From Synechococcus lacustris (lineage in GTDB: Bacteria > Cyanobacteriota > Cyanobacteriia > PCC-6307 > Cyanobiaceae): a DNA stretch of 64,000 nt. Below are positions 1 through 64,000 of this stretch, piece by piece. A model generated the notes under the pieces. It made no database searches and was not told the origin of the DNA. It saw only the letters and a program-made list of their open reading frames with translations. Location: the NCBI GenBank assembly GCA_903943975.1, contig CAJAQB010000008.1:1-64000 (forward strand), in the 5' to 3' direction. Both the position numbers and the translations under genes were made by a program. Numbering within the stretch: the stretch's first letter is position 1; the number at the start of each line of letters is the position of its first letter.

Positions 1-1
1 A

Positions 2-119
2 TCCTGGTGTCCATGGCGCAGTGGTCCCACACCGATCCATCTCGAACTCGGAGGTGAAACACTGCAGCGGCAACGATAGTTGGGGGGTAGCCCCCTGCAA
101 AAATAGCTCGATGCCAGGT
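2..119 (+). rRNA. rrf: 5S ribosomal RNA
   Basis: The first ~118 bases read as a cyanobacterial 5S rRNA. It has a TCCTGGTGTC-type 5' end, the conserved internal stretch around CTCGAACTCGGAGGTGAAAC, the CGGCAACGATAG segment, and a 3' end (ATGCCAGG) that pairs with the 5' end to close helix I. It would be the last gene of an rRNA operon whose 16S and 23S lie left of the window. The exact 5' boundary may be off by one or two bases because it abuts the window edge. Confidence 0.93.
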
Positions 120-143
120 AAAAATTTCTCTTTTTTTTAATCA

Positions 144-170
144 GCCACCCCGGATGGGGTGGCTTTTTTT
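144..170 (+). terminator. Rho-independent terminator of the rRNA operon
   Basis: Perfect 8-bp stem, GCCACCCC (144-151) with GGGGTGGC (156-163), a GGAT loop, then seven T. It lies 25 bases after the 5S rRNA and ends that operon. Confidence 0.92.
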
Positions 171-233
171 ATGTCCTATCGTTAATCTGAAATCGCTGAT
201 CAGGCGGCTGCGTTTGATCCCTGCCCTGGTGCC

Positions 234-1148
234 ATGAACTGCAGCCTATTTAAAGTTTTTTGGCGCCTGTTGCTTCGGGTGATCGCTATTTGGAATCGCC
301 ATGGTTGTGTTGATCTAAGTGCTGCTTTCGCTTTTCATAGTCTCCAATCGATTTTTCCTTTCCTGTTGCTTTGCATGGGGGTTGGGGCAAGGGTGTTTGG
401 CCAGGAAGATGGTGCTTTTCATCAAATAATAGAAGCCTCTGAGCAGTTATTACCCCCTGGCACAAGTGGCATCATTAGTGAGGCCTTGGCGAAGTTATAC
501 CGCCAAGGGCGAGGGGCGGGGCTGGTTGGGGGGCTAGTCCTAATGGTTACTGCCAGTAATGCCACCCTTTCTTTGCAGCGGGGGGCTGATCGTCTTTGGC
601 GTGCCCATAACCCTCAGGTGTCGGCTCCCCATTCTTTTGGTTGGCATTTACGAGATATGTTGAAGCAGCGACTAAAGGCGGTTGGGGGTGCTTTATTGCT
701 TTCCGTACTTTTGTTGATTAACCAAGTAACCACACCACTTAAGTTGATGCTTTTGACCCTTTGGGAAGCGCTTTCCAATTGGTCTTTGGTGTTGCCAGAC
801 TTTTGGCAAGTGCCGGCTAGAAGTTTTACTTTTGCCGTGGGCAGTTGGATTGGCCTGCTATTTATTTCGTTGTTGTTGTTGCTTTATTTGCCCAGCCGCC
901 GGCCGCCTTTGTTGTTGCTCTGGCCAGGGGCTATTTTGATTGCCACAGCACTTACCCTCGTAAATCCCTTGCTGGGGGGGCTGTTGGTGTGGGCTAGCTC
1001 CCGCTTTCTGGCCTACGGCTTGGTGGGTGGGGTGATTCTTCTCACCCTCTGGGTGTGGTTGGTGGGCTTAATTCTTTATTTTGGCATGGCCTCTGCCGTG
1101 GCCTTGGCCATGCGGCCCCAGGGCGGGGATCCGCATCCGGAAACTTGA
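234..1148 (+). CDS. YihY/BrkB-family inner-membrane protein
   Basis: 304-residue polytopic membrane protein of the YihY/virulence factor BrkB family (once called RNase BN, now regarded as a membrane protein of unknown transport role). An N-terminal amphipathic stretch is followed by the family's AFxxxxSIFPFLLL-like first membrane segment near residues 33-50, then several hydrophobic helices. The last is the LVGGVILLTLWVWLVGLILYFG-type segment near residues 265-290, typical of the family C-terminus. The ATG at 234 puts the first membrane segment where expected. The DNA is visibly more A/T-rich than most of the window. The next gene follows on the same strand after 60 bp. Family assignment is good; substrate is unknown. 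Confidence 0.85.
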   Translation: MNCSLFKVFWRLLLRVIAIWNRHGCVDLSAAFAFHSLQSIFPFLLLCMGVGARVFGQEDGAFHQIIEASEQLLPPGTSGIISEALAKLYRQGRGAGLVGGLVLMVTASNATLSLQRGADRLWRAHNPQVSAPHSFGWHLRDMLKQRLKAVGGALLLSVLLLINQVTTPLKLMLLTLWEALSNWSLVLPDFWQVPARSFTFAVGSWIGLLFISLLLLLYLPSRRPPLLLLWPGAILIATALTLVNPLLGGLLVWASSRFLAYGLVGGVILLTLWVWLVGLILYFGMASAVALAMRPQGGDPHPET

Positions 1149-1208
1149 TCCCAACGGTCAAATGCTGGTCAGAATGGTTATTCATTTGGCGTTGATCGCC
1201 ACTGGGCC

Positions 1209-1445
1209 ATGGAACGACTCGTGTTGATCAGGCGGCGGCGGCTGTCTTTGCCTGTGGTTGCAGTGGTAACGGTAGGAACCTTGTTGTTTGTGCCGCTTGT
1301 GTTGCTCACTGTGGTGCCTGCCCTGGTGCTGTTGCTTTTCAGCCTGGTGGCTGGCGTGGGGGTGGTGTTATCGGCCTGGGCCCTGGTGGAACTGCTGGCC
1401 TTGGTGGAGCGCTGGATGGAGCGCGATGTGCGCTTTCGGCTTTGA
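1209..1445 (+). CDS. Small two-helix membrane protein, unknown function
   Basis: 78-residue protein that I do not recognise. Positively charged N-terminus (residues 1-11 include five Arg), two adjacent hydrophobic stretches (about 15-35 and 37-62), then a short charged tail with the WMERDVRF pattern. By the positive-inside rule the N-terminus is cytoplasmic. ATG at 1209, 60 bp after the YihY-family gene on the same strand, so the two may be co-transcribed. Codon use (many GTG/CTG/TTG) matches the neighbours and supports real coding. No function can be given. Confidence 0.55.
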   Translation: MERLVLIRRRRLSLPVVAVVTVGTLLFVPLVLLTVVPALVLLLFSLVAGVGVVLSAWALVELLALVERWMERDVRFRL

Positions 1446-1448
1446 TCT

Positions 1449-1499
1449 GCAGCTAATGATTTAAAGCCAGCAATAATTTACAGGCAGCAATAATCACGA
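1449..1499 (+). repeat. Three imperfect 17-bp tandem units
   Basis: Three consecutive 17-base units start at 1449, 1466 and 1483, each with a GCAGCWAATRAT-like core. The last two share CAGCAATAAT exactly. GCAGCT at 1449-1454 and AGCTGC at 1500-1505 form flanking inverted arms. The rest of the 204-bp gap (1446-1649) shows no gene. Confidence 0.6.
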
Positions 1500-1649
1500 G
1501 CTGCAAATGACTGCCACCAGTGGCATTGAGGTTGCGTTCGGTATCTGGGAAGTATCTTGATAACTGCCTGGTGCGAGTTGGCTGCCAAGGACATGGGATG
1601 GATTTTTACTCCCTAGGCTAAAAGGCTTTGCTGGTTTTCCAAGCCCTCC

Positions 1650-2357
1650 CTAGAACTCCAGCCGTTCTTCAATCACCACCACGCACACTTCTTCTACGGC
1701 CATGCTTTCATCTAGAAAGCTGCGGTAATGCCTTGCGGTGTGGCGCATGGCCTCCCCTGCCCCGCGCATCAGCAGAGCATTCAAACCGCCCCCCACCAAG
1801 GCTCCGCCCACAGGTAGCAGTCTCCCCAGCCCCAGCCAACTGCGTTTGGCAAGGGCCAGGCTAAGTTTTTCGCCGAGCAACCGTTGCAGGCGGCGGGAGG
1901 CCTCCCGTGACAGGTTGAGTAATAGTTTGCGGGCGGCTTGTTCCCCCAGACGACTACCTAGTAAGCGCACTAATTCATTCACCCCTAAGCCCATCGCCGC
2001 CGCCAGCAGGATCGGTCGGTGTTGTTCTGCCTCCAGCTCCACCCCAAACAGGGTGAAGATCGCCGCGGCCAGTTCGATTTCGGCGTAAAGGAAATACAAC
2101 AGATCCCCACCGCCGGCGGGCAGGGTAAGCACCCCCCCCAGGCCGGCCAAGGCCCCGGTGCCAGCCGTGCGCCACATGGCGGCTTGAATCGCCTGTTCCA
2201 CCAGGCCATCGGCATGGCTATCGGGATGCTGTTGCTGCAGCCGCCGGCCCCATTGGATGCCTTGGCTTTGGGCCCGCTGTAAGCCAGCGGAAACAATCGG
2301 TAGATCCAGCAGGCTGGCCACCAGGTTTGGGGCGGGGGACGGCGCCGTTGTGCTCAT
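1650..2357 (-). CDS. EcsC-like membrane-associated protein
   Basis: 235-residue protein. The centre (about residues 60-120) has Ala/Gly-rich hydrophobic segments (GALAGLGGVLTLPAGGGDLLYFLYAEIELAAA pattern), and a second Gly-rich hydrophobic segment occurs near 175-195. This alternation, with the 'GG-L-P-GGDL' turn, resembles the EcsC family (named after the third gene of the Bacillus ecs ABC operon), whose biochemical role is unknown. It lies 36 bp downstream of xseB on the same strand and may be read with the xse genes. Assignment rests on pattern resemblance only. Confidence 0.55.
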   Translation of the reverse strand: MSTTAPSPAPNLVASLLDLPIVSAGLQRAQSQGIQWGRRLQQQHPDSHADGLVEQAIQAAMWRTAGTGALAGLGGVLTLPAGGGDLLYFLYAEIELAAAIFTLFGVELEAEQHRPILLAAAMGLGVNELVRLLGSRLGEQAARKLLLNLSREASRRLQRLLGEKLSLALAKRSWLGLGRLLPVGGALVGGGLNALLMRGAGEAMRHTARHYRSFLDESMAVEEVCVVVIEERLEF

Positions 2358-2393
2358 CGCTGCTCCTGTACTCCTCGGTGATTGGTCTCTGGT

Positions 2394-2672
2394 TCAGGCC
2401 TCTGTTTGGGCCAGGGGGCTGATGCTTGGTAGGGGGCTGAGGCTGAGGTTCTCTGGGTCCAGTTGCTGGATTTCCTGGGTCACCTGTTGCAGTACTTCTA
2501 GGCAGCGCTGTTCGTAAACCATCGCCTCTGCATACAGCTCCGGCAGCTGTTCGATCTCCAGTTCTTCGTTCTGAAGTTGCCCCAAGGTGCGTTCCAGGGC
2601 CCCTTGGGCTTCGGCATAGCTCAAGGGCTTGCTAGGGCTGGGTTTGCTTTTCTTGGCTGCAGCGCTAGCCAT
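2394..2672 (-). CDS. xseB: Exodeoxyribonuclease VII small subunit
   Basis: 92 residues. The core SYAEAQGALERTLGQLQNEELEIEQLPELYAEAM pattern is the XseB helical hairpin that binds several copies of the long C-terminal helix of XseA. The exonuclease VII complex degrades single-stranded DNA in both directions in repair. A Lys/Ser-rich N-terminal leader (residues 1-16) precedes the fold, and the tail after residue 75 is dispensable-looking. The ATG overlaps the stop of xseA by one base (TGATG), the usual translationally coupled xseA-xseB pair. Confidence 0.93.
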   Translation of the reverse strand: MASAAAKKSKPSPSKPLSYAEAQGALERTLGQLQNEELEIEQLPELYAEAMVYEQRCLEVLQQVTQEIQQLDPENLSLSPLPSISPLAQTEA

Positions 2673-3826
2673 CAGGCTTCCCCGTTTGTTTCAGGTTGCC
2701 ATGCCTGAACGGAAAGCTGCAGGACCCCATCGCTGAGCTGGGCGCTGATCGCCGTTCCTGGTTTGAGGCCTGCGCCGCGGCGCAGCACCTGGCCCTGGCC
2801 ATTGCGCAGGATGCTGTAGCCCCGGCGCAGTAGCCGCTCAGGGGCAAGGGCCTTGAGCAGGGCCGTTTGTCCGGCCAATTGCAGTTGGCGTCTTTCCAGG
2901 CAGCGGTGGGCGGCCCAGCGCCGCCGTTCCCCCTGGCGGCCAGCCAGCAGCCGTTGCCGTTCCCGTTGCAGGGCTCCGCTGATTTGCTGGCGCCAGAGCC
3001 GGCTCAGTTGATCCAGTTGCAGGATCTGTTCCTGGCGGTGGGGTAGCAGGGCCACCAGGGCCGCCGTCGGCGTGGCAGCTCGATGGTCGGCGACCAGGTC
3101 GGCCACGGTGATGTCGTCCTCATGGCCGATGCCGGTGACCACCGGCACCGGGCAGCGGGCCAGGCAACGGGCCAGTTGCTCGCCGTCAAAGACCGTTAGG
3201 TCTTCACGGCTGCCACCGCCCCTGGCCAGCACTACTGCCTCAATGCCCAGGGCCTGCCAGTGCTGTTCCAGCTGTTCCAGCACCCGACAGATCTCGGCTT
3301 CTACGTCCCCTTGCACGGGAATTGCCACCACCCGCAGGGCGCAGGCGGGCCAGCGTTGCTGGGCCGTACGCAGCAGGTCTGCCAGGGCAGAGCTGGGCAC
3401 GCTGGTGAGCAGGGCAATCGCCTTGGGGAAACGCGGCAGGGGCCGTTTGCGTTCCAGCGCCAGGAGGCCCTCGGCGGCCAGGAGCGCCTTAACGCTTTCA
3501 AAGCGCCTCAGCACCGTGGAAAGGCTGGGGCGCACGTCCAGCACTTGAACGCTGAGGCTGGCCCTGGCCGCCCAGAAATTCAGTTTCCCCACCACGGTGA
3601 CCCCATCGCCGTCCTGGGGGCGATAGGCCAGGCGGCTGAGGGTGGAGGCCCAAACCACGGCCGGGATCGAGGCATCGCCATCGCTGAGGCTGAGCCAGAG
3701 GTGGCCCTTTTTCAGCACCGGTTTGATCACGGCGGCTTCCAGCAGGAAGCGGGGGGCAAAGCCTCGGTCCAGCAGCAGGCCAATTGCTTCGTTGAGCTGG
3801 CGAACCGAGTAGCTGGGCAGCTCCAT
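2672..3826 (-). CDS. xseA: Exodeoxyribonuclease VII large subunit
   Basis: 384-residue catalytic subunit of exonuclease VII. Residues 1-95 form the N-terminal OB-fold that grips single-stranded DNA (SYSVRQLNEAIGLLLDR start). The central nuclease domain carries the family's RGGGSREDLTVFDGEQLAR block near residues 203-221, followed by PVVTGIGHEDDITVADLVADHRAATPTAA. A coiled-coil C-terminal part binds XseB. It is shorter than the ~450 residues of E. coli XseA, as is common in marine cyanobacteria. ATG at 3826 begins the OB-fold directly. It is followed by xseB with a one-base overlap. A HIP1 octamer (GCGATCGC, 3847-3854) lies just upstream. Confidence 0.95.
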   Translation of the reverse strand: MELPSYSVRQLNEAIGLLLDRGFAPRFLLEAAVIKPVLKKGHLWLSLSDGDASIPAVVWASTLSRLAYRPQDGDGVTVVGKLNFWAARASLSVQVLDVRPSLSTVLRRFESVKALLAAEGLLALERKRPLPRFPKAIALLTSVPSSALADLLRTAQQRWPACALRVVAIPVQGDVEAEICRVLEQLEQHWQALGIEAVVLARGGGSREDLTVFDGEQLARCLARCPVPVVTGIGHEDDITVADLVADHRAATPTAALVALLPHRQEQILQLDQLSRLWRQQISGALQRERQRLLAGRQGERRRWAAHRCLERRQLQLAGQTALLKALAPERLLRRGYSILRNGQGQVLRRGAGLKPGTAISAQLSDGVLQLSVQAWQPETNGEA

Positions 3827-3925
3827 CAGTGGCTGAGCTGGCGGGAGCGATCGCGCCGGTTGGTTTCGAGCAGTCGCAAGAATTTGAAACCTGAGTTGCC
3901 AGCCTATCGAGCCTGGGCGGGATAC

Positions 3926-3952
3926 AAAAAAAAGAGGGGGCTAGGCCCCCTC
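3926..3952 (-). terminator. Rho-independent terminator downstream of the high-light-inducible gene
   Basis: Read on the minus strand: an 8-bp stem formed by 3952-3945 and 3941-3934, a three-base loop, then eight U (A-run 3926-3933). It sits 24 bp past the stop of the small hli gene and insulates it from xseA. Confidence 0.85.
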
Positions 3953-3976
3953 CAAAACTCAACTCAAGGGACCGCT

Positions 3977-4123
3977 TCAGCCGAGACCCAGCTGGGAAAG
4001 GACGCCTTGGCCGGTCAGCAGTTCGGTGCCTAGGCCGATCACGAAGCCGAGCATGGCCAGGCGGCCATTCCAGGTTTCAGCAAAACCGACGAAGCCGAAG
4101 CGGGATTGGTTGGTGTCAGCCAT
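3977..4123 (-). CDS. hli: High-light-inducible protein (single-helix chlorophyll-binding)
   Basis: A 48-residue protein beginning MADTNQSRFGFVGFAETWNG. It contains the chlorophyll-binding helix motif ETWNGRLAMLGFVIGLGTE, in which Glu16, Asn19 and Arg21 match the conserved ExxNGRxAMxGF signature of high-light-inducible (small CAB-like) proteins. These one-helix thylakoid proteins bind chlorophyll and carotenoid and protect photosystem II assembly intermediates under excess light. The short tail after the helix is typical. It has its own downstream terminator, so it is probably monocistronic. ATG at 4123; the upstream gene is divergent. Confidence 0.92.
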   Translation of the reverse strand: MADTNQSRFGFVGFAETWNGRLAMLGFVIGLGTELLTGQGVLSQLGLG

Positions 4124-4176
4124 GGGGGGTGCTCAAAAGGTGAACTGCGGGAATTGTAACGAATCCTTGAGCATCC

Positions 4177-5070
4177 TTGACAGTGTTGGGCGATACCTGG
4201 GGCGACTATCTTCGTTTGACAGCCTCTGGACTTCGGTTTAAGCAGGGGATTCCCCGGAGGCTGAAGCCCTTGGCCAGTCGCGCCCGCTTCCAGGCCCAGG
4301 TGCAGGTGGCCCTACCCCAGGACCCCAGGCTGGTACTGGTTACAGACCTGGACGGCACCCTCTTGGCCGGTGACCCCCAAGAGCGTCAGTTTCTTTATCG
4401 CTGGCTGGCCGACCGGCGGGAGCAGGTGCTGCATATTTACGCCACCGGTCGGGAGCTGCGCTCGATTGCCGCCCTCTTCCATGACCCTGAGCACCCGGAA
4501 TTGCGCCAGCCCCATCTGGTGATCAGTGATGTGGGCTGCACCGTGGCCTGTGGCGAAAGCCTCCAGGTGGTGCCGATGCTGGTGGAGCCGATTGAGGCGC
4601 TCTGGGGCCCCTGTGCCCCGCGGGTGCGGGCCCTCACCGACGGCCAGCCTGGCCTGAGTCCCCAGCCGCTGTGGAGCCAGAGGCGCCATGCCTTCTATGC
4701 CGATCCGGAGTTGCTTGATCCGCTGCTCCTAGAACGGCTGGCCCTGGAGGGGGTTGATTGCCTGTTTTCTGATGGCCGCTATCTCGATGTGCTGCCCGCC
4801 GGGGTGAACAAAGGCAGCACCCTGCAACGGGTGCTCGCTTTGCTGGAGCTGGAGGGGGTGCCGGTGCTGGTGGCCGGCGACAGCCTCAACGACCTGGCGA
4901 TGTTTGAGGCGGGCTATCCGGGGGTGATGGTGGGCAATGCCGAAGCAGCCCTGCGGGCCCAGTTGCCCCAACTCAGTAATACCTATCTGGCCCGCGCCCA
5001 TGGCTGTGGCGGCATCCTGGAGGGCCTGGCCCATTTTGGTTTTGGGCCGCTGCTCTCCCCGCTGGTTTGA
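4177..5070 (+). CDS. HAD-IIB sugar phosphatase (sucrose-phosphate-phosphatase-like)
   Basis: 297 residues of the HAD superfamily, subclass IIB, closest in layout to the sucrose-6-phosphate phosphatase/glucosylglycerol-phosphate phosphatase group. Motif I is DLDGTLL near residue 56 (nucleophile and acid/base Asp), motif II is in the ATGR segment near 89, the Lys of motif III is in GVNKGSTL near 213, and motif IV is GDSLNDLAMF near 235. A C2 cap lies between. The TTG start at 4177 is uncertain: the first ~45 residues are not needed for the fold and a later start is possible. It is followed, one base after its stop, by a SemiSWEET sugar carrier, which suggests a sugar or compatible-solute phosphate substrate. 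The exact substrate (sucrose-6-P, glucosylglycerol-P, glucosylglycerate-P) cannot be read from sequence. Confidence 0.82.
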   Translation: MTVLGDTWGDYLRLTASGLRFKQGIPRRLKPLASRARFQAQVQVALPQDPRLVLVTDLDGTLLAGDPQERQFLYRWLADRREQVLHIYATGRELRSIAALFHDPEHPELRQPHLVISDVGCTVACGESLQVVPMLVEPIEALWGPCAPRVRALTDGQPGLSPQPLWSQRRHAFYADPELLDPLLLERLALEGVDCLFSDGRYLDVLPAGVNKGSTLQRVLALLELEGVPVLVAGDSLNDLAMFEAGYPGVMVGNAEAALRAQLPQLSNTYLARAHGCGGILEGLAHFGFGPLLSPLV

Positions 5071-5071
5071 G

Positions 5072-5371
5072 ATGAATTCGTCAGTACAGCTTCTCGGTTA
5101 CGGCGCTGCGCTGCTCACCACCTGCAGCTTCTATCCCCAGGCGATCAAGACGCTGCGCACCAATGAAACCCGGGGGATTTCCCTGCGCATGTATCTACTC
5201 TTCACCCTGGGGATCACGGGCTGGGGGGTCTACGGCTATCTGAATCGGGACTGGCCGGTGTTTGCGGCCAATCTGGTGACCTTCCCCGCCTCGGCGGCGA
5301 TCCTGGAACGCAAGCTCCAAGCCCAGTGGGCCCTACGCCGCCAACGACAACAGCAGGGCAAACAGGGCTGA
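5072..5371 (+). CDS. SemiSWEET-type sugar transporter
   Basis: 99-residue, three-helix membrane protein. Helix 1 contains CSFYPQAIKTLRT, the PQ motif characteristic of SemiSWEET/PQ-loop carriers. Next come the charged TNETRGISLRMY loop, helix 2 (LFTLGITGWGVYGYL) and helix 3 (PVFAANLVTFPASAAILE). SemiSWEETs dimerise to give a bidirectional, facilitative sugar channel. The start ATG at 5072 lies one base after the stop of the upstream HAD sugar phosphatase, so the two are almost certainly one transcript. A longer in-frame ORF starts at 4937 inside the phosphatase, but the ATG at 5072 gives the canonical family N-terminus. Membrane location and family are clear; sugar specificity is not. Confidence 0.87.
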   Translation: MNSSVQLLGYGAALLTTCSFYPQAIKTLRTNETRGISLRMYLLFTLGITGWGVYGYLNRDWPVFAANLVTFPASAAILERKLQAQWALRRQRQQQGKQG

Positions 5372-5539
5372 GCTCACCAAGCCAACAGCCGCCAGCAGTC
5401 GGACAAGCGAGCCGGCCAGGAGGGTGGAGGAGAACATGAACAGAATCTAAAGATTTTGCTGACTCCTTTTTAGCCCCTGGGCAGGGGGCAGGCGGTGTCG
5501 CTTCGCACCACTTTGCAATTAGTTGGAAAGCCCCCCGGC

Positions 5540-5944
5540 TCAGCGCACGTGGCGGGTGCCATCGACCGGGTGGTACACCTCCCCGGTGGTTTCCTCAAAC
5601 ACGATCGCCGGCAGCCCCGTTTCAAACATGGTCTGGATCGCCTCCTTCAGGTAGGGATTCCAGCCTCCGGTGGACACCTTGCCGTGGCGCACGGTCCAAT
5701 CCCAGGTGCCCTGGAGGTCCCTGGGGATGCGGCCTTCCCGGTCCCGGCGGGCCACCAGGTCTTGGGATTCCACCAGGCCCACCAGGATCGGATCTTTGCC
5801 GTAGGCAGGGGTGATCGTTAGCTCCAGGCGTACGGGATCTTCTTTCACCAGCCTTAGCCGGAACCGCGGTGGCAGTTTCACCGCCTTGAGGACGGCCGCC
5901 ACAACCTTCGTTCTCTGATCCAACTGGACTCCTCCGGCCTGCAT
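5540..5944 (-). CDS. Conserved cyanobacterial protein, unknown function
   Basis: 134-residue soluble protein with no signal peptide or membrane segment. It is rich in charged residues and has a long, well-ordered-looking sequence with aromatic positions (TWDWTVRHG, NPYLKEAIQTMFETGLPAIVFEE). The Trp-rich centre and the C-terminal VYHPVDGTRHVR suggest a compact alpha/beta domain. I cannot place it in a named family. It stands alone on the minus strand between the SemiSWEET gene (plus) and a small membrane protein (minus, 71 bp upstream). Codon use matches the neighbours, so it is a real gene; function unknown. Confidence 0.7.
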   Translation of the reverse strand: MQAGGVQLDQRTKVVAAVLKAVKLPPRFRLRLVKEDPVRLELTITPAYGKDPILVGLVESQDLVARRDREGRIPRDLQGTWDWTVRHGKVSTGGWNPYLKEAIQTMFETGLPAIVFEETTGEVYHPVDGTRHVR

Positions 5945-6015
5945 CAGCTCATCTAGGCAGGTGCACCCAGCTTGCGTGATCGAGGTGCAGCAATGCCAGT
6001 AGTTGGTCGGTGAAC

Positions 6016-6252
6016 TTAGCTTTCCGGGTCGGGCTCGGGCCGGCTCGCCCCGGTTTCATCGCTGAAACGCACCGTGAGCAGCTCCTCCCGGGTGATCTGC
6101 CCTTCGGCGTCTAGCAGCTCTGGGTGAATGGTCACCTTTGGCCTTGGCGGGGGAGTGGCCACCGCCGAAAAGCCCTGCCCCATGACCCGGAAGGCCTGCC
6201 AGAGCAGCACTGCCATACAGGCCCCATAAACCAGGGGAAATAATTGATTCAA
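6016..6252 (-). CDS. Small membrane protein, DUF2973-like
   Basis: 78 residues: one N-terminal membrane helix (residues 4-24, [21 protein letters not shown]), then a Pro-rich linker ([21 protein letters not shown]) and an acidic tail. The layout of one helix followed by a conserved 'THPELLDxxGxIT-EELL' cytoplasmic segment resembles the cyanobacterial DUF2973 family of unknown function. It lies upstream of and co-oriented with the 134-residue protein, and divergent from the HtrA protease gene that follows. Family call is moderate; no biochemical role is known. Confidence 0.65.
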
Positions 6253-6401
6253 CCGTTGGGATCCAGGCGAAACCTCTGGGATTCATTCTGGGCCGTCGCC
6301 CAGGGCCTGTGCCACAACTGGACACAACTCTCCGGTCTCCGGCCCCTGGCGGATGCCCAGGAAACGAATACCTTCAAACAGTGGAAAACTTTGCCGCTTT
6401 G

Positions 6402-7499
6402 ATGCAACGGATCGTCCCTTTACTGGGGATTCCAACGGCCCTCTGTCTGCAGGGCCCGTTGCTGTTGCCGGCGTTAGCCGAACCAGGCTTACCGCCCTCA
6501 GCAGGGGCCCACAGTTCCTTTGTGGCCGAGGCCGTGCGGCGGGCAGGCCCTGCGGTGGTGCGGATTGACACCGAGCGCACGGTTACGACCGGCGGGGGGG
6601 TTCCCCAGGCATTTCTGCTCGATCCTTTGTTCCGTCAGTTCTTTGGCGGTTCCGCCCTGGGGGCCCAGCCCAGCCAGCGCACCGAACGGGGCCAGGGGAC
6701 CGGCGTGATCTTTCAGGCGGATGGGTTGATCCTCACCAATGCCCATGTGGTGGAGGGCAGCAGCCGCGTCAGCGTCGGCCTGGTGGATGGCCGCACCCTG
6801 GAGGGCAGTGTGGTGGGCACTGATCCGATCACCGATCTGGCGGTGGTGCGGGTGGCCTCTGCCACCCCCCTGCCGGTGGCCCCCCTGGGCAATTCCGATG
6901 CGGTGCAGGTGGGGGATTGGGCAATTGCGGTGGGCAATCCCTTTGGCCTCGACAACACCGTGACCCTCGGGATCATCAGCAGCACCAACCGCAACGCCAG
7001 CAAGCTCGGCATCACCGATAAGCGCCTCGATTTAATCCAGACCGATGCCGCCATCAATCCAGGTAATTCCGGTGGGCCCCTGCTCAATTCGGAAGGGCAG
7101 GTGGTGGCGATTAATGCCCTGGTCCGTTCGGGACCTGGGGCCGGGCTGGGTTTTTCGATTCCGATCAACCGGGCCAAAACCATCGCCGATCAGCTGGTGC
7201 GCACAGGCCGCGCCAGCCATGCCCTAGTGGGCCTTTCCTTGCAGTTGGACCCCAGGGGGGCTCGGGTGGCTTCAGTGCTGCCTGGGGGGCCGGCGGCCAA
7301 GGCCGGCCTCCAGCCCGGGGACCTGCTGCTCAAGGTGGCTGGTCAGCCCGTGCGCGATCCAGCCCAGTTCCTGAGGCAGGTGGAGGCCAGTGGCGTTGGC
7401 GAGCCCTTGGCGCTGCAGTTTCAGCGGGATGGCAAGGCTTTTGCGGTAACCGTGGTGCCCGTGGAAATGGGTCGACTACTGCGCAGCCAGGCCCAGTGA
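6402..7499 (+). CDS. HtrA/Deg-family periplasmic serine protease (copy 1)
   Basis: Trypsin-like serine protease of the HtrA/HhoA/HhoB family, 365 residues from the ATG at 6402. A signal peptide (residues 1-25, ending LLLPALAEP) targets it to the periplasm or lumen. The catalytic triad is visible: His in LTNAHVVEG, Asp in [11 protein letters not shown] and Ser in [10 protein letters not shown] single PDZ domain covers about residues 265-355, with [17 protein letters not shown] as its carboxylate-binding region. These proteases degrade or refold damaged exported proteins under light and heat stress. The reading frame stays open upstream to 6309, and GTG at 6381 is an alternative start. A second copy lies at 54.3 kb. 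Named HhoA, HhoB and HtrA cannot be told apart safely by eye. Confidence 0.92.
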
Positions 7500-7516
7500 A
7501 CTAGGCCGGGGCCGAG

Positions 7517-7702
7517 TTATTCCCAAGGCAAATCAGCGCGGTCATCGAGGTCGTCGTCCCGCAGTTGCTCCCAGGTTTCGGCGGCATCAAGCAGGTCGGC
7601 TGGGCGGCTGAGCAGTTCAGCATCCCGATAGGAGAAATTTGCTGGGGGGGTCGGCGCTGGGCTCTGGGGCCCGTTGCTTTGCGGCTCGGAAATCCAGTCC
7701 AT
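7517..7702 (-). CDS. Small acidic protein, unknown function
   Basis: 61 residues, Pro-rich at the N-terminus (PQSNGPQSPAPTPPANF) and strongly acidic at the C-terminus (RDDDLDDRADLPWE). There is no membrane segment. The likely disordered start followed by an amphipathic AELLSRPADLLDAAETWEQL helix is typical of small regulatory or adaptor proteins, but I recognise no family. A strong inverted repeat (7713-7739) lies 10 bp upstream of the ATG. It is co-oriented with two other small genes (7755-7952 and 8012-8203). Confidence 0.5.
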   Translation of the reverse strand: MDWISEPQSNGPQSPAPTPPANFSYRDAELLSRPADLLDAAETWEQLRDDDLDDRADLPWE

Positions 7703-7712
7703 GGGATAAGGG

Positions 7713-7739
7713 GGGATAGGGAGAAGCTTTCCCTATCCC
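7713..7739. repeat. Inverted repeat, 10-bp arms, in an intercistronic gap
   Basis: GGGATAGGGA (7713-7722) is an exact reverse complement of TCCCTATCCC (7730-7739), with a seven-base loop containing AAGCTT. It lies between two minus-strand small genes, immediately before the start of the 61-residue one. No U-run follows on either strand, so it is more likely an RNA-stability or translation-control hairpin than a simple terminator. Confidence 0.7.
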
Positions 7740-7754
7740 ATCACAGCTCCGTGC

Positions 7755-7952
7755 TCACCCCAGGGGGGGCAGCGGTGCTGAAAGCTGCTGGCGCATGACC
7801 CAGCTGGTGGCGGCCTTCTGGGTGTGCCAGGCCTCCAGGAGCTGTTTGGCCAGTCCCCGCAAGACCTGCAGGTCGGCCTCGGCGTCGATGGCCCTGCTCA
7901 TGCGCTCCACTTCAAACTTTTGGCCCAGGGTCAGGCTTAGGGCGTTGTCCAT
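7755..7952 (-). CDS. Small conserved helical protein, unknown function
   Basis: 65 residues, predicted mostly helical: MDNALSLTLGQKFEVERMSRAIDAEADLQVLRGLAKQLLEAW reads as two amphipathic helices. The combination 'EVERMxRxIDxxxDxxxLRxLAxQLLxAWxxQKAATxWVM' is strikingly regular, so this is a real conserved protein. I cannot name the family. It is soluble and has no cysteines. It is co-oriented with the 63-residue twin-CX3C protein upstream and the acidic 61-residue protein downstream, suggesting a mini-operon of small proteins. TATAGT at 7974-7979 lies just upstream but is not placed convincingly as a promoter. Confidence 0.62.
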   Translation of the reverse strand: MDNALSLTLGQKFEVERMSRAIDAEADLQVLRGLAKQLLEAWHTQKAATSWVMRQQLSAPLPPLG

Positions 7953-8011
7953 GATGCACCCGTCAACTGCCCATATAGTAAGAAGTGTTTCAGTTGCTTG
8001 CGTAGCGGCAG

Positions 8012-8203
8012 CTACAGGAATTCGGTTTTTGTTCTGACTTCGTCACCCTGGCGCAGGTCCTCGACGCAGCGGGTCACGCAGGCGCCGTCATCAAGGGAGC
8101 ACTCAGTGATGCATTCGAAATAGGTTTGCACCGCATCCCAGGTTTGTTCCTGGCCGTGCTGGGCAGCGGAGTGCCGGGGGCCGTAGCTGGGGGCGCGATC
8201 CAT
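8012..8203 (-). CDS. Small twin-CX3C protein, unknown function
   Basis: 63 residues, soluble, no signal peptide. The centre reads YFECITECSLDDGACVTRCVED: two CX3C motifs separated by six residues (C-x3-C-x6-C-x3-C). In other small proteins this pattern makes an antiparallel helical hairpin held by two disulfides or binds a metal. Upstream is a His/Gln/Ser-rich, probably flexible N-terminus; downstream a basic tail (RTKTEF). The ATG at 8203 is the only good start. It is co-oriented with the next two small genes. I do not recognise a named family. The cysteine pattern is a direct observation; the fold is inference. Confidence 0.62.
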   Translation of the reverse strand: MDRAPSYGPRHSAAQHGQEQTWDAVQTYFECITECSLDDGACVTRCVEDLRQGDEVRTKTEFL

Positions 8204-8308
8204 GGCTGGATGTAGCGAGGGATACTGTCAGCATATGAACACCAAGCTGTTTGGTCCAGGTAATTGAGTCTTCCTGCCTAGTCCTTTGTGAAGTTGCGTA
8301 GCTTTCGC

Positions 8309-10036
8309 TCAGGTGGGGCGTTTGCGACGGGCCTCGGCCTTGGTTTTCTGCTTGGAGCGGTTGGCGGCCCGTTGGGCTTCCCGGGCCTCCTCTTCCTCGG
8401 CCTCCAGCAGCAGTTCGGCCTCCTCTGCCTTCTTTTGCTGGTAGTAGGCGTAGTCGCCCCGGTAAACCACCAGCTCCCCATCGCGGAGCTCCACGATCTT
8501 GTTGGCCACCCTGGAGATGAAGTAGCGGTCGTGGGATACCACCAGCACGGCGCCCTCGTACTCCATCAGCGCCTCCTCAAGCATTTGTTTGGCGGGAATG
8601 TCTAGGTGGTTGGTGGGTTCATCCAGCACCAGCAGGTTGCAGGGGGTGAGCAGCATCAGCGCCAAGGCCAGGCGGGCCTTTTCACCGCCACTGAGCTGGC
8701 CCACCTCCTTAAACACGGCATCGTTGCTGAAACAGAAGCTGCCGAGTAGGGAGCGCACCTGGGTCTGGGTCCAGTCGGGCACCGCCTCAAACAGGGTGTT
8801 GATCACGGTTTTCTGGAGATCCAGGGCCTCGGCCTGGTTTTGCTCGAAGTAGCCGGCGATTACGTTGTGTTCCCCCAGGCGGGCGCTGCCGTCGTCTGGG
8901 GTTTCCGTGCCCATCACCAGGCGCAACAGCGTCGATTTGCCGGCGCCGTTAGGGCCCACAAAGGCGATGCGGTCGCCGCGTTCCACCTCGAGGTCTACCC
9001 CGAGGAAAAGGATCCTGTCGCCATAGCTGTGGCTGAGGTCCTCCAGCACCGCCACCTGGCGGCCACAGCGGGGGGCGGGGGGAAACTCGAAGCGGGGACC
9101 ACCGAGACCTTCGAGCGGCGCCTCAATCCGTTCCACCTTGTCGAGCAGCTTTTCGCGGCTTTTGGCCTGGGTGCTGCGGGTGGCGCTGGCCCGGAAACGG
9201 TCGATGTAGGCCTGCTGGGCACTGAGTTCCTTCTGCTGGCGTTCGAAGGCGGCCTGGCTTGACTCGCGCTCAAAGGCCTTTTGTTCCAGGTGCTGGCTGT
9301 AGTTGCCCAGGTAGCTGCGCGAGATCCCCCGTTCGGTTTCAACGATTTGGTTGCAAACCCGATCCAGAAAGGCCCTGTCGTGGCTGATCACCACCAGGGG
9401 CACGGTCTGATCAATCAGGTAGCCCTCCAGCCACTGGATTGTTTCCACATCCAGGTGGTTGGTTGGTTCATCAAGCAGCAGCAGATCCGGCTCCTGCAGC
9501 AGGATCTTGCCCAGGGCAATGCGCATCTGCCAGCCCCCGGAGTAGTCGCCCACCAGCACTTCGGCGCCCTCGGGCGTAAAGCCGATTAGCGGCAGCAGTT
9601 TGTCGATGCGGGCATCGAGTTCATAGCCATGCAGGGATTCGAAGCGGGTTTGCAGATTCCCCAGCTCGTGGATCAGTTCATCGAGGTGATCCGGGTCGGT
9701 GGCGGCTTTTTCGCTGCTCAGCTCCTCCTCCACCTGGCGCTGGCGGTTCAGCACCTGGGCGGCTTCGCCAAAGGCCTGGAACAATTCCTGCCGCACGCTG
9801 TGCAGCGGGTCCACGTCGAATTCCTGTTGCAGGTAAACGATGCGGGGATCCCCCTGCTTCACCACTAGGCCGCTGCTGGGCTCCTCCAGGCCGGCGATGA
9901 TCCGCATCTGGGTGGACTTACCAGCGCCGTTCACCCCCACCAGACCGATGCGATCCCCGGGCTTCACTTCCCAGGTGACATCCCTCAGCACCTCGCCGGT
10001 GGGGTAAATCTTGCTAACGCGCTCCAGCCGCAGCAC
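8309..10036 (-). CDS. ABC-F family ATPase (Uup/EttA-like)
   Basis: 575 residues with two ABC ATPase domains in one chain and no membrane segments, the ABC-F layout of ribosome-associated translation factors. Domain 1: Walker A GVNGAGKST near residue 34, signature YSGGWQMR near 165, Walker B LLLLDEPTNHLD near 182. A charged linker (about 250-300) corresponds to the P-site-tRNA-interaction motif. Domain 2: Walker A GPNGAGKST near 365, signature LSGGEKAR near 450, Walker B LLVLDEPTNHLD. The very acidic then basic C-terminal tail (residues 525-575) resembles a Uup-like coiled coil. The start codon is GTG at 10036. Which ABC-F subgroup it belongs to cannot be decided by eye. Confidence 0.93.
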   Translation of the reverse strand: MLRLERVSKIYPTGEVLRDVTWEVKPGDRIGLVGVNGAGKSTQMRIIAGLEEPSSGLVVKQGDPRIVYLQQEFDVDPLHSVRQELFQAFGEAAQVLNRQRQVEEELSSEKAATDPDHLDELIHELGNLQTRFESLHGYELDARIDKLLPLIGFTPEGAEVLVGDYSGGWQMRIALGKILLQEPDLLLLDEPTNHLDVETIQWLEGYLIDQTVPLVVISHDRAFLDRVCNQIVETERGISRSYLGNYSQHLEQKAFERESSQAAFERQQKELSAQQAYIDRFRASATRSTQAKSREKLLDKVERIEAPLEGLGGPRFEFPPAPRCGRQVAVLEDLSHSYGDRILFLGVDLEVERGDRIAFVGPNGAGKSTLLRLVMGTETPDDGSARLGEHNVIAGYFEQNQAEALDLQKTVINTLFEAVPDWTQTQVRSLLGSFCFSNDAVFKEVGQLSGGEKARLALALMLLTPCNLLVLDEPTNHLDIPAKQMLEEALMEYEGAVLVVSHDRYFISRVANKIVELRDGELVVYRGDYAYYQQKKAEEAELLLEAEEEEAREAQRAANRSKQKTKAEARRKRPT

Positions 10037-10118
10037 TACAGGTTCTCCGATGGGGCGACCCTACCAAGCATGGGGAGCGGCAGACTCCCCGTAGCGACGC
10101 CACTGGGGGCCGACCATT

Positions 10119-10283
10119 TTGAGGCGCTTAGAACAAATCACGGCCCTTGTGGTGGCGGCGGGGCTGGCGATTGTGAGTTATTGGCTGTTTTTCAGCTGGG
10201 CCCAGGGGGGCCGTGCCCCCCGGGTGTTGCCCTCTTCCCCTTCAGTGCAAACCCCAGCGCATCAGACCCCAGCGCCCCGTTAA
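10119..10283 (+). CDS. Possible single-span membrane protein, TTG start
   Basis: Reading from TTG at 10119 gives a 54-residue protein: a basic N-terminus (RRLEQ), one clean membrane helix (ITALVVAAGLAIVSYWLFFSW) and a Pro/Ser-rich tail (PSSPSVQTPAHQTPAPR). This classic single-span layout with a proline-rich tail supports real coding, and a GGGGGCCGACC purine-rich stretch precedes the TTG. Its TAA overlaps by three bases the stop of the convergent DUF2811 gene. Function unknown. It is divergent from the ABC-F gene. Confidence 0.45.
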   Translation: MRRLEQITALVVAAGLAIVSYWLFFSWAQGGRAPRVLPSSPSVQTPAHQTPAPR

Positions 10284-10561
10284 GCCCGGCCAAACATGCT
10301 GCCGATGTAGCGGCGGGTTAGGGCCCGCTCATGGACCCCCTGCTGCAGCAGAAAACCGGCGAGGGCGGCCTGCAGCAGCCGGTATTGGTCCCATTGGGGA
10401 TGGCCCTCGATGAAGTTGCCCATGGCCTGGAACAGGGGGGCGGGTAGGGGGGTTTGGAAGCTCACCACTGCTTCGGCTCCCACTGCGGCTCCCAATGCGG
10501 CTCCTCCAGCTGAGGTGGGGGCTAGGAGCGCTTCGCTGCAAGTGGTGGAGAGGGTTGCCAT
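10280..10561 (-). CDS. DUF2811 family protein
   Basis: 93-residue protein from ATG at 10561. The C-terminal half, with LPAPLFQAMGNFIEGHPQWDQYRLLQAALAGFLLQQG, matches the cyanobacterial DUF2811 pattern, in which a short helix is followed by 'F-E-HP-WDQ-R---AAL--FLLQ-G'. The N-terminal ~30 residues are Ala/Gly-rich and variable. The frame stays open upstream to 10603, but the ATG at 10561 gives the more usual length. Function unknown; proteins of this family are small and restricted to cyanobacteria. It overlaps at its 3' end with a convergent candidate membrane peptide. Confidence 0.72.
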   Translation of the reverse strand: MATLSTTCSEALLAPTSAGGAALGAAVGAEAVVSFQTPLPAPLFQAMGNFIEGHPQWDQYRLLQAALAGFLLQQGVHERALTRRYIGSMFGRA

Positions 10562-10911
10562 CGGCAGCTGCGCTGGGTAGTTGGCACCAGTTCGCCACGG
10601 CAAGGGGCGATCGTCAAAGGGGAGAGCCGGCGGCAGATCCCAAGGGTCTCAGGCCCGAAATTGCCTGGCAGCGCTTGAAAGCTCAGCTGGTTCGTGGATT
10701 GGCCAGGCCCCAGAAAGCCGTGGGACCCCAGCGTCAAGGGGTGATGGGCGACACATCGCAGTTTCCCCAGCCGCCAGGCCCCCGCAAGGGACAGCCAGCC
10801 AAGCCTGGGGAAAACCCCTGGCTTGGCTGCGGAAAAGTGCGCCCCCCTGGGGAAAACGCCAGGCCATCAGCTTTGCTTATCTCCGAGAGAAAACTGGCTG
10901 GGTCTTAGCGC
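10562..10911. other. 350-bp intergenic region with a strong hairpin
   Basis: No convincing gene on either strand; short open frames here (for example minus 10649-10867) lack family features. It contains a 14-bp stem with one mismatch and an AAAA loop (10797-10828: AGCCAAGCCTGGGG / CCCCTGGCTTGGCT). An 11-base direct repeat CTGGGGAAAAC occurs at 10805-10815 and 10847-10857, the first copy forming the loop side of the hairpin. It could hold a small RNA or the promoter of the DUF2811 gene. Confidence 0.5.
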
Positions 10912-11139
10912 TCAGGCGGCGAGATCTTCGTTGTTTTCTGAGGCGGCGGCGTTTTTCATCGTGCGGGCATCGAGGCAGAGCGCTTTGCGCAGCTGGGCGT
11001 AGTTGCGGGCTGTGGCGACCCGGCCTTCGCGGGTGGCGTCGTATTCAGCCCTTTGCAGCACGTGATGCAGGTGGGTGAGCAGGTAGGTGCTGATCACCGC
11101 GGAAACCTGCACGTCACTTTTTTGGGCGGGGGTGGCCAT
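10912..11139 (-). CDS. Small conserved cyanobacterial protein, unknown function
   Basis: 75 residues, soluble and helical: MATPAQKSDVQVSAVISTYLLTHLHHVLQRAEYDATREGRVATARNYAQLRKALCL. The regular hydrophobic spacing and conserved-looking 'STYLLTHLHHVLQRAEYDA' segment support a real protein, with a polar, probably disordered tail (NAAASENNEDLAA). I cannot assign a family. The ATG at 11139 lies near a tandem 14-bp G-rich repeat (11157-11184) in the divergent gap. It is transcribed away from the ribbon-helix-helix gene. Confidence 0.6.
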   Translation of the reverse strand: MATPAQKSDVQVSAVISTYLLTHLHHVLQRAEYDATREGRVATARNYAQLRKALCLDARTMKNAAASENNEDLAA

Positions 11140-11156
11140 GGGAGTGGGGGTGCCTA

Positions 11157-11184
11157 CCGGGCGGGGGCGACCGGGCGGGGGCGA
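11157..11184 (+). repeat. Tandem 14-bp G-rich repeat, two copies
   Basis: CCGGGCGGGGGCGA occurs twice head-to-tail (11157-11170 and 11171-11184), just upstream of the minus-strand 75-residue gene and about 120 bp upstream of the ribbon-helix-helix gene. A TATAGT box follows at 11206-11211. The shared divergent promoter region therefore carries a G-rich tandem element. Confidence 0.7.
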
Positions 11185-11301
11185 CCGTCGTATCGGTTCG
11201 CCAAATATAGTGGCGGATACTATCCATTGCTATCTCAGTACACTTCTGGGTGTGACTGAGCCTGGGTTTCTGCCTGGGCTCCTTCTTGGGCTCCTTCCCC
11301 C

Positions 11302-11598
11302 TTGGCCACCCGTCAAACCTCCAGCAGCGGCAAGCCGAAGTCGCCTCGCATCCAGGTGGTGTTGCCGGAGGAGCTGCTTGATCGTTTGGCCGCGGCGGCG
11401 GAGGGGGACAGTCGCACCGTGAGCAACATGGCCAAGGTCTTGATCCAGCAGGGCTTGGATCGACTCCAGGGCCCTGGACCCGCCGCCGTTCCCAGCGGCA
11501 AGGCCTTGCGCCGCCAGCTGGAACGCCAGCAGCAGGCCCCCAGCCCCAGGTTGCGGGGAAGGCCCAAGCGCATCCGGCTGCGCGGCCCTCAGGGCTGA
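11302..11598 (+). CDS. Ribbon-helix-helix (CopG-like) DNA-binding protein
   Basis: 98 residues from TTG at 11302. Residues 14-55 (SPRIQVVLPEELLDRLAAAAEGDSRTVSNMAKVLIQQGL) fit the ribbon-helix-helix fold: a beta strand with alternating exposed residues (RIQVVLP), then two helices with the SxxxxxxLIxxGL end typical of CopG/Arc regulators. The C-terminus is very basic (LRRQLERQQQ, RGRPKRIRLRG) and could contact DNA. Such proteins are transcriptional repressors or antitoxins, but no toxin gene is adjacent. Its stop region overlaps by 10 bp the 3' end of the convergent anmK gene. Confidence 0.78.
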   Translation: MATRQTSSSGKPKSPRIQVVLPEELLDRLAAAAEGDSRTVSNMAKVLIQQGLDRLQGPGPAAVPSGKALRRQLERQQQAPSPRLRGRPKRIRLRGPQG

Positions 11599-12716
11599 AT
11601 CAGCACCCCAAGCGTTCCGGCCCGCCGGGCCCCCGTAACCGCCGGCTGGCCCGCCGGGATACCCAGCAGCTGCCACCAGGCGAGCAGGGCAAAGGCGAGC
11701 GCCTCCCTTTCCAGATCAGCGATGCCGAGTTCGGCCAGGGGCCGCACCCAGAGCCCGCGGCAGCGTTGGCGCAGCTGGCCCATCAGCGCCTGGTTGCGGC
11801 AGCCCCCCCCAGACACCAACAGTTCCAGGGGCCGGGGCCCCCGCCCTAGATCCGCCGCCACCGCCGCCGCACTGAAGGCCGCCAGGGTGGCCAGGGCTGC
11901 AGCGTGGTCCAGGGAGCCCATGGCCGCTAGGCGTCGATCCAGGTCGTGGCGGCCAAACAGTTCCCGACCGGTGGATTTCGGTGGCGGCTGTTGCAGGTAG
12001 GGCTCCTGCAGCCATTGCTGCACTAGGGCCTCGTTCACCTGACCGGCCAGGGCCCAGCTGCCGTTGTGGTCATGGCTGAGCTGGCCAGCGCTGAAGCGTT
12101 GGACGGCCAGGTCCAGCAGCGTGTTGGCCGGTCCACAGTCCCAGCCGCGGATCGGGGCGCCCCGGTCTGGCCCCTGCTCCGGGGGCAGCAGCGTCAGGTT
12201 GGCGATGCCGCCGAGGTTGAGTAGGGCACGCCAGCCGCCGATGCGGGGCAGCAAGGCCCCATCGGTGATCGGCACCAGCGGCGCCCCCTGGCCGCCGCGG
12301 GCCAGGTCTGCCCTGCGGAAATCACAAACCAGGGGTTTGCCAAGTAGTTCGGCGAGCAGCGGCCCATTCAGCACTTGCCAGCTGGCCCCCCGCTGCTCGC
12401 CGTTGGGGGGGCGGTGCCAGAGGGTTTGGCCATGGCAGCCCACTAACTGGGCCTGGCCCTGGGGGTCCACAGCCCGGGCGCAGTGGGCCTGGGCCTCGGT
12501 GATTGCTTCTTCCAGCTCAAGCCAGCGGGCGGCGGGCAGGGCTTCCCCCTGGCCGGCCGCCACCAGGGCCTGGCGCAGCTCAGGGGGGTAGGGGTGGTGG
12601 CCGGAGTTGAGCAGTTGCCAGCTCGGTTGGCGGGGCCTACCGGAAAAACGCACCAGCACCCCATCCACCCCATCGGCGCTGGTGCCACTCATCAGCCCCA
12701 GCACCGTGGTGCCCAT
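11589..12716 (-). CDS. anmK: Anhydro-N-acetylmuramic acid kinase
   Basis: 375 residues from ATG at 12716. It begins MGTTVLGLMSGTSADGVDGVLV, the AnmK signature that binds ATP and the sugar; further family blocks are LVGCHGQTLWHRPP (about 99-112), NLGGIANLTLLP (about 160-171) and GWDCGPANTLLD (about 185-196). AnmK phosphorylates and hydrolyses 1,6-anhydro-MurNAc to MurNAc-6-phosphate in peptidoglycan recycling. The frame stays open upstream to 12836, but only the 12716 start gives the family N-terminus. It is divergent from a glycosyltransferase gene; no mur-recycling partner is nearby. Confidence 0.94.
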   Translation of the reverse strand: MGTTVLGLMSGTSADGVDGVLVRFSGRPRQPSWQLLNSGHHPYPPELRQALVAAGQGEALPAARWLELEEAITEAQAHCARAVDPQGQAQLVGCHGQTLWHRPPNGEQRGASWQVLNGPLLAELLGKPLVCDFRRADLARGGQGAPLVPITDGALLPRIGGWRALLNLGGIANLTLLPPEQGPDRGAPIRGWDCGPANTLLDLAVQRFSAGQLSHDHNGSWALAGQVNEALVQQWLQEPYLQQPPPKSTGRELFGRHDLDRRLAAMGSLDHAAALATLAAFSAAAVAADLGRGPRPLELLVSGGGCRNQALMGQLRQRCRGLWVRPLAELGIADLEREALAFALLAWWQLLGIPAGQPAVTGARRAGTLGVLIQP

Positions 12717-12810
12717 GGCAAAGCTCAGCGATTTGGCTTGATACGCAGGCTGCAAAGCAGCTTTTGGATGCTGGCATAAACCCTTGGCCCTGCTGTGACA
12801 GCGTGGTTCG

Positions 12811-13845
12811 ATGCGCAGCCCCCTGGCCCTTTTCAACGGCAGCTATGTGGGGGAGAAGCCCACGGGCATTGGTGTGGTGGCCCGCGACCTGGCCGCGGCC
12901 CTTGGGCCGGAATTGCTGCCGGCGGTTTGGCCCGAAGGCCTATCCCCAGACCAGGGCTCCCGGGGCCACCGCCGCCGGTTGATCTGGACCCAGCAGCAGC
13001 TGCCGCGGCTCTGGCGGGCCAGCGGGGCGCCGCTGCTGCTGTCGCCCCTGCCGGAGGCCCCCCTCGCCAGGGGGGTGCCCTCGGTGGTGCTTGCCCACGA
13101 CCTGCTGCCCCTGCGCTTCCCCCAGTTCACCCCGCTGCTGGCCTATCACCTGGCCTATGTGCCCCTGGTGTTGCATCGCGCCCGCCACGTGCTTTGCAAT
13201 TCCGAAGCCACCGCCCGGGAGGTTCATGGGCGGCTGCGGGTGCCCCTCAAGCGTTTATCGGTGTTGCGCCTGGGGTTTTCGCCGGGGTTGCTGCGGCCCC
13301 TAGCCCTGGAGCGCCAGCCCTTTTTCCTGGTGCTGGGCCGCCACGATCCGCACAAAAACTTGGCCCGGCTGCTGCGCGCCTTTGCGCTGCTGCCAGACCG
13401 CAGCCATGGCTTGCATCTGGTGGGGCCCCATGACCGCCGCTACACCCCTGCCTTGCAACGGCTGGCCCAGGAGCTGGGGGTGGCCGAGCGCTGCCACTGG
13501 ACCGCCTGGGTAAGCAATGACGAACGCTTGCAGTTGCTTAACCGCGCCCAGGCCCTGCTGATCCCCAGCCTTTGGGAGGGATTTGGCCTGCCGGCCCTGG
13601 AGGCGATGGCCTGCGGCACCCCCGTGTTGGCCTCCACCGCTGGGGCCCTGCCCGAGGTGGTGGGGGCGGCGGCCCTGCCCCTCGATCCCCTAGATCCCGA
13701 GCAGATGGCCTCCGCCCTGGGGGCGTTCTTGGCCGAACCAGCCCTGCGCTCCCAGCTGGCGGCGGCGGGCCCCGCCCGGGCGGCCCAGTTCAGTTGGGCG
13801 CAAACGGCGGGGCTGCTGGAGCAGCGGCTGCGGCAGCTGGCCTAA
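12811..13845 (+). CDS. Glycosyltransferase family 4-type
   Basis: 344 residues, GT-B fold. The N-terminal half (LFNGSYVGEKPTGIGVVARDLA) has the Gly-rich loop that faces the acceptor. The C-terminal half contains FFLVLGRHDPHKNLARLL (about 170-187) and the donor-binding EX7E element in PSLWEGFGLPALEAMACGTPVLAS (about 252-275). This matches GT4 enzymes that transfer sugars from nucleotide donors with retention, usually in polysaccharide or lipid glycan synthesis. No other polysaccharide genes are adjacent, so the product is unknown. Its last 56 bases overlap the convergent HAD hydrolase gene. Confidence 0.9.
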   Translation: MRSPLALFNGSYVGEKPTGIGVVARDLAAALGPELLPAVWPEGLSPDQGSRGHRRRLIWTQQQLPRLWRASGAPLLLSPLPEAPLARGVPSVVLAHDLLPLRFPQFTPLLAYHLAYVPLVLHRARHVLCNSEATAREVHGRLRVPLKRLSVLRLGFSPGLLRPLALERQPFFLVLGRHDPHKNLARLLRAFALLPDRSHGLHLVGPHDRRYTPALQRLAQELGVAERCHWTAWVSNDERLQLLNRAQALLIPSLWEGFGLPALEAMACGTPVLASTAGALPEVVGAAALPLDPLDPEQMASALGAFLAEPALRSQLAAAGPARAAQFSWAQTAGLLEQRLRQLA

Positions 13846-14488
13846 CGAGCAAGCCTTCGGGGCGGTTTAGCTGGAGGTAGCGGATGCCGGCGGCGGCGGC
13901 GGCGTCGCGGTCAGCGGCACTATCGCCCAGATGCCAGACCTGGGGCGGCGAGAGTTCCAGCAGGGCCAGGGCCCGTTGCAGTGGCTCCGGATCAGGCTTT
14001 GCCACCCCCAGGGCCGACGACACCAGTACCCCATCCAGCAGCTCCCGCAGCCCCAGCAGGGCCAGCAGCCGGTGCAGCCGCTGGTCGAAATTGCTCACCA
14101 CCACAAGCTTTAAGCCTCGGCGGCGCCATCTTTCCAGGGCGGCAGCCACTTCCGGATAAACCGCCCAGGGTTCAGGGCTGGCAAAGCGATCAAACAGGTC
14201 GCTGCTCAGGCCCATGGGCAGCTGGCTCACCCCAGCCCCCTGGAAGGTTTGTTGAATGCGTTGCTGCCACCAGTGCCGTTCCGCCTGCTCCAGGTGGGCT
14301 GGGGCCGTGCTGGGGAAGGCCAGCGGTGGGGCCTGGCGGTAGGCCTCCGCAAAACAGCGATCGAGTTGCTCTGGGGCCAGCTCCAGGCCGTGCTCCAGGG
14401 CTACTTCGGCATAAAACTCACCGACGCTGCGGCGCAGGCCGATCAGGGTGCCCATGGCATCAAGCAGCAGGGCCTGGGGGGCGGTCAT
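13790..14488 (-). CDS. HAD-superfamily hydrolase, subclass IA
   Basis: 232 residues. Motif I is LLLDAMGTLIGL (residues 7-18): the nucleophile Asp is present but the usual second Asp of DxDGT is Met, as in some HDHD3-like members, so catalysis may differ. A helical C1 cap covers about residues 20-95. Motif II is in VVVSNFDQRL, the motif III Lys in GVAKPDPEP and motif IV in WHLGDSAADRDAAAAAG. Substrate unknown. The C-terminal Ala/Pro tail overlaps the end of the convergent glycosyltransferase gene. Its start overlaps the end of the upstream oxidoreductase gene by four bases, so the two are co-transcribed. Confidence 0.88.
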   Translation of the reverse strand: MTAPQALLLDAMGTLIGLRRSVGEFYAEVALEHGLELAPEQLDRCFAEAYRQAPPLAFPSTAPAHLEQAERHWWQQRIQQTFQGAGVSQLPMGLSSDLFDRFASPEPWAVYPEVAAALERWRRRGLKLVVVSNFDQRLHRLLALLGLRELLDGVLVSSALGVAKPDPEPLQRALALLELSPPQVWHLGDSAADRDAAAAAGIRYLQLNRPEGLLVRPAAAAAAPAAPPFAPN

Positions 14489-15621
14489 CGCGGCAGGGGG
14501 TTGGCGGACCAGTCGCCCAGCCAGTTCGCTGCCACCTTGAGGGGCAGGCTGTTGCCGGGCAGGCGGGTGAGGTAAGACCAGCGCCGTAGCTGCTGGGCGG
14601 CGGGGCCGGCCAGGGTAAAGCCCAGGCCGGTGAGGCTGGCTTCACCGATGCCGAGGCTGAGCATTTCCCCCAGGTCTTTCCACTGGAAATTCTCTAGGGG
14701 TTCCCCGGCCAGGGAGTGCAACAGGTTGCTTGCCAGTAGAGGGGCCTGCTGGAAGGCCACCTGGGCCGTGGCGGGCAAGGGCGGTTCGTGGGCCACAGCG
14801 GCCCCATCACCTACGGCGAAAACATCTTCAAGGCCCTCCACCTCAAGGGTGGCTTTGCAGGGCACCGCTCCGGGGCTGATCCCAAGGGGCGGCTGGCTGC
14901 GCTGGCCGGCGGTCCAGATCACCCCCGCCGCCGCCAGTTGTTCCCCTTGGCCAAGGATGAGGCCCTCGGCGGTCACCGCCTGCACCTGGCAATGGCAACG
15001 CAGGCGCACATCTTTGCGTTGCAGCGCCAGTAGCGCCTGTTCGCGGTTGAAGGACCGGGCCTGGGGCAGGGCGATGGGCCCCCGCTCCAGCAGCTCCACC
15101 AGGGCCGCCCCCTGGAGTAGGTCTGCCAGCTTGCAGGCCAATTCCACCCCTGCCGGCCCCGCCCCCACCACCACCAGCCGTTGCAGCGGCCGCGGCGCCG
15201 CCTTAAGCCTTTGGACCAGGGCTTGCAGCCGTTCCACGTCGGCGAGGCTGCGGAACCCCTGGGCATGCTCAAGCACCCCGGGTACGCCGCAGCTGTGGAG
15301 CTCGGCCCCCCAGGCCAACACCAGGCGGCTGTAGCTAATGGTTTGACCGGCCTGGGTGCTGATTTTGTGCTGGTCTGGGTCAAGCGCCACCACCCGGTCC
15401 CGCAGCCAGCCGATGCCGTAGCCGGCCAGCAGGGCGTCGTAGCGGGGGGCGATCTGCCAGAGCGGCAGCTCCTGGCTCAGCAATTCATAAAGGAAGGGCA
15501 GAAAAACGAAGCGATCCCTTGGTTCCAGCAGCAGTAACGGCGGATGGCCGGGCCGACGCGCCAGTTCCAGGGCGGTGTAAAGCCCCCCGAAACCTCCGCC
15601 GATAATCACCACCGGTGCCAT
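14485..15621 (-). CDS. Type II NAD(P)H dehydrogenase-like flavoprotein
   Basis: 378 residues from ATG at 15621 (a GTG one codon upstream is an alternative). The FAD-binding site is VVIIGGGFGGLYTALELA at the N-terminus, and the NAD(P)-binding site is VVVGAGPAGVELACKLADLL near 150-170. The C-terminal FAD motif is DVFAVGDGAAV near 268. The layout fits NDH-2 (Ndb), single-subunit NADH:quinone oxidoreductases that do not pump protons. It lacks an obvious membrane anchor helix, as is usual for these peripheral enzymes. It overlaps the downstream HAD gene by four bases and is divergent from cysH. Confidence 0.88.
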   Translation of the reverse strand: MAPVVIIGGGFGGLYTALELARRPGHPPLLLLEPRDRFVFLPFLYELLSQELPLWQIAPRYDALLAGYGIGWLRDRVVALDPDQHKISTQAGQTISYSRLVLAWGAELHSCGVPGVLEHAQGFRSLADVERLQALVQRLKAAPRPLQRLVVVGAGPAGVELACKLADLLQGAALVELLERGPIALPQARSFNREQALLALQRKDVRLRCHCQVQAVTAEGLILGQGEQLAAAGVIWTAGQRSQPPLGISPGAVPCKATLEVEGLEDVFAVGDGAAVAHEPPLPATAQVAFQQAPLLASNLLHSLAGEPLENFQWKDLGEMLSLGIGEASLTGLGFTLAGPAAQQLRRWSYLTRLPGNSLPLKVAANWLGDWSANPLPR

Positions 15622-15692
15622 CACGCTGAACCCACCCCTGGGGTCAAGCTAGGGGGGCCGCCGTTGATGCGGCAGGCTGGGATTAAGGGAAT

Positions 15693-16424
15693 TTGGTAGT
15701 GGTTGTTGTGAAGTCTCTGGGGGACCTGGAAGCAATTCAGCAAACCTTGGAGGGCGAGAGCGCCGTTGGACAGCTGAGCTGGGCCCTAGAGCAGTTTGGC
15801 GCTGGTTTTGCGCTCACCACAAGTTTTGGAATTCAGTCGGCAGTGCTGCTGCACATGCTGCAGGGATTAAAGGCATTGGTGCCTGTGTACTGGATCGACA
15901 CGGGTTATCTGCCGGCGGAAACCTATGCCTATGCAGCCCAGCTCACGGAGTTGCTGCAATTAGACCTGCGGGTGGTGCAGCCGGAATGGAGTGCGGCCCG
16001 CATGGAAGCCTTGCTGGGGCGGCTTTGGGAAAGTGAAGATCCAGACGACCTGGGGACCTACCACCGGCTACGCAAGGTGGAACCGCTGGATCGGGCACTG
16101 ACAGCTGGGGCGGTGAGCTGTTGGGCCAGTGGGGTGCGTTCCCGCCAAACCGAGCACCGGGCAGCGATGCGGCCCCTCGAGCAGGTGCGGGGGCGCTGGA
16201 GCCTGCGACCGCTGCTGCGGTGGAGCAATCGCGAGGTCTTCTATTACCTGCAGGAGCATCACCTGCCCCAGCATCCCCTGTTTGACCAGGGCTACAGCAG
16301 CGTTGGTGATTGGCATTCCAGTGCCCCAGACGATGGCCAGGGCAGGGCCAGTCGCTTTGGCGGCAAACATCAGGAATGTGGCATCCATATGCCCACCCCC
16401 CTGGCGGAAGGGGCCGGCATCTGA
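15693..16424 (+). CDS. cysH: Phosphoadenylyl-sulfate reductase
   Basis: 243 residues. The P-loop-like LTTSFGIQSAVLLHML (about 42-57), the VYWIDTGYLPAETY segment (about 69-82), the KVEPLDRAL substrate block and the C-terminal KHQECGIHMP with the redox-active Cys define CysH. The cysteine pairs (CC and CxxC) of the iron-sulfur APS reductases are absent (SCWASGVR stands there), so this is the thioredoxin-dependent PAPS type. It makes sulfite from PAPS in assimilatory sulfate reduction. The TTG start at 15693 is uncertain; GTG at 15708 is an alternative. coaX follows after three bases. Confidence 0.93.
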   Translation: MVVVVVKSLGDLEAIQQTLEGESAVGQLSWALEQFGAGFALTTSFGIQSAVLLHMLQGLKALVPVYWIDTGYLPAETYAYAAQLTELLQLDLRVVQPEWSAARMEALLGRLWESEDPDDLGTYHRLRKVEPLDRALTAGAVSCWASGVRSRQTEHRAAMRPLEQVRGRWSLRPLLRWSNREVFYYLQEHHLPQHPLFDQGYSSVGDWHSSAPDDGQGRASRFGGKHQECGIHMPTPLAEGAGI

Positions 16425-16427
16425 GCC

Positions 16428-17120
16428 ATGGCCCGTTTGCTGTTGATCGGCAACAGCCGCTGGCATTGGGGGGAATGGCAGCAGGGCCAGTTGCGGCGCC
16501 ATTGGCATGGGGCGCCGCCGGGCCCCGGAGCTGACCTCCCGGCGGAGGCGCCAGACCTTTGGGCGGCGGTGGGTCCGGTGCCAATGGCGTTAGCCCCCTG
16601 GGCCGGGCGCCGGCTCGGCTTGGAGGCGGTGCCCCTGCTGGCATGCCCCCCCACCCTTGGGGTGGATAGGGCCCTGGGGGCCTGGGGCGCCTGGCGTTGC
16701 ACGGCGGCCCCGGTTTTTGTGGCCGATGCCGGCACCGCCCTCAGTTTCAGCTTGGTGGACCAGGCGGGCAGCTTCCTGGGGGGGCGCTTGATGGCGGGGG
16801 GGCTACTGCAACTGCGGGCCCTGCATGGGGCCACCGCTGCCTTGCCCGCCCTAGGTGCCCTTGAAGTGCCTTCAGCCCCTAGGCAAGACCCCTGGCCCAA
16901 GGCCCCGGCGGCGGCCATGGGCCAGGGGGTTTTGCAGGGGCTGGCCGGCGCCGTGGCCCTGGGCTTTAGCCAACGCCCCTGCCCAGAGGCCCCCTGGAGC
17001 CTTTGGCTCACTGGCGGCGACGGCGAGGCGTTGTTGCCGCTGCTCGAGGACCAAGGCCTAAAACCCCGCTGGGCCCCCAACCTTGCCCTGGAGGCCTTGG
17101 GCCAGCTGCTGGAGGCTTAG
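16428..17120 (+). CDS. coaX: Type III pantothenate kinase
   Basis: 230 residues. It starts MARLLLIGNSRWHWGEW, the CoaX ATP-binding opening (usually DxGNSR) here lacking the usual Asp before GNSR. It then has TLGVDRALGAWGAW (about 77-90), the substrate loop ADAGTALSFSLVD (about 99-111) with the catalytic Asp, and GGRLMAGGLLQLRAL (about 118-132). CoaX phosphorylates pantothenate in the first step of coenzyme A synthesis. It starts three bases after cysH and probably shares its transcript. Its stop overlaps the end of the convergent peroxiredoxin gene by four bases. Confidence 0.92.
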   Translation: MARLLLIGNSRWHWGEWQQGQLRRHWHGAPPGPGADLPAEAPDLWAAVGPVPMALAPWAGRRLGLEAVPLLACPPTLGVDRALGAWGAWRCTAAPVFVADAGTALSFSLVDQAGSFLGGRLMAGGLLQLRALHGATAALPALGALEVPSAPRQDPWPKAPAAAMGQGVLQGLAGAVALGFSQRPCPEAPWSLWLTGGDGEALLPLLEDQGLKPRWAPNLALEALGQLLEA

Positions 17121-17602
17121 GCCTCCGGGGTTGCTGGCTCGAGCCCCAGGTCCTTGAGGATGTCGTTGGCCATGGTTTCGGTTTTCACCTTCAGATAGAT
17201 CAGTTCGAGCTTGCCCTCGGCATCGATCACGAAGCTGTGGCGCATCATCCCCATGTATTCCTTGCCCATGAATTTTTTGAGGCCGTAGCTGCCGTAGGCA
17301 GTGGCCACTGGGCAGGGTTCTTCATCACTGAGCAGGGTGAAGGGCAGGCTGTATTTATCAATGAACTTGGCGTGGCTCTTGGCCCCGTCTTTGCTCACCC
17401 CCAGCACCTTGATGCCATGGGTTTCATAGGCGCTCCACTGGTCGCGGAAGTTGCAGGCTTCCTTGGTGCAGCCGGGGGTGTCGTCCTTTGGGTAGAAGTA
17501 AACGACCACCCGCTGGCCGCGGAAATCCTTGAGGGCCACTGGCTGGCCCTGCTGGTCTGGAAGGCTGAATTCAGGGGCGGGATCACCGATCTGCAGGGCC
17601 AT
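17117..17602 (-). CDS. bcp: Peroxiredoxin Q (bacterioferritin comigratory protein)
   Basis: 161 residues from ATG at 17602 (TTG at 17611 is an alternative). The thioredoxin-fold peroxiredoxin core shows GDPAPEFSLPDQQG at the start, and VVVYFYPKDDTPGCTKEACNFRD with the peroxidatic Cys in PGCT and the resolving Cys five residues later in EAC. This spacing marks the PrxQ/BCP class, which reduces hydroperoxides using thioredoxin. MGMMRHSFVIDAEGK is the usual C-terminal strand. It is a soluble enzyme. The next plus-strand gene starts 73 bp beyond its start codon. Confidence 0.94.
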   Translation of the reverse strand: MALQIGDPAPEFSLPDQQGQPVALKDFRGQRVVVYFYPKDDTPGCTKEACNFRDQWSAYETHGIKVLGVSKDGAKSHAKFIDKYSLPFTLLSDEEPCPVATAYGSYGLKKFMGKEYMGMMRHSFVIDAEGKLELIYLKVKTETMANDILKDLGLEPATPEA

Positions 17603-17675
17603 GGCAGGCAACGTCTGGCGGGGGGAGCCTAGGCAGCTGGGCCCCGGCTAGGGTCAGCTCGCCCGCCCCTTTGGC

Positions 17676-18182
17676 ATGCCAAGGATTGCCCGCCTGCTGC
17701 TGATCGTGCTGCTGGGTTTGCTCGGTTGCGCTGGGTTACTGCGGCTGTCGTTGCTGCCACCGCTGGTGGCCCGCACCAGTGGTGACGGCACCCTGTCGGA
17801 ACTGGAGGGGCAGGAGTCTTTGCAAGAGGTGCGCCAGCAGGCCGCTTCCTTGATGAGCCGATTTGTTGGTGGGGAAATCACGCGCCATTACTGGGGCGGC
17901 TTCACCCCCTATTTCGACGTCTTGGGCTTGGAGGTGCCGGTCAGCATGGAATCCGAGATCAACGTCTCCCCGGAGCGGGCAAGCCTGGCGCTGCGGCCCC
18001 GGCGCCTAGCGGAGCGTTATCTGGCCGAGGTGCAATTGGTAGACAACATGCCCCGGGGGGTCGCCTGTCGGGGCCAGGGAAAACCTGGAGCTTTTCAACT
18101 GCAGGGGCACCGCTTGAGCTGCCCGGAGGGCTGGATCGCCATGACGGATCCGCTGGTGCGGGCCAATCGAGAATCAAATTGA
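17676..18182 (+). CDS. Secreted or membrane-anchored protein, unknown function
   Basis: 168 residues. Residues 1-28 (MPRIARLLLIVLLGLLGCAGLLRLSLLPP) form a signal peptide or N-terminal anchor; Cys18 in LLGC could be lipidated but the following residues are not typical of a lipobox. The rest is soluble, with GGEITRHYWGGFTPYFDVLGLEVPVSME and two later Cys (ACRG, LSCPEG) that could pair outside the cytoplasm. I recognise no family. It lies upstream of, and on the same strand as, the tandem secreted VRGLW proteins. Confidence 0.6.
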   Translation: MPRIARLLLIVLLGLLGCAGLLRLSLLPPLVARTSGDGTLSELEGQESLQEVRQQAASLMSRFVGGEITRHYWGGFTPYFDVLGLEVPVSMESEINVSPERASLALRPRRLAERYLAEVQLVDNMPRGVACRGQGKPGAFQLQGHRLSCPEGWIAMTDPLVRANRESN

Positions 18183-18262
18183 GACTATGAGGGTCTCAAA
18201 GTCAAGTTGGCGATTTTCCGTTAACGCGCTAATTTTGCTTTGACGTGTCCGCCTCTTCTCCC

Positions 18263-18922
18263 ATGCTGAAGCGCATTGCTGCCGGCCTTCTTGCCGGTGC
18301 TGCCCTCTCCACCACTGCCCTGCCCGCCAGCGCCGACGTAAACACCGGCTCGGTGATCCGTTGGAACTCAGGCGCTGCCGTGTGGACCACCACCCTCGAT
18401 AACGTTTCCAGCTTCCTCAAGAGCAAGAACGCTGAAGCCCCCGACCGTGGCCTGAGCTCCGGCCTGGCTGCTTCCGGCTGGACCGCCAAGGAAGTCCAAG
18501 CTGGTCTGTCCAAGGAATACAACGTGGACGTTGTGGGCGTGTCCCGCTTCCTCTACTCCAAGGACGGCGTGAAGTTCCTGCAGGATCAAACCCGCAGCTA
18601 CTTCCCCTACTGGGCCCAGAAGAAGACCGCCGTTCAGGCCCTTCGTTCTGCCATCATCCTCGACTCTGTTGACGGCAAGCTGTCTTCCGCTGGCATCATG
18701 AAGACCCTGCCGGTGGACTTCCGTCTGGCCGACACCTGCAACACCTTCGACGGCAAGCAGAACATCTGTGCCCAAGGCAAGTGCAAGGGCGATGCCCAGT
18801 GCACCTCCCTGCTTTCCTGGTACGTGTTCCTCCCCGCCTGCATCCAGGCCAACCAGATCGTTGACAAGCTGGCCGCCAAGCCCGCTCCCGCTGGCTCCGC
18901 CCCCGTGCGCGGCCTCTGGTGA
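18263..18922 (+). CDS. Secreted DUF1400-like protein with C-terminal VRGLW
   Basis: 219 residues from ATG at 18263 (GTG at 18245 is in frame upstream). A clear signal peptide, MLKRIAAGLLAGAALSTTALPASA, is followed by a helical region that resembles the DUF1400 domain found in front of alpha/beta hydrolases (LSKEYNVDVVGVSRFLYSKDGVKFL, ALRSAIILDSVDGKLSSAGIMKTLPVDFRL). No hydrolase domain follows. A Cys-rich stretch (CNTFDGKQNICAQGKCKGDAQC), a short hydrophobic segment and a Pro/Ala linker end in VRGLW. It is predicted periplasmic or luminal. It has its own strong terminator. The neighbouring secreted gene ends with the same pentapeptide. Confidence 0.72.
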   Translation: MLKRIAAGLLAGAALSTTALPASADVNTGSVIRWNSGAAVWTTTLDNVSSFLKSKNAEAPDRGLSSGLAASGWTAKEVQAGLSKEYNVDVVGVSRFLYSKDGVKFLQDQTRSYFPYWAQKKTAVQALRSAIILDSVDGKLSSAGIMKTLPVDFRLADTCNTFDGKQNICAQGKCKGDAQCTSLLSWYVFLPACIQANQIVDKLAAKPAPAGSAPVRGLW

Positions 18923-18958
18923 TCAACAGCTGAATCACAGATTCAGCCTGTTATCTGG

Positions 18959-18986
18959 AACCCCGCCCCACGGCGGGGTTTTTTTA
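18959..18986 (+). terminator. Rho-independent terminator
   Basis: AACCCCGCC (18959-18967) pairs with GGCGGGGTT (18972-18980) around a CCAC loop, followed by a run of T to 18986. It ends the DUF1400-like gene and separates it from the next secreted protein. Confidence 0.9.
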
Positions 18987-19108
18987 TGGTTGGTTTTGAG
19001 CCAGTAGCTGGGCTTAGGGGCTCTGGCTTGAATCTTTAGAAAGGCTGAAAGGGTCGCTTGGCGAGCAAAGGATCTCCCCACGCTGAGGAAGTAGCTCAAG
19101 CTCCTCCC

Positions 19109-19375
19109 ATGCGTTTTGCTCTCCTGGCCTTGGCCGCTGGCGCCAGCGTCATTTCCTTGCTTCCCGCCCCTGCTGCGGCAGACACCCTCAGCAAGGAGAA
19201 GTACCTCAATGACGAAGGGGGTGTGGTACTTACCTGCAAGACCCCAAAGGACAACGGCCTGATGCGCGTTTGGGAAAATTGCGGTGATTGTGAGTACTAC
19301 TCCCTTTACAGCACCCCCGTGCCGCCGGTGACCTCCGCTTACCGGGTGCAGGAGGGGGTTCGCGGTCTCTGGTGA
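19109..19375 (+). CDS. Small secreted protein with C-terminal VRGLW
   Basis: 88 residues from ATG at 19109 (the frame is open back to TTG 19058). A signal peptide, MRFALLALAAGASVISLLPAPAAA, precedes a mature part of about 64 residues with three Cys (LTCKTP, ENCGDCEYYSLYS). The final residues VRGLW are identical to the end of the preceding secreted gene. The DNA around both stops is nearly identical (CGCGGYCTCTGGTGATC). It follows the terminator of that gene, so it has its own promoter. Not recognised as a named family; extracytoplasmic location is well supported, function unknown. Confidence 0.65.
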   Translation: MRFALLALAAGASVISLLPAPAAADTLSKEKYLNDEGGVVLTCKTPKDNGLMRVWENCGDCEYYSLYSTPVPPVTSAYRVQEGVRGLW

Positions 19376-19389
19376 TCGCAGACTTCAGC

Positions 19390-21576
19390 TCACAGCCTGC
19401 CGCTAAGCCTTTGGTGTTGCAGGGTTTGGGGCAGTTGACTGCCCAGGCGGGCCCTGAAGGCCTGCTCAAGGGTCTGGAGTACATCGGCCGGTAGCTGGGC
19501 ATCCAGCAGTTGGCGGTAGGCGGCGTCAGTGCCGAACCAGCGCTGCAGCAGGTTTTGATCAACTGGCAGCTGCAGCGCTTCAGACCATTCCTGCCGTTGG
19601 ATCTGCCACCCAGATGTTTCCAGAGCGGCATCAAGCAACTCCCAGGCCAGCGTGGAGCGGAGCCATTCCTGTTCCATTTGTTCCAGTTCAGTGCTGAACG
19701 GCCAGCTCTGGCCAGTGGCTTGGCGGAGCAGTTGGGCCGGGCCCGCCTGGGGCCGGCTGAATAACAGTTCCAACTGGCCCCGATCCGCCAGCAGCTCCTT
19801 CAGAGCTTCCCCCCAGGGCTGAATCTCGCCGGGGCTGGCCCCCTGCAGCAGGTTGCGGCCGATGATCAGCTCAAAGCGGTGGTCTGCGGCCAGGCCCTGG
19901 CGGAGGCTTTGTAGATCAGCGTTGGGGGCCAGCTGCAGCTCCGGGCTGCGCAACTGATCAAGCACCTGCAGTTGGGCCGCTAGCCGTTCGGCGTCGGCCC
20001 CTTCATTTACCTGCATCACCACCCCCCCCTCGGGGGTGCCAGCCAGGGCCGGCAGCACCCAGAGCAGGGAGCGGCAGCCCAGGGCAAGCACCCGGTGGTG
20101 CCTTTCCAGCCGGATCGGTTCCCAGAAGCGTTGTTGGAGGGCCTGGAGTCTTTCCCCCTCCTGGGCCATCTGGCGCTTCAGCCAGCGCTCCAGGCCGGCA
20201 TCGCTGGGGCCACTGCTCAGGGGTTCCCCCTGTTCGCTGGCGGATTCCGCGGCGGCGGAGAGTTGGGCGGCCCGCTGCAGCTGCAGTTGGCTGCGGCGTT
20301 GGCCTTCCCAGCCCTGCTTCCCCGGCTGCCAAAAAATTTGACCCTGGAGGGCCGTGGGTAGATATTGCTGGGCCACCCAGTGTTCGGCGTAGGCATGGGG
20401 GTAGCGATAGCCCACCCCGTCGCCAAAGGCGGAGCCATCTCGGTGGGCATCGCGCAGGTGGGCTGGCACCTGCTGGGCCCGTTCCTGCCGCAGGCTGCGC
20501 ACCGCATCAAAAAAGCCGAGGGCGCTGTTGCTTTTGCTGGTGCCCGCCAGGTAGAGGCTGGCCTGCACCAGGGGATAGAGCCCCTCCGGTAGGCCGATGC
20601 GATCGAAGGCGGCGGCACAGGCTTGCACCACCACAATCGCCTGGGGATCGGCCAGGCCAATGTCCTCCCCGGCGGCAATCAAGAGGCGGCGGAAGATGAA
20701 GCGGGGATCCTCCCCGGCTTCCACCATGCGGGCCAACCAAAACAGCACCGCATCGGGATCACTGCCGCGGATCGACTTGATGAAGGCGCTGATGGTGTCG
20801 AAATGGGCATCCCCTTGTTTGTCGTAGAGCACCGCCTGTTGCTGAATTGATTGCTCCGCCACGGCGAGGTCAATCAGTACCACCCCTTCCCCATTGGCGG
20901 GGGTGGTGTCCACCGCCAGCTCCAGGGCATTCAGCAGGGTGCGGGCATCACCGCCGGCCACGCCCACCAGGTGTTGGCGGGCGGCAGGCTCCACCACCAC
21001 CTTCAGGCAGCCATAGCCCCGCTCCCGGTCGCTGAGGGCCCGATCGATCACCCGCTGCAGGTCTTGGTGGCCCAGGGGTTGGAGCCGAAACAGGCGGGAA
21101 CGGCTCACCAGGGCCTTGTTCACCTCAAAGAAGGGGTTCTCGGTGGTGGCACCGATCAGGGTCACCGTGCCGTTCTCCACACAGCCCAGCAGGGCGTCCT
21201 GCTGGGCTGTGTTGAACCGGTGCACCTCATCGATAAACAGCAGACTGCGCAGCCCATGGCGGCCCAGCCGTTCGCGGGCCTGCTCGATTTCCGTGCGCAG
21301 GTCCTTGATGCCAGCCAGCACGGCGTTGAGGCTGCTGAAGTGGCAACGGGTGCTGTTGGCAATGATCCGGGCCAGGGTGGTTTTACCTGTGCCGGGGGGG
21401 CCATGGAAAATCAGGCTGCCCAGCCGGTCGGCGGCAATCGCCCGGCGCAACAGGCGGCCGGGGCCGAGGATGTCCCCCTGGCCGATGAAATCGTCGAGGC
21501 TTTGGGGTCTCAGCCGTTCCGCCAGGGGGGCCTGCCGTTGCAGCTGTTGTTCCCTTTGGTGGTCAAACAGGTCCAT
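19390..21576 (-). CDS. rarA: RarA/MgsA AAA+ ATPase fused to a methyltransferase-like domain
   Basis: 728 residues from ATG at 21576. Residues 1-430 are a complete RarA (MgsA, WRNIP1 homologue): RPQSLDDFIGQGDILGPG, Walker A GPPGTGKTT near 60, Walker B LLFIDEVHR near 112, sensor region TENPFFEVNKALVSRSRLF, and the C-terminal VGYRYPHAYAEHWV end. RarA acts at stalled replication forks. The remaining ~290 residues begin after a linker at about 470 and look like a degenerate Rossmann methyltransferase (HHRVLALGCRSLLWVLPAL), with the usual GxGxG loop not intact. This two-part protein is known from cyanobacteria. Its start codon faces, within 65 bp, the divergent adaptor lipoprotein gene. Confidence 0.92.
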   Translation of the reverse strand: MDLFDHQREQQLQRQAPLAERLRPQSLDDFIGQGDILGPGRLLRRAIAADRLGSLIFHGPPGTGKTTLARIIANSTRCHFSSLNAVLAGIKDLRTEIEQARERLGRHGLRSLLFIDEVHRFNTAQQDALLGCVENGTVTLIGATTENPFFEVNKALVSRSRLFRLQPLGHQDLQRVIDRALSDRERGYGCLKVVVEPAARQHLVGVAGGDARTLLNALELAVDTTPANGEGVVLIDLAVAEQSIQQQAVLYDKQGDAHFDTISAFIKSIRGSDPDAVLFWLARMVEAGEDPRFIFRRLLIAAGEDIGLADPQAIVVVQACAAAFDRIGLPEGLYPLVQASLYLAGTSKSNSALGFFDAVRSLRQERAQQVPAHLRDAHRDGSAFGDGVGYRYPHAYAEHWVAQQYLPTALQGQIFWQPGKQGWEGQRRSQLQLQRAAQLSAAAESASEQGEPLSSGPSDAGLERWLKRQMAQEGERLQALQQRFWEPIRLERHHRVLALGCRSLLWVLPALAGTPEGGVVMQVNEGADAERLAAQLQVLDQLRSPELQLAPNADLQSLRQGLAADHRFELIIGRNLLQGASPGEIQPWGEALKELLADRGQLELLFSRPQAGPAQLLRQATGQSWPFSTELEQMEQEWLRSTLAWELLDAALETSGWQIQRQEWSEALQLPVDQNLLQRWFGTDAAYRQLLDAQLPADVLQTLEQAFRARLGSQLPQTLQHQRLSGRL

Positions 21577-21640
21577 GGACCCAACTGTGCCGGGCCCTGG
21601 TCGCAGTGCCACTGGTCAGGCAGGCTTATGGGCGAGTGGC

Positions 21641-22879
21641 TTGAAGCTTTTGTTGCGATCAGCGCCGGCGGTTCATCCCAGGGGGGGCTTGGGATTGCTG
21701 CCCCTGGCCCTGCTGCCCTTGGCAGCGCTGGGCCTGGGGGGCTGTGGCCAGCAGCAGCCCCGGGCAAAACCCGTGCCGGTGAGCACCGTGCGGATCCAGG
21801 CATCAAACTTTCGCGATTTAGGCGATTACATCAGCACCCTGGAGGCGGTGGAGGAGGTAAAGCTGGCGGCGGTGACCAGTGGTCGCATTGCTGAACGGCT
21901 GGTGCAAGAAGGGGACCAGGTGCGGCAGGGCCAGGTGTTGCTGCGGTTGAGGGTGCGGGAGCGCACTGCTGATTTATTGGAGGCCCAGGCCAAGCTGTCA
22001 AACAGTGAAGCCCAGGTGGCGGAGGTGCGGGCCCGCTTGGAAAAGGACAAGGCCAATTACCAGCGCTATCAATATTTGAAGGGTCAGGGCGCCTCCAGTG
22101 CCCAGGAACTTGACTCCTACCGTTCCCAATTCCTCTCCCAACAGGCGAGCCTCAAGGCCAGTCAAGACAGCGTTCTGGCCGCCAAGGCCGCCCTGGAGGC
22201 CGCCAGCTCCCGGCTCTCCGACAAGATTGTGAGTGCCCCCATCCCTGGCCAGGTGAGTGCCATCAAGGTGAAGCTGGGGGATGTAATCAAGGAAGGCGAC
22301 CCCTTCACCAGCATCCTGCGCAACGACAGGCTGCTCACCCGCATCGAGATTCCCGCCAGTCAGCTGGCGAAGACACGGCCAGGTTTGCCGGTGTTTCTGC
22401 AGGACCCCAGCAGCCGGCGGCCCTTGGCCGAGGGCCGGCTGAGCTTTGTGAATCCAGAGGTGGATGCCAGCACCCAGGCGTTGCTAACGAAAGCTGAATT
22501 CGCTAATCCCTCCGCTGCGCTGCGCAGTGGCCTGCGGGTGCGCACCCTGGTGGAATTTGACCAAAAACAGCAGCTGGCGGTGCCCTTTGCGGCCGTTAGC
22601 CAGAGCGCTGGCCAGAGCTTTGTGTATGTGCTTGGTCGGGCGGCTGATCTGCCCGCCGACCAGCGCCAGGGCCTCGGGCCCCTCCCCGCAAACGCCCCCT
22701 TGGCGATCAAGCTGCCCGTGCGCCTGGGCCCTTTGCAAAACAACTGTTACCCGGTGTTGGCAGGCCTGCAGCGCGGCCAACGCCTAATCAGCAGCAACCT
22801 GCTTAACCTGCGCAATGGCACCGCAGTTAAACCGAGGCCCGCCAAGCGCTCTGCGCCGGTTTGCTCCCCGGATCGTTGA
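21641..22879 (+). CDS. RND efflux periplasmic adaptor lipoprotein (copy 1)
   Basis: 412 residues from TTG at 21641. A basic N-terminus, hydrophobic stretch and LGGC lipobox (Cys32) mark a lipoprotein. The mature part is a membrane-fusion protein: LEAVEEVKLAAVTSGRIAERLVQEGDQVRQGQVLLRL is the split biotinyl-lipoyl domain, about 110-185 forms a coiled-coil hairpin (EAQAKLSNSEAQVAEVRARLEKD), then IVSAPIPGQVSAIKVKLGDVIKEGD closes the lipoyl half, followed by beta-barrel domains. It delivers substrate from an RND pump to an outer-membrane channel. The ATG at 21575 is an alternative start but would overlap rarA. It is followed after 47 bp by a second adaptor. Confidence 0.88.
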   Translation: MKLLLRSAPAVHPRGGLGLLPLALLPLAALGLGGCGQQQPRAKPVPVSTVRIQASNFRDLGDYISTLEAVEEVKLAAVTSGRIAERLVQEGDQVRQGQVLLRLRVRERTADLLEAQAKLSNSEAQVAEVRARLEKDKANYQRYQYLKGQGASSAQELDSYRSQFLSQQASLKASQDSVLAAKAALEAASSRLSDKIVSAPIPGQVSAIKVKLGDVIKEGDPFTSILRNDRLLTRIEIPASQLAKTRPGLPVFLQDPSSRRPLAEGRLSFVNPEVDASTQALLTKAEFANPSAALRSGLRVRTLVEFDQKQQLAVPFAAVSQSAGQSFVYVLGRAADLPADQRQGLGPLPANAPLAIKLPVRLGPLQNNCYPVLAGLQRGQRLISSNLLNLRNGTAVKPRPAKRSAPVCSPDR

Positions 22880-22926
22880 CCTTAAAAGGGTGTTCTGCGT
22901 AGGGTCACGCCACATACCCTGCAGCT

Positions 22927-24021
22927 TTGTTTTTTTCTGAATCCCAGCGGCTGTTGTTTGGCGGACTGGCCGGATCAATCTTGGCCCTGCCCTTGGCCGG
23001 TTGCTTTAAGCCCAATATCCTGCCGCCGGCGACACCCCATTTCAATTTGGTGTCGCCCCAGCTGAACCTGTTCAACGACCAGGCCAACTACCAGAGCACC
23101 CTTGAATCGGTGCGCAATGTCAATTTGGCGGCGGAGATATCTGGTCGCATCGTGAAGATGCCCATGCAGGAAGGCCAGATCGTGCAGCCGGGGGATCGTT
23201 TGTTTGTGCTTGATCAGGTGCAGCAGCGGGCCCAAGTTAATGCCAATGCCGCTGAGGCCCGCAAGGATCTAGTAAATGCTGAGCGCTACATCTTTTTGAA
23301 TAACCAGGGGGCCGTATCTACCAAGGACCGTGATTCCTACGTAACCCAGGCGATTCAGAGCGCCGATATGCTCAAGGCAGACAAGGCAACCCTTGGCTAC
23401 AAGACGGTTTTGGCGCCGATTGCCGGTGAAGTGGGCAACATCAACCATAAGTTGGGAGATGTGGTTAACCAGGGTGAAACGGTTGTAAATATTGTCGACA
23501 ATCGCCATCTGTGGGTGCGTCTGAATGTGCCCGGTGACCTGGCCTATCGGGTCAAGTTGGGGCTACCTGTGGTCTTGGAAGCCCCTGATCGCCCGGAACT
23601 TATTGCCAACGGCCAGGTAACTTTTATTGCCCCCTCCCTCGACAAGCAGAGTCAAACCCTGTTGGTGAAGGCCACCTTTAACAACAGTGATGGGGCCCTG
23701 CGCAATAACCAGCGGGTCAATGCGATCCTGCGCTTTGGTTCTGGCAGCAGCCTTGCCATCCCCGAGGCGGCGGTGCTGCTGCAGGCAGGCCAAAGCTTTG
23801 TTTTCCTGGCGGTCCCCGCAGCCCAGGCCAGGCAGGCGCTGGGCCGGGCCCTCGATCCGCCGCCGCCGGCCGGCTCGTTGGTGGCCCTGCAGGTGCCTGT
23901 GACCCTTGGCAGCCTCCAAAACGGTAAGTTTGCAGTTAAGGCAGGGCTCAAGCCCAGTGACCGTTTGCTGCTGGGCAATCTCGCCCAGTTGCGCAGCGGT
24001 ATGGCGGTGCCAGCCAAATGA
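22927..24021 (+). CDS. RND efflux periplasmic adaptor lipoprotein (copy 2)
   Basis: 364 residues from TTG at 22927. The signal peptide ends in LAGC (Cys26), a good lipobox. LESVRNVNLAAEISGRIVKMPMQEGQIVQPGDRLFVLD is the first half of the lipoyl domain and TVLAPIAGEVGNINHKLGDVVNQGE the second. The hairpin between them is much shorter than in copy 1. The beta-barrel part follows (LWVRLNVPGDLAYRVKLGLPVVLE). Its stop overlaps the RND pump start by four bases (ATGA), so this adaptor is translationally coupled to the pump. Base use is a little more A/T-rich than in rarA next door. Confidence 0.9.
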   Translation: MFFSESQRLLFGGLAGSILALPLAGCFKPNILPPATPHFNLVSPQLNLFNDQANYQSTLESVRNVNLAAEISGRIVKMPMQEGQIVQPGDRLFVLDQVQQRAQVNANAAEARKDLVNAERYIFLNNQGAVSTKDRDSYVTQAIQSADMLKADKATLGYKTVLAPIAGEVGNINHKLGDVVNQGETVVNIVDNRHLWVRLNVPGDLAYRVKLGLPVVLEAPDRPELIANGQVTFIAPSLDKQSQTLLVKATFNNSDGALRNNQRVNAILRFGSGSSLAIPEAAVLLQAGQSFVFLAVPAAQARQALGRALDPPPPAGSLVALQVPVTLGSLQNGKFAVKAGLKPSDRLLLGNLAQLRSGMAVPAK

Positions 24022-27000
24022 GCCTTTCCGATACCTTCATTCGCCGCCCGGTGCTCAGCACCGTGTGCAGCATTCTCATCCTGATGGCAGGCATTATTTG
24101 CCTGCCATTGCTGCCAATTGAAAATCTACCGAATATTGCCCCCCCCACCATTCAGGTAACGGCCAATCTTCCCGGCGCCGATGCCCTCACCGTTGAAAGT
24201 GCCGTTACGGGCCCCCTGGAGGAGCAGATAAATGGGGCGCCGGGGATGGATTACATCACCTCGAATAGCACCAGTGAGGGGGTGAGTCAAATCAATGTGT
24301 ACTTCGAGGCCAGTAGCGATCCTGATATTGACCAGGTGAATGTGTTGAACCGTGTGCAGACCGCCACGGCCCAGTTGCCCCAGCAGGTGACAAGTCAAGG
24401 GGTAACTGTACAGCAGACAGCCAGTAGTTATCTACTTGTTTACAACATCACCTCTAGCAAAGGCCAGTTTGATAGTAATTATTTAAATGGTCTATACCAG
24501 CTGAATCTTGCCTATCCCCTTGGTCGGGCCCAGGGGGTGGGCCAGGTAAATGTTTTTGGCAGTAGCAGCCCCGCCTATCGCCTCTGGGTGGATCCGCTCA
24601 AGCTGACCCGCTTTAATCTTTCAGTGCAGGATGTGACCAACGCCCTGCAGTCTCAGAACCAGATTGTGATCGGTGGCAGCATCGGTGGGCCCCCCTCTGT
24701 GGCAGGTAACCGCACCACCTTCCCAATCCTGGTGGAGGGCAACCTCAAAACCGTCGAGGCCTTTGAGGATTTGATCCTCACTAAGGGGCCCAGCGGCACT
24801 GAAACCGCCAAGGGCCCCGACGGTAGCCTGATCCGTTTAAGGGATGTGGGTAGGGCGGAATACGCCTTCCAGAACTTCAATCAAACGGCGATCAATGCCC
24901 TCAGTGGTTATCCCAGCATCGGCTTCGGGGTGATCCAGCTGCCCGGTAGCAATGCGATCAGCACCGCCAAGGCGGTGGATGCCGTGCTCACAGACTTCCA
25001 GAAAACCCTGCCCCCTGGGGTATTGCTGGAGAAGGTATTTGATCAGACCGACTTCATCAATGCCTCGATTTACGGAGCCCTCGATGCCCTGCGCGATGCG
25101 GTGGTGTTGGTGCTACTAATTATTTTCCTTTTTCTGCAGGACTGGAAGGCCACGATGGTGCCGGCCCTGGCCCTACCGATTGCCCTACTGGGGGCGCTGG
25201 TGTTTGTGCAGGCCTTTGGTTTCTCAATCAATCAACTCACCCTGCTCGGCATCATCCTTGCCACTGGCCTGGTGGTGGATGACGCCATTGTGGTGGTGGA
25301 GGCGGTCTCGGCACGGATTGAGGCGGGAGACCGCCCCTTTAAGGCCGCATCCAATGCGATGAAGGAGCTCACCGGGGCAATCCTTGCCACCGCCTTGGTG
25401 CTTATGGCGGTATTTGTGCCGGTCACCTTCTTCCCGGGGGCCACCGGCGTTATCTATCGCCAGTTTGCGCTCACGATTGTGTTCTCGATTGTGGTTTCCA
25501 CCTTTAATGCAATTACTGGTAAACCGTTGCAATCAGCCCTGTTGTTGGGGGGTGGTAAGACCAATCCCACTGGTTGGCATTGGATTCTGATCGGTGGCGC
25601 TTTTGGGGCCGGTTATGGCTATTTGTTTGGCGGCTGGCCCTGGAGTCTTGGTTTTGGTCTTTTTGGAGCGGTGATTGGCATGTTTCTACAGCCAATTTTC
25701 AAGGCCTTTAATCACTTTTTTGCCGGACTGTCTAAGGCTTATTCTGCTGTGTTAGCCCAGGCGATTCGCTTCCGTAAGTTTGTGGTGGCTGTGCTACTCG
25801 CTGGGGTAGTGCTCACTGGCTTTGCCTTTGTTGCCATACCTACGGGCTTCGTGCCCACGGAAGACCAGGGCTATGGCCTTGGCATCATTCAGTTGCCCCC
25901 CCAGGCCTCGCTTGATTCCACCATGGCAGTGGGCCGAAAGGTGCGGGAGATCATTGCCCGCGAGCCTGATGTGGTGAGTGGAGAAGTGATTGGTGGTGCC
26001 GGCTTTAACGGTGGTTCCCTAAACCAGGGCTTGTTCTTTTTTGGTCTCAAGCCCATTGAGGAGCGCACTTCCCCGGATCAGTCCGCCAATGCAATCATCC
26101 GGCGCCTGAATCTAGCTTTTCGCTCTATTACTGGGGCGCTCGTGCTGGCCCAGCCGCCGGCGGCCGTGCCTGGTTTCAGTGCCCAGGGGGGCCTTTCCTT
26201 CCAGTTCAATGACCTCAGCAATGGTGGCTATAGCCCCACAGATCTTGGCAAGCTGGCTGATCAGTTGATTGCCAAGGCCAGTGCCACTGGCGATTTCTTC
26301 AAGCTATATACCCAGTTTGTTAGCGATGCACCGGTGTGGCGGCTGGAGCCAGATCGCGATCGGATGGCTTCAATGAATGTGGACTTTGGCACGGCCATGC
26401 AAGTGCTAGGCGCCCTAAATGGCGGCACATTTGTGAATCAGACCTATGAGAATGGTCAATACCGCCAGGTGTATGTGCAGGCAGAGGGTTCAAAGCGCTC
26501 TGTGGTTCAGGATCTAAACAATCTCTATGTGCCCTCCAGCAGCGGTCAACAGATTCCCCTGGCCAATCTGGTCAAGGTGCGTTTAGACAGTGCGCCGCCG
26601 ATCATTAGTCACTACAACCTTTACCGCACGGTGCTGATCCAGGGCATGGAGGGCCTAGGTAAAAGCAGCGGCCAGGCGATTGACACCCTTGCCAACACCT
26701 TCCGCCAGTTCAACTTCAGCAATGTGGGCATGGCCTGGTCTGCCCTCACCCGCTCTGAGGTGGCGGCCGGTTCCCTGGCGGCCCTGGTGTTTGCCTTGGG
26801 CATTGCTGTGGTTTTTCTGGTGCTCTCGGCCCAGTACGGCAGTTATCTGGATCCCTTGGTGATCCTGATCACCGTGCCCCTGGCCATGCTCGGAGCACTG
26901 GTCTTCCTGCTGCTGATGGGGCAGGTGAACAATGTGTATGCCCAGGTGGGTTTGGTGACCCTGATTGGCCTGGCTGCTAAGAACGGCATCCTGATTGTGG

Positions 27001-27323
27001 ATCTAGCAAATCAGCGGATGGAGGCTGGTCTTTCCGCCATTGAGGCAGCAAAGGGGGCGGCTGAATCGCGTTTTAGGCCGATCCTGATGACCGCCTCTGC
27101 GGCCCTGTCTGGCTTTTTTCCCCTGGTGGTGGCCTCTGGCGCCGGTGCCCTCAGCCAGCGTTCAATCGGCTCAGTGATCTTTGGCGGACTGCTGGTGGCC
27201 ACGGTGCTTAGTTTGTTTGTGGTACCTGCCATGTATGTGGTGATGAAGAACATCGAAGCCAAATGGTTCCCGAGTTCTGCCCAGGGGGATCCGCTGGCGG
27301 ACGTAGCGGAGCAGCCAGCCTGA
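24018..27323 (+). CDS. RND multidrug efflux transporter (AcrB/HAE1 family)
   Basis: 1101 residues, the full length of a hydrophobe/amphiphile efflux pump. The N-terminus MSLSDTFIRRPVLSTVCSILILMAG is membrane helix 1. The proton-relay Asp pair is in GLVVDDAIVVVE near residue 415 and the matching Lys in GLAAKNGILIVD near 980. Two large periplasmic loops follow helices 1 and 7. It exports drugs, detergents or lipids using proton influx and needs a periplasmic adaptor and a TolC-type channel; the channel gene is not in this window. Insertion-like extra hydrophobic residues between helices 6 and 7 (about 515-560, GGAFGAGYGYLFGGWPWSLG) lengthen it relative to E. coli AcrB. It is followed by a small two-helix protein overlapping by one base. 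Confidence 0.95.
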   Translation: MSLSDTFIRRPVLSTVCSILILMAGIICLPLLPIENLPNIAPPTIQVTANLPGADALTVESAVTGPLEEQINGAPGMDYITSNSTSEGVSQINVYFEASSDPDIDQVNVLNRVQTATAQLPQQVTSQGVTVQQTASSYLLVYNITSSKGQFDSNYLNGLYQLNLAYPLGRAQGVGQVNVFGSSSPAYRLWVDPLKLTRFNLSVQDVTNALQSQNQIVIGGSIGGPPSVAGNRTTFPILVEGNLKTVEAFEDLILTKGPSGTETAKGPDGSLIRLRDVGRAEYAFQNFNQTAINALSGYPSIGFGVIQLPGSNAISTAKAVDAVLTDFQKTLPPGVLLEKVFDQTDFINASIYGALDALRDAVVLVLLIIFLFLQDWKATMVPALALPIALLGALVFVQAFGFSINQLTLLGIILATGLVVDDAIVVVEAVSARIEAGDRPFKAASNAMKELTGAILATALVLMAVFVPVTFFPGATGVIYRQFALTIVFSIVVSTFNAITGKPLQSALLLGGGKTNPTGWHWILIGGAFGAGYGYLFGGWPWSLGFGLFGAVIGMFLQPIFKAFNHFFAGLSKAYSAVLAQAIRFRKFVVAVLLAGVVLTGFAFVAIPTGFVPTEDQGYGLGIIQLPPQASLDSTMAVGRKVREIIAREPDVVSGEVIGGAGFNGGSLNQGLFFFGLKPIEERTSPDQSANAIIRRLNLAFRSITGALVLAQPPAAVPGFSAQGGLSFQFNDLSNGGYSPTDLGKLADQLIAKASATGDFFKLYTQFVSDAPVWRLEPDRDRMASMNVDFGTAMQVLGALNGGTFVNQTYENGQYRQVYVQAEGSKRSVVQDLNNLYVPSSSGQQIPLANLVKVRLDSAPPIISHYNLYRTVLIQGMEGLGKSSGQAIDTLANTFRQFNFSNVGMAWSALTRSEVAAGSLAALVFALGIAVVFLVLSAQYGSYLDPLVILITVPLAMLGALVFLLLMGQVNNVYAQVGLVTLIGLAAKNGILIVDLANQRMEAGLSAIEAAKGAAESRFRPILMTASAALSGFFPLVVASGAGALSQRSIGSVIFGGLLVATVLSLFVVPAMYVVMKNIEAKWFPSSAQGDPLADVAEQPA

Positions 27324-27604
27324 TGCCTCTACCCCATCCCCCTGGCTATCGCCCGCCCCAGCAAAACCAGGTGGATCGTTGCCGGGTGGTCTTTGCCGGC
27401 TTGATATTTGCTCTGTTTGGCGCCCTGTTAGTGGGCCTGGCCCACCGGGCCGCCCGGGTGCCGGGCACAGAGTTTCAACCAATGCAGCGTCAGCCCTTCC
27501 TGTTGTTGGTGCTTGGCGCCGGATTCTGCGGCGCCTGGTCGGAGGGCATGCGCCAATTGGCTTTGGTGCGCAAGGAGCCTCCCCAGGGCCAGGATCCGCC
27601 CTAG
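27323..27604 (+). CDS. Small two-helix membrane protein, unknown function
   Basis: 93 residues. The ATG overlaps the RND pump stop by one base (TGATG), so it is translationally coupled to the pump. It has a Pro-rich start (PLPHPPGYRPPQQNQ), then two membrane helices (about 23-41 VVFAGLIFALFGALLVGLA and 58-75 FLLLVLGAGFCGAWSEG) and a polar tail. Its place in the operon suggests a pump accessory, like the small membrane peptides that bind other RND pumps, but the sequence shows no homology I recognise. Function unknown. Confidence 0.62.
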   Translation: MPLPHPPGYRPPQQNQVDRCRVVFAGLIFALFGALLVGLAHRAARVPGTEFQPMQRQPFLLLVLGAGFCGAWSEGMRQLALVRKEPPQGQDPP

Positions 27605-27630
27605 CTCCGGTGGGCGAGCCCCCCCTGCAC

Positions 27631-29316
<1,686 letters not shown>

Positions 29317-29390
29317 CTAGGGCCACAGGTCAAAGCGCAGCATATCTTTTGCTTAAGGGGCTTAGGGCCTTTAACTTGTCCCCAGCCCCG

Positions 29391-29762
29391 ATGAGTAGCG
29401 CGATGCTTCGTATCAACCTTTTCGCCAATGGTTTCGCCAACGGCGCCCTGTTGGCCTTGCCGTTGCTGGCCTCCCAATTGCTGGCTGCCCCCGTGCTGGC
29501 CAGCCAGGTGCTGCCCTTTCCGGAGGCGGTGCAGAAGGGGCGCTTGGCAGCGGAAGCCGTATTGCGGCGCACCGGTTCGGAGATGTGCCTGAGGGGCAAG
29601 CTCACCAATGCGATGGTGGCCCTATCCAGCAGCTGTGATGCCAGTGCCCGTAAGGACAGTCTTTGCAGTTTGGCCGATCAGGTGGTGCTGGAATCAAATC
29701 TGACCCTACCGATGATGGATGACGCCTCCCAGCAGCTGTTGAAATTGACCAGTAAGCCCTAG
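29391..29762 (+). CDS. Small secreted protein, unknown function
   Basis: 123 residues from ATG at 29391 (an ATG at 29403 is also possible). A signal peptide, FANGALLALPLLASQLLAAPVLASQ, is cleaved near residue 37. The mature protein of about 85 residues has three Cys (EMCLRG, SSCDAS, SLCSLADQ) and regular hydrophobic spacing (AVQKGRLAAEAVLRRTGSEM), suggesting a compact helical, disulfide-linked fold in the periplasm or lumen. No family recognised. The last four bases overlap the convergent gene, which encodes another small secreted protein. Confidence 0.6.
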   Translation: MSSAMLRINLFANGFANGALLALPLLASQLLAAPVLASQVLPFPEAVQKGRLAAEAVLRRTGSEMCLRGKLTNAMVALSSSCDASARKDSLCSLADQVVLESNLTLPMMDDASQQLLKLTSKP

Positions 29763-30214
29763 AGCCCGCCCTTTTTCTGGGGGCCGCTTGGGGCAGCAGG
29801 TGCTGGCGGTTTTTCCGGCTCCTTGGCCTGGCAGAGCTGAATCAGATCATTGGCTTTTGTGAGTAGCAGATCCTTGCGGTCGTAGTTATTAATAGCCACT
29901 GTCTTGGCTTTCTGGATCACCACAAAGGCCGTGTCTTTGCAGAGGGCGGTCAAGTAGGGGCGATCAAGCAGTCGGTCGGCCAGTTGTCTGGCGACTAGGC
30001 AGCTGGCCTCTTGATTCTGTTGGGCACACTCAACCACCGCATCAAAGGTGGGTTTCAGATCTGCCTTTGTGAGCGGTTCCTTCTGCTCCTCCAGTTGTTT
30101 GCTGTTTAATTTCGTTTGGCCCCAGGCCCCAGGCCCAGCCAGCAGCAACAGACCTAGCAATAGGGCGTTGCCGCAGAGCTTACGACTCAGAAGTGCTGAG
30201 GAGGAGGGTGGCAT
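29759..30214 (-). CDS. Small secreted protein, unknown function
   Basis: 151 residues. Signal peptide: basic LLSRKLCGN, hydrophobic ALLLGLLLLAGPGAWG, then mature TKLNSKQLEEQKEPL. The mature helical core (DAVVECAQQNQEASCLVARQLADRLLDRPYLTALCKDTAFVV) has four Cys in all, followed by a Pro/Ala-rich tail (KPPAPAAPSGPQKKGGL). The Cys spacing suggests two disulfides in an exported helical bundle. No family recognised. It ends four bases inside the convergent secreted gene, so the two transcripts run into each other. Confidence 0.62.
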   Translation of the reverse strand: MPPSSSALLSRKLCGNALLLGLLLLAGPGAWGQTKLNSKQLEEQKEPLTKADLKPTFDAVVECAQQNQEASCLVARQLADRLLDRPYLTALCKDTAFVVIQKAKTVAINNYDRKDLLLTKANDLIQLCQAKEPEKPPAPAAPSGPQKKGGL

Positions 30215-30308
30215 TGGTGGTTGCTGCAGCCATGCTTATAGCTAAGAATAGCCTGGTGCTCGACTGGGTGCTGGGGCGAAATTTGATATTTTTGACCCCT
30301 GGCAATCC

Positions 30309-31697
30309 TCAGCCTTTTACCTTGCTGGCCCCACAGCTCCGCCGTGCTTTGTTGAGCTTGCGCTCCAGTTTTGGCGTGATGCCCAGTTCAGCCCCCTGCC
30401 AGAGCCGCTTCATCTCCCTGCTGAAGTGCGCCGCCAGGGTAGGTGAGTGGATGATCAGCATTGTTTCATCGTTTTTGTGGGCAGCCGACGGGCTCCAATT
30501 AAAAGAACCGCTCACCACTGTTTCGTTATCGATTACCGCCAGCTTGTGGTGCAATTTGTCCCCTGGGGCCAGGCGCGGACTGCCGGCACCGCTGATTGGC
30601 CTGGGCCAGGGGGCATTGCCCGCCTCAAGGCTGCAGCGCTGATCAGGCAAGACCACCCCCATAAGGTCCAGCAGTTCGGAATAACTGCGGCTGGCAAACC
30701 CTGGATCCACCAAGGCCCTTAATTTGACCCCCGCCTGCACCCGCCCTACCAGCACATCTGCCAGCTCCTGGGCTGAAAATACAAACAAGGCCAGGTCAAT
30801 CTGGTGTTTTGCGGTGGCCAATAGTTCCTGCAGCACCTGTAGGCCATTGTTTGGATCTGTTTTGCTGTGGGGCGCAAATAACACAGTTACTTCTGTGGCG
30901 CCAATATGTACAGTTTGGGCGGGCCCCTCCTGCTTCTTTAGGCCAAATTGTTTATTCCAGAGCAGCTCAAATTCCCGTTTGAACAACTGAGCCAGTGCCG
31001 GGCTATCAAAGCGCAGCAGGTGGTTCACATTCCCCCTGGTGCGGGGTGCTCCGGCATCCCCATGGATATCTGAACTGCTGAAGTTGGCGGAGCCCACCAC
31101 CACCCAGCGCTGATCTACCACCAAAAACTTGTGGTGCATCAGACCACTGCCCTGGCTGCCATCGGCGGTGTCATCGATGATCTGTACCCCTGCCCCTTCC
31201 AGCACAGCCATCGCATCCCCCTGCAGCTGTTCGCTGGCGCTGAGTTCGCCATTGCGGTCGGTATCTGCCAGGGCTTTGAGTTGGGCCAGCCGTTGGCGTT
31301 GGTGGGGGGCTAACCCGGCCGGGTGTTGGTTGCTCCAGGGTTGGCGATAGCTGTTTTCCACCACCACCCGCACCTGAACCCCCGCCCGCTGCCGTTCGGC
31401 CAGGGCCAGGGCCACCTGGGGCAGGGATAACTCCTGCACGGCCACCAACACCTCCCGTTGACTGCGGTGAATTGATTGCAGCAGCAACTCTTCGAGGTTG
31501 TCCCCGGGCCGTTGTTGCCCGCTAATCGGACTGCGGTAGCTGTGGTCCTGCCGCTGGTTGAAGACCACCTCGATGGCAGGGGGCAGGGGCAACTCGGTGC
31601 TGTTGTTGCCCTGGAAGCTGGGCTGGACGGTGCAACCGGTGCAGAGGGCCGCGAGCAGAGACAGCAGCCAGGGCCGCCGGCCTAGGGCAGAGATCAA
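30309..31697 (-). CDS. Phospholipase-D-like lipoprotein with EF-hand-like loop
   Basis: 462 residues from TTG at 31697. The signal peptide ISALGRRPWLLSLLAALCTGC ends in a lipobox-like Cys. Two PLD (HKD) motifs are complete: HHKFLVVDQRWVVVGSANFSSSD and HHKLAVIDNETVVSGSFNWSPSA, each giving His, Lys and Asp for a two-lobe phosphodiesterase or nuclease. Before the first motif lies DTDRNGELSASE, a 12-residue stretch with Asp1, Asp3, Asn5, Gly6 and Glu12 of a calcium-binding EF-hand loop. The frame is open upstream to 31847, but the TTG start gives a proper signal peptide. It could cut DNA or lipids outside the cell or in the periplasm. The substrate is unknown. Confidence 0.85.
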   Translation of the reverse strand: MISALGRRPWLLSLLAALCTGCTVQPSFQGNNSTELPLPPAIEVVFNQRQDHSYRSPISGQQRPGDNLEELLLQSIHRSQREVLVAVQELSLPQVALALAERQRAGVQVRVVVENSYRQPWSNQHPAGLAPHQRQRLAQLKALADTDRNGELSASEQLQGDAMAVLEGAGVQIIDDTADGSQGSGLMHHKFLVVDQRWVVVGSANFSSSDIHGDAGAPRTRGNVNHLLRFDSPALAQLFKREFELLWNKQFGLKKQEGPAQTVHIGATEVTVLFAPHSKTDPNNGLQVLQELLATAKHQIDLALFVFSAQELADVLVGRVQAGVKLRALVDPGFASRSYSELLDLMGVVLPDQRCSLEAGNAPWPRPISGAGSPRLAPGDKLHHKLAVIDNETVVSGSFNWSPSAAHKNDETMLIIHSPTLAAHFSREMKRLWQGAELGITPKLERKLNKARRSCGASKVKG

Positions 31698-31782
31698 GGG
31701 CTTAGCCAGTACCAGGCTTAAGGGTTCCCCCTTCTGGGCTGGCCAGGCCCCGGCTAAACCCTGAAAATCAGCTAAACGACGC

Positions 31783-32895
31783 TCAGAACCACTCGGGCTT
31801 GGCCTGCTCCGGGGTGTTGCTGTTGTCTTCCGGGGTGATCCGCTCAAATTTCAGGGTGATGTTGCGGCTTTGTTCCCCATCGGCGGCCACGGCCTTGATC
31901 GGGTAGAGCTGATGGCCATCACGGAAGGGCACCTGCACCCGGAAGGTGCCATCGCTCGCCAAGGGCACCACCTCTTCGCCGATGCTGAGGGTGGCGGTCG
32001 GGTCGGTGGCGCCGTAAACAATCAGTTCGGCATCGGCCACCAACCAGAAGGAGCGTTGGCGGGAGGCAACACCACCGATGCCGCTTTCGCTGCGACCGCT
32101 GGCCCAACGGCCCACACCGGAATCGCTCAGGCCCCGGGCCTGGGATTCGCTGTCACTCAACTCATGGAAGGCTTCTGAGCCTCGGCCCAGTTGGCGCCAG
32201 CGGATCGTGGCCGTTTGATAGAGGCGTTCATGCAGGCTGTTGTCACCGGCCTCCTGGGGCGTGGGTGGCGTTGTGGTGGGAGTTGCGGTTGCTGTTGCGG
32301 TTGCATCCAGGGAGAAGGGAACGAATTGATCGAGGATCTGTTCGCTGGGGTGCATGGCGGGCACCCGGGCCACGGAGGAGAAGGCCAAGGAGAACCAGCC
32401 GCCATTGCTCTGGCGGAAACCCAACTCCACCCGGTAGTCGCGGTCGCTCAGGGGCACTGGTAGATACCACTCGCTGGCGCTGCTATCCACCACCACCTCC
32501 TGCAGGGTGTGGGGATGGCTGGAGCCGTCCTTCAGGCCGGTTACGTCTGAAACCCGCAGGCAGAGCTGACGGGCGCCCGCCGCTTGCGAGGCCCGCAGGC
32601 TTTCGCTGGAGATTTCCCAGAACACGTAGGCCCACTGGGGATCCCGGGGCAGGAAAACCACCCGGGTTTCCGAGAGGGGCAAGGGGGTGTCGCCGAACTC
32701 GCTTTCCATTTCGGCTAGGGAAATGGCGGTTTCAAGCCGGGTGCGACCGGTGCTGAATTCCTGCTGCTGGCTGATCGCATTCAGCAGCTCTTCCTTCGAC
32801 TTACGGCTGTAGAGGCCCACCCCCAGGTCGCTGGCCACCCGGCGCAGTTGCCTGAGGGTGAGCAGGGCTAACGACGTGAGGGATTTGGACACCAC
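31783..32895 (-). CDS. DUF4912 protein with Rho-N/SAP-like N-terminus
   Basis: 370 residues from GTG at 32895. Residues 1-45 (LTSLALLTLRQLRRVASDLGVGLYSRKSKEELLNAI) match the small helix-extended-loop-helix fold of Rho N-terminal or SAP-like domains. The centre, with VVFLPRDPQWAYVFWEIS, is the DUF4912 domain, followed by a Thr/Pro-rich linker (TATATATPTTTPPTP) and a C-terminal beta-rich part that resembles another DUF4912-like or carbohydrate-module strand pattern. Found in cyanobacteria; function unknown. The PLD-like lipoprotein lies downstream on the same strand. A 14-bp palindrome with a HIP1 core (32966-32979) is upstream of its start. Confidence 0.82.
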   Translation of the reverse strand: MVSKSLTSLALLTLRQLRRVASDLGVGLYSRKSKEELLNAISQQQEFSTGRTRLETAISLAEMESEFGDTPLPLSETRVVFLPRDPQWAYVFWEISSESLRASQAAGARQLCLRVSDVTGLKDGSSHPHTLQEVVVDSSASEWYLPVPLSDRDYRVELGFRQSNGGWFSLAFSSVARVPAMHPSEQILDQFVPFSLDATATATATPTTTPPTPQEAGDNSLHERLYQTATIRWRQLGRGSEAFHELSDSESQARGLSDSGVGRWASGRSESGIGGVASRQRSFWLVADAELIVYGATDPTATLSIGEEVVPLASDGTFRVQVPFRDGHQLYPIKAVAADGEQSRNITLKFERITPEDNSNTPEQAKPEWF

Positions 32896-33013
32896 GGCTA
32901 AAGAATTGATTTGGGATCACTTTGGCCTTAGTTGCGCTTTGACACAACAGAGCGGTGGCGGTGGGTCAGCGATCGCTGATTCGGCCCTGGCCTGGGGGCC
33001 TAGTGGGAGCCAC

Positions 33014-33036
33014 AAAAAAAGCCCCCTTGCGGGGGC
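33014..33036 (-). terminator. Rho-independent terminator of cpcG
   Basis: On the minus strand GCCCCC (33036-33031) pairs with GGGGGC (33026-33021) around a GCAA loop, then seven U (A-run 33014-33020). It lies about 55 bp past the cpcG stop. Confidence 0.92.
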
Positions 33037-33090
33037 ATAGGCGCAGTAGAAATGCTGCAGAAATTTTGGGCAAAGCCCCGTGGATCTGGC

Positions 33091-33849
33091 TCAGCGGCCG
33101 ACGCTGCGGTAGGGCACCTTGGCGAGGAAATTGCCAGGAATGCCAGCGGAGGCTGCCGGACTGCGCAGGGCAGGCAGGGTGCGCACCCAGGGCAGGTAGT
33201 CCTCGGCGAAGCCGCCCCGGCGCTGGCGGGACCGCTCCGGGTAGCTGCGGCCTTCACCGGTGAAGACAATCTGCGGGAAGCCCAGGGTGCCGCGGTGGTA
33301 GGCGTCGTAGCGGGGGGAAGTGATGTTGAAGGGGGTTTCGCCCAGGTCCCGGGAGCCGACCACGCGATTGCGGTGGAAGGGCACCGTGTCGTAGCCGAAG
33401 GCATCCAGGTACTCCTGGCCGTTGAGGATGTCATCAACCATCCCCTTGACCCCGCGGGTCATCAACACCGCAGACCAGGCAATCTCTTCAGTTTTGCCGT
33501 GGACCGGGCGACCCAGCAGTTTTTCCACAAGGTGGCGCGCCACCTTGTAGTTGCTGTTGAGGTTGTAGAAACTGCGGGTGAAGGTGTCCGAGAGGCACAG
33601 GGAGCGGATGAAGTCCCTCACTGTGATCTGGCCGTCCCGCAGTTGGCACTCCAGGGTGCGGTCCCGGTCCACCTTGAAGGCATGGAAGAAGATCTGCCGA
33701 TAGGCAGCTTCAATCACGAAGTTCTGGTCTTCGCGATCAAGGGCTTTGTCCAGGGACACCGCCTTGGCATCTTCATCAGAGCCAACTCGAAAGGTTTTCA
33801 CCCTCGAGTTTTGGCTTGTGGGCGCGTACTTCAGAAGGGGCAGTGCCAC
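33091..33849 (-). CDS. cpcG: Phycobilisome rod-core linker polypeptide
   Basis: 252 residues from GTG at 33849. The opening MALPLLKYAPTSQNSRVKTFRVG is the CpcG hallmark. The phycobilisome-linker domain covers about residues 20-150 (FVIEAAYRQIFFHAFKVDRDRTLECQLRDGQITVRDFIRSLCLSDTF), with conserved aromatic and basic residues. The C-terminal part binds the allophycocyanin core. It joins phycocyanin rods to the core and sits on the cytoplasmic face of the thylakoid. It is transcribed alone, with its own terminator, about 114 bp after a CpcS/CpeS-type lyase gene. A 21-bp-stem hairpin (33940-33987) lies between the two. Confidence 0.94.
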   Translation of the reverse strand: MALPLLKYAPTSQNSRVKTFRVGSDEDAKAVSLDKALDREDQNFVIEAAYRQIFFHAFKVDRDRTLECQLRDGQITVRDFIRSLCLSDTFTRSFYNLNSNYKVARHLVEKLLGRPVHGKTEEIAWSAVLMTRGVKGMVDDILNGQEYLDAFGYDTVPFHRNRVVGSRDLGETPFNITSPRYDAYHRGTLGFPQIVFTGEGRSYPERSRQRRGGFAEDYLPWVRTLPALRSPAASAGIPGNFLAKVPYRSVGR

Positions 33850-33939
33850 ACGTGCTCAGCATCCGTCGCAGCCGATCGTAGAAGTCTGGTTCACCACTGG
33901 ACCTTGCTGGAGCCCAGGCACTCACAGTCCGTAACTTTC

Positions 33940-33987
33940 CTGGGCTCCCTGCTGGGTTGGCTTTCACCAGCCCAGCAGGGAGCCCAG
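33940..33987. repeat. Long inverted repeat between cpcS and cpcG
   Basis: Left arm 33940-33960 and right arm 33967-33987 are reverse complements over 21 bp with a single G-U pair; the loop is CTTTCA. It includes the last codons of the cpcS gene and lies upstream of cpcG on the minus strand. No U-run follows, so it may stabilise the cpcS transcript end or control read-through into cpcG. Confidence 0.85.
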
Positions 33988-34563
33988 TGGGGCCGGAATT
34001 GCTGCAGCGCCCAGGGATGCGCTCTGCGCCTCACTGGCGTCTAGGCGGGTTTCCACGCAGAGGGAGGCGGTGTTGGAGAGGCCCTCCACGGTGCTGCTGC
34101 GCAGGCGGATGTCTGGGCTGGCAAACCAGAAGCGTTCAACGCTGTCCATCGTTTCGTAGCTGGTGGTGAGCCAGAGGTTGGCGTGGTCATCCAGCCGGAA
34201 CTGGCCCGCCACCGGCGCTGTTTCCGCATAGCCCCGGTCGCGCAGCAGCAAGCCCTGGCGACCCTCGTGGTCTGTGGGGATCAGGCCAAACAAGCTTTCC
34301 CCCTGGTGCTCTTCCCCGGCCTTGTCCCAGGCCATGGAGCCACTCCAACGCACCTGACAGCCCCCCACCAGCGTGGCGGGATCCTGGCCATGGAGCTGGG
34401 CGATGGCCCCCAGGCGCGGGTCGCTGGCTAACAGCATCACCACCTCAATCAGGGAACCGCCGGCTTCGGCCTTGCGGTGCAGCAGGTGATGGCTGGTGCG
34501 TTGCGAGCGCCAGCGCCCGGCACTGAGGCGAAAAAAGCTGAGGGCGTCGGCGATCGGATCCAT
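33964..34563 (-). CDS. cpcS: Phycobiliprotein lyase, CpcS/CpeS family
   Basis: 199 residues from ATG at 34563. The opening IADALSFFRLSAGRWRSQRTSHHLLHRKAEAGGSLIEV is the CpcS/CpeS signature, and the WLTTSYETMDSVERFWFASPDIRLRSSTV block is the second family motif. These ten-strand barrel enzymes attach phycocyanobilin or phycoerythrobilin to Cys-84-type positions of phycobiliproteins. The frame is open upstream to 34653, but the ATG at 34563 gives the family start. It is followed by cpcG, so the two phycobilisome genes are together, next to sufR upstream. Whether it is strictly CpcS or CpeS cannot be decided by eye. Confidence 0.9.
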   Translation of the reverse strand: MDPIADALSFFRLSAGRWRSQRTSHHLLHRKAEAGGSLIEVVMLLASDPRLGAIAQLHGQDPATLVGGCQVRWSGSMAWDKAGEEHQGESLFGLIPTDHEGRQGLLLRDRGYAETAPVAGQFRLDDHANLWLTTSYETMDSVERFWFASPDIRLRSSTVEGLSNTASLCVETRLDASEAQSASLGAAAIPAPLGSLLGW

Positions 34564-34577
34564 GGGGGCTCCCGGTT

Positions 34578-35216
34578 TCAGGCTTGCGGGCAGATGCGGA
34601 AGCCGCAGGCGTGTTGCCCCGCCAGTTTCCAGTGCACCCGGTCCACGGTGCAATCGCTGAAGGTGTGCCGCATCAGCTGGAGCTCCTGGTCGCAGATCAC
34701 CGGGAAGGCTTCAGCCACCCGCGACACGGAACAGTGGTATTCCTGCAACATCCAGGCGTTGCTGCCCGGTTCCGCTTGGCAATCGGCCACATAGCCCTCC
34801 TTGCGGCGTAGCTCCACAAGCTTTTCGAGCCGTTCCCCTAGGGGCCCATTTCCCAGTTGTTGGCGGTAGCTGTTGGCCAGCAGTTCCGCCTGGTTACGCA
34901 GCAGTGCTTTCACCTGGTCCGGGGGGAGCGCCTGGCTCATCGACTGCAATAGACCAAGGGCAAAGTGCTCGCTGCCGTCGGGGAAGCGGCCCCGGCCAGC
35001 GGCGGTCAGTCGCCAGCGGTTGCTAGGCCGCCCGGGGCCTAGGGCCTGGGGGCTGGCTTCAACGAAGCCCTTCTCCTCCAGGCTGCGCAGGTGCCTACGC
35101 ATCACCTGGACCGACAGCTCCAGCTGCTCCGCTAATTCAGCGGCACTGGCTTCCCCCTGGCGGAGCAGCAGGGTGAGCGCCGCCTCATGGGTGGGAGCTG
35201 GGGTGGAGATGGTCAT
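34578..35216 (-). CDS. sufR: Iron-sulfur biogenesis transcriptional repressor
   Basis: 212 residues. A winged-helix DNA-binding domain occupies residues 11-80 (LTLLLRQGEASAAELAEQLELSVQVMRRHLRSLEEKGFVE). The C-terminal region has the Cys set YHCSVSRVAEAFPVICDQELQLM, FSDCTVDRVHWKLAGQHACGFRI, consistent with the [4Fe-4S] cluster ligands of SufR. In cyanobacteria SufR represses the sufBCDS operon when iron is sufficient. It is transcribed divergently from ftrC-sufBCDS with 135 bp between start codons. I searched that gap for the CAAC-N6-GTTG-type operator and did not find a clean copy. Confidence 0.95.
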   Translation of the reverse strand: MTISTPAPTHEAALTLLLRQGEASAAELAEQLELSVQVMRRHLRSLEEKGFVEASPQALGPGRPSNRWRLTAAGRGRFPDGSEHFALGLLQSMSQALPPDQVKALLRNQAELLANSYRQQLGNGPLGERLEKLVELRRKEGYVADCQAEPGSNAWMLQEYHCSVSRVAEAFPVICDQELQLMRHTFSDCTVDRVHWKLAGQHACGFRICPQA

Positions 35217-35351
35217 GGCTTAAGCCTGGCACTAAGAGAACAGCCCTGTGGATTTCAGCGGTACCCCTGGTCGCGGCAGGTCATACCCTTGCCTTACTCT
35301 TGGGAAAGGAAACCCAGGGGTTTCGTAATTCTGCCTCCCCCGCCTGGCTCC

Positions 35352-35708
35352 ATGGCTGAAGCAATCAAGAAACCTGCAGTGTCGGAAAGCCTTGAGGTGA
35401 TCCGTCGTTTCGCGGAAACCTATGCCCTGCGCACCGACACCTATTTCTGCAGTGATCCCGGCGTAACCGCCGTGGTGCTGGAGGGGTTGGCGCGCCACAA
35501 GGATGAGCTGGGGGGAGCGCTCTGCCCCTGTCGCCACTACGAAGACAAGCAGGCCGAGGTGCAACAGGCCTTCTGGAATTGCCCCTGCGTGCCCATGCGG
35601 GAGCGCAAGGAATGTCATTGCATGCTGTTTCTCACCGAGGAGAGCCCCTTCCGCGGTGAAAGCCAAACCATCTCCGTTGAGGAGATCCAGGCCCATACCT
35701 CCGGTTGA
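35352..35708 (+). CDS. ftrC: Ferredoxin:thioredoxin reductase, catalytic subunit
   Basis: 118 residues from ATG at 35352 (a longer frame opens at 35187). The catalytic cysteines are visible: ALCPCRHYED, WNCPCVPMRERKECHCMLF, giving the CPC-CPC-CHC set that holds the [4Fe-4S] cluster and redox disulfide. It reduces thioredoxin with electrons from ferredoxin in the light and so regulates Calvin-cycle enzymes. It is the first gene of the sufBCDS direction and divergent from sufR. An iron-sulfur enzyme placed under the SufR-facing promoter is noteworthy. The next gene starts 10-ish bp later, so it should be one transcript. Confidence 0.95.
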   Translation: MAEAIKKPAVSESLEVIRRFAETYALRTDTYFCSDPGVTAVVLEGLARHKDELGGALCPCRHYEDKQAEVQQAFWNCPCVPMRERKECHCMLFLTEESPFRGESQTISVEEIQAHTSG

Positions 35709-35717
35709 GTGTTGCCG

Positions 35718-37199
35718 ATGACTGCTCCTCCCAACGCCCTTTCTGAAGCCCCCGGCGGCAGCGCCGCTTCCCTGGGGGATTTGGTAAGCCAGCCCTATCG
35801 CTACGGCTTCGTTACAGATATTGAAACGGAGAAGATTGCCAAGGGGCTGGATGAGGATGTGGTGCGTCTGATTTCTGCCAAGAAAAAAGAACCAGCGTTC
35901 CTGCTTGATTTCCGGTTGCGCGCCTTCCGCCATTGGCAGAAGCTGGAGGAGCCGGACTGGGCGACATTGAAATATCCGAAGATTGATTATCAAAATATTA
36001 TTTATTATGCTGCCCCCAAGCAGCAGCAAGACAAGAAGGCCAGCCTCGATGAGGTGGACCCCAAGTTGCTGGAAACCTTTGAGAAGTTGGGTATTCCGCT
36101 GAGTGAGCAGAAGCGGCTTTCTAACGTGGCAGTTGATGCGGTGTTTGACAGTGTCTCGATTGCCACCACCTACAAGGAGAAACTGGCGGAGGATGGGGTG
36201 ATTTTCTGCTCCTTTACTGAGGCCGTAGAGGAGCATCCCGAATTGATCGAGCGCTACTTGGGCACGGTGGTGCCCAGCAACGACAACTACTTCGCGGCGC
36301 TCAACTCCGCCGTTTTCAGTGATGGCTCCTTTGTATTGATCCCAAAGGGGGTGGCCTGCCCGATGGATCTTTCCACCTATTTCCGCATCAACTCAGGGGA
36401 TACGGGTCAGTTTGAGCGCACCTTGATCGTGGCCGAAGAAGGTGCCTCGGTTAGCTATTTAGAGGGTTGCACTGCGCCGATGTTTGACACCAACCAGCTG
36501 CATGCGGCGGTGGTGGAACTGGTGGCCCTAGATGATGCCTCGATTAAGTACTCCACCGTGCAGAACTGGTATGCCGGTGACGAGAATGGCAAGGGGGGCA
36601 TCTACAACTTCGTTACCAAACGGGGCCAGTGCCGGGGCGAGCGCAGCCACATCAGCTGGACCCAGGTGGAGACCGGCTCGGCCATCACTTGGAAGTATCC
36701 GAGCTGTGTGCTGCAGGGGGCCGATTCGGTGGGCGAGTTCTATTCGGTGGCCCTCACTAACCACCGCCAGCAGGCGGACACTGGCAGCAAGATGATCCAC
36801 GTGGGGCCCCGCACTCGCTCCACAATCGTTAGCAAGGGCATTAGCGCCGGCCACTCCTCCAACAGCTATCGGGGCCTGGTGCAGATGGGGCCGAAGGCCG
36901 TGGGTGCCCGCAACTTCAGCCAGTGCGATTCGATGCTGATCGGCGACCAGGCCGCCGCCAACACCTATCCCTACATCCGTTCCCAACAACCCGACGCCGC
37001 CATCGAGCACGAGGCCAGCACCTGTCGGATTTCAGAAGACCAACTCTTCTATCTCCAGAGCCGCGGCATCGGCTTCGAGGAGGCGGTTTCGATGATGGTG
37101 AGCGGCTTCTGCCGCGACGTTTTTAATCAATTGCCGATGGAGTTCGCCGCCGAGGCGGACAAACTGTTGGCCCTCAAGCTGGAGGGTTCAGTTGGCTGA
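35718..37199 (+). CDS. sufB: Iron-sulfur cluster assembly scaffold protein
   Basis: 493 residues from ATG at 35718 (GTG at 35709 is an alternative). The long SufB beta-helix is visible: [51 protein letters not shown], and the C-terminal [22 protein letters not shown] with the conserved Cys used for cluster assembly. SufB forms the SufBC2D scaffold on which a [4Fe-4S] cluster is built in the cytosol. It follows ftrC by about 10 bp; sufC follows 38 bp later. Confidence 0.97.
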
Positions 37200-37237
37200 A
37201 TCCGCTTCCTCTCCCGACTCGTTCCTTCCTTGACCCC

Positions 37238-38056
<819 letters not shown>

Positions 38057-38058
38057 CC

Positions 38059-39333
38059 ATGGTCCTGGCGTCACCGGTCTCCAACCTCCACTCCGCCTGG
38101 GCCAGCCGCCTGCTGGAGGGGCTCCCCGCCGTTACTGGCGATCTGGCCGAGCTGCAGCGGCGCGGCCGTGCCGCCCTGGCGGCCACGCCCCTGCCTCAAC
38201 AGCACCAGGAGGATTGGCGTTTCACCGACCTCTCCCCCCTGACGGCCCTAACTCCCCGCTGGCGCAAGGCCTGCCCAGAGTTGCCCAGCGATTTGCCGGC
38301 CCCTGCGCCGGGCACGCTGCGGCTCTGGCTCGATGGCCGTGGCGATCCCCTGGCGGGCGTCGTTTTGCCAGCGGGGCTCACGCCCTTGAGCCCCGCTGAG
38401 CTGGACGGGGCCCTCGGCCACAGCCTGGCGGCGGTGGGCTGCGAGCACCACTGGCCGGTGCAGTTCAACCATGCCACCGCTGGCCGCTGCCTGGCCCTGC
38501 GGGTTTCGGGGCCCGAGCCGATCAGCCTGGAGCTGGTGAGCGCCGCCTCGCAGCCCGAATCGCTGCTGCCCCTGCGGCTGCTGCTGCTGCTGGAGGAGCA
38601 GGCCGAACTGGAACTGAGCCAGGTGCTGCTGGGTTCCGGATCCAGTCTCACCAGCCTGGTGCTGGAGGCCCACCTGGGCCGCGGCGCCCGGCTGCGGCAC
38701 GCTGTGATTGCCCTGGGGGAGGCACCGGCCTGCCTGCTGGGCCATCTGGCGGTGGAGCAGGAGAGTGAAAGCCGTTATCAGCTCAGCACCGCCTCGCGGG
38801 GGTGGGCCCTGGCCCGGCTGGAGCCCCGCATTAGTCAGCTGAGTGGTGCCGCCCACACCCAGCTGACCGGCCTGCAGCTGGCGGAGGAGCGCCAGGTGGC
38901 GGTAACCCACAGCTGGGTGCGATTCGAGGGGCCCGACGGCAGCCTTGAGCAGCTGCACAAGGCGATTGCCGATGGCCAGGGCCGCAGCGTCTTTAACGGG
39001 GCCGTGCGGGTGCCCCGGGCAGCCCAGCGCACCAATGCATCCCAGCTGAGTCGCAACCTGCTGCTCTCCCCGCAGGCGCGTATCGACACCAAGCCCGAGC
39101 TGGAGATCGTCGCCGACGACGTGCGCTGTGCCCACGGGGCCACCGTGAGCCGCCTGCAGCTCGATCAACTTTTCTACCTGCAGAGCCGCGGCATCGATGT
39201 CGAGCTGGCGGCCAACCTGCTCAAGCGGGGTTTTTGCGCCGAGGCACTGCAGCAGCTGCCGACGGCCGCCGCCAACTGGCGGCCCCTGGAGCGGTTGCTG
39301 CGGCAGGGTTCCCCCCTGGGGGAGCTGCCATGA
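38059..39333 (+). CDS. sufD: Iron-sulfur cluster assembly protein
   Basis: 424 residues. The N-terminal half is less conserved (WRFTDLSPLTAL is the family 'dWRyTd' element near 53). The C-terminal half has SufD's [57 protein letters not shown], including the His (CAHGAT) that helps hold the cluster. SufD is the SufB-like partner in SufBC2D. It starts two bases after sufC. The ATG of sufS overlaps its stop (ATGA), so translation is coupled. Confidence 0.96.
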   Translation: MVLASPVSNLHSAWASRLLEGLPAVTGDLAELQRRGRAALAATPLPQQHQEDWRFTDLSPLTALTPRWRKACPELPSDLPAPAPGTLRLWLDGRGDPLAGVVLPAGLTPLSPAELDGALGHSLAAVGCEHHWPVQFNHATAGRCLALRVSGPEPISLELVSAASQPESLLPLRLLLLLEEQAELELSQVLLGSGSSLTSLVLEAHLGRGARLRHAVIALGEAPACLLGHLAVEQESESRYQLSTASRGWALARLEPRISQLSGAAHTQLTGLQLAEERQVAVTHSWVRFEGPDGSLEQLHKAIADGQGRSVFNGAVRVPRAAQRTNASQLSRNLLLSPQARIDTKPELEIVADDVRCAHGATVSRLQLDQLFYLQSRGIDVELAANLLKRGFCAEALQQLPTAAANWRPLERLLRQGSPLGELP

Positions 39334-40619
39334 CCGCCCTGTCCCCCTCGCCCCAAGTCACTGGGCTGGAGCCGGCCGAGAACCTGGCCCGGCTCACCCG
39401 TCCTGATTTCCCGCTGCTGGCCCAGAAGGCCTGCCTGGGCCAGCCCCTGATCTACCTCGACTACGCCGCCACCAGCCAGAAACCCCGGCCGGTGCTGGAG
39501 GCCCTGCACCACTACTACACGTGCGACAACGCCAACGTGCACCGGGGGGCCCACCAGTTGAGTGCCCGCTCCACCGAGGCATTTGAAGGGGCACGCTCCA
39601 AGACTGCTGCCTTCATCGGCGCCGCCAGCCCCAACGAGATCGTCTTCACCCGCAATGCCAGCGAGGCGATCAACCTGGTGGCCCGCAGCTGGGGAGAGGC
39701 CAACCTGCGGGTCGGCGACGAAATTCTGCTGTCGGTGATGGAGCACCACAGCAACCTGGTGCCGTGGCAAATGCTGGCGGCCCGCACCGGTGCCGTGCTG
39801 CGCCATGGGGGGCTTACGGCCACGGGCGAACTGGACCTGCAAGATCTCAAGGCCCAGCTCAGCGAGCGCACCCGGCTGGTGAGCCTGGCCCAGGTGAGCA
39901 ACACCCTGGGCTGCCTCAATCCGATCGAGGAGATCGCCCGCCTGGCCCATGGGGTGGGGGCCCTGCTGCTGGTGGATGCCTGCCAGAGCCTGCCCCACCT
40001 GCCGGTGCGGGTGGCTCAGCTAGGTGCCGACTTCCTGGTGGGTTCCTCCCACAAACTCTGCGGACCCACCGGCATGGGCTTCCTCTGGGGCCGCGAAGCC
40101 CTGCTGGAGGCGATGCCCCCCTTCCTGGGCGGTGGCGAAATGATTGAGGAGGTGCAGCTGAGTTCGAGCACCTGGGCCGGCCTGCCCCATAAGTTTGAGG
40201 CAGGTACACCGGCGATCGGTGAGGCAATTGGCATGGGCTGCGCCCTCGATTACCTCAGTGGCTTGGGTTTGGAGCGGATCCATGCCTGGGAGCAGCAGCT
40301 CACCCGCCAGTTGTTTGCGCGGCTGCAGGCGATTGAGGGGCTGCGCATCCTCGGTCCCACCCCGGAGCAGCAGCCGGATCGGGGCGCCCTGGCCGCCTTC
40401 ACCGTGGAGGGGCTCCACGCCCACGACATCGCCGCCCTGCTGGATTCCGCCGGCATCTGCATCCGCAGCGGCCACCACTGCACCCAGCCCCTGCACCGCC
40501 ACTACGGGATCAGTGGTTCGGCCCGGGCGAGCCTTGGCTTCACCACCACCCCCGAGGAGATCGATCGGTTCGCCGAGGAGCTCACCGGCTCGATTGCTTT
40601 CCTGCGGGAGCACAGCTGA
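39330..40619 (+). CDS. sufS: Cysteine desulfurase
   Basis: 429 residues from ATG at 39330, overlapping the sufD stop. PLP-dependent group II desulfurase: IYLDYAATSQKPRPVLEAL opening, the PLP lysine in GSSHKLCGPTGMGFL near 228, and the catalytic Cys in IRSGHHCTQPLHRHYG near 376. It takes sulfur from cysteine and passes it to SufBC2D (through SufE, not in this window). The longer frame from 39234 runs inside sufD and is not the start. It ends the suf operon; 21 bp later is the end of the convergent aldo/keto reductase gene. Confidence 0.97.
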   Translation: MTALSPSPQVTGLEPAENLARLTRPDFPLLAQKACLGQPLIYLDYAATSQKPRPVLEALHHYYTCDNANVHRGAHQLSARSTEAFEGARSKTAAFIGAASPNEIVFTRNASEAINLVARSWGEANLRVGDEILLSVMEHHSNLVPWQMLAARTGAVLRHGGLTATGELDLQDLKAQLSERTRLVSLAQVSNTLGCLNPIEEIARLAHGVGALLLVDACQSLPHLPVRVAQLGADFLVGSSHKLCGPTGMGFLWGREALLEAMPPFLGGGEMIEEVQLSSSTWAGLPHKFEAGTPAIGEAIGMGCALDYLSGLGLERIHAWEQQLTRQLFARLQAIEGLRILGPTPEQQPDRGALAAFTVEGLHAHDIAALLDSAGICIRSGHHCTQPLHRHYGISGSARASLGFTTTPEEIDRFAEELTGSIAFLREHS

Positions 40620-40640
40620 GGGCCTGGCCCCAGCAGCTGC

Positions 40641-41573
40641 TTAGCCCCAAAGACTTTCCTGGCTGTAGGGGCTGCCGGGGGGTGTCCAGATGTGGCCTGG
40701 CACCAGCCGTTCGTTGCGTTCCAGGGCCGCCAGTTGACCCAGGGCGGCGGGGCTGAGGCTCAGCTGGCTGGCGGCAAGGTTGCTGGCCAGCCGGGGGGCC
40801 TGGACGGATTTAGGAATCACCGCCGTGCCCTGCTGTAGCCCCCAGGCCAAGGCCACCTGGGCGGGGGTGGCAGCCAGTTCGGCAGCGATGGCCTGCAGCA
40901 CCGGATCGTGGAGCAGGCCAGGCTTTTCTGGGCTAGATGGGCTGCCCAGGGGCCGATAGGCGGTGACCAGCACCTGCTGCTGCTGGCAGAAGTGCAGCAG
41001 CTCCTGCTGTTGCAGGTAGGGGTGCCGTTCGATCTGATTCAGTTCGGGGGCGAGCCGGCCCTGCTCCAATAGCAACTCCAAGCTGCTGCGCTTGAAGTTT
41101 GAAACGCCGATATGACGGCAAAGGCCCTCCGCCACCAGCGCTTCCATGGCGGCCCAGGTGGCGGTGAGCGGCTGCTCCGCCAGGCTTACCAGCTGCTCGA
41201 GTCGATCCGGTAGGCCCACCCCAGGGCGCAGGGCCACGGGCCAATGCATCAGATAGAGATCCAACTGCTCCAGGCCCAGGTCGGCCAGGGTGCGTGCCAG
41301 GGCCGGGCGGACATCGCCAGGGGCATGGGAATCGTTCCAGAGCTTTGAGGTGACCCAGAGCTCCTCCCGCCGCAGCACCCCAGCGGCAAAGGCCTGGCCG
41401 AGGGCCTCGCCAATCTCCCGTTCATTGCCGTAGATCGCGGCGCAGTCGAGGTGGCGGTAGCCCAGCTCCAGGGCCGTGCGCACGGCGGCGCCCACCTCGC
41501 CAGGGGCGGCCTTCCAGGTGCCAAGCCCCAGGGCCGGCAGGCGATCACCGTTGCGAAACAGCAATTCAGCCAT
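40641..41573 (-). CDS. Aldo/keto reductase
   Basis: 310 residues from ATG at 41573. The TIM-barrel AKR tetrad is present: Asp and Tyr in YRHLDCAAIYGNE (about 40-52), Lys in WVTSKLWND (about 76-84) and His in LYLMHWPVAL (about 108-117). The NADPH site is in VIPKSVQAPRLASNL near 257. AKRs reduce aldehydes and ketones to alcohols with NADPH. The gene is divergent from mtnA with only 85 bp between start codons, a possible shared promoter region. The substrate is unknown; a link with the aldolase at 42.8 kb, which would make short aldehydes, is inferred. Confidence 0.92.
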   Translation of the reverse strand: MAELLFRNGDRLPALGLGTWKAAPGEVGAAVRTALELGYRHLDCAAIYGNEREIGEALGQAFAAGVLRREELWVTSKLWNDSHAPGDVRPALARTLADLGLEQLDLYLMHWPVALRPGVGLPDRLEQLVSLAEQPLTATWAAMEALVAEGLCRHIGVSNFKRSSLELLLEQGRLAPELNQIERHPYLQQQELLHFCQQQQVLVTAYRPLGSPSSPEKPGLLHDPVLQAIAAELAATPAQVALAWGLQQGTAVIPKSVQAPRLASNLAASQLSLSPAALGQLAALERNERLVPGHIWTPPGSPYSQESLWG

Positions 41574-41658
41574 GGCCTGCCCAGCAGTTGGTTTCAGTAT
41601 GGGGAGCGGCCAGGGATGATCGGGGCCGGAGCTATCCCGGCGCGCGGCGCCCATTCCC

Positions 41659-42771
41659 ATGAACATCGACGGCAAGGCCTGGCGCACCATCTGGCTGGAG
41701 CAGGGGGGGCGTTCGGTCGGTGTGATCGACCAGACCCGGCTGCCCCATGCCTTCGAGACCCGCAGCCTGGCCAGCCTGGACCAGGCGGCCGAGGCGATCG
41801 CCACGATGGTGGTGCGCGGGGCGCCCCTCATTGGTGTAACTGGCGCCTACGGGCTGATGCTCGCCCTGCAGGTGGACCCCTCTGATCGGGCCCTGGCGGC
41901 AGCCTTCGAGCAGCTGTTGGCCACGCGCCCCACGGCGGTGAATCTGCAATGGGCCCTGGAGCGGGTGCGGGCCCTGGTGGCGCCCCTGCCGGCAGCTGAG
42001 CGGGCCGGGGCGGCCCAGGCGGAGGCGGCAGCGATCGCCGAGGAAGACGTGGCCATGGCTGAGGCGATCGGCGAGCACGGTTTGGCGCTATTCCGCGAGA
42101 TCGCCGCCCGGCGCCCCGCCGCACGCCAGGGCCAGCCCCTGAACGTGCTCACCCACTGCAATGCCGGCTGGCTGGCCACGGTGGATTGGGGTACGGCCCT
42201 GGCGCCGATCTACAAGGCCCACCGGGCTGGGCTGCCGATCCATGTGTGGGTCGATGAGACCCGCCCCCGCAACCAGGGGGCCAGCCTTACGGCCTATGAG
42301 CTGGGCCGGGAAGGGGTGCCCCATACCTTGATCGCCGATAACGCCGGCGGCCACCTGATGCAGCACGGCCAGGTGGATGCGGTGATCGTGGGCACCGACC
42401 GCACCACCCGCAGCGGTGATGTGTGCAACAAGATCGGCACCTATCTCAAGGCCCTGGCCGCCCACGACAACGGCGTCCCTTTCTATGTGGCCCTGCCCGC
42501 ATCCACGATTGATTGGTCCCTCCATGACGGGGTGGCGGAGATCCCGATCGAAGCGCGTTCGTGGCAGGAGGTAACCCATATCCAGGGGCGCATCGCCAGC
42601 GGCAGCGCCACCGGGGAGATCGCCAGCGTGCAGCTAAGCCCCGATGGCACTGCTGCTTTCAATCCGGCCTTCGACGTGACCCCGGCCAGGTTGGTGACGG
42701 CGCTGATCACCGAGCGGGGGGTGGCGCCAGCCACCGAGGCGGGCCTGCAAAAGCTTTACGCCGCAGTTTGA
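41659..42771 (+). CDS. mtnA: S-methyl-5-thioribose-1-phosphate isomerase
   Basis: 370 residues. Family blocks: [19 protein letters not shown] near 47-65, [18 protein letters not shown] near 163-180 with the catalytic Cys, [18 protein letters not shown] near 195-212, and [34 protein letters not shown] with the catalytic Asp near 249. It isomerises methylthioribose-1-phosphate (and in some bacteria 5-deoxyribose-1-phosphate) to the ribulose form. It is followed after 75 bp by an aldolase-dehydrogenase fusion. No mtnB, mtnC, mtnD or mtnK is nearby, so the classical methionine salvage route is not visible here. Confidence 0.95.
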
Positions 42772-42802
42772 GCTTGCTGGTTTGAAGCCTGTGGGTGCTC
42801 GC

Positions 42803-42824
42803 CCGTAGCCTCATACGGTCTTTT
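42803..42824 (+). terminator. Weak hairpin and T-run after mtnA
   Basis: CCGTA (42803-42807) pairs with TACGG (42814-42818) around a six-base loop, followed by TCTTTTTC. Only five base pairs, so it may attenuate rather than end transcription before the aldolase gene. Confidence 0.35.
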
Positions 42825-42846
42825 TCTTCGCCGCCGGCGCTTGCCC

Positions 42847-44907
42847 ATGCCGATCCAGAACCGTTGGTCGGCCACGGCCGCCGCCGAGGCCGTGGATCGC
42901 TACGGCGCCGCGGGGATCAGTGCTGATCTGGCCCTGCGCACCTACAGCGCCCGCTTGCTGGGGGCGGACCCAGAGCTGGTGCTGCATGGGGGCGGCAACA
43001 CCTCGGTGAAAACCACTGTTCTCGATCTGCTCGCTGATCCGGTGGAGGTGCTTTGCGTTAAGGGCAGTGGTTGGGACCTGGCCACGATCGAGCCAGCCGG
43101 CCATCCCGCCGTGCGCCTCGAGCCCCTGCGGCGCCTGAGGAACCTCGCGGCCCTCAGTGACGAAGCCATGGTGAGTGCCCAGCGGCAGAACCTGCTGGAT
43201 CCCCAGGCGCCTAACCCTTCGGTGGAAGCCCTGCTCCATGCCTATCTGCCCCATAAATTCGTTGATCACACCCATGCCACGGCGCTGCTGGCCCTGGCCG
43301 ATCAACCGGATGCCGAGGCGGTGTGCCGTGAGGTGTTTGGTGATCGGGTGGTGTTGGTGCCCTATGTGATGCCTGGCTTTGCCTTGGCTAAGGCCGCGGC
43401 GGAGGCCTATGAGTTGGCCGCTGCCAGCGCTGGGGCTGATCAGGCTTCAGCGCCGATCGGCATGGTGCTGCTTAAGCACGGTCTCTTTTCCTTTGGCGCC
43501 AGCGCCGAGGAGAGCTACCAGCGGATGATCGAGCTGGTGGCCTTGGCCGAACAGGCCCTGGCGGCCCACCCCCCCCAGCCCCAACCGATCCCACTGGCTA
43601 CCCCGCCCCTGGGGGCAGCCCAGCTATTTCCTTGGCTGCGGGGGCTGTTGGGCCCCCAGCATTGGCTGCTGGAACTGCGCAGCAGCCCCCTGGCCCTGGC
43701 GGTGGTCAATGACCAGCGCTTGGCTGATTGGGCCCAGCGGGGGGTGGCCACCCCAGACCATGTGATCCGCACCAAGGCCCAGCCCCTGGTGCTGCCGCCA
43801 GCCGCTGGTGATCTGTCCAGCTGGGTTACGGCCGCCGGCGAGGCCCTGGGCCGTTACAAGGCAAACTACCAGGCCTATTTCGAGCGTCAAAACGCCCGGT
43901 TGGGTGGTGGGCGCCGGGCGTTGGATCCCCTGCCAAGGCTGGTGGTAATCCCAGGGCTTGGGCTCGTGGGCCTCGGCAAAAAGGCCGCGGAGGCCAGCAT
44001 TGCCGCCGACTTGGGCGAGGCCTGGGCGCGCACGCTTTTGGCCGCTGAGGGCTATGGCCGTTTTGAACCGGTGGGCGAAAACGACACCTTTGACATGGAG
44101 TACTGGTCGCTGGAGCAGGCCAAGCTCGGCAAGGGCAGTGCGGCCCCCTTTGCCGGCCAGGTGGTGTTGGTAACCGGCGCCGCCGGTGCGATTGGGGCCG
44201 CTACGGCCCGTGCCTTTGCCCGCCAGGGGGCGGCCTTAGCCCTGTTGGATCGCGATGGGGAGGCGGCCGCAACGCTGGCGGCCAGCTGTGGGCCCCGGGC
44301 CTTGGCCCTGGCCTGTGACCTCTGCGACCCCGACCAGGTGCAGCGGGCCTTTGCCCAGCTGGCGGCCCACTTTGGTGGCCTGGATGTGGTGGTGAGCAAT
44401 GCAGGCGCCGCCTGGACTGGCCCCATGGCAGAGCTGCCCGAAGCCGACCTGCGCGCCTGCTTTGAGCTGAATTTCTTTAGCCACCAACGGGTGGCCCAGG
44501 CGGCGATGGCCCTATTCCGGGCCCAGGGGTTCGGCGGTCAGTTGCTGTTCAACGTCAGTAAGCAGGCGCTCAATCCCGGCGCCAACTTTGGTGCCTATGG
44601 CACCAGCAAGGCGGCCCTGCTGGCCCTGATGCGTCAGTACGCCCTGGAGGGGGGCGCCGAGGGGGTGCGGGTCAATGGCCTCAATGCCGACCGCATCCGC
44701 AGCGGTTTGCTCACCGATTCGATGATTGCCGAGCGCTCTGCGGCCCGGGGCCTCAGTGAGGCGGCCTATATGGGTGGCAACCTGCTGGGGCAGGAGGTGC
44801 GGGCGGAGGACGTGGCAGCCGCCTTTGTGGCCCTGGCTGGACTGGAGCGCAGCACCGGCAGCCTGCTCACCGTGGACGGGGGCAACGTGGCGGCCATGGT
44901 GCGCTGA
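42847..44907 (+). CDS. Class II aldolase / short-chain dehydrogenase fusion (RhaD-RhaE-like)
   Basis: 686 residues from ATG at 42847 (TTG at 42841 also in frame). Residues ~20-400: class II aldolase (AraD/FucA-like), with [32 protein letters not shown] and the metal-ligand pair in [11 protein letters not shown]. Residues ~435-686: a complete SDR, with nucleotide loop [19 protein letters not shown], the Asn in [12 protein letters not shown] and the catalytic Tyr-x3-Lys in [12 protein letters not shown]. This matches the two-domain proteins annotated as rhamnulose-1-phosphate aldolase/lactaldehyde dehydrogenase. With mtnA upstream, a 5-deoxyribulose-1-phosphate or methylthioribulose-1-phosphate substrate is at least as likely as rhamnulose-1-phosphate; no rhamnose isomerase or kinase is nearby. 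Confidence 0.9.
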
Positions 44908-45011
44908 TCCCTTCCCCTGGACACCGCTTAAAGGATCCACACACTGCGCAATGTTCCGTTACGATCGCGGGGACGGATTCCCGTCATCTTTCCCGATTCC
45001 TTCTCGGACTC

Positions 45012-46091
45012 ATGCAAACCACTATCCAGCAGCGCCAAGGCGCTTCTGTGTGGACCCAGTTCTGTGAGTGGGTCACCAGCACCGACAACCGCCTCTATGT
45101 GGGCTGGTTCGGTGTCCTGATGATCCCCACCCTGCTGGCGGCCACCACCTGTTTCATCATTGCCTTCATCGCCGCTCCCCCCGTTGATATCGACGGCATC
45201 CGTGAGCCCGTTGCCGGCAGCCTGCTTTACGGAAACAACATCATTTCCGGCGCCGTTGTGCCCTCCAGCAACGCCATCGGCCTGCACTTTTACCCCATCT
45301 GGGAAGCCGCCAGCCTCGACGAGTGGCTGTACAACGGTGGTCCTTTCCAGTTGGTGATTTTCCACTTCCTGATCGGCATCTTTGCCTATATGGGCCGTGA
45401 GTGGGAACTCTCTTACCGCCTCGGCATGCGCCCCTGGATCTGCGTTGCTTACAGCGCCCCAGTGGCTGCTGCTTCCGCAGTGTTTTTGGTTTACCCCTTC
45501 GGCCAGGGCTCCTTCTCCGATGCGATGCCCCTGGGCATCAGCGGCACCTTCAACTACATGTTGGTGTTCCAGGCTGAGCACAACATCCTGATGCACCCCT
45601 TCCACATGCTGGGAGTGGCTGGTGTATTCGGTGGCAGCCTCTTCTCCGCCATGCACGGCTCCCTGGTGACCTCCTCCCTGGTGCGTGAAACCACCGAGAG
45701 CGAGTCGCAAAACTACGGCTATAAGTTTGGCCAAGAAGAAGAGACCTACAACATCGTGGCTGCCCACGGTTACTTCGGTCGCTTGATCTTCCAATACGCC
45801 AGCTTCAACAACAGCCGTAGCCTGCACTTCTTCCTGGCTGCTTGGCCCGTGGTTGGCATCTGGTTCACCGCCCTGGGCGTGAGCACGATGGCCTTCAACC
45901 TGAATGGCTTCAACTTCAACCAGTCGATCCTCGATGGCCAAGGCCGGGTGATTAACACCTGGGCCGACATCCTCAACCGTGCCGGCCTCGGCATGGAAGT
46001 GATGCACGAGCGCAACGCCCACAACTTCCCCCTCGACTTGGCAGCGGCCAGCACCACCCCGGTGGCACTGATTGCTCCTTCGATCGGCTGA
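45012..46091 (+). CDS. psbA: Photosystem II D1 protein, Glu130 form
   Basis: 359 residues, colinear with D1. Functional residues seen: Glu130 (GREWEL), TyrZ Tyr161, Asp170, His190, His198 (P680), His215, Ser264 (QB pocket), His272, and the Mn-cluster ligands His332, Glu333, His337, Asp342 and Ala344, after which the 15-residue tail is cleaved. Glu130 rather than Gln130 marks the high-light D1:2 type of Synechococcus. It is an integral thylakoid protein binding P680, pheophytin, QB and the Mn cluster. It has its own terminator. The 104-bp upstream region has a small hairpin (GACGG/CCGTC, 44972-44985) in the probable leader, but no sure -35/-10 pair. Confidence 0.98.
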
Positions 46092-46143
46092 TTAAGCTGA
46101 TTTGCAGAGCATATTCTCTGCAAACTGCTTATCTAATTCCTAT

Positions 46144-46172
46144 GCCTCCGCCTCTGGCGGGGGCTTTTTTTT
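46144..46172 (+). terminator. Rho-independent terminator of psbA
   Basis: GCCTCCGCC (46144-46152) pairs with GGCGGGGGC (46156-46164, one T-G pair) around TCT, then eight T. It ends the psbA transcript 53 bp past the stop. Confidence 0.9.
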
Positions 46173-46303
46173 GGCATTGGGCGGGGGGTTCCCTGGGACT
46201 GGTGAGACCGGTTCCCTGCCAGGCTCTGTGGGGGCCTTTGGCTGGGTCTCTGTTCTGGTTGGGACTGGCCAGTAAACTTTCAAGGAAGTAATAGCTGCTT
46301 CCC

Positions 46304-46510
46304 ATGACTCCTGGCGACATTCTGCGGATCATCCTTGCTTTCTTTATTCCTCCCCTGGGAGTGTTTACCCAGGTGGGGGCTACTAAGCCTTTCTGGATTA
46401 ATTTGGTGCTTTGGCTATTTAGCTTTGGTTTCTTGGGCTTGCCTGTGCTTGGTATCCTTTGGCCCGTAGCATTTATCCATGCGATCTATATCATTATCAC
46501 GCGAAAGTGA
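46304..46510 (+). CDS. YqaE/Pmp3-family small membrane protein
   Basis: 68 residues: two membrane helices. The first begins ILRIILAFFIPPLGVFTQVG, containing the family's 'IL--FFPPLGV' hallmark; the second is PVLGILWPVAFIHAIYIII. Pmp3/YqaE proteins are stress-related hydrophobic peptides of the inner membrane thought to influence membrane potential; in bacteria the role is unclear. The gene is richer in A/T and TTT/TTG codons than its neighbours. It is followed immediately by the SGNH-hydrolase gene on the same strand. Confidence 0.88.
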   Translation: MTPGDILRIILAFFIPPLGVFTQVGATKPFWINLVLWLFSFGFLGLPVLGILWPVAFIHAIYIIITRK

Positions 46511-46517
46511 TGTTGCG

Positions 46518-47228
46518 TTGACAAGAGTTCCCCCCAAGCTGATCGCCCTGGGTGACAGCGGTGTATTTGGCTGGGGGGATCCCGAGGGCGGTGGCTGGGT
46601 GGAGCGACTCAAGCGCCACTGGATGCCGCGGCCCCAGGCCCCTGTGCTCTACAACCTGGGGGTGCGGGGCGACGGTTTGGAGCGGTTAGCTGCTCGGCTT
46701 CCCCATGAATTTGCCGTGCGTGGTGAGTTGCGCCGCCAACAACCCCAGGGCCTGCTGATCGGCATTGGCCTGAATGACAGCGCCCGGGTGGGGCGGGCCG
46801 ATGGCCGTTACCAGATGGAGCCGGAGGGCTTTCTCTATGGCGTGGAGCGCCTACTGGGCCAGGCCCAAGCTCTGGCGCCATTGTTTGTGCTGGGGCTCAC
46901 GCCTGTGAACGAGGCGGCGATGCCGTTTGCCGGTTGCCTCTGGTATAGCAATAGCGACCTGGCCTACTACAACCGCCTGTTGGAGGAAGCTTGTTTGAAT
47001 CTTCAGGTGCCTTTTCTTTCCTTCTGGCCTGAGGCGATCGCCACTAGGGATTGGCATCGCCAACTGTGTGCCGATGGCCTCCATTGCAACAGCGCCGGTC
47101 ACCGTTGGATTTTTGAACGGGTAAGTGCCTGGCCCGAGCTGCTGGCCTGGGCGGGCTTGCCGCCAGAAGGTTCCTGTCGGCTGGAGCTGGGTCGCCCGGT
47201 ATCTGGCTTGCTGGAACTAAAGAACTAA
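46518..47228 (+). CDS. SGNH/GDSL-family hydrolase
   Basis: 236 residues from TTG at 46518 (the frame is open to ATG 46479, which would overlap the previous gene by 32 bp). Block I is LIALGDSGVFGWGDPEGGGW with the nucleophile Ser in GDS, block III is LLIGIGLNDSARVG with Asn in GLND, and block V is LCADGLHCNSAGHRWI with the Asp and His. These are esterases or lipases of the SGNH fold, with no signal peptide here, so probably cytoplasmic. The substrate is unknown. Confidence 0.87.
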   Translation: MTRVPPKLIALGDSGVFGWGDPEGGGWVERLKRHWMPRPQAPVLYNLGVRGDGLERLAARLPHEFAVRGELRRQQPQGLLIGIGLNDSARVGRADGRYQMEPEGFLYGVERLLGQAQALAPLFVLGLTPVNEAAMPFAGCLWYSNSDLAYYNRLLEEACLNLQVPFLSFWPEAIATRDWHRQLCADGLHCNSAGHRWIFERVSAWPELLAWAGLPPEGSCRLELGRPVSGLLELKN

Positions 47229-47292
47229 GGAACTCAGAAATTAAGTTGGAAATTTGTTAGCAACTGGGATAAATCCCGATAAATGCCAGAAA

Positions 47293-47364
<72 letters not shown>

Positions 47365-47416
47365 ATTACAAGCAAATTAGCATCGCCATCCCCCCTGAAC
47401 GGCCCTGCCGTGCCCC

Positions 47417-47722
47417 ATGGCCGAGCGTCCTTCCCTTGACCCAGAGCTGAGAAAACGCTTGTTGCTGGAGGCCCGAACCCCTTGGCGCAGCCTACGGAGG
47501 GCCCTCTGGTGGGCCCTGATCGGCTCCGCTGGCCTCGGTGCCGCCACCATGGCCCTGCGGGCCGCCAGCGGGGTCCCCGTTCCCCTCCAAGACCTGGCCA
47601 TCCAGGCTGGGGCCCTGGGGCTGTTTGCTTTGTTGCTCTGGAGTGATCGCAACCGCCCCCAGAACCCAGCGCAGCTGCCACTGCAGGGCGACGAGCAGGG
47701 CAAGGGCCCAGAGCAGGGTTGA
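47417..47722 (+). CDS. DUF3493 membrane protein
   Basis: 101 residues. SLDPELRKRLLLEARTPWRSLRRALWWALIGSAGLGAATMALRAASG is the DUF3493 core: a basic amphipathic helix followed by a membrane helix. A second membrane helix follows (LAIQAGALGLFALLLWSDRN). DUF3493 proteins are cyanobacterial and plastid proteins, with plant relatives in photosystem II assembly (LPA3-like). The 3' half overlaps, on the opposite strand, an ORF that follows infB. Confidence 0.78.
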   Translation: MAERPSLDPELRKRLLLEARTPWRSLRRALWWALIGSAGLGAATMALRAASGVPVPLQDLAIQAGALGLFALLLWSDRNRPQNPAQLPLQGDEQGKGPEQG

Positions 47723-48007
47723 GGCCCGGCTGCTGCCCGCCCAAGGGGTGAGGCCAGCGGCCAGGCCAGCCCTTTGATCGAGCCAGAGCAGCAATGGCCA
47801 TTGCAGCACCGCCAACAGGGGTCTGATTAAGCCCCAGGGCAGTACCAAAGGGCCCCGCAGCTGGGGCAGCAGCACCCCTAGGGCCCAGAGCAGGAGCAGT
47901 TCCAGCCTGGGGGCGGGGCCAGGGTCTGCCCCCGCCAGCACGAGCTGGAGCAGCAGCAGCTCCAGGGGCAGCAGGCCAAGGCTGATCAGCGGCAGCTGAT
48001 CGCCCAT
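47492..48007 (-). CDS. Membrane ORF coupled to infB, unknown function
   Basis: 171-residue frame starting ATG directly after the infB stop (TAAATG), which argues for translation. Residues 1-115 are hydrophobic with three or four membrane segments (LISLGLLPLELLLLQLVLAG, LELLLLWALGVLLP, AVLQWPLLLWLDQRA, TLLWALALLVALQW). From about residue 95 on the frame is antisense to the DUF3493 gene, and the last ~55 residues are a Gly/Pro/Gln-rich tail with no clear fold, possibly only a by-product of the other strand. Not recognised. The N-terminal part is likely real; the C-terminal extent is doubtful. Confidence 0.5.
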   Translation of the reverse strand: MGDQLPLISLGLLPLELLLLQLVLAGADPGPAPRLELLLLWALGVLLPQLRGPLVLPWGLIRPLLAVLQWPLLLWLDQRAGLAAGLTPWAGSSRASTLLWALALLVALQWQLRWVLGAVAITPEQQSKQPQGPSLDGQVLEGNGDPAGGPQGHGGGTEASGADQGPPEGPP

Positions 48008-51000
48008 TTAGGTGCTCAGCGTGCGGCGCTGGGTGACCAGTTTGTAGGCCTCAATCCGGTCCCCTTCCTGCCAATCGGCAAAGCGATCGCAACCGATGCC
48101 GCATTCGAAGCCGGTGTTCACCTCCTTAACGTCGTTCTTCATCCGCTTGAGCGAATCAAGATCACCGGAATACAGCTTCTGCTTGCCCCGATACAACCGG
48201 AACTTGCAATTGCGGGTGAGGCTGCCGCTGGTCACATAGCAACCGGCCACAGCACTCTTGCCGATGCTGAATACGGCGCGAACTTCGGCTTCTCCCAACG
48301 CTTGTTCCACCAGCTCTGGCTCCAGCAGGCCTTCCATGGCCATCTGGATGTCTTCCAGCAGCTTGTAGATCACGTCGTAGTCGCGCACATCGATGCCGGC
48401 GATCTCGGCGGCCCGTTTGGCGCCGGAGGCGAGGGAGGTGTTGAAGCCCACGATCACAGCCCCTGATGCCGAGGCGAGGTCCACGTCGGTTTCGGTGATC
48501 TCACCCGGGGCAGACAGCAACACCCGCACCTGAACTTCGCCCTGGGGCAATTGTTCAAGGGAACCAAGGATTGCCTCCAGGCTGCCCTGCACATCTGCCT
48601 TAAGGATGATGTTGAGCTCCTTGAGCTCCCCTTCACTGGCCTGACTTGACATCGAGGTGAGTGACACCCGACGGGAGGCCATCTGTTGGGCGAGGCGGCT
48701 GGCCCTTGCTTCGGTGGCCCGATCGCCGACCACAGCCCGGGCAGCTTTTTCGTCTGGGTAGACCTCGAATTCATCGCCGGCAGCGGGCACTTCGCTGAAG
48801 CCCAGCACCTCCACAGCGGTGGAGGGGCCAGCTTGTTTGACCCGGTGGCCGGTGTCGTCCACCATCGCCTTCACCTTGCCCAGCACCGGACCCGCCGCCA
48901 CCACATCCCCAGCCTTCAGGGTGCCGTTTTGGATCAGCAGGGTGGCCACTGGCCCCTTTGCTTTGTCGAGGTGGGCTTCAATCACCGTGCCCTTGGCCAT
49001 CCGGTCAGGGTTGGCCTTGAGGTCTTCCACCTCAGTGACCAGCAGGATCATTTCCAGCAAGGTATCGATACCTTGCCCCTTGAGGGCACTCACCGGCACC
49101 ATCACGGTGTCGCCGCCCCAGTCTTCGGCCAGCAGGTTCCGGTCAGAAAGTTCCTGCTTAACCCGGTCGATCTGGGCGCCTTCCTTATCCACCTTGTTGA
49201 TCGCCACCACGATCGGCACCTCAGCGGCGCGGGCGTGGCTGATCGCCTCCAGGGTCTGGGGACGGACGCCGTCATCGGCGGCCACCACCAGTACGGCCAC
49301 GTCGGTGACCTTTGTGCCCCGGGCCCGCATGGCGGTGAAGGCTTCGTGGCCTGGGGTGTCCAGGAAGGTGACCTTGCGGATTTCGTCGCCGTGGGGCACG
49401 TCGACCTGGTAGGCGCCGATGTGCTGGGTGATCCCACCGGCCTCGCCAGCCGCCACACGGGTTTTACGGATGGCATCCAGCAGGCTGGTTTTGCCGTGGT
49501 CCACGTGGCCCATGACGGTGACCACAGGGGGGCGCCGGATTAGGTGTTCGAAGTCACTGGCCTCGATCATTTCCACGGTCTTCTTGGCCGCCGCCTCCAC
49601 GTCGTCCTGGAGCACCGGCACGCCGAATTCCTGGGCCACCGTCTCGATTGTTGAGTGGTCGAGGGTTTGGGTGACGGTGGCGATGATCCCCTTGAAGAAC
49701 AGGGATTTGATGATTTCTGAGCTCTCAACGCTGAGCATGTCTGCCAGCTCCTGCACCGTGAGGTTGCCCTCCGGAATCACCAGCATTTCCGGCCGCACCT
49801 GCTTGGCATCGCGGGCCGCCCGCAATTCCATTGCCCGGCGCCGTTGCCGTTGACGGGTGGTTTCTTTCTTGCGTCGGCGCATGGCCACGGGCTTGGCGCC
49901 GGCGCTGCCGGGCACCGCCCGCGGCTTGCTGGGGCGAGCCAGGCTGGCTTGGAGGATGTACGCCTCCTGTTCGCCGGCGTAGCCGCTGGTTTCAGTGGTT
50001 AGCGAATCATCGTTTTCGCCAATGATGTGCACCTTTTGGCGCTGTTTCTGCGGCGATTTGCTGCGCAGCGCCTCCAATTTGGCGCTGTCATCCCAGTCGG
50101 GACGCCGGGCCCGGCCAGCGGTGGAACCAGGGGCCGCTGCCGGCCGGAAACCAGGGCGCTTGGGCGCATTCGGGGCGGTGGGGGCTCCGGGCCGCACTGG
50201 ATCCCCGGGTTTGCGGGGTGCCTCTGCACCGGGTCTGGTGGGGGGGCGCCGGGGGCCTTCCGGGGCTGGTCCGCGCACGCCAGGTTTCTGGAGCTGCATC
50301 AGCTCCCCAGGGGCCACAGGCTTGCGCATGGCGCCCGGGGCGGCGGGGCGTCCCGCCTGACCTGGCCGGGTGGGTGGCGCGGCGGGATCGCGGCGGATGG
50401 GCTTACCGACTAGTTCCAGGGATGAAGCAGGGGGCCTGCCATCCGGTTCGCCGCGGCGCGGTTGGGCTGGGGCGCCGGCGCGGTTTACCGGTGCACCGGT
50501 GCGCTGGGGTGCCGCTGGGGCACCGGCGCGTTGGGGCGCTGGCCGTTGGGGGGTGGGGGGCCGCATCGGCACCGCCGGCCGGTTTTGGTCGCCGCCCCGG
50601 GGGGCGGGGGCTGGGGCCCGACCCATCAGTTGCTGACCGCCGGCGGGGCGTCCTGCCGTCGGTTGCGGCTTGCCCGGTTGGGGGGCGCGCATCGGCTGGG
50701 GCGCGGCCGGCCGCGGGGGCGGTGGCACCACGGGTTTGCGGCTTGCGGGCACGGCGGGGGTCGCCGCAGGCTTGCCCAGGGGGGCGGGCTTCGCCACCAC
50801 CTCCGGCCTTGCAGGGGTGGCTGGCTTTGCTACCACCACCGGCTTGGCAGCCACTGCTGGCTTGGCCACAATCACTGGCTTGGCAACAATCGCCGGTTTG
50901 GCGGCCACCACTGGCTTTGCTACCACCACTGGCTTTGCCGGCACCACTGGTTTGGCTGGCACCACTGGTTTGGCTGCCACCGCTGGCTTGGCCACCACTG

Positions 51001-51487
51001 CCGGCTTGGCAATGATCGTTGGTTTTGCTGCCCCGGCTGGGGTCTTGGCCGCGGTGGCGGGGCTGGCGGGGGGGCGGATCGGTACCGGCCGCGGCGGCGG
51101 GCTGCTCACCTCTGGGGTCGCCACTGGAGGCGCCGCGATCGGAGTGGCGGCGGCGGGCTTGGCCGGAGCTGGGGCCGTGGGGGCCGCTGGGGGCCGGGGG
51201 GTGCTGGGGGGGGTGACGGGGGGAGTGACGACGGTGGGTGCGGCTGCGGGGGCCGCTTTTTTCACGGTGAGAATTTTCACGCCTGGCGCCTCTGGGGCCC
51301 TGGCCGGGGCAGAGCCGCCCTTCGCTTGGAGCAGAGAGCGGATTTTCACCGCCTCTGAGTCGCTGATGGAGCTGCTGTGGCTCTTGGCCGCGATCGACAG
51401 CTTCTCAGCAGCGTCCAGCACGTCGCGATTATCGAGACCGAGGTCTCGGGACAGCTCATAGATCCGGACTTTGCCGCCGCTCGTCAT
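48008..51487 (-). CDS. infB: Translation initiation factor IF-2
   Basis: 1159 residues from ATG at 51487 (frame open to 51511). IF2_N-type helix region at 1-55 ([25 protein letters not shown]). A very long low-complexity linker rich in Lys-Pro-Ala-Val, Pro and Arg covers about 60-470. A second IF2_N region is near 575-625, then the GTPase: G1 [10 protein letters not shown]3 DTPGHEAF, G4 NKVDKEG. The C-terminal barrel domains and fMet-tRNA-binding region complete it. It is longer than typical (about 1000 in cyanobacteria) because of the linker. It is the last clear gene of the rimP-nusA-ylxR-infB operon; a HIP1 site lies at 48083-48090 near its 3' end. Confidence 0.97.
50774..51025 (-). repeat. 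18-bp coding repeat in infB (14 units of a KPxxxA hexapeptide)
   Basis: Residues 155-238 of IF-2 are fourteen consecutive hexapeptides of the form K-P-(V/A)-(V/I/A)-x-A, such as KPVVAA and KPAVAA. In DNA this is a run of 18-bp units on the minus strand. The units vary at wobble positions, so the repeat is old or under amino-acid-level selection. It sits inside the disordered linker. Confidence 0.9.
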
Positions 51488-51569
51488 GCAGGTCTCCAGT
51501 GGACGGGGCACTTTGTGCCTCCGTGCCCGTCACAGGGACGGGATGGTATTCATCTTGCCTGAGAGGCTC

Positions 51570-51842
51570 TTAACCCCCCAGACCCAGCCGTTCGGTAAGG
51601 CGTTCGGCTAGGCATTCATAAATGGCGTCAGGCACGGGTACCCGGAGGGCCCTTTGCAACTTTCGCCGTTTGCGTGCCTCCTCTAGGCAGCTCTGCTGGG
51701 GACATAGGTAGGCCGATCGGCCCATGCCCTGGTCCAGCACAATCCCCTGGGCCCCTGCCAGCCTGATGACCCGGAGGAGTTGCTGGCGATCCAGCAGCTC
51801 CCGGCAGGCCACACAGCGCCGCAGGGTGGGGCCGGCGCTCAC
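51570..51842 (-). CDS. ylxR: YlxR family RNA-binding protein
   Basis: 90 residues from GTG at 51842. TLRRCVACRELLDRQQLLRVIRL is the YlxR opening with a CxxC, and GRSAYLCPQQSCLEEARKRRKLQRAL the C-terminal basic part. YlxR (DUF448) proteins sit between nusA and infB in many bacteria; they bind RNA or RNase P. The start overlaps the nusA stop by four bases; infB starts 82 bp past its stop. Function in cyanobacteria is not established. Confidence 0.93.
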   Translation of the reverse strand: MSAGPTLRRCVACRELLDRQQLLRVIRLAGAQGIVLDQGMGRSAYLCPQQSCLEEARKRRKLQRALRVPVPDAIYECLAERLTERLGLGG

Positions 51843-53266
51843 CGGGCCTCAGGAGCCGTTTCCGGCTCCTCTAAGGGGGCTTCTGTTTCCGTAACTGCTT
51901 CTAAGGGCTCTGGCTCGCCCGTGGGGCCATAGGCCTCATTTTCGTAGCTGTATTCCTGCCCGTAGCCAGGCTCGTCCTCCTCGATCGGGTACAGCTCCCG
52001 CAGGCGGGCATCTTCCTCGGCGCGGGTGGCTTGCTCGGCCGCCAGACGGGCCTCGGCCTCCCCTTGCAGCCGTTCATCTTCCTGGCGCAGTTCGATCAGT
52101 TCTGCCACCTTCTCGTCTTCTGACACCTGGTCGTACTCTTCGGCGTTCTTGATATCGATCTTCCAGCCGGTGAGGCGGGCGGCGAGGCGCACATTTTGGC
52201 CCTCACGGCCGATGGCAAGACTCAACTGATCCGGCGGCACAAGTACGTGGGCATGGTGGCCCTCAGGATCCACAAGCCGCACCAGCTCCACCCGGGCCGG
52301 GCTGAGCGAATTGGCCAGGTACTGGCCGGCGTCTGGGGACCAGCGGATCACATCGATCTTTTCGCCCCGCAGTTCGTTCACCACCTGCTGAATCCGGGAA
52401 CCCCTGGCGCCGATGCAAGCGCCCACAGGATCCACTTCCCGTTCAACGCTATCGACCGCCACCTTGGTGCGGGGTCCCACCGCCCGAGAGGGGGGATTTG
52501 CTTCCCGGGCTACGGCAACGATGCGTACGGAACCTTCCTGGATCTCCGGCACCTCGTTTTCAAAGAGATAAACCACCAGGCCGGCATTGGCCCGGGAAAC
52601 AAACAGCTGGGGACCCCGGCGGGCAATTTCTGAAACTTCTTTGAGGAACACCTTGAAGGTGGCGTTCGCCCGGTAGTTGTCGTTGGGGAGCTGGTCGCGG
52701 CGGGGTAATTCTGCTTCCACCTCCGGCCGGCCAAGGCCAGAGCTCACCGCCATGATCACGGACTGGCGCTCAAAGCGGATCACCCGGGCGGTGAGCACAG
52801 GATCCTCGAGGTCGGCGAATTCCTCCTGGATCATCCGGCGCTGCTGGTCGCGCAGTTTCTGGGCCAGCACCTGCTTGGTCTGGGCTGCGGCCATGCGACC
52901 GAAATCATCTTTCTCCGGTGTTACATCAAGCACAACGGTGTCACCCAGTTGGGCGTCATCGGTGACCTGCTGCACTTCCTCATAGGCGATCTGGTGGTCT
53001 TCGCTTTCCACCTCTTCCACAATGATCTTGCTGGCTAGCACCCGGAAGCCCTCCTCATCGAGGTCTAGGGCCACATCGAAATTGCTGAAATATTCTTCGT
53101 CGAAGGGATCTTCGCTGATGCCCAGGTAGAGGGTGCGGCGATAGCGCTCATAGCCCTTGAGCAGCGCTTCCCGGAGAGCGGCCTCCACCACGTTCGGGGG
53201 GAGCTTCTTCTCCTCGCTGATGTCTTCAATTAGGGCTGTTAAGCCCGGAAGCATCACGAGTGCCAT
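51839..53266 (-). CDS. nusA: Transcription termination/antitermination factor NusA
   Basis: 475 residues. N-terminal polymerase-binding domain (1-125, ALIEDISEEKKLPPNVVEAALREALLKGYERY), S1 domain (about 130-200), then two KH domains (VGACIGARGSRIQQVVNELRGEKIDV; VPPDQLSLAIGREGQNVRLAARLTGWKIDI). An acidic tail (about 375-475) with YPIEEDEPGYGQEYSYENEAYG is an unusual, probably disordered extension. NusA modulates pausing and termination by RNA polymerase. It lies 45 bp after rimP and overlaps ylxR by four bases. Confidence 0.96.
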   Translation of the reverse strand: MALVMLPGLTALIEDISEEKKLPPNVVEAALREALLKGYERYRRTLYLGISEDPFDEEYFSNFDVALDLDEEGFRVLASKIIVEEVESEDHQIAYEEVQQVTDDAQLGDTVVLDVTPEKDDFGRMAAAQTKQVLAQKLRDQQRRMIQEEFADLEDPVLTARVIRFERQSVIMAVSSGLGRPEVEAELPRRDQLPNDNYRANATFKVFLKEVSEIARRGPQLFVSRANAGLVVYLFENEVPEIQEGSVRIVAVAREANPPSRAVGPRTKVAVDSVEREVDPVGACIGARGSRIQQVVNELRGEKIDVIRWSPDAGQYLANSLSPARVELVRLVDPEGHHAHVLVPPDQLSLAIGREGQNVRLAARLTGWKIDIKNAEEYDQVSEDEKVAELIELRQEDERLQGEAEARLAAEQATRAEEDARLRELYPIEEDEPGYGQEYSYENEAYGPTGEPEPLEAVTETEAPLEEPETAPEAR

Positions 53267-53311
53267 AGACGAACCTTCTGCTGGAGTACGGGAGAGACAG
53301 GGGGGCGGGGG

Positions 53312-53788
53312 TCAGCCCTCCGGGGAGGTGAGGCGGACCTCAAGCACGGCTGAGCGTGGAATCCGCACGACCCGGCCGCGAAGATTGATTTCCACGGCGT
53401 CGTCATCGCGGCGGAGCAGGGAGCCTTCCCGACGCAGCTGATCACCGTTGGCATCGTGCTGAAGCACGGACACCGGAAATCCGCGGAAACTGCGGAAATC
53501 CCTGTCGTCCTGAAGCACGTCCCCGACCCCGGGGCTTGTGATCTCCAGAACATACGCCCCCGCTAGCAACTCCCCCAAATCCAAGGCTTCGGCGAAGGCG
53601 GCACTGAAGGTGGCGCAGTCGTCGAGGTTCACGTCAGTGACTTGCTGCCCTTCCTGCCGTTGCAAGGCAACAATCAGAGCTTGGGGGCTCCGATGGCTGT
53701 GCAGCAGCAGATGGTGGATCCGAAAGCCAAGGGGCTCGGCTACGGATTGGGCGAGGGATTCGAGTGCAGGCAGCTGGGGATGGGCCAA
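53312..53788 (-). CDS. rimP: Ribosome maturation factor RimP
   Basis: 158 residues from TTG at 53788. RimP blocks: IHHLLLHSHRSPQALIVALQRQEG, VNLDDCATFSAAFAEALDL, and LEITSPGVGDVLQDDRDFRSFRGFPVSV, the SPG turn shared by the family. It is needed for 30S subunit assembly in the cytoplasm. First gene of the rimP-nusA-ylxR-infB operon. A start a few codons later cannot be excluded since no ATG is near. The 163-bp gap upstream to the next gene (53789-53951) shows no other feature. Confidence 0.93.
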   Translation of the reverse strand: MAHPQLPALESLAQSVAEPLGFRIHHLLLHSHRSPQALIVALQRQEGQQVTDVNLDDCATFSAAFAEALDLGELLAGAYVLEITSPGVGDVLQDDRDFRSFRGFPVSVLQHDANGDQLRREGSLLRRDDDAVEINLRGRVVRIPRSAVLEVRLTSPEG

Positions 53789-53951
53789 GGGGCTGGGGGA
53801 CCAGGGGGCCGGCCCGGCCCTGCAATCGAATCATTGGGAACGACTGCCCATCGGCGACTGAAGACAGCCCCTGATGGTGGTGCCCGCCGGGCACATACAA
53901 CAGCTTAGAAGATCAACCAGACCCCTGGCGCCCCTCAGCCCTGCTGGCTGC

Positions 53952-54185
53952 TCAGAGCTTGAAGGCCGGCGGTTCGCCATAGAAATCGCTGGCGCTGGGT
54001 TCGCTGCGCAGCTGGGGGTTGGTATTGATGCAGCCCCCCCGCCCCTGGGCGTATTGACAGACCCGGGCCCAAAGCTTGGTGCGACTCCCTTTGGCGCCAG
54101 TGCTGAATTGCACCTCCAGCTCAGCACCATTGCTTGAGTTGATCGTTACCTGGCAGAGGGGGCACACCTGCGAACTGTCGGCCAT
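53952..54185 (-). CDS. Small conserved protein with N-terminal CPLC motif
   Basis: 77 residues. The opening MADSSQVCPLCQVTINSSNGAELEVQFSTG has a CPLC metal-binding-type pair; two more Cys lie downstream (ARVCQYAQGRGGCINTN), so a four-Cys zinc-binding fold is plausible. The end SDFYGEPPAFKL is short and polar. No named family recognised. It is a plausible small zinc-ribbon-like protein in the cytoplasm. It stands between rimP (same strand) and the divergent second HtrA gene, 140 bp away. Confidence 0.65.
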   Translation of the reverse strand: MADSSQVCPLCQVTINSSNGAELEVQFSTGAKGSRTKLWARVCQYAQGRGGCINTNPQLRSEPSASDFYGEPPAFKL

Positions 54186-54319
54186 CGCAGATCCAGCGAC
54201 TCGGGCGACGCTAGGGACGAGTCTTCGCCCCTGGGCAGTTCTTGGCGTTTCTGTGATGGTTTCCTATGGCCCCAGGCTGGGCCTAGGCCCTGATTTGGCC
54301 GGCCAGGCGGTCTGATTAG

Positions 54320-55414
<1,095 letters not shown>

Positions 55415-55459
55415 GTTTGCCCGTGGATTGCTAGGTTCCCGCCACCTGGTATTTCCCCC

Positions 55460-56173
55460 ATGGCAGATCTGCAGGACCGCATGAAACAGGCCGTTGCCCT
55501 GGCGGCCGTTGATCAGATCAGCAACGGCATGGTGCTCGGGCTTGGTTCCGGTTCCACGGCGGCGCTGATGATCAAGGAGCTGGGGGCCCGCCTCAGCGAC
55601 GGCCGGCTCCAAAACATTGTGGGGGTCACCACCTCGTTTCAGGGGGAGGTGCTGGCGGCGGAACTGGGCATCCCCTTGAAGGCGCTCAATGCGATCGAGC
55701 GCATTGACCTGGCCATTGATGGGGCCGATGAGGTGGACCCTGGTTTTCAGTTGATTAAGGGGGGCGGGGCCTGTCACGTGCAGGAAAAACTGGTGGCTCG
55801 CCGCGCCGATCGCTTTGTGGTGGTGGTGGACAGCAGCAAGTTGGTGGAGCGCCTCAACCTGGAATTTCTGTTGCCTGTGGAGGTGCTGCCCGGCGCCTGG
55901 CGCCAGGTTCAGGCTGAATTGGCTGCCCTAGGGGGCGCCGCTGAATTGAGAATGGCGCTCCGCAAGGCCGGTCCGGTGGTCACCGACCAGGGCAACCTGG
56001 TGCTTGATGTGCGCTTTGGCGGCGGCATTAGCGACCCAGTGGGCCTTGAGGCAACGCTCAACAACATTCCTGGGGTGCTGGAGAACGGCCTATTTGTGAA
56101 CCTCGCCGATCAGGTGTTGGTGGGAGAAATCGTTGCTGGGCAGCCCGTGGTGCGGGACCTGGTGAAGGCCTAG
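55460..56173 (+). CDS. rpiA: Ribose-5-phosphate isomerase A
   Basis: 237 residues. [16 protein letters not shown] (about 29-44) is the phosphate-binding loop, [45 protein letters not shown] (about 90-134) holds the catalytic Asp/Glu/Lys, and the C-terminal [18 protein letters not shown] closes the fold. It interconverts ribose-5-phosphate and ribulose-5-phosphate in the Calvin and pentose phosphate cycles. The stop overlaps the convergent hisD end by four bases. Confidence 0.96.
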
Positions 56174-57465
56174 GGGCCCTCCAGCCGTAGCCGCACCGAT
56201 TCCCTGTGGCTGTGCAGCCCTTCGCTGGCGGCCAGGGTCATGATCGCGGCGCCGGTGGCTTCCAGGGCCTCCCGGTTGAACTGGATCAGGCTGGTGTGGC
56301 GCAGGAAGGTTTCCACGCTGAGGGCGCCGCTGAAGCGGGCGGTGCCTGAGGTGGGCAGGGTGTGGTTGGGGCCGGCCAGGTAGTCGCCGGCGGCCTCCGG
56401 GCTATGCACCCCCAGGAAAATCGCCCCGGCCTGCTGGATCCGTTCCGCCAGGGGTTCTGGATCCCGCACCTGCAATTCCAGGTGTTCAGGGGCAAAGCGA
56501 TCGGAGAGTTCCGCCGCCTGTTCAAGGCTGTCGCAGAGCACCACCAGGCCCCAGTCTCGGATTGAAGCGGCCGTCACCTCCCGGCGGGGGTGGTCGAACA
56601 GTTGTTGCTCCACGGCCAGGGGCACGGCGGCGGCCAGGCGGGGGCTGGTGGTGAGCAGGATTGCCGCGGCCAGGGGATCGTGTTCCGCCTGGGCCAGCAG
56701 ATCAGCTGCCACCAGGTTTGCGTCGGCACTGTCATCGGCGATTACCAGCACTTCGCTGGGGCCCGCCAGGGAGTCGATGCCAACGCTGCCGTAGACAGCT
56801 TTTTTTGCCAAGGTCACGTAGAGATTGCCGGGGCCACTGATCACATCCACCCGGGGGATCGACTCCGTGCCCCAGGCGAGGGCGCCGATCGCCTGGGCAC
56901 CGCCCACCCGGTAGATCTCTTCGATGCCGGCCACCCGGGCAGCGGCCAGCACGGCGGCGTTCACCTGGCCGTCGGGGCCGGGGGGGGTCACCATCACCAG
57001 CCGCTTCACCCCGGCCACCTGGGCCGGCACGGCGTTCATCAACACGGTGCTGGGGTAGGCGGCCCGGCCGCCTGGCACGTAGAGCCCGGCCCGCTCCACC
57101 GGCCGCCAACGTCGCCCCAACTTTTCCCCGTGGGGTCCCGTCAGGCTGATGTCGTGGGGGATTTGCTCCCGGTGAAAGCTGCTGATGCGGCGATAGGCCA
57201 GGGTCAGGGCGTCTTTCAACTCGGGGCTGGCCAGTTCCCAGGCGGCGTCAATCGCTTCCTTGGGAACCCGCAACTGCTCCAGTTGAACCCGGTCGAATTG
57301 GGCCGTGAATTCCCGCAGGGCGCTATCGCCCCGTTGCCGCACCGCTTCGAGCACCAGATCCACGGTTTGGCGGGCTTGATCCATGCCAGCGCCAGTGGTG
57401 CGTGCCTCGATCTGATCAAGCCGCTCGGCGGCGGCCTGGGGGTCGGTGAGCAGCTTCAGCAGCAT
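56170..57465 (-). CDS. hisD: Histidinol dehydrogenase
   Basis: 431 residues. Family blocks [26 protein letters not shown] near 127-152, [29 protein letters not shown] near 188-216, the zinc-ligand region [31 protein letters not shown], and [10 protein letters not shown] near 318. It carries out the last two oxidations of histidine synthesis. The full length matches the family. It is convergent with rpiA and divergent from rpsT with 100 bp between start codons. Confidence 0.97.
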
Positions 57466-57493
57466 GGAACCGGCAACGTCCAGGGGGCTTTGA

Positions 57494-57886
<393 letters not shown>

Positions 57887-57913
57887 GTCCGTCAGACTGA
57901 ATTTCTCCACTGG

Positions 57914-57933
57914 GGGCCTGCGGGCCCTTTTTT
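57914..57933 (+). terminator. Rho-independent terminator of rpsT
   Basis: GGGCC (57914-57918) pairs with GGCCC (57923-57927) around TGCG, then six T (57928-57933). It lies 27 bp after the rpsT stop and 6 bp before tatD, so some read-through into tatD is likely. Confidence 0.75.
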
Positions 57934-57939
57934 GTTGGC

Positions 57940-58761
57940 ATGACCACGGCAGATCTACCGCTGATCCCGTCCTTTCCCCTGGTCGATAGCCACTGTCACC
58001 TGGTTTTTCGCCAGTTTGACGACGACCTGGAGGTGGTGGCGGCCCGCTGGCGCCAGGCCGGGGTCAAGGCGCTGCTGCATGCCTGTGTGGAACCGGCGGA
58101 AATCCCTGGGATCCGAGCCCTGGCTGATCGCTTCCCGGAGTTGCGCTATGCCGTGGGGGTTCATCCCCTTGATTGCGAGCATTGGGACGCCGCCACCGTG
58201 GGCCTGTTGCGGCAGGCGGCCCAGGCGGATGGGCGGGTGGTGGCCATTGGTGAATTGGGCCTGGATCTCTATCGGGCCACCAACCTGGAGGAGCAGCTCA
58301 GCATGCTCACTGCCCAGCTGGACCTGGCCGAAGAGCTGCAGCTGCCAGTGATCATCCATTGCCGTGATGCGGCTGAGCCGATGCTCAAGTTGTTGGAGCA
58401 GAGGCGCCAGGGGGGCCATGGGCTCCAGGGGGTGATGCATTGCTGGGGGGGGACCCCTGGGGAGATGGAAGCTTTCCTGGGTTTTGGTCTTTTCATCAGC
58501 TTCAGCGGCACGGTCACCTTCCCCAAGGCCAGTGACACCCATGCCTGTGCCCAGCAGGTGCCCGCCGACCGTTACCTGGTGGAAACCGATTGCCCCTTTC
58601 TCTCCCCGGTACCCCGCCGGGGCAAGCGCAACGAACCGGCGATGGTGCTGCATGTGGCTGAGCGGGTGGCCGCCTTGCGCCAGGAGTCCCTGGAGCAGGT
58701 TTGTCGCCAAACCAGCGCCAATGCGGCGAAACTTTTTCGACTTCCGGTCGCTGCGGGATAA
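57940..58761 (+). CDS. tatD: TatD family metal-dependent hydrolase
   Basis: 273 residues. TIM-barrel metallohydrolase with SHCHL (HxH metal site, about residue 17), Glu in AIGELGLDLYRA near 107, His in IIHCRDAAEP near 145, a His in MHCWGG near 168, and YLVETDCPFLSPVPRRGKRNEP near 209 with the final Asp. TatD proteins are 3'-5' DNA exonucleases involved in repair and quality control. It sits between rpsT and rpoB, the common cyanobacterial order. The 297 bp to rpoB carry a hairpin (58947-58975). Confidence 0.94.
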   Translation: MTTADLPLIPSFPLVDSHCHLVFRQFDDDLEVVAARWRQAGVKALLHACVEPAEIPGIRALADRFPELRYAVGVHPLDCEHWDAATVGLLRQAAQADGRVVAIGELGLDLYRATNLEEQLSMLTAQLDLAEELQLPVIIHCRDAAEPMLKLLEQRRQGGHGLQGVMHCWGGTPGEMEAFLGFGLFISFSGTVTFPKASDTHACAQQVPADRYLVETDCPFLSPVPRRGKRNEPAMVLHVAERVAALRQESLEQVCRQTSANAAKLFRLPVAAG

Positions 58762-59058
58762 CTTCCTTGACAAAGGGCGGGTGTCTTTGGGTAAGATCAG
58801 CTATTGGCCTGAGATTCCCTTGGCGTTCGCCGCACAAGCTGCGAGCGTTCGTCAAGCAGGATCAACGGCTGAAGTGCCCCCCGATTCAGCGGGCTTTGTT
58901 GTCGACGGTTCATCTGCCCTCCATCCCTTGAGCAAGCCCTGACGCTGGCCGCCTTCCATTCCGTGGGAGGCGGCCGTTGCCTTGGCAATTTGGGCATGGT
59001 TGGTGGCTCTGGGCCCCGGCTGACGTTTCATCCCCCCTTCCGTTCTGCAGGTCTCCGC
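58762..59058 (+). other. rpoB leader region with a hairpin
   Basis: 297 bp without a gene. GGCCGCCTTCCA (58947-58958) pairs with TGGGAGGCGGCC (58964-58975, one T-G pair) around a five-base loop, 83 bp before the rpoB start. No U-run follows. It may be a leader structure controlling rpoB. No clear -10/-35 pair was found. Confidence 0.5.
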
Positions 59059-62000
59059 ATGAGCAGCGCGATTCAGGTCGCCAAGACCGCTACATACCTT
59101 CCCGATTTGGTGGAGGTGCAGCGGGGGAGCTTTAAATGGTTTCTAGAAAAGGGCCTGATTGAAGAGCTAGACAGCTTCTCGCCAATCACCGACTACACCG
59201 GCAAGTTGGAGCTCCACTTTGTTGGCAGTGAGTATCGCCTCAAGCGGCCCCGCCACGATGTGGAAGAGGCCAAACGTCGCGATGCCACCTTCGCTTCGCA
59301 GATGTATGTGACCTGCCGCCTGGTCAATAAAGAAACTGGCGAAATTAAAGAGCAGGAAGTTTTTATCGGGGAATTGCCCCTGATGACCGAACGGGGCACC
59401 TTCATTATCAATGGCGCCGAGCGCGTGATTGTTAATCAGATCGTGCGTAGTCCCGGGGTTTATTTTAAGGATGAGCAGGATAAGAACGGCCGTAAAACCT
59501 TCAACGCCAGCATGATCCCCAACCGTGGGGCTTGGCTGAAGTTTGAAACAGATAAGAATGATTTGCTGCATGTGCGAGTCGACAAGACCCGCAAGATCAA
59601 TGCCCACGTCTTGATGCGGGCCATCGGCCTGTCTGACAACGACGTGCTTGATAAGTTGCGGCACCCTGAGTACTACCGCAAATCGATCGAGGCGGCTAAC
59701 GAGGAAGGGATTAGTTCAGAAGATCAGGCTCTGCTTGAGCTTTACAAGAAACTGCGGCCCGGCGAACCCCCCTCCGTCAGTGGTGGCCAGCAGCTGCTGC
59801 ACAGCCGTTTCTTTGACCCCAAGCGCTACGACCTTGGTCGGGTGGGTCGCTACAAGATCAATAAGAAACTGCGCCTCACTATCCCCGATTCTGTGCGCAC
59901 CCTCACCCCTGAGGATGTGTTGTCCACCATTGATTATCTGATCAACCTTGAACTCGATGTGGGCGGCGCCTCCCTCGATGACATTGATCACCTGGGCAAT
60001 CGCCGGGTTCGGTCTGTGGGCGAATTGCTGCAGAACCAGGTGCGGGTTGGTTTGAATCGCCTGGAGCGGATCATCAAGGAACGGATGACCGTGGGGGAAA
60101 CCGATTCCCTCACCCCTGCCCAGCTGGTGAACCCCAAGCCCCTGGTGGCGGCCATCAAGGAGTTCTTTGGCTCCAGCCAGCTCAGCCAGTTCATGGATCA
60201 AACCAATCCCCTGGCGGAGCTCACCCACAAGCGGCGGATCAGCGCCCTCGGCCCAGGCGGTCTTACCCGGGAACGGGCTGGCTTCGCTGTTCGCGATATT
60301 CACCCCTCCCACTACGGCCGTATCTGTCCGATCGAAACCCCTGAAGGCCCCAATGCTGGCCTGATCGGTTCCCTGGCCACCCACGCCCGGGTGAATGAGT
60401 ACGGCTTCATCGAAACCCCCTTCTGGCGGGTGGAAAACGGCCATGTGCTCAAGACTGGCGACCCGATCTATCTCGCTGCAGATCTGGAGGATGAATGCCG
60501 CGTTGCCCCAGGCGACGTGGCCACCGATGCCAATGGCTTGATCACCGCTGAACTGGTGCCGGTGCGCTATCGCCAAGACTTTGAAACCGTGCCACCCAAC
60601 CAGGTGGATTACGTGCAACTTTCACCGGTGCAGGTGATCTCGGTGGCCACATCTTTGATTCCCTTCCTGGAGCACGATGATGCCAACCGCGCCCTGATGG
60701 GCTCGAACATGCAACGTCAGGCGGTGCCCCTGCTGCGGCCGGAGCGTCCCCTGGTGGGCACGGGTCTGGAAACTCAGGTGGCCCGCGACTCCGGCATGGT
60801 GCCGATCACCCGGGTGAATGGCGAAGTGGTGTTTGTGGATGCCACCCAAATCATCATTCGTGATGACGAGGGCAACGACCATTACCACCTGCTGCAGAAG
60901 TACCAGCGCTCCAACCAGGACACCTGCCTAAACCAGCGGCCGATCGTGCGCCAAGGGGACCAGGTGATCGCCGGTCAGGTGCTAGCCAATGGCTCTGCCT
61001 GTGAAGGCGGCGAGATCGCCCTGGGCCAGAACGTGCTCGTCGCTTACATGCCCTGGGAGGGCTACAACTACGAAGACGCCATCCTGGTGAGCCAGCGGCT
61101 GGTGCGCGATGACCTCTACACCTCGGTGCATATCGAGAAGTATGAGATCGAAGCCCGTCAGACCAAGCTTGGTCCCGAGGAAATCACCAGGGAAATCCCC
61201 AATGTTGCTGAGGATAGCCTCGGCAGCCTTGACGAGATGGGCATCATCCGCATCGGTGCCTTCGTTGAATCAGGAGACATCCTGGTCGGCAAGGTGACCC
61301 CCAAGGGTGAATCTGATCAGCCCCCCGAAGAGAAGTTGCTGCGCGCCATCTTTGGCGAAAAGGCCCGCGATGTTCGTGACAACTCCCTGCGGGTTCCCAA
61401 CACCGAGCGGGGCCGGGTGGTGGATGTGCGCATCTACACCCGTGAACAGGGCGATGAACTGCCGCCGGGGGCAAACATGGTGGTGCGGGTTTATGTGGCC
61501 CAGCGCCGCAAGATCCAGGTGGGCGACAAGATGGCTGGCCGCCACGGCAACAAGGGGATCATCAGCCGCATCCTTCCCCTGGAAGACATGCCTTACCTGC
61601 CCGATGGCACCCCCGTAGACATCGTGCTCAATCCCCTGGGGGTGCCCTCCCGGATGAATGTGGGCCAGGTGTTCGAATGCCTGATGGGCTGGGCTGCCGA
61701 TAACCTCGACTCCCGCTTCAAGGTGGTGCCCTTCGATGAAATGCACGGGGCTGAGATCTCCAACCGAACCGTCCAGATGTATCTGGAGGAGGCCCGCAAG
61801 CAGCCCGGCAAGGAATGGGTCTACAACCCCGATAACCCCGGCAAGATCCAGTTGATTGATGGCCGCAGCGGCGAACCCTTCGATCAACCTGTAACCGTGG
61901 GCCGTGCCTACATCCTCAAGCTGGTTCACCTTGTGGATGACAAGATCCACGCCCGCTCCACCGGCCCTTACTCCCTGGTTACCCAGCAGCCCCTCGGCGG

Positions 62001-62349
62001 CAAGGCCCAACAGGGCGGCCAACGGCTGGGAGAAATGGAGGTGTGGGCCCTGGAGGCCTACGGCGCCGCCTACACCCTGCAGGAACTGCTCACCGTCAAA
62101 TCAGACGATATGCAGGGCCGCAATGAGGCCCTCAACGCCATCGTTAAGGGCAAGCCGATCCCCAGGCCGGGTACGCCCGAGTCCTTCAAGGTGCTGATGC
62201 GCGAGCTCCAGTCCCTGGGGTTAGACATTGCTGTCTACACCGATGAGGGGGTGGAAGTGGACCTGATGCAGGACGTGAATCCCCGCCGCAGCACCCCGAG
62301 CCGTCCCACCTACGAATCCCTCGGCGTCGCCGATTACGACGAGGACTGA
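59059..62349 (+). CDS. rpoB: DNA-directed RNA polymerase subunit beta
   Basis: 1096 residues from ATG at 59059 (frame open to 58963). RpoB hallmarks: [25 protein letters not shown] opening, RIGFN-type fork loop regions, the rifampicin pocket ([31 protein letters not shown] near 385-415) with the usual Asp and His, [19 protein letters not shown] near 820-840 and the C-terminal clamp. The length matches other marine cyanobacteria, which lack the insertions of E. coli. It is followed by a 12-bp triple tandem repeat and rpoC1. Confidence 0.98.
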
Positions 62350-62358
62350 GTGTCCTGA

Positions 62359-64000
<1,642 letters not shown>

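Follow-up and report, generated by a model that had tools for sequence, protein, structure and literature searches.

The phosphatase gene and the SemiSWEET gene that follow each other in the window (the whole 64,000-nucleotide stretch of Synechococcus lacustris DNA analysed here) form a real, lineage-specific pair and probably an operon, which by itself does not demonstrate that the SemiSWEET exports the sugar made by the phosphatase. We consider it probable that a HAD phosphatase descended from the GgpP type acts here as a sucrose-6-phosphate phosphatase, that the SemiSWEET gene was relocated once to the position behind it and became coupled to it, and that the role of the SemiSWEET is independent of the sucrose pathway.

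The contig of the window (C8) belongs to a Cyanobiaceae genome (G000) of 2.47 Mb in 23 contigs, which is 95% complete. From left to right, the gene order in the window is BrkB, a DUF697-like protein (with a score under the Pfam cut-off), xseB, xseA, an Hli-type gene, HAD, SemiSWEET and, on the opposite strand, a conserved protein. The features around the pair are as follows:

2672..3826, minus strand: xseA, left neighbour of the HAD slot, kept across Cyanobiaceae (profile match and synteny)
3977..4123, minus strand: small chlorophyll-binding protein of the high-light-inducible (Hli) type, encoded divergently next to HAD (PF00504, 22.4 bits, cut-off 22.3)
4256..4260, plus strand: Shine-Dalgarno-like GGAGG, 9 bases 5' of TTG 4270 (from the sequence itself)
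4270..5070, plus strand: HAD-IIB sugar-phosphate phosphatase of the GgpPS-type clade, probable sucrose-6-phosphate phosphatase; the open reading frame reaches up to TTG 4177
5068..5074, plus strand: HAD/SemiSWEET stop-start junction TGA-G-ATG, probable translational coupling (sequence and junctions of relatives)
5072..5371, plus strand: SemiSWEET, 99 aa, with P22 and Q23 (PQ motif) and the pocket residues W51 and N67 (family profile, structure and homologue alignments)
5540..5944, minus strand: conserved protein to the right of the pair, separated from HAD by hrpB in other genera (synteny)

As the sequence-only reading had stated, the phosphatase gene ends one base before the SemiSWEET: its stop codon (TGA, 5068-5070) is followed by one base and then by the SemiSWEET start (ATG, 5072-5074), with both genes on the plus strand. 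The junctions of the pair genomes that we inspected either overlap or nearly abut, namely TGA-G-ATG in G000, GTGA in most genomes of g25 and TGATG in G032. These overlaps of 1–4 bases, or the 1-base gap, make one transcript for both genes likely, and HAD and SemiSWEET would be co-transcribed and translationally coupled. No sigma-70-like promoter was found in the region, a result that is uninformative for cyanobacteria. A 5S rRNA (positions 3-119) marks the start of both the window and the contig; other contigs among relatives also end about 4–5 kb ahead of HAD, probably breaking at the rRNA operon.

The HAD product is a soluble HAD-IIB phosphatase. Its gene had been placed at 4177-5070; the stop stands, and the start is probably TTG 4270, 93 bases downstream of 4177, because homologues begin near residue 32, residues 1-30 were modelled with low confidence, and a GGAGG lies nine bases upstream. 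The protein matched the PF05116 (S6PP) profile with 150.8 bits (cut-off 20.3), which indicates a HAD-IIB fold with an S6PP domain, and its catalytic motifs are complete (TDLDGT, ATGR, NKGST and AGDSLND, supplying Asp-Asp, Thr, Lys and GDxxND). The nearest solved structure was the Synechocystis sucrose-phosphatase 1s2o, both by sequence (E 1.5e-22) and by comparison of the structural model (Z 25.4; second best 19.8). On the TIGR01485 equivalog model of sucrose-phosphate phosphatase (SPP), HAD scored 87 bits, under the cut-off of 183.65, and canonical cyanobacterial SPPs scored 280–302 bits; thus, by sequence, HAD is not a standard SPP. Compared with the Synechocystis SPP (slr0953), it shares the fold and the catalytic motifs, and likely the reaction in G000, but it is about 31% identical and falls outside the SPP clade. 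The StpA/GgpP phosphatase of most glucosylglycerol-making cyanobacteria (PF09506, Salt_tol_Pase) follows a similar two-step compatible-solute logic in another protein family. We rejected HAD as an StpA-type GgpP, since it matches PF05116 and not PF09506, which is absent from the genome. MPGP-family models scored far under their cut-offs on HAD.

In the HAD tree, the phosphatase of the window grouped in one clade (100/99) with HADs adjacent to ggpS, the gene of glucosylglycerol-phosphate synthase (GgpS), and with the GgpP domain of GgpPS, in which phosphatase and GgpS are fused (represented by one row only, on a long branch), apart from the group with the proteins that pass the SPP model. Its closest relatives outside Cyanobiaceae were not SPPs. 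Four cyanobacteria (G217, G221, G247 and G291; loci L161, L158, L159 and L160) have a HAD of this clade directly 5' of ggpS, and ggpS itself scored 769 bits in G217 and 755 bits in G221. In some of these four genomes, glpD/glpK-like genes were seen near the HAD-ggpS pair. A gammaproteobacterial MAG (L055) encodes a fused GgpPS whose N-terminal domain belonged to the same clade, with 43% identity; in contrast to this domain, which is fused to GgpS, HAD stands alone in a genome without a GgpS hit. Same-clade HADs also adjoin an sqdB-like gene (named by eye) in three genomes of g77 (L162, L163 and L164), in which GgpS was not found. No StpA-type phosphatase was found in G217 and G291, so HAD would be the natural GgpP there, which suggests a second, HAD-type GG-phosphatase in cyanobacteria. 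Judged from its place in the tree, HAD descends from the GgpP type, the phosphatase that works with GgpS or is fused to it. The relatives recovered in the locus search of named genomes were distant, mostly SPP-like proteins beside genes like that of sucrose-phosphate synthase (SPS) in Rhizobiales, with one GgpPS.

Genome content points to sucrose. In G000 we found an SPS on another contig (over the curated cut-off, with an open frame of 503 aa that ends without a phosphatase domain), an alkaline/neutral invertase (GH100) and this HAD as the sole PF05116 protein, and neither GgpS (TIGR02398) nor the StpA-type GgpP was matched in the 95%-complete assembly. From this combination we infer sucrose 6-phosphate as the likely HAD substrate. 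The sequence-only reading had described a phosphatase of the sucrose-phosphate/glucosylglycerol-phosphate type, and this description held, with descent leading to the GgpS-linked HADs and genome content to sucrose 6-phosphate. The genes beside SPS in G000 showed no obvious sugar context by eye; a purT-like gene, also named by eye, converges on the SPS frame and shares about 130 bases with its 3' end (L079, G000:C14, 6755-6883).

SPS was present in 8 of the 8 pair-clade genomes with HAD and the GH100 invertase in 7 of 8, the one without it being G153 (82% complete); GgpS and StpA gave no match in four of the pair genomes (G032, G070, G119 and G153). In three congeners (G044, G080 and G105), SPS, HAD and invertase were all without a hit, an absence that is firmest for the 98%-complete G044, with G080 and G105 at 86% and 76%. 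That all three are missing together is the best argument for HAD as part of a sucrose module. Another clade member, G074 (76% complete), had a tail-less SPS and invertase with no HAD hit. Across 201 Cyanobiaceae genomes, the co-occurrence of HAD with SPS was no more than suggestive (odds ratio 2.7, p 0.06, uncorrected for descent), and that with GgpS had a p of 0.20, likewise uncorrected. HAD was found without SPS in five genomes (G103, G107, G108, G124 and G162), three of them 99% complete. Neither SPS nor GgpS was present in G108, G124 and G162, and invertase was found in G124 as fragments only, which hints at recent decay. Some Cyanobiaceae (G083 and G127) combine HAD and GgpS without StpA, and a GG-phosphate role of HAD may persist there; StpA was found in G024, G097 and G137.

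Some SPS proteins of Cyanobiaceae carry a fused phosphatase-like domain. The first Asp of motif IV was missing in every aligned domain of this kind (among SPS loci L083-L138), also in marine lines that have no HAD, which is consistent with a review that describes fused SPS phosphatase domains as usually inactive (PMC6753628). We rejected these domains as a predictor of HAD presence or absence, since the Asp is lost with or without HAD. A published 'spp' gene (CK_00002483) is reported from 42 of 67 freshwater strains, though from none of the freshwater isolates of subcluster 5.3, and, among marine strains, from RCC307 and MINOS11 (PMC9361551). This pattern, with presence in RCC307 and absence in freshwater 5.3 isolates, fits the HAD distribution, and HAD may correspond to this gene.

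A HAD orthologue (at least 52% identity) was present in 56 of the 201 genomes, SemiSWEET in 144 and both in 45. The two genes were adjacent in 8 of these 45, namely G000, six genomes of g25 and one of g33. Conservation of the pair in related genomes, raised by the sequence-only reading, was therefore seen in eight genomes of one clade and not in the other 37 with both genes, and adjacency is not kept wherever both occur. An xseA tree that included six of the eight pair genomes recovered g1, g25 and g33 as a single clade (100/99). The pair proteins of the seven further genomes are 59–73% identical to those of the window. A class-wide search recovered no other HAD-SemiSWEET neighbours among 116 genomes. 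In other genera the HAD slot lies between xseA and hrpB, and in the pair clade SemiSWEET takes the hrpB position. Because adjacency is confined to one clade and SemiSWEET sits in the hrpB slot, the only SemiSWEET was most likely relocated behind HAD once. Retention of the adjacency is no proof of selection by itself, since the whole neighbourhood is syntenic in the clade; the closely packed junction offers a stronger hint.

SemiSWEET family membership is secure. The protein scored 89.1 bits on NF037968 (cut-off 80), and aligned with the structure 4qnc; P22, Q23, W51 and N67 were invariant in nine aligned homologues. Like the Leptospira protein (4qnc) and the Bradyrhizobium one (BjSemiSWEET), it is a single three-helix PQ-loop unit with a Trp and Asn pocket; unlike them, it has a genomic partner confined to one picocyanobacterial clade. 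In a study of eight SemiSWEETs, only BjSemiSWEET was reported to move sucrose and physiological roles were unproven, and the Bradyrhizobium sucrose SemiSWEET has been tried for efflux in Synechococcus elongatus (PMC5972207). The SemiSWEET of the pair clade may still pass sucrose.

Across the 201 genomes, SemiSWEET was independent of SPS (Fisher p = 1.0, uncorrected for descent). The congeners G044, G080 and G105 keep SemiSWEET in place (in G044 and G080 next to a readable hli gene), and SemiSWEET without a hit for SPS, HAD or invertase was also found in g19 (G018 and G068) and part of g45 (G081 and G125). Since SemiSWEET is kept without sucrose genes and is independent of SPS, it must have a use besides the export of home-made sucrose. 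In other genera it overlaps a pseudouridine synthase gene (rluA-like) by 4 bases or lies 1 base from crcB (fluoride channel type), the former at L035, L037, L045 and L049 and the latter at L039, L043 and L046. SemiSWEET was rarer in genomes with GgpS (41 of 76) than in those without (103 of 125; Fisher p 2e-5, uncorrected for descent).

The sequence-only reading had gone further and taken the pairing to suggest a substrate and a make-and-export (or reuptake) role. This claim was weakened by the restriction of the pair to one clade, by the congeners that keep SemiSWEET, by its independence of SPS and by its tight partners elsewhere. We regard as rather doubtful an operon in which HAD makes sucrose and SemiSWEET releases it, as an overflow or hypo-osmotic valve, or readmits it. 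The tight stop-start coupling, the adjacency kept despite protein divergence, the sugar-pocket residues and the sucrose transport by the Bradyrhizobium SemiSWEET (PMC5972207) argue for it, but the adjacency most likely reflects one event in a neighbourhood that is syntenic anyway, and SemiSWEET is kept where SPS, HAD and invertase gave no hit, varies independently of SPS and is packed as tightly with rluA-like and crcB genes. It also seems unlikely to us, as a combined reading, that a phosphatase of GgpP descent took over the dephosphorylation of sucrose 6-phosphate for the tail-less SPSs of freshwater and subcluster-5.3-like picocyanobacteria and, in one clade, is co-translated with a SemiSWEET that acts as a release valve by letting this sucrose equilibrate across the membrane. 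There is nearly an even chance, in our estimate, that the two genes are chance neighbours, with a relocated SemiSWEET carried along behind a divergent promoter and no common metabolite. The single event that replaced hrpB and the tight packing of SemiSWEET with unrelated genes in other lineages agree with this, while the overlap or near-abutment kept across a diverged clade speaks against it, and two sugar-related genes meeting by chance would be somewhat unlikely.

Other substrates of HAD also have to be weighed. The grouping with ggpS-linked HADs and GgpPS, together with G217 and G291, where HAD adjoins ggpS in genomes without StpA, would agree with a glucosylglycerol-phosphate phosphatase beside a glucosylglycerol carrier. 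We consider this very unlikely, given the lack of a GgpS hit in five genomes with the pair (G000, G032, G070, G119 and G153) and an StpA available for GG-phosphate in G024, G097 and G137. HAD-IIB enzymes are frequently promiscuous, and HAD could act on another sugar phosphate, such as glucosylglycerate-phosphate or hexose phosphates in general, as its presence without SPS or GgpS in three 99%-complete genomes might suggest; the low MPGP-family scores and the joint loss of HAD, SPS and invertase in three congeners make this improbable.

According to the reading we favour, of a sucrose-6-phosphate phosphatase with a relocated SemiSWEET, HAD would finish sucrose synthesis after an SPS that has no phosphatase domain, and SemiSWEET would have entered the hrpB slot behind it in the ancestor of one clade. 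SemiSWEET would be a passive sugar facilitator that may pass sucrose or glucose, with a role independent of the sucrose pathway.

HAD bears on the question of how sucrose synthesis is completed in picocyanobacteria whose SPS has no working phosphatase part. One paper speculated that GG-phosphate phosphatases act as sucrose-phosphate phosphatases in Prochlorococcus (PMC11505929); HAD is an assayable candidate for a similar substrate takeover, in a different phosphatase family and in freshwater and subcluster-5.3-like lines. Finally, the pairing provides a rare native context for testing bacterial SemiSWEET function, and the sister lineage that has the transporter without the sucrose genes provides a natural control.
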